From: Gemmatimonadota bacterium
GTDB taxonomy: Bacteria > 4572-55 > J002
Assembly (NCBI GenBank): GCA_003697105.1
Contig: RFFQ01000139.1
Coordinates: forward strand, 1-13,772
Reading direction: 5' to 3'
Length of the DNA: 13,772 bases
Numbering within the stretch: the first letter of the stretch is position 1; every line of letters begins with the position of its first letter. Below are positions 1 to 13,772 of the stretch, piece by piece. The notes below the pieces were generated by a model that did no database searches, was not told the DNA's origin, and was given only the letters and a program-made list of their open reading frames with translations. A program made the translations under genes and the position numbers.

Positions 1-77
1 TCGAGCGATTTATCAAAGAACAGGGCATCAGCCCAGACGAATGGGCTGATATTATGGAATACATAAAGCTAGGCTGA
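1..77 (+). CDS. 3' end of an unidentified plus-strand gene (partial)
   Basis: The third forward frame is open from the window edge to a TGA at 75-77. It gives about 24 residues ending in DEWADIMEYIKLG, which reads like the amphipathic helical C-terminus of a real protein rather than random translation. The gene begins outside the window. It converges with the minus-strand gene whose stop is at 189. The fragment is too short to assign a family. An imperfect hairpin follows the stop (about 73-98, six outer pairs, one mismatch, four inner pairs), but it has no T-run. Confidence 0.5.
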   Translation, partial: ERFIKEQGISPDEWADIMEYIKLG

Positions 78-120
78 AGACTTCTGCGGAGACTTCAGAT
101 CAATTTAACCCGAGTTTGTC

Positions 121-160
121 AACAGAAAAAAAAGGGTGACTGCCGTATGGCAATCACCCT
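121..160 (-). terminator. Rho-independent terminator of the exported-protein gene
   Basis: On the minus strand, 160-149 (AGGGTGATTGCC) pairs with 144-133 (GGCAGTCACCCT) around a 4-nt loop. This is a 12-bp stem with one G-U pair. A run of eight T residues (133-126) follows directly. The hairpin lies about 30 nt beyond the stop codon at 189, the standard place for an intrinsic terminator. Confidence 0.9.
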
Positions 161-188
161 GAAACATTGCGAAATACCGCGTGATCTC

Positions 189-908
189 TTAATGGATACC
201 CACACCCAGAATCATCCGTAATTTGAATTCGGCGGCGCCTTCTTCAACATCACCGGCGGCAAAGGCGCTGCCAAGCGCCACCCACAACCCATCTTCACCG
301 TGGGAAATTGTCGGTCCCAGGTAGGTTGCGTCTTCACTGGTTTGCAGTTCCATCCCTACCGCCAGTAATTTAGTAGGATGGTAGGAGATTCCGGCGTTCA
401 ACTTGGTTTCGGTTTCCCATTCACTATCTTCCCATTCGGCTTCAAAAACAGGGTTCAGGGCGATGTTCCAGCGATCAAAATCGCGAGCTAGGATCAATTT
501 TCCTTCTAGTTCATGCTCATGAAAATCGGATTTACCTTTATATTCGGCATAAAGTTGGGGGTCTATGAACCATTTTCCCCGTTCACCTAACCGGTACCGG
601 CAACGCAATTTATAACCATTGTATTTAAGGGCGTCATCGGGTGCTTGCTTAAAAACTTGATAAATCGCAACATCAAACCGCTCATTCATCCCTATTTCGA
701 CCTCAAATTGATGTTCTGTAGTTGTGGTACCTTCTGGTTGGTCAAGATTAGGTGTGGTGGTGGTATAATAGTGTTCCAGTTCAGCGTGTCCGGGTTCGGT
801 ACTGATATACGGGTATGTCCAGACATAAGACCGCTGATCCGCATGTACCCAATTTAGACTGATCAACAATAGGGCACAACTCCAACAAATAATTAAGCTA
901 CGACGCAT
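189..908 (-). CDS. Exported beta-strand-rich protein, probably outer-membrane barrel
   Basis: The 239-aa product starts with a classical signal peptide: MRR, a hydrophobic core (about residues 5-18), then VHA before D24 as a likely signal peptidase I site. The mature part is full of alternating polar/hydrophobic stretches (for example FEVEIGMNERFDVAIYQV and LNAGISYHPTKLLAVGMEL) and ends in the strand-like LRMILGVGIH. That pattern fits a small outer-membrane beta-barrel or porin-like protein. A Thr-rich patch (YYTTTT, then GTTTTEH) lies near the N-terminus. I chose the ATG at 906-908 because a strong GGAGG (914-918) sits 5 nt upstream. A TTG at 918-920 would extend the frame by four codons but overlaps that ribosome site. 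The gene is monocistronic, with its own promoter and terminator. I do not recognise a specific family, and the substrate is unknown. Confidence 0.8.
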   Translation of the reverse strand: MRRSLIICWSCALLLISLNWVHADQRSYVWTYPYISTEPGHAELEHYYTTTTPNLDQPEGTTTTEHQFEVEIGMNERFDVAIYQVFKQAPDDALKYNGYKLRCRYRLGERGKWFIDPQLYAEYKGKSDFHEHELEGKLILARDFDRWNIALNPVFEAEWEDSEWETETKLNAGISYHPTKLLAVGMELQTSEDATYLGPTISHGEDGLWVALGSAFAAGDVEEGAAEFKLRMILGVGIH

Positions 909-972
909 CGCATCCTCCAAAATTAAGTATAGGTGATTGAACTATAGTTTTATTACTAAAACGAAGGTTGTG

Positions 973-1001
973 TATATAATATTCACTTTTCGGAATGTCA
1001 A
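973..1001 (-). promoter_or_regulatory. Sigma70-type promoter of the exported-protein gene
   Basis: The minus strand reads TTGACA (1001-996), a 17-bp spacer, then TATATA (978-973). The -35 is a perfect consensus, the -10 matches 4 of 6, and the spacing is ideal. Transcription would start near 966, leaving a leader of about 58 nt. The promoter begins just beyond the preceding terminator (1014-1050), so the two units are cleanly separated. Confidence 0.75.
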
Positions 1002-1013
1002 GATTTAAAAAGT

Positions 1014-1050
1014 AAAATCCCATCTTTTACTCAATAAAAGATGGGATTTT
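1014..1050. terminator. Perfect 16-bp hairpin terminator after the nifJ unit
   Basis: Positions 1014-1029 and 1035-1050 are perfect reverse complements (16 bp) around a 5-nt loop. The stem has A/T-rich outer ends (AAAA/TTTT) and a CCCATC/GATGGG core, so it can work in both directions. On the minus strand the T-rich tail continues past the stem. It lies about 40 nt after the stop of the dihydroorotate-dehydrogenase-like gene and insulates that operon from the next gene. Confidence 0.92.
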
Positions 1051-1091
1051 CGCTCTATTTTTCAGCCGCTATCGCTTATTGTCTCTTGCTT

Positions 1092-2099
1092 TTAGATATA
1101 GGCATATTCTTTACGGTAATAAGTAAGGGCTTTCATATACTGGGCTCTTTCGTATCCGGTGGGGTCTTCGCAGTGGATTTGGCTCATGCTACCTTGCATT
1201 TGTTGCACGGATTCATACTCATATTCCAGTAACCATTTGGTTAGGTCTTGTTCCACGCGGCGGATATGTCCGATGCCATTACGAAGTAACGCAGAACACA
1301 TTTGGGTCACTTTCGCCCCTGCCATCAGCATTTTGATGACATCTTTTGCGCTGTGAATCCCGCTAGTGGCGGCTAAATCGGCATTGATCCGACCGTATAA
1401 GATAGCGATCCAGCGTAAGGGAAGGCGCAACGCATGGGGAGTACTCAGAATCACATGGGGGGTGATTTCCAATTCTTCCAGATCGATATCCGGCTGGTAA
1501 AAGCGGTTGAACAGGACGAGTCCGTCTGCTCCGGCATCTGCCAGTTTTTTGCTCATATTGGCGATGTTGCTAAAAAACGGTGATAACTTCACGGAAACAG
1601 GAATCGAGACGACACTTTTGACATTTTGCAAAATATCCACGTAGGTTTTTTCCACTTCTGTACCATTCAGATTCACATCGGTGGGGATGTAGTAAATGTT
1701 GAGTTCTAGGGCATCGGCACCGGCTTGTTGCATTTTGCGGGCAAATTCGGTCCAGCCTCCAATTGTGGAGCCGTTCAAGCTGGCGATAATCGGGATATCA
1801 ACCGCCTCCTTCGCTTTGCGGATATGCTCCAGATATTCTTCCGGCCCCATCCGATATTCTTCCGGTTCAGGAAAATATGTTAGTGCTTCAGCGAAGCTTT
1901 CCGTGCCAAAGGTCGTATGAAAGTGCAAATCCTGTGCTTCCATCCGCAGTTGTTCTTCAAACAGGGAATAGAGGACGACAGCAGAAGCGCCGGCATCTTC
2001 CATCTGCTTGATCGAATCCACATGTTCCGAAAGGGGAGAGGCTGAGGGTACAAGGGGTGTACGCAACTTCAAGCCTAAATAGGTGGTACTCAAATCCAT
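1092..2099 (-). CDS. Dihydroorotate dehydrogenase-like flavoprotein
   Basis: This 335-aa protein has a TIM-barrel flavoprotein pattern related to PyrD: an N-terminal [17 protein letters not shown] segment, AGADALELN (about 126-134), a conserved lysine in SVKLSPFF (K171), [12 protein letters not shown] (189-200) and SGIHSAKD (246-253) where PyrD has its phosphate/FMN loop. True class 1 dihydroorotate dehydrogenases carry a catalytic Cys or Ser in an NxSCPN-like loop. Here the matching place reads NIYYIP (134-139) with neither residue, so a role in pyrimidine synthesis is doubtful. Relatives of this kind are known next to nifJ in various bacteria. Here the gene follows nifJ by 72 nt with a good AGGAG ribosome site, so it is probably co-transcribed. 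Inference: an FMN enzyme linked to pyruvate:ferredoxin oxidoreductase metabolism. The real substrate is unknown. The C-terminus carries an unremarkable charged tail. Confidence 0.85.
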
Positions 2100-2124
2100 G
2101 ATCGTTCTCCTTCAAAGTTCAATT

Positions 2125-2157
2125 TCGGGGGTCAAAGACCTTTTGTTCGACCCCCGA
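2125..2157 (-). other. Intercistronic GC-rich hairpin between nifJ and the PyrD-like gene
   Basis: TCGGGGGTC (2125-2133) is perfectly complementary to GACCCCCGA (2149-2157), giving a 9-bp GC-rich stem with a 15-nt loop. No T-run follows on the minus strand, so it is not a typical terminator. It sits 15 nt past the nifJ stop and just before the ribosome site of the next gene. It could protect the upstream mRNA end or lower expression of the downstream gene (inference). Confidence 0.6.
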
Positions 2158-2171
2158 GTTGGGTTCGGAAA

Positions 2172-5100
2172 TTATTTGTCCGTTGGATGGTTTGAGGATC
2201 GGGACGCAAGATACTCATAGTGTTTCCAGCGCCGGTCCACATCCGCTTGTGCCAGTTTGAATAAGCGTTCGGCGATGTCAGGTTTACTCTTGGTGAGCAT
2301 TCGGAACCGATTTTCCATATTCAGATATTCAATAACGGCTTTCTTCGGTGCTTTGGAATCCAAACTCAAGGGATTTTCTCCTGCTTCGGCCCGGAGCGGG
2401 TTGTAGCGATACAACAACCACTGACCCGTATTGACCGCCATTTTTTGATTCTCCATTGCTTTTGCCATATTGATTCCATGTGCAATACAATGGCTGTAAG
2501 CGATGATCAACGAGGGTCCTTGGTATGCTTCGGCTTCGATAAAGGCACGCAAGGTGTGCATATCCCGCGCCCCCATTGCCACACTCGCGACATAGACATT
2601 GCCGTAGCTCATCGCCATCAGACCGAGGTCTTTTTTACCGGCTGGGCGTCCGGCAGCGGAGAATTTGGCAATAGCACCGCGTGGAGTGGCTTTAGAGGTT
2701 TGCCCACCGGTATTGGAGTAAACTTCGGTATCCAGTACGAGGATATTTACATCACGTCCGCTTGCCAGCACATGATCCAAGCCGCCATAACCGATGTCGT
2801 ATGCCCATCCATCACCACCGATGATCCAAACGCTTTGTTTAACCAGATTATCTGCCAGAGTAAGCAACTGTTTGGCATCGATAGTGTCCAAATCGCGAAG
2901 TTTTTGCTTGAGGAGGGCAACTCGTTCCCGTTGCTCATAAATACCGGCTTCGTCTCGTTGATCGGCAGTTAAAAGGGCAGTTGCCAGATCGTCGCCAATA
3001 GTACCGGCGAGTTTCTGGACTAACTCTCGGGCGTATTCTTGTTTTTTATCGATCGCGAGGCGGATTCCCAGCCCAAATTCGGCATTGTCTTCAAAGAGGG
3101 AGTTTGACCATGCGGGACCGCGTCCTTCTCTATTTTTTGTCCAGGGTGTTGTGGGTAAATTTCCGCCATAGATGGAGGAACAGCCCGTGGCATTGGCAAC
3201 CACCATCCGGTCTCCAAATAATTGGGTCGCAAGCTTGACATAGGGGGTTTCCCCACAGCCGGCACATGCTCCCGAAAACTCGAACAACGGGAGTTGTAAT
3301 TGTTGTTGCGGTAGCTTGGTAACCTCAATATTCCGCCGGTCAACTTCTGGGAGAGAGAGGAAGAACTCCCAATTTTCTCGCTCGGTGTCGCGTAGCGGGG
3401 GTTGGGGTGCCATGTTGATCGCTTTGAGCCGTGTTTGGGTCTTGTTCTTTGCCGGGCAAACTTCAACGCATAGCTCACAACCGGTACAATCTTCCGGAGC
3501 GACTTGTAGGGTGTATTTCATCCCCGACCACGCTTTGTCACGGGCGTCTGTGGATTTAAATGTTGCCGGGGCATCTTTCAAGAGATCGGGGTCGTACACT
3601 TTCTGGCGAATCACTCCGTGCGGGCAGACCAAGGAACACTTGCCACATTGGATACACACGTCGGGGTCCCAAACGGGAATTTCCAGCGCAATATTGCGTT
3701 TTTCCCACTGGGTTGTGCCGGTTGGGTATGTACCATCTTCTGGAAAACAACTGACCGGTAGATCATCACCCTGCCCCGCCATAATTTTAGCGAGAACATT
3801 GCGGACGAATTCCGGCGCACGTTCCGAGACCGTTGGCGGCTGTTCGCGGCGGCTGGTGACTGCACCCGGAATTTCGACTTCGTGCAGGTGTGCCAGCGCT
3901 TGGTCCACCGCATTGATATTCATCTGAACAATATGATCTCCTTTTCGTCCGTAAGTCTTCTTGATGGCGTCTTTAATGGCGCGAATTGCTTCTTCTTTGG
4001 GTAGCACGCTGGAAATCGCAAAAAAGCAGGTTTGCATCACGGTGTTAATACGGTTGCCCATGCCGGCATTTTTAGCGACATCATAGGCATCAATCACATA
4101 CAGTTTAATTTGTTTCTCGATAATCTGTTCTTGATAGTTCCGGGGTAGCGTATCCCAGACCTCATCCACACCGGCTTGCGTGTTTAGGAGAAATGTACCA
4201 CCGGGAACAAGTGATTTTAGCATATCATAGCGCTCTAGAAAAACTGTTTGATGACACGCCACAAAATTTGCTTTGCTGATTAAATAAGAAGACCGGATAG
4301 GCTCGGGTCCAAAGCGCAAGTGTGAAACCGTCACCGCGCCCGCTTTTTTGGAATCATAGACAAAATAGCCTTGGGCGTAGTTATCGGTATTTTCCCCGAT
4401 GATCTTGATCGAATTTTTGTTGGCGCCAACCGTACCATCAGACCCCAAACCATAAAAGAGCGCCCGTACCACATTATCGGATTCGGTGGAAAATTCGGGA
4501 TCGTAATCAAGACTGGTATGGGTTACATCATCGTTGATGCCAATGGTGAAATGATTTTTGGGGATGTCTTTTTTCAGTTCGTCGTAAATTCCCTTCACCA
4601 TTGCTGGGGTGAATTCCTTGGAAGACAAGCCGTACCGTCCTCCGATAACCTTTGGCAAGGCGTCGAATTTCGCCCCGCCATTGTTCATGCTCTCGTACAG
4701 CGCATTCACCGTATCCTGATAGAGGGGTTCCCCTAGGCTACCCGGCTCTTTGGTGCGGTCTAACACGGCGATGGCTTTTGCCGATGCCGGAAGGGCTTTG
4801 ATAAATTGTTCCATACTAAACGGACGATACAGCCGGACTTTCAGCAAACCCACACTTTCGCCTTTATCATTGAGATAATCCACCGTTTCATGAATGGCTT
4901 CACTACCCGATCCCATGCAAACAATAACTCGATCCGCATCTGGTGCGCCGACATAATCAAATAGATGGTATTGGCGCCCAACCAACTGGGCGAACTTATC
5001 CATTGCGTCCTGCATAATCGTCGGAGCCTTTTGATAATACGGATTGACGGTTTCCCGCGCTTGGAAAAAGACATCCGGATTTTGGGCCGTACCGCGTAAT

Positions 5101-5741
5101 ACCGGATTCTCTGGATTGAGACACCGTTGCCGGTGCTCGAAGACCAATTGGTCATCGATCATCGTCCGCATATCGTCTTCCGTCAATTGCTCAATTTTGG
5201 AAACCTCATGCGATACCCGAAAGCCTTCAAAGAAGTGAACAAACGGTATTCGAGCTTTCAGTGCCGCCGCTTGCGAAATCAGTGCAAAGTCCATCGCTTC
5301 CTGTACGGACCCGGAAGCAAGCAAGCCAAAGCCGGTTGCACGCGTCGCCATCACATCGCTATGGTCTCCAAAAATAGAGAGTGCCTGCGCCGCGATAGAG
5401 CGGGCTGACACATGAAATACCGTCGGCGTCAATTCTCCAGCGATTTTATACATGTTTGGAATCATCAATAGGAGACCTTGCGAAGCGGTAAAGGTGGTTG
5501 TTAGCGCCCCACCCTGTAGAGCACCGTGAACCGCGCCGGAGGCACCACCCTCGCTCTGCATTTCCACTACGGTTGGAACCGTGCCCCAGATATTGGGGAC
5601 ATTTTCCGAAGCCCACTGGTCTGCCCACTCCCCCATCGGTGAAGAGGGGGTAATCGGATAAATGGCAATGACTTCGTTGATGCGGTGTGCCACATACGCC
5701 ACCGCTTCATTGCCATCCAGAGTGATAAATTGTCGTTGCAT
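2172..5741 (-). CDS. nifJ: Pyruvate:ferredoxin (flavodoxin) oxidoreductase
   Basis: This 1189-aa one-chain enzyme is of normal length. It oxidises pyruvate and CoA to acetyl-CoA and CO2 and passes electrons to ferredoxin or flavodoxin in the cytoplasm. The N-terminal domain holds YPITPSSPMGEWADQWA (T31) and VEMQSEGGASGA (E64), with R114 in VSARS; all three match catalytic residues of the characterised Desulfovibrio enzyme. A two-[4Fe-4S] ferredoxin insert carries C696/699/702/706 and C752/755/758/762. The thiamine diphosphate domain has GDGWAYDIGYGG (976-987) and EVYSNTGGQ (1006-1014). The proximal cluster cysteines C826, C829, C854 and C1085 are present. All expected functional residues are therefore intact. 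The start ATG follows GGGGAG at good spacing. It is the first gene of a two-gene unit and reads away from the hyp operon terminator. Its reduced ferredoxin is a natural partner for the hydrogenase that the neighbouring genes mature (inference). Confidence 0.97.
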   Translation of the reverse strand: MQRQFITLDGNEAVAYVAHRINEVIAIYPITPSSPMGEWADQWASENVPNIWGTVPTVVEMQSEGGASGAVHGALQGGALTTTFTASQGLLLMIPNMYKIAGELTPTVFHVSARSIAAQALSIFGDHSDVMATRATGFGLLASGSVQEAMDFALISQAAALKARIPFVHFFEGFRVSHEVSKIEQLTEDDMRTMIDDQLVFEHRQRCLNPENPVLRGTAQNPDVFFQARETVNPYYQKAPTIMQDAMDKFAQLVGRQYHLFDYVGAPDADRVIVCMGSGSEAIHETVDYLNDKGESVGLLKVRLYRPFSMEQFIKALPASAKAIAVLDRTKEPGSLGEPLYQDTVNALYESMNNGGAKFDALPKVIGGRYGLSSKEFTPAMVKGIYDELKKDIPKNHFTIGINDDVTHTSLDYDPEFSTESDNVVRALFYGLGSDGTVGANKNSIKIIGENTDNYAQGYFVYDSKKAGAVTVSHLRFGPEPIRSSYLISKANFVACHQTVFLERYDMLKSLVPGGTFLLNTQAGVDEVWDTLPRNYQEQIIEKQIKLYVIDAYDVAKNAGMGNRINTVMQTCFFAISSVLPKEEAIRAIKDAIKKTYGRKGDHIVQMNINAVDQALAHLHEVEIPGAVTSRREQPPTVSERAPEFVRNVLAKIMAGQGDDLPVSCFPEDGTYPTGTTQWEKRNIALEIPVWDPDVCIQCGKCSLVCPHGVIRQKVYDPDLLKDAPATFKSTDARDKAWSGMKYTLQVAPEDCTGCELCVEVCPAKNKTQTRLKAINMAPQPPLRDTERENWEFFLSLPEVDRRNIEVTKLPQQQLQLPLFEFSGACAGCGETPYVKLATQLFGDRMVVANATGCSSIYGGNLPTTPWTKNREGRGPAWSNSLFEDNAEFGLGIRLAIDKKQEYARELVQKLAGTIGDDLATALLTADQRDEAGIYEQRERVALLKQKLRDLDTIDAKQLLTLADNLVKQSVWIIGGDGWAYDIGYGGLDHVLASGRDVNILVLDTEVYSNTGGQTSKATPRGAIAKFSAAGRPAGKKDLGLMAMSYGNVYVASVAMGARDMHTLRAFIEAEAYQGPSLIIAYSHCIAHGINMAKAMENQKMAVNTGQWLLYRYNPLRAEAGENPLSLDSKAPKKAVIEYLNMENRFRMLTKSKPDIAERLFKLAQADVDRRWKHYEYLASRSSNHPTDK

Positions 5742-5835
5742 ATTTCTCCCCTTTCGAGAGTGAAAACCTATGAATGATAACAGATTATTCAGTCAATATT
5801 GATTTTGATAAATTGAATTTAATACCTTTGACTCC

Positions 5836-5841
5836 ATTATA
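5836..5841 (-). promoter_or_regulatory. Possible -10 element for nifJ
   Basis: A perfect TATAAT on the minus strand (5841-5836) lies 95 bp before the nifJ start, just past the T-run of the hyp terminator. No convincing -35 sits 16-18 bp upstream; that position reads AAAAGC inside the terminator stem. Another TTGACT at 5796-5791, beside the palindrome TCAATATTGA (5793-5802), has no good -10. An activator-dependent promoter is possible. This is a weak call. Confidence 0.3.
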
Positions 5842-5845
5842 CAAG

Positions 5846-5893
5846 TAAAAAATGAGGCGCTTTTATGTTTATTTCGGGAAAAATAAAAGCGCT
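5846..5893 (-). terminator. Terminator at the end of the hydrogenase maturation operon
   Basis: GCGCTTTTAT (5857-5866) and ATAAAAGCGC (5883-5892) are perfect complements (10 bp) around a 16-nt loop that can add three more A-T pairs. On the minus strand six T residues (5852-5847) follow shortly after the stem. It lies about 65 nt past the hypC stop and before the nifJ start, so it separates the two operons. Confidence 0.8.
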
Positions 5894-5956
5894 ATGTTCG
5901 TAGGTGTGTATATTAAGATGACGCCATGTAAAGATACGTGTAAGATCATACTTAGA

Positions 5957-6232
5957 TTAAGATGTGTCCGAAGCGTCACCACCGGTTTCAGTGAGTTCTG
6001 CCAACTCGCCCATTTCCCGCAGGTACTCAAATACCTGATTTGCTTCAGCTTCATCCACCACATTTAAGGCGAATCCCACATGTACCAGTACGTAATCCCC
6101 GATTTTGGCTTCCGGGACATACGCCAGATTGACTTCTTTCTGGATACCGCCAAAACTGACTTTACCGGTGCGCAATAGGGGGTCGCCGGTGTCTTGAATG
6201 GTGGTGATTTTACCGGGTACCGCTAAGCACAT
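5957..6232 (-). CDS. hypC: [NiFe]-hydrogenase maturation chaperone HypC
   Basis: The 91-aa product begins MCLAVPGKI, the family signature. C2 (after Met removal the N-terminal cysteine) binds the Fe(CN)2CO unit together with HypD and contacts the hydrogenase large-subunit precursor. The conserved histidine appears as H51 in VHVGFALN, and a helical tail VFEYLREMGELAEL follows. The last ten residues (TETGGDASDT...) are an acidic extension. The frame is open further upstream, but the ATG at 6230-6232 is chosen because MCLAVPG must be N-terminal and AGGAG sits just before it. This is the last gene of the operon, 73 nt after the small 71-aa gene. hypD, the obligate partner that usually follows hypC, is absent; a terminator comes next instead. 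Confidence 0.95.
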   Translation of the reverse strand: MCLAVPGKITTIQDTGDPLLRTGKVSFGGIQKEVNLAYVPEAKIGDYVLVHVGFALNVVDEAEANQVFEYLREMGELAELTETGGDASDTS

Positions 6233-6305
6233 AATTATTCTCCTGCATTGTTTTGATATAAAAAGTGAATCCACAGAACAATTTGAAGGGGGTCTTCCGT
6301 GGTGC

Positions 6306-6521
6306 TTAAATGGATTCAATTTCCTTCAGAATACCTTGAAGTGCCTCGATGATAGCTTCATTCCGGCAGATCATCTCTTCCTCGTTGCGGACATGTTCTG
6401 GGTTTTCGGTTTCACGGTCCAACTCTGTTTTAAATTTACGTACCAAATCTTGATGCATCGCAATATGTTTCTGAATAATGGATTTAACATGCTCTAAATC
6501 TGTTCGTAATTGGCGAGACAT
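6306..6521 (-). CDS. Small helical protein inside the hyp operon, unknown function
   Basis: This 71-aa protein lies between hypF (15-nt gap) and hypC (73-nt gap), behind a very strong AAGGAGG ribosome site, so it is very probably translated. It reads as two amphipathic helices. The first covers residues 4-36, with hydrophobic heptad positions L5, L9, V12, I16, L26 and F30, and with H19 and H23 occupying two of the core positions. A turn at N40-P41 follows, then a second helix (44-71) with M50, I57, L61, I64 and I68. A single C52 lies in the second helix. No signal peptide or membrane segment is visible. I do not recognise the family. Position suggests an accessory maturation role, such as a scaffold or metal binding through the H19-x3-H23 pair and C52, but that is only inference. 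Confidence 0.8.
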   Translation of the reverse strand: MSRQLRTDLEHVKSIIQKHIAMHQDLVRKFKTELDRETENPEHVRNEEEMICRNEAIIEALQGILKEIESI

Positions 6522-6536
6522 GTGCCCTCCTTTCCC

Positions 6537-8834
6537 CTATTGAACGGCGATAATTTGTCCCAGCGAGATTCCCCCGTCGTTAGGGGGAATCCGCTGGTGC
6601 CAATAGACCCGAAAATCATGCTGATTTAATTGTTCTATTATCGTTTCGGTGAGATATTTATTCTGGAAGCATCCTCCGCTGATAACCACCTTTTGTAAAC
6701 CGTGCCGCTGGGCTTGATCGACGATTATTTGGGTTAACATTTGATGGAACAGTTGAGCTATTTTTGCCCGGCAGGTGTTGGAGCGGATGTGTTGAATAAG
6801 ATACGTCAGCCATGGTTTTAAGGAAAGCGCATAATTTTTGGTTTGCATAATTTTTTGATTATCTTCAAACCAAACCTCACCCACACCTTCCTCAAAAGCC
6901 AAAAACTCCAACAACATCGCCGCCTGCCCCTCATAATTCATCACTTGACAACAATCCAACAATGATGCCATAGCATCAAATAACCGTCCCACACTAGATG
7001 TCATCGGACAATTCAACCCTTGCTTCAACATGGAGTGAATAATCTTCAATTCCGCCGCAGAAAATGCTTGTACTGAAGGCAGGTCCCTCCCCCACCCCCC
7101 AAAGACCTCATCCCCAAAATAATGATAGAGCAATCCTATTGCCGAGCGGCGCGGCTCCTTCACCGCAGTTTCGCCACCGGGGAGTGGAAAAGGTTCTATA
7201 CATGCCACACGTTCCCAGTCTAAATGCGTCCCTTGCAGAGACTTCCGGGCTGTAATGACGAAAAACTCGCCTCCCCAAATAGTACCATCGGTGCCGTATC
7301 CCGTACCATCCCACGAAACACCCAGCACGGGCGGATCAACCTCATTTTCTGCCATACACGCAAGCACATGCGCTACGTGATGCTGAACCCCCTTTTGCAC
7401 TAAGGGTTGTTTGCGCGCAAACTGGGTCGATAGGTAATCAGGGTGCAAATCGTGGGCAATAACCTCCGGTTGGACATCATACAACCGTTGAAAATCAGAC
7501 ACAACCCTCTGAAACGCACCAAACGCTTCTGCGGTTTCTAAATCGCCAATATGCTGGCTCAAAAAGACCTGATTTCCAACAGAAAGAGCCACCGTATTTT
7601 TTAGGTGTCCCCCCACTGCCAGACTTGGTTTCGATTGGGGATTAAGCATAGAAACCGAGATCGGTAGCGGGGCATATCCTCGGGCACGTCGTAGGATCAT
7701 TTCCCGCCCGCCCATCAGCCGGACGATAGAATCATCCACATGCCGTACAATCGGGCGGTTATGCACCAAGAACAGGTCGGCGATACCTGCCAAACGCTGT
7801 AATGCTTCGCGCTCATCCGTACAGATAGGTTCATCCGAAAGGTTACCGCTCGTAGCCACTACCGGAAATCCCAAATCCGCCAACAATAAATGGTGCAACG
7901 GGGTATAGGGTAGCATTACCCCTAAATAGGGATGCCCGGGCGCCACTTCGGTTGAAATGGAAATGTTACGGTGGCGTAACAAGAGTACAATCGGGGCTTC
8001 CGGGGATTGCAGTAATGCGGCTTCAGCATCCGAAACCACACAATCATACGCGATCATCTCCACCGAGGGATAAAACAGAGCAAACGGCTTTTCATCCCTT
8101 GCTTTAGCCTTGCGCAACCGTTGAACAGCACAGGTATTCCGGGCATCGACAATCAAATGGAAGCCACCTAATCCTTTAACAGCGACAATTTTTCCTTGCC
8201 GGATCGCCTCCTCCGCCAGCCGTAATGCGTCCTTATGGGTTGCCAATACTTCCCCGCCAGCGTTCCATAGTTGCAGATGCGGTCCACAAACGGGGCACGC
8301 ATTGGGTTGTGCATGGAAACGGCGGTCTAGGGGATTTTCGTACTCCGCTTGACACACCTCACACATTGGAAATGCCTTCATGGTTGTGTTTGGACGGTCA
8401 TACGGCAATGCTTCAATGATGCTAAAACGAGGACCACAGTTGGTACAATTGGTAAAGGGATAGCGATACCGCCGGTTTTGCGGATCAAAAATCTCGCGTC
8501 TGCAATCGGCACAAGTAGCCACATCCGGTAAGATCAGGGCATCTTTACGCCCTCGGGTATCGCTTTCACGAATCTTAAATGCCGTATAGCCCAGCGGGTC
8601 AAGAAAGTGCGATTCTAAGCTTTGAATACACGCTAGGGCGGGTTTTTCTGTTTTCAGGCGATTTATGAAATTATGTAAATCTGATTTATGACCTTCAACT
8701 TCAATCAAAACCCCTTGTGGCGAATTATTGACCCAGCCAACCAACCCCATTTCGTGCGCCAACCGGTAGATAAACGGGCGAAACCCCACGCCTTGTACCA
8801 CACCCCGAATGGAAAGCCGTAAACGAGTGTTCAC
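6537..8834 (-). CDS. hypF: Carbamoyltransferase HypF, hydrogenase CN-ligand synthesis
   Basis: HypF uses carbamoyl phosphate and ATP to transfer a carbamoyl group to the C-terminal cysteine of HypE, the source of the cyanide ligands of [NiFe] hydrogenase. The 765-aa product has the whole architecture. An acylphosphatase domain comes first (VQGVGFRPF with R19, GWVNN with N37). Two HypF zinc fingers follow (C108/C111/C130/C133 and C158/C161/C180/C183), then a YrdC-like domain (KGLGGFHL and TSGNLSDEP) and a Kae1-like C-terminal domain (HHVAHVLACMAE, SWDGTGYGTDGTIWGGEF, SGGCFQN, PPNDGGISLGQ). The frame is open up to 8891, but I chose the GTG at 8832-8834. It overlaps the hypB stop by four bases (GTGA), has AAGGGG 8 nt upstream, and puts the acylphosphatase motif at its normal place. 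Translational coupling with hypB is likely. HypE itself is not in the window. Confidence 0.96.
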   Translation of the reverse strand: MNTRLRLSIRGVVQGVGFRPFIYRLAHEMGLVGWVNNSPQGVLIEVEGHKSDLHNFINRLKTEKPALACIQSLESHFLDPLGYTAFKIRESDTRGRKDALILPDVATCADCRREIFDPQNRRYRYPFTNCTNCGPRFSIIEALPYDRPNTTMKAFPMCEVCQAEYENPLDRRFHAQPNACPVCGPHLQLWNAGGEVLATHKDALRLAEEAIRQGKIVAVKGLGGFHLIVDARNTCAVQRLRKAKARDEKPFALFYPSVEMIAYDCVVSDAEAALLQSPEAPIVLLLRHRNISISTEVAPGHPYLGVMLPYTPLHHLLLADLGFPVVATSGNLSDEPICTDEREALQRLAGIADLFLVHNRPIVRHVDDSIVRLMGGREMILRRARGYAPLPISVSMLNPQSKPSLAVGGHLKNTVALSVGNQVFLSQHIGDLETAEAFGAFQRVVSDFQRLYDVQPEVIAHDLHPDYLSTQFARKQPLVQKGVQHHVAHVLACMAENEVDPPVLGVSWDGTGYGTDGTIWGGEFFVITARKSLQGTHLDWERVACIEPFPLPGGETAVKEPRRSAIGLLYHYFGDEVFGGWGRDLPSVQAFSAAELKIIHSMLKQGLNCPMTSSVGRLFDAMASLLDCCQVMNYEGQAAMLLEFLAFEEGVGEVWFEDNQKIMQTKNYALSLKPWLTYLIQHIRSNTCRAKIAQLFHQMLTQIIVDQAQRHGLQKVVISGGCFQNKYLTETIIEQLNQHDFRVYWHQRIPPNDGGISLGQIIAVQ

Positions 8835-9475
8835 ACAACCAGCCCCTTGATCCACGCCAACCACTCCTCTACCCCTTCCCCGGTCCGGCAAGACATGCGA
8901 ATAATACGCATGTCCGGGTTCAGTGCTTTGATATCTGCAGTGAACTGAGCTTCATCAAAATCAATATAAGGTAGCAAGTCAATCTTGTTCAAGATGGTCA
9001 AATCGGCTGTACGGAACAATTTGGGATATTTGATCGGCTTGTCATGACCTTCCGGCACGCTTACGACGGCAATACGTTTGGTTTCGCCAAGGTCGAAACC
9101 AACTGGACAGACTAAATTACCGACATTCTCGATGATGATAATCTGTAAATTATGTAAATTAAAATTATCCAAAGTGCGCCACACCAAATTTGCCTCTAAG
9201 TGACATCCCCCCGCCGTGTTGATCTGGGTCACCGGCACGCCAAATTTCGCCACCCGCTCTGCATCCCGCGTGGTATCGGGATCACCTTCGATCACCCCAA
9301 AACGGAACTCCGCCTTAAGATGGCTTAAAGTGGTTTCAATTAAACTGGTCTTCCCTGAACCGGGCGCACTGATCAAATTCAGCCCAACAATGCCGTACTC
9401 TTCAAATTTCGCCCGAACCATCGCCGCCAGATCATCATTTGCTTTTAAGACCTTATGAACAACCTGAACTTCCAT
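8831..9475 (-). CDS. hypB: Hydrogenase nickel-incorporation GTPase HypB
   Basis: HypB is a dimeric GTPase that, with HypA, inserts nickel into the hydrogenase large subunit. The 214-aa product shows the P-loop APGSGKTS (37-44), EGDPDTTRDAERV (63-75), GGCHLEA with C91 and H92, NLVCPVGFDLGE with C123, and the guanine-specificity motif NKID (163-166). C91, H92 and C123 keep the spacing of the metal site at the GTPase dimer interface known from E. coli. The N-terminal CxxCGC high-affinity nickel motif and the His-rich nickel-storage stretch found in some relatives are both missing, so this is the short form. AAGGAG lies upstream of the ATG. The gene follows hypA after 117 nt and overlaps hypF by 4 nt. 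Confidence 0.96.
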   Translation of the reverse strand: MEVQVVHKVLKANDDLAAMVRAKFEEYGIVGLNLISAPGSGKTSLIETTLSHLKAEFRFGVIEGDPDTTRDAERVAKFGVPVTQINTAGGCHLEANLVWRTLDNFNLHNLQIIIIENVGNLVCPVGFDLGETKRIAVVSVPEGHDKPIKYPKLFRTADLTILNKIDLLPYIDFDEAQFTADIKALNPDMRIIRMSCRTGEGVEEWLAWIKGLVV

Positions 9476-9592
9476 TGCGATACTCCTTGTATATGATACG
9501 TTTGAATTAGTTAAAAATGGCTGGAATATCTTTGATGCGTTTAGTAAAAATTAGGACTCCTGTACGACCCGACCCTGAAGGTCTTTTTGCCA

Positions 9593-9952
9593 TCAAAGCT
9601 CTCCGGCAGGATCAACAAATGTAATCGATTCCAAAATAAATTCGTCTCCTTGTTTGATCTCTCCCCCACTCGATTCACACTGGGGACAGACCCAAAAAAC
9701 ATCGTGCGGTTCAAACTCGGTATGGCACTGCTGGCATTTGATCTTCACCGGTACAACGTCCCATACCAAGTCAGCCGTTTCGGCAATCGTCCCTTTTGCC
9801 ATGACCTCAAACGCGAATTCCAAAATATCGGGCACGATATGTTGCAATTCACCAATTTGCAATTTGATTCTTTCCACTTTGGGATGACCATGCTCGGCGG
9901 CAATCTCTATCGTTTTATCCATCAAGGCTTGCATCAGGCTATATTCGTGCAT
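9593..9952 (-). CDS. hypA: Hydrogenase nickel/zinc metallochaperone HypA
   Basis: The 119-aa product begins MHEYSLMQAL; the N-terminal Met-His-Glu is the nickel site of HypA. Zinc is held by C73-x2-C76 and C89-x2-C92, both intact. LQIGELQHIVPDILEFAFEV is the family's conserved middle segment. The frame is open to a GTG at 9985, adding MFLLLLPETSI, but the nickel site requires the start at 9950-9952. The ribosome site before this ATG is weak (AGAGACC), unlike those of hypB, nifJ and the 71-aa gene. It works with HypB to deliver nickel. Confidence 0.95.
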   Translation of the reverse strand: MHEYSLMQALMDKTIEIAAEHGHPKVERIKLQIGELQHIVPDILEFAFEVMAKGTIAETADLVWDVVPVKIKCQQCHTEFEPHDVFWVCPQCESSGGEIKQGDEFILESITFVDPAGEL

Positions 9953-10003
9953 AATTGAGGTCTCTGGAAGTAGAAGTAAGAACACCTATTGAACTGAGGA
10001 CTT

Positions 10004-10032
10004 AATATAGCATAAAACGAGGTGAAAGTCCA
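10004..10032 (-). promoter_or_regulatory. Possible internal promoter before hypA
   Basis: The minus strand has TGGACT (10032-10027), a 17-bp spacer, then an extended -10 reading TGC-TATATT (-10 at 10009-10004). Together these match 4 of 6 and 5 of 6 consensus bases plus the extended TG. The site partly overlaps the stop region of the protease gene, and transcription would start near 9997, about 45 nt before hypA. This would allow hypA-hypC to be expressed apart from the regulator and protease genes. Similar matches can arise by chance. Confidence 0.4.
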
Positions 10033-10037
10033 CTATT

Positions 10038-10511
10038 TTATACGGGTGGCACGGATGAAGACTGGTGCGGATCAACCAACCAGTGGACATGGCTGTAAAG
10101 CTTAGGCAGCGCGGCTTGAACCGGTTCGGATAACGTTTCGCCAAACTCCAGCGATCCAGCACCAATGGAGAGCATATGGGCTAACGGCGCCCGTCCATAG
10201 ACCGTTTTCGTGAGTGCCAACAATCCTGTGGGGCTAAAATGATGTGTCAAAGGACGACTTTCCAACGTATCTGGGTCAACCGGTGTCGCTAAAAACTCAC
10301 CCGGCGCCAAATCAATTGAAACATCAATAAAGATCACCACATCGACTTGTGCTAAGTCATCTGCCAATTCCGGTGTCAGTTGGTGAGCGGTTCGGATGGT
10401 AATATTCGTGTTTAAAGCAAAGGTTTGGGCTAAGTGTTCAGCGACCACCCAACCCAAACCGTCATCGGCACGCATCGGATTACCGTACCCGATAATGAGT
10501 ATTTGTGACAT
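10038..10511 (-). CDS. Hydrogenase maturation protease (HyaD/HycI type)
   Basis: This endopeptidase removes the C-terminal tail of the [NiFe]-hydrogenase large subunit after nickel insertion. The 157-aa product starts with ILIIGYGNPMRADDGLG (5-20), the family signature. D17, D63 in FIDVS and H90 or H91 in LTHHFSP match the three nickel ligands of HybD (Glu, Asp, His), with Asp in place of the first Glu. GRAPLAHMLSIGAGSLEFGE (107-125) matches the conserved second half. The C-terminal SSSVPPV tail is short and probably disordered. The ribosome site is weak (GGGTGG). The gene lies 51 nt after the Rrf2 regulator. Its presence implies a hydrogenase with a cleavable large-subunit tail elsewhere in the genome. 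Which group (hox/hya/hyc) cannot be told. Confidence 0.92.
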   Translation of the reverse strand: MSQILIIGYGNPMRADDGLGWVVAEHLAQTFALNTNITIRTAHQLTPELADDLAQVDVVIFIDVSIDLAPGEFLATPVDPDTLESRPLTHHFSPTGLLALTKTVYGRAPLAHMLSIGAGSLEFGETLSEPVQAALPKLYSHVHWLVDPHQSSSVPPV

Positions 10512-10543
10512 TATTGAGTATCCACCCCCAGAGATGTTTGGAA

Positions 10544-10559
10544 AATATCGTGCTTTAAG
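10544..10559 (-). repeat. Solitary inverted iteron-like site
   Basis: Read on the minus strand this is CTTAAAGCACGATATT, which matches TTAAAGCACGGTATT of the rep iteron at 13219-13233 with one change, and the iteron at 13366-13380 with one change. All the iterons around rep have the opposite orientation. It lies in the 51-bp gap between the Rrf2 gene and the protease gene, about 600 bp from the nearest array. Confidence 0.55.
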
Positions 10560-10562
10560 CCC

Positions 10563-11042
10563 CTACCCACGGCGAATTTCCGCTCCGGTGGTAGATAGAT
10601 CGAAGGGCAACCGGTCCAACTGATGCCCTTGTACTCTCGCGGAGGCAAAGTCTGCAATGGAGACTTCGGTCAAATAATGGCGCATACTTTTCCGTAAATT
10701 ATGGCAAACCAAATCTAAGGTACAGGAGTGCCCTTCTTCACAGCGTTTCAAACCCAGCACACAACTCTCTAACCGGTTATCCAAATCTTCAAAAACATTA
10801 ATGATCTGGTACAATGTAATAGTAGCGGGGTCTTTCACTAAAGAAAATCCCCCATTGGGACCTTTAATCGAAGTCAGTATTTTTGCTTGAACCAGTTGTT
10901 GTAACAATTTGGATAAAAAATGTTTTGGGATATTCTCCTCCCGTGCAATGATCTCCCCCGCTACCGGGACATTATCTTTTAAGCTAGCAATATACGCCAC
11001 TGCCCGCAGTCCATATTGCGCTGGTTTGGAAAACAAAACCAT
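10563..11042 (-). CDS. Rrf2-family transcriptional regulator with four cysteines
   Basis: The 159-aa product has the Rrf2 winged-helix pattern: YGLRAVAYIASL (10-21), helix-turn-helix ENIPKHFLSKLLQQLVQAKIL (36-56), and the wing KGPNGGFSL (60-68). C94, C101 and C107 sit where IscR-like members bind an Fe-S cluster (spacing 6 and 5, against 5 and 5 in IscR), and C113 is extra. The family includes IscR, NsrR, RsrR and CymR, which sense Fe-S status, nitric oxide, redox or cysteine. The cysteines favour an Fe-S sensor here, but the ligand is unproven. After residue 130 it has an unremarkable tail. GAGGAT precedes the ATG. It is the first gene of the hydrogenase maturation operon, so it probably controls that operon and itself (inference). 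Confidence 0.92.
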   Translation of the reverse strand: MVLFSKPAQYGLRAVAYIASLKDNVPVAGEIIAREENIPKHFLSKLLQQLVQAKILTSIKGPNGGFSLVKDPATITLYQIINVFEDLDNRLESCVLGLKRCEEGHSCTLDLVCHNLRKSMRHYLTEVSIADFASARVQGHQLDRLPFDLSTTGAEIRRG

Positions 11043-11105
11043 GGATATCCTCGCTGAAATAAAGATAAAAGATTAGAGGACTATTCAATCCCTTTATGTG
11101 CGGAA

Positions 11106-11134
11106 TCTATAATATCTCCGGCAAATGAAGTCAA
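11106..11134 (-). promoter_or_regulatory. Sigma70-type promoter of the Rrf2-hyp operon
   Basis: The minus strand reads TTGACT (11134-11129), a 17-bp spacer, then TATAGA (11111-11106). The match is 5 of 6 for the -35 and 4 of 6 for the -10, with ideal spacing. Transcription would start near 11099, leaving a leader of about 57 nt before the Rrf2 start. The nearest iteron core (11167) is only about 30 bp upstream of the -35. No clear Rrf2-type palindrome can be pointed out by eye. Confidence 0.7.
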
Positions 11135-11162
11135 GCAATATTTTCTAAGCTCATCGGGGGTT

Positions 11163-11358
11163 ACAACACGATATTCATATATAGTGAGGGGCTGAAGTGT
11201 GTATTTAGAGAAAAAGCGAATTATGGACATCACCAACCACAATATAGGCACGATATAGGGGGTATCAGAACACGATATTGGGTGAGAATAAATCTTTACA
11301 TACAGATAAAGCGAAATACACACGTTCAGAATATTGCCAGAGCTTAAAACACGATATC
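11163..11358 (+). repeat. Left iteron group, four copies of ACACGATAT-type repeat
   Basis: Copies read on the plus strand are AACACGATATT (11165-11175), GCACGATATAG (11248-11258), AACACGATATT (11269-11279) and AAAACACGATATC (11346-11358). All have the same orientation. The second and third cores (CACG at 11249 and 11271) are 22 bp apart; the others are spaced irregularly. A degenerate copy (CCACAATATAG, 11236-11246) lies beside the second. They share their core with the larger group beyond the other end of rep. Confidence 0.8.
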
Positions 11359-11417
11359 AGCACATCTATAAAGATGGAAGTGTGTAGTTGGTGATAACCC
11401 CATTGGGAAGAAACACA

Positions 11418-12800
11418 TTAAGTAGAAGACGCGCTCAGAAATTGGCGGATGTTATCTTCTACAGCGGCTTTAACAGCAAGGCTGGTTAATCCATGCTTCT
11501 GATACTGGGTTGCTAAAAAATCATCCAGTTGTGCCACCGCTTCTTTTAGTATCTCTTCCTGTTTGTCTGCCGGAAGCGCCCGGAACCGATCCAATAAGGG
11601 GTCAGGGGGCGAAGGCAAGCATCCGGTTGCGGTATCTGGAGTCGTCGGGGAAGGTGGGGGGGTTGGTTCAGCATAATCTGAAGGGGGTTTATAATCATCT
11701 TCAATACTCTTGCGCAAATACCCTTGCGGATTCTGCGAAATATGGCGGTGATGTACCTGCACCATCCAGTCATAAACAGCGATCTTCTCCTTAATCCGGT
11801 CTGGAGAGTACGTTTTGACCAATCCAGCCGCTGCTTTAGGAGTAATCTTGCGTTGGATCAATGCTTCAATTAACGTGGTTTCCGTTTCGGAAAATTCTTC
11901 CGCTTCATCGTTATCCACCACCTGACTTTTCACCTCAATAGCGTTCCGGGCAGGAGCAAATCGATAAATAATTTTGAGGTCTCCATTTTCCGTCCGGTAA
12001 CAGACATCGGAAAGAAAATCAAAATCATCTCGTAATTGATCATGGGCACGCTTTAGGGTCCGTTTCAGGTGGGAAGGCCGCTTATCTCGGATCGGCAACA
12101 GATCCGCGAGTTCCTGCAGAGACATCTTAAATTCGGGGTAGTGATTATAGCGCATCTTGGACAAAAAGCGATACAGGCGTTTGGTGAGAGGTGTACGCAT
12201 CGCCAAATATTTATCAATATCAACACTGCGGATAAAGCCATTGCGTACGCTTTCTACAAGCGCAGGGGAAACCACAATATAGCTAAGGGGCAGGGTACCA
12301 TCATTCTTCTTTTTCTTACCGGCTTTTTCCTCGTAAAGATGGTATTCGGCAAACAGATTAACATTACGGGTAACGTATTTTTTCGCTTTATTATCCCAAA
12401 AGGCGCGTTTAGCTTTAATTGATACGGTTTTTAAACGGTCCAGGGATCGTTCCAAGCGGTCATATTCCCGTTTGGAGGTATTCCACCGGAGTAGTTTTAA
12501 CAGTTGGTAACGGGTAAAGTAAATCCGGTCACCCTCAAAATTTTGGTCTTTCCAGAGTTTCATTAAGGCAAGATAAACGTCATAATCAATGGCAATGGGC
12601 AAGCCGTACTCTTCAGCTCCCGTGACAATCCATTCTTGCTTGACCAGTTTACCAGAATTGCGATCTTTGATATAACGACTAAATTTGATAGTTGCCTGAT
12701 CACCCGTTTGGCGTTGGGTAAGAAGGGCAAAGGGGAACTCTGCCAAATTCATTTCATCTTTTGTTAAAACCAGTAGTTCTTCTCGTTTAGGAGTGGTCAT
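11418..12800 (-). CDS. repA: Plasmid replication initiator, RPA family
   Basis: The 460-aa product carries features of the replication initiator protein A (RPA) family of plasmid proteins: MNLAEFPFALLTQR (17-30), EEYGLPIAIDYDVYLALMKLW (63-83), FTRYQLLKLLRWNTSKREYDRLERSLDRL (95-123) and LTKRLYRFLSKMRY (205-218). Such proteins bind iterons and start replication, and they have winged-helix DNA-binding domains. After about residue 300 it continues with an acidic stretch, a helical segment, a proline-rich linker (about 370-403) and a helical C-terminal part (404-460), which may be a separate interaction module. The start ATG follows GCGAGGT and a good promoter. Iterons lie on both sides. Residues are intact, so the gene appears functional. 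Confidence 0.88.
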   Translation of the reverse strand: MTTPKREELLVLTKDEMNLAEFPFALLTQRQTGDQATIKFSRYIKDRNSGKLVKQEWIVTGAEEYGLPIAIDYDVYLALMKLWKDQNFEGDRIYFTRYQLLKLLRWNTSKREYDRLERSLDRLKTVSIKAKRAFWDNKAKKYVTRNVNLFAEYHLYEEKAGKKKKNDGTLPLSYIVVSPALVESVRNGFIRSVDIDKYLAMRTPLTKRLYRFLSKMRYNHYPEFKMSLQELADLLPIRDKRPSHLKRTLKRAHDQLRDDFDFLSDVCYRTENGDLKIIYRFAPARNAIEVKSQVVDNDEAEEFSETETTLIEALIQRKITPKAAAGLVKTYSPDRIKEKIAVYDWMVQVHHRHISQNPQGYLRKSIEDDYKPPSDYAEPTPPPSPTTPDTATGCLPSPPDPLLDRFRALPADKQEEILKEAVAQLDDFLATQYQKHGLTSLAVKAAVEDNIRQFLSASST

Positions 12801-12850
12801 GCCTACCTCGCTTTGGAATGCCGAATATTATCACCTGCTGTATGTAGCCG

Positions 12851-12879
12851 ATCATATCAAAAAAGCAGTAGGGGTGCAA
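12851..12879 (-). promoter_or_regulatory. Sigma70-type promoter of the replication initiator gene
   Basis: The minus strand has TTGCAC (12879-12874), exactly 17 bp, then TATGAT (12856-12851), matching 4 of 6 and 5 of 6 consensus bases. Transcription would start near 12844, giving a leader of about 44 nt. The iterons lie about 200 bp upstream, so they do not overlap this promoter; direct repression by iteron-bound initiator would need looping or a separate operator. Confidence 0.72.
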
Positions 12880-13099
12880 GTACATTTTACAGGTGCGGTT
12901 GATTTCAAAACAATATCAGTATAATTTAAGTTTACATAATTGAAAATCATTTAAATTCTAAAATAAAATGACACCAACACCAGATTGTTTTAAGTTGTAA
13001 AAGTTGTTTTGTTGTATATTGTTGCCAAATTGTAACTTACTGATAAAAATGGAGTTGGTTGCTCAAAAAGGTTCTTCAAACACGATATCAACGGGGTTC

Positions 13100-13157
13100 A
13101 AAACACGAGATTTCGGGGGTTAAAACACGGTATTATGGGGTTCAAAACACGAGATTT
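13100..13157 (+). repeat. 58-bp direct repeat, copy 1
   Basis: This block contains three iterons (GAGAT, GGTAT and GAGAT types). It recurs at 13198-13255, 98 bp further on, with a single base change (AAAACACGG here, AAAGCACGG there). The near identity indicates a recent internal duplication of the iteron array. Confidence 0.9.
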
Positions 13158-13197
13158 CGGGGTTTTGAACACGATATTAGCCTTTATTGAGGGTCTT

Positions 13198-13255
13198 AAA
13201 ACACGAGATTTCGGGGGTTAAAGCACGGTATTATGGGGTTCAAAACACGAGATTT
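13198..13255 (+). repeat. 58-bp direct repeat, copy 2
   Basis: Second copy of the block at 13100-13157, with one substitution in the middle iteron. The 40 bp between the copies contain one CACGATAT-type iteron and a spacer that makes the single 32-bp step in the array. Confidence 0.9.
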
Positions 13256-13587
13256 AATCATGTTCTTTTGTTTTGCTTTTCAACTTTTACTTGAGATTTA
13301 TTGCCTTTATTGCTGATTTAACAGGTTGTTAAGATACATTTTATGCTTCACTACCTGCCGAGGGTTTAAAACACGATATTAACGGGGTGTAAGCTTCAAA
13401 AATAGAAGTATGATCCAACTATTTGCTTTTTTACCATTGCGTTACCGTTGATCGGTGGTTAAAACACGATATTCTTTTTTATTTCGCCGGTATTGTGGCT
13501 GGTTTATGGGGTAGGGGAGAGGTATCTACCGGAAAATTTTCAGGTTAAGCATCTTAGGGATGTTCTATCACCTGACCTGTGAGAATT

Positions 13588-13772
13588 TTAGACCGTCACA
13601 AGTGCCAGATGCCTTTTTCTAAAGTTTTGATCGACAATGGGTGGGGGTTCTTTGCTTTTTCCTTCTAGCCCTAAGAGATGTCCCAGCAGGATGCCGGCCG
13701 CCGGTAAGGCACCTAATCGGTATCGTTTGGGCTGATATCCGGCATAAACACTTCCGGGCGTATGGTAAGAGA
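13588..13772 (-). CDS. 3' end of an unidentified minus-strand gene (partial)
   Basis: A minus-strand frame is open from the window edge to a TAA at 13590-13588, giving 60 residues. It includes HTPGSVYAGYQPKRYRLG, then a hydrophobic glycine/leucine stretch (ALPAAGILLGHLLGL) and a basic tail ending in LALVTV. The composition looks protein-like, and the hydrophobic stretch could be a membrane-associated helix. I do not recognise it. At this length it could still be a chance open frame. It would be transcribed toward the iteron array. Confidence 0.45.
   Translation of the reverse strand, partial: SYHTPGSVYAGYQPKRYRLGALPAAGILLGHLLGLEGKSKEPPPIVDQNFRKRHLALVTV

Follow-up and report, generated by a model that had tools for sequence, protein, structure and literature searches.

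We report an orphan gene, ORF71, in the junction between the hydrogenase maturation genes hypF and hypC of a Gemmatimonadota bacterium, a junction that is normally closed, and we regard this as a firm new result. The gene lies on a contig of 13,772 nucleotides, the whole of which was analysed and is referred to here as the window. The genes run in the order Rrf2 regulator, maturation protease, hypA, hypB, hypF, ORF71 and hypC, followed by nifJ and a dihydroorotate-dehydrogenase-like gene, and the features on which the argument depends are as follows.

10038 to 10511, minus strand: hydrogenase maturation protease (TIGR00072)
9593 to 9952, minus strand: hypA (TIGR00100)
8831 to 9475, minus strand: hypB (TIGR00073)
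6537 to 8834, minus strand: hypF (TIGR00143, 852.6 bits against a cut-off of 466.1), the upstream neighbour of ORF71
6526 to 6532, minus strand: AAGGAGG, the Shine-Dalgarno sequence of ORF71, 4 nt before its ATG
6306 to 6521, minus strand: ORF71, a putative orphan alpha-helical hairpin protein of 71 amino acids (from the ORF call, coding statistics and AlphaFold2)
6233 to 6305, minus strand: the 73-nt spacer that separates ORF71 from hypC, in which the coding strand yielded no terminator and the RNA fold is no better than that of shuffles
5957 to 6232, minus strand: hypC (TIGR00074, 80.5 bits against a cut-off of 48), which follows ORF71 downstream and has a ribosome site of its own

The initial annotation had placed a 71-residue reading frame between hypF and hypC, and the frame was found exactly there on the minus strand, starting with an ATG at 6521, 15 nt past the hypF stop, and ending with a TAA at 6308-6306, 73 nt before the hypC ATG (6232). 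Its ribosome site, described in the same annotation as one of the clearest, is the strongest among the 11 window genes tested, with a duplex energy of -11.4 kcal/mol against -9.7 kcal/mol for the next best, as computed with the standard anti-SD sequence, which may differ from the 16S of the host genome. With codon frequencies trained on 47 long ORFs from other parts of its genome, ORF71 scores 0.28 bit per codon. None of 158 spurious ORFs, comparable in size and overlapping real genes, reaches this value (maximum 0.19, median -0.23); the median for 71-codon pieces of real genes is 0.21. The score computed from synonymous choices only is matched by 5 of 189 spurious ORFs and by none of 5000 random recodings, so that the coding signal is not just a matter of amino-acid composition. 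ORF71 is short and without homologues, as would befit a chance reading frame within an intergenic spacer, but such a frame should neither outscore every spurious ORF nor defeat all of the recodings, and the combination of GGAGG, an ATG and at least 71 codons is expected only 0.058 times per shuffled window; a chance origin is, on these figures, scarcely tenable. ORF71 is a real coding gene, and one that is presumably translated. The opposite-strand ORF at 6198-6497 has a weak codon score (0.06) and was rejected.

ORF71 is present as a single copy in its own genome, with no paralogue. No match was found in the only other genome of the same phylum and class that was compared (the family, order, class and phylum levels were searched), nor was a homologue found in six genomes carrying HypF matches. 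The closest match to the HypF of this operon comes from a Zixiibacteriota MAG (56% best-segment identity), and the 132 genomes examined from that phylum yielded no homologue of ORF71; three matches among them, at E 0.04-0.1, were to long frames of 207, 482 and 302 amino acids and, being of a number expected by chance, were set aside. The same result was obtained for 386 genomes from about 327 genera, for viral contigs, phages and plasmids, and for GTDB contigs, the last with a pattern scan sensitive to close relatives only. No profile of Pfam, NCBIfam, PHROGs or PADLOC matched above its cut-off, DUF6987 being rejected at E 0.019 with 15.2 bits where 26 are required, and the best hit of a PDB sequence search was a designed helical bundle (E 0.23). 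A helical sequence of 71 residues carries little signal, and very diverged relatives could be missed in such searches. Within a lineage represented by two species only, ORF71 thus appears to be a lineage-restricted orphan with no detectable homologue. The earlier statement that the protein is not known from standard hyp operons holds good, there being no family match and no counterpart at hypF-hypC in related operons.

The state of this junction in relatives was read from 30 oriented hypC loci of a related phylum, 29 of which have hypF upstream, the thirtieth being cut by the end of its contig. In all 29 the distance from the hypF stop to the hypC start lies between -29 and +50 bp (median 4), which leaves no room for an intervening gene, and ORF71 is accordingly absent from every one of them, as it is from loci L003-L007, where hypC directly follows hypF. 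The gap in the present genome is 304 bp and holds ORF71, with the adjoining ends of hypF and hypC intact; set against the spacing in the relatives, it is most simply read as an insertion in this lineage into a normally closed junction. The edges of the putative insertion show no clear mobile-element features and only short imperfect repeats. Other hyp operons with extra hypothetical ORFs at the same junction resemble this site and offer a precedent, by position only, for tolerated insertions. The class-mate genome, the only other of the phylum compared, has no HypC match, and so the insertion cannot be dated. With no HypC match there, it may also be that some members of the group do without [NiFe]-hydrogenase maturation.

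In the present genome the hyp cluster has also been rearranged and is split, since the only hypD match lies apart on a 4.2-kb contig, whereas hypD comes after hypC in loci L002-L007. An error of binning is unlikely, as the tetranucleotide composition of the contig fits the rest of the genome (r about 0.90-0.92 against longer contigs of its own genome and at most 0.63 against loci of other organisms).

The genes hypA, hypB, hypF, ORF71 and hypC are on the same strand and tightly spaced, the GTG start of hypF overlapping the hypB stop by 4 nt. No terminator was found on the coding strand around ORF71, and the spacer before hypC, with a fold z of 0.14 against shuffles and no Rfam match, gives no sign of an RNA element or attenuator. 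The position of the gene, its strong ribosome site and its codon adaptation together indicate that the product of ORF71 is probably synthesised alongside HypF and HypC, presumably by co-transcription, and co-expression with the hyp genes is to this extent probable. Upstream of the maturation genes lies a gene for an Rrf2-family protein (10563-11042, minus strand), which is a candidate for regulating the cluster in an iron-sulfur-responsive manner.

AlphaFold2, run without an alignment, gives two helices, 3-36 and 41-69, with a mean pLDDT of 95.9 and a pTM of 0.79, so that the helical hairpin suggested in the initial annotation is also the predicted fold, with the two helices antiparallel. Helical hairpins are often modelled confidently from a single sequence, and the model therefore backs the fold and not a function, about which a hairpin says nothing. 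In the best heptad register, the a and d positions are L5, L9, V12, I16, H19, H23, L26 and F30 in the first helix and V44, E47, I51, N54, I58, L61, L65 and I68 in the second; H19 and H23 are hence at core positions one helical turn apart, as had been noticed from the sequence. If the helices pair in antiparallel fashion about the turn at 37-40, H23 would face N54 in a typical buried polar layer. C52 falls at a 'b' position outside the core, and no His/Cys site is therefore completed in the monomer. A second hydrophobic stripe, formed by M50, I57, I64 and I71 of helix 2 and I20, V27 and L34 of helix 1, suggests self-association.

A Foldseek search with the model returned no match at an E of 0.001 or below. 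With VIA-align 2 the Z scores reach at most 10.7 and the top matches are unrelated generic hairpins and bundles, the tool's own guidance being that a helical match below Z ~13 may mean merely a common arrangement. Among the best overlaps (Z 10.2-10.7) are the ESCRT-III hairpin of CHMP4B and Snf7 and the coiled-coil arm of seryl-tRNA synthetase, which at about 10-16% identity share with ORF71 a common antiparallel arrangement only and carry no functional implication.

Our best explanation, to which as a whole we give a probability of about 0.4, is that ORF71 would be a helical adaptor which acts on the maturation machinery but is dispensable to it. The lineage-restricted orphan, once inserted at hypF-hypC, would share one transcript with hypA, hypB, hypF and hypC; its predicted hairpin would have a hydrophobic a/d seam interrupted by a buried polar layer of H19, H23 and N54, and would most likely pair with itself or with a partner into a helical bundle. 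As a non-catalytic adaptor it would pack its helices onto another product of the operon or onto the hydrogenase precursor, and such binding would tune how efficiently maturation proceeds in this lineage. In support, the genome retains the gene for a [NiFe]-hydrogenase large subunit, so that ORF71, lying between hypF and hypC, has its place in the hyp operon of a genome that bears a hydrogenase. Its gene stands beside those of HypA, HypB, HypF and HypC, on the same strand and probably on the same transcript, but its product matches none of their models, nor any other Hyp family model, and falls outside the conserved hypABCDEF set. As no homologue was found, it is from gene position only that ORF71 may be given a part in hydrogenase maturation, and the same is true of the accessory factor or scaffold envisaged in the initial annotation; co-occurrence with hyp genes cannot be shown for an orphan, which counts against the adaptor. 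The hyp operons of relatives do without ORF71, which cannot then be needed for maturation in general. We consider unlikely the more specific proposal of a lineage-specific maturation adaptor, without known homologues, that would act as a homodimer of hairpins with histidine in its buried layer and would keep hold of HypC, HypF or the large-subunit precursor while the cofactor is being assembled.

The adaptor is closely ahead of an explanation in which ORF71 is a real orphan but a passenger, acquired horizontally or newly arisen, which landed harmlessly at hypF-hypC and is expressed with no maturation role. We take this to be a serious possibility: none of the 29 relatives read has an open junction, the gene order is unlike theirs with hypD on another contig, a plasmid-type replication initiator is encoded on the same 13.8-kb contig, and every collection searched was empty of homologues. 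Host-adapted codon use and a strong ribosome site suggest instead that ORF71 has been selected for expression, and an arrival of this kind is not betrayed by clear repeats or mobile-element features at the edges. The RepA-type gene, together with a size and helical-hairpin fold resembling those of Rop, would also accommodate a regulatory or RNA-binding hairpin controlling the operon or a nearby replicon; a net charge of -4 is, however, unusual for an RNA binder, the window contains no known RNA element and no regulator family matches the sequence, all of which leave such a regulator very improbable. Rop is not among the fold-search matches listed, an absence that excludes nothing.

A small metal carrier, as put forward in the initial annotation, or an iron or nickel donor, in either case acting through H19, H23 and C52, is disfavoured and in our judgement most improbable. 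The two histidines lie one turn apart in the core, and the encapsulated ferritin-like hairpins EncC and Rru_A0973, which like ORF71 are small two-helix hairpins, are among the structural matches (Z 9.5-9.7), though tied with dozens of unrelated hairpins. The cysteine is away from the His face, H23 is opposite N54, no further Cys/His cluster is visible in the monomer and no family profile scores above its cut-off; a metal site formed by an oligomer is nevertheless conceivable. Inspection of the 71 residues revealed no ExxH, the metal-ligand motif in a helix by which the encapsulated ferritin-like hairpins are defined, and ORF71 differs from EncC and Rru_A0973 further in its identity of 8-9% and in that no encapsulin gene was seen in the window.

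Should the adaptor explanation be correct and ORF71 act in maturation, the highly conserved Hyp pathway admits lineage-specific helpers, and HypC or HypF would gain a new partner that is small and easy to test. If it has no such role, however, ORF71 is one more orphan, and even a normally closed operon junction takes an insertion.

Four further genes of the window are also on the minus strand. Replication initiator protein A is encoded at 11418-12800 (PF10134, E 9e-16) and, compared with the RepA of planctomycete plasmids, shows 31-33% identity over 78%, such that all or part of the contig may be a replicon, either plasmid-like or integrated. The hyp genes are followed directly downstream by a nifJ-type pyruvate:ferredoxin oxidoreductase (2172-5741), after which comes the dihydroorotate-dehydrogenase-like gene, of the PRK07565 type (1092-2099). 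A protein of about 239 amino acids encoded at 189-908 begins with a signal-like N-terminus, matches nothing in NCBIfam and, as a guess from sequence, may be an outer-membrane beta-barrel.
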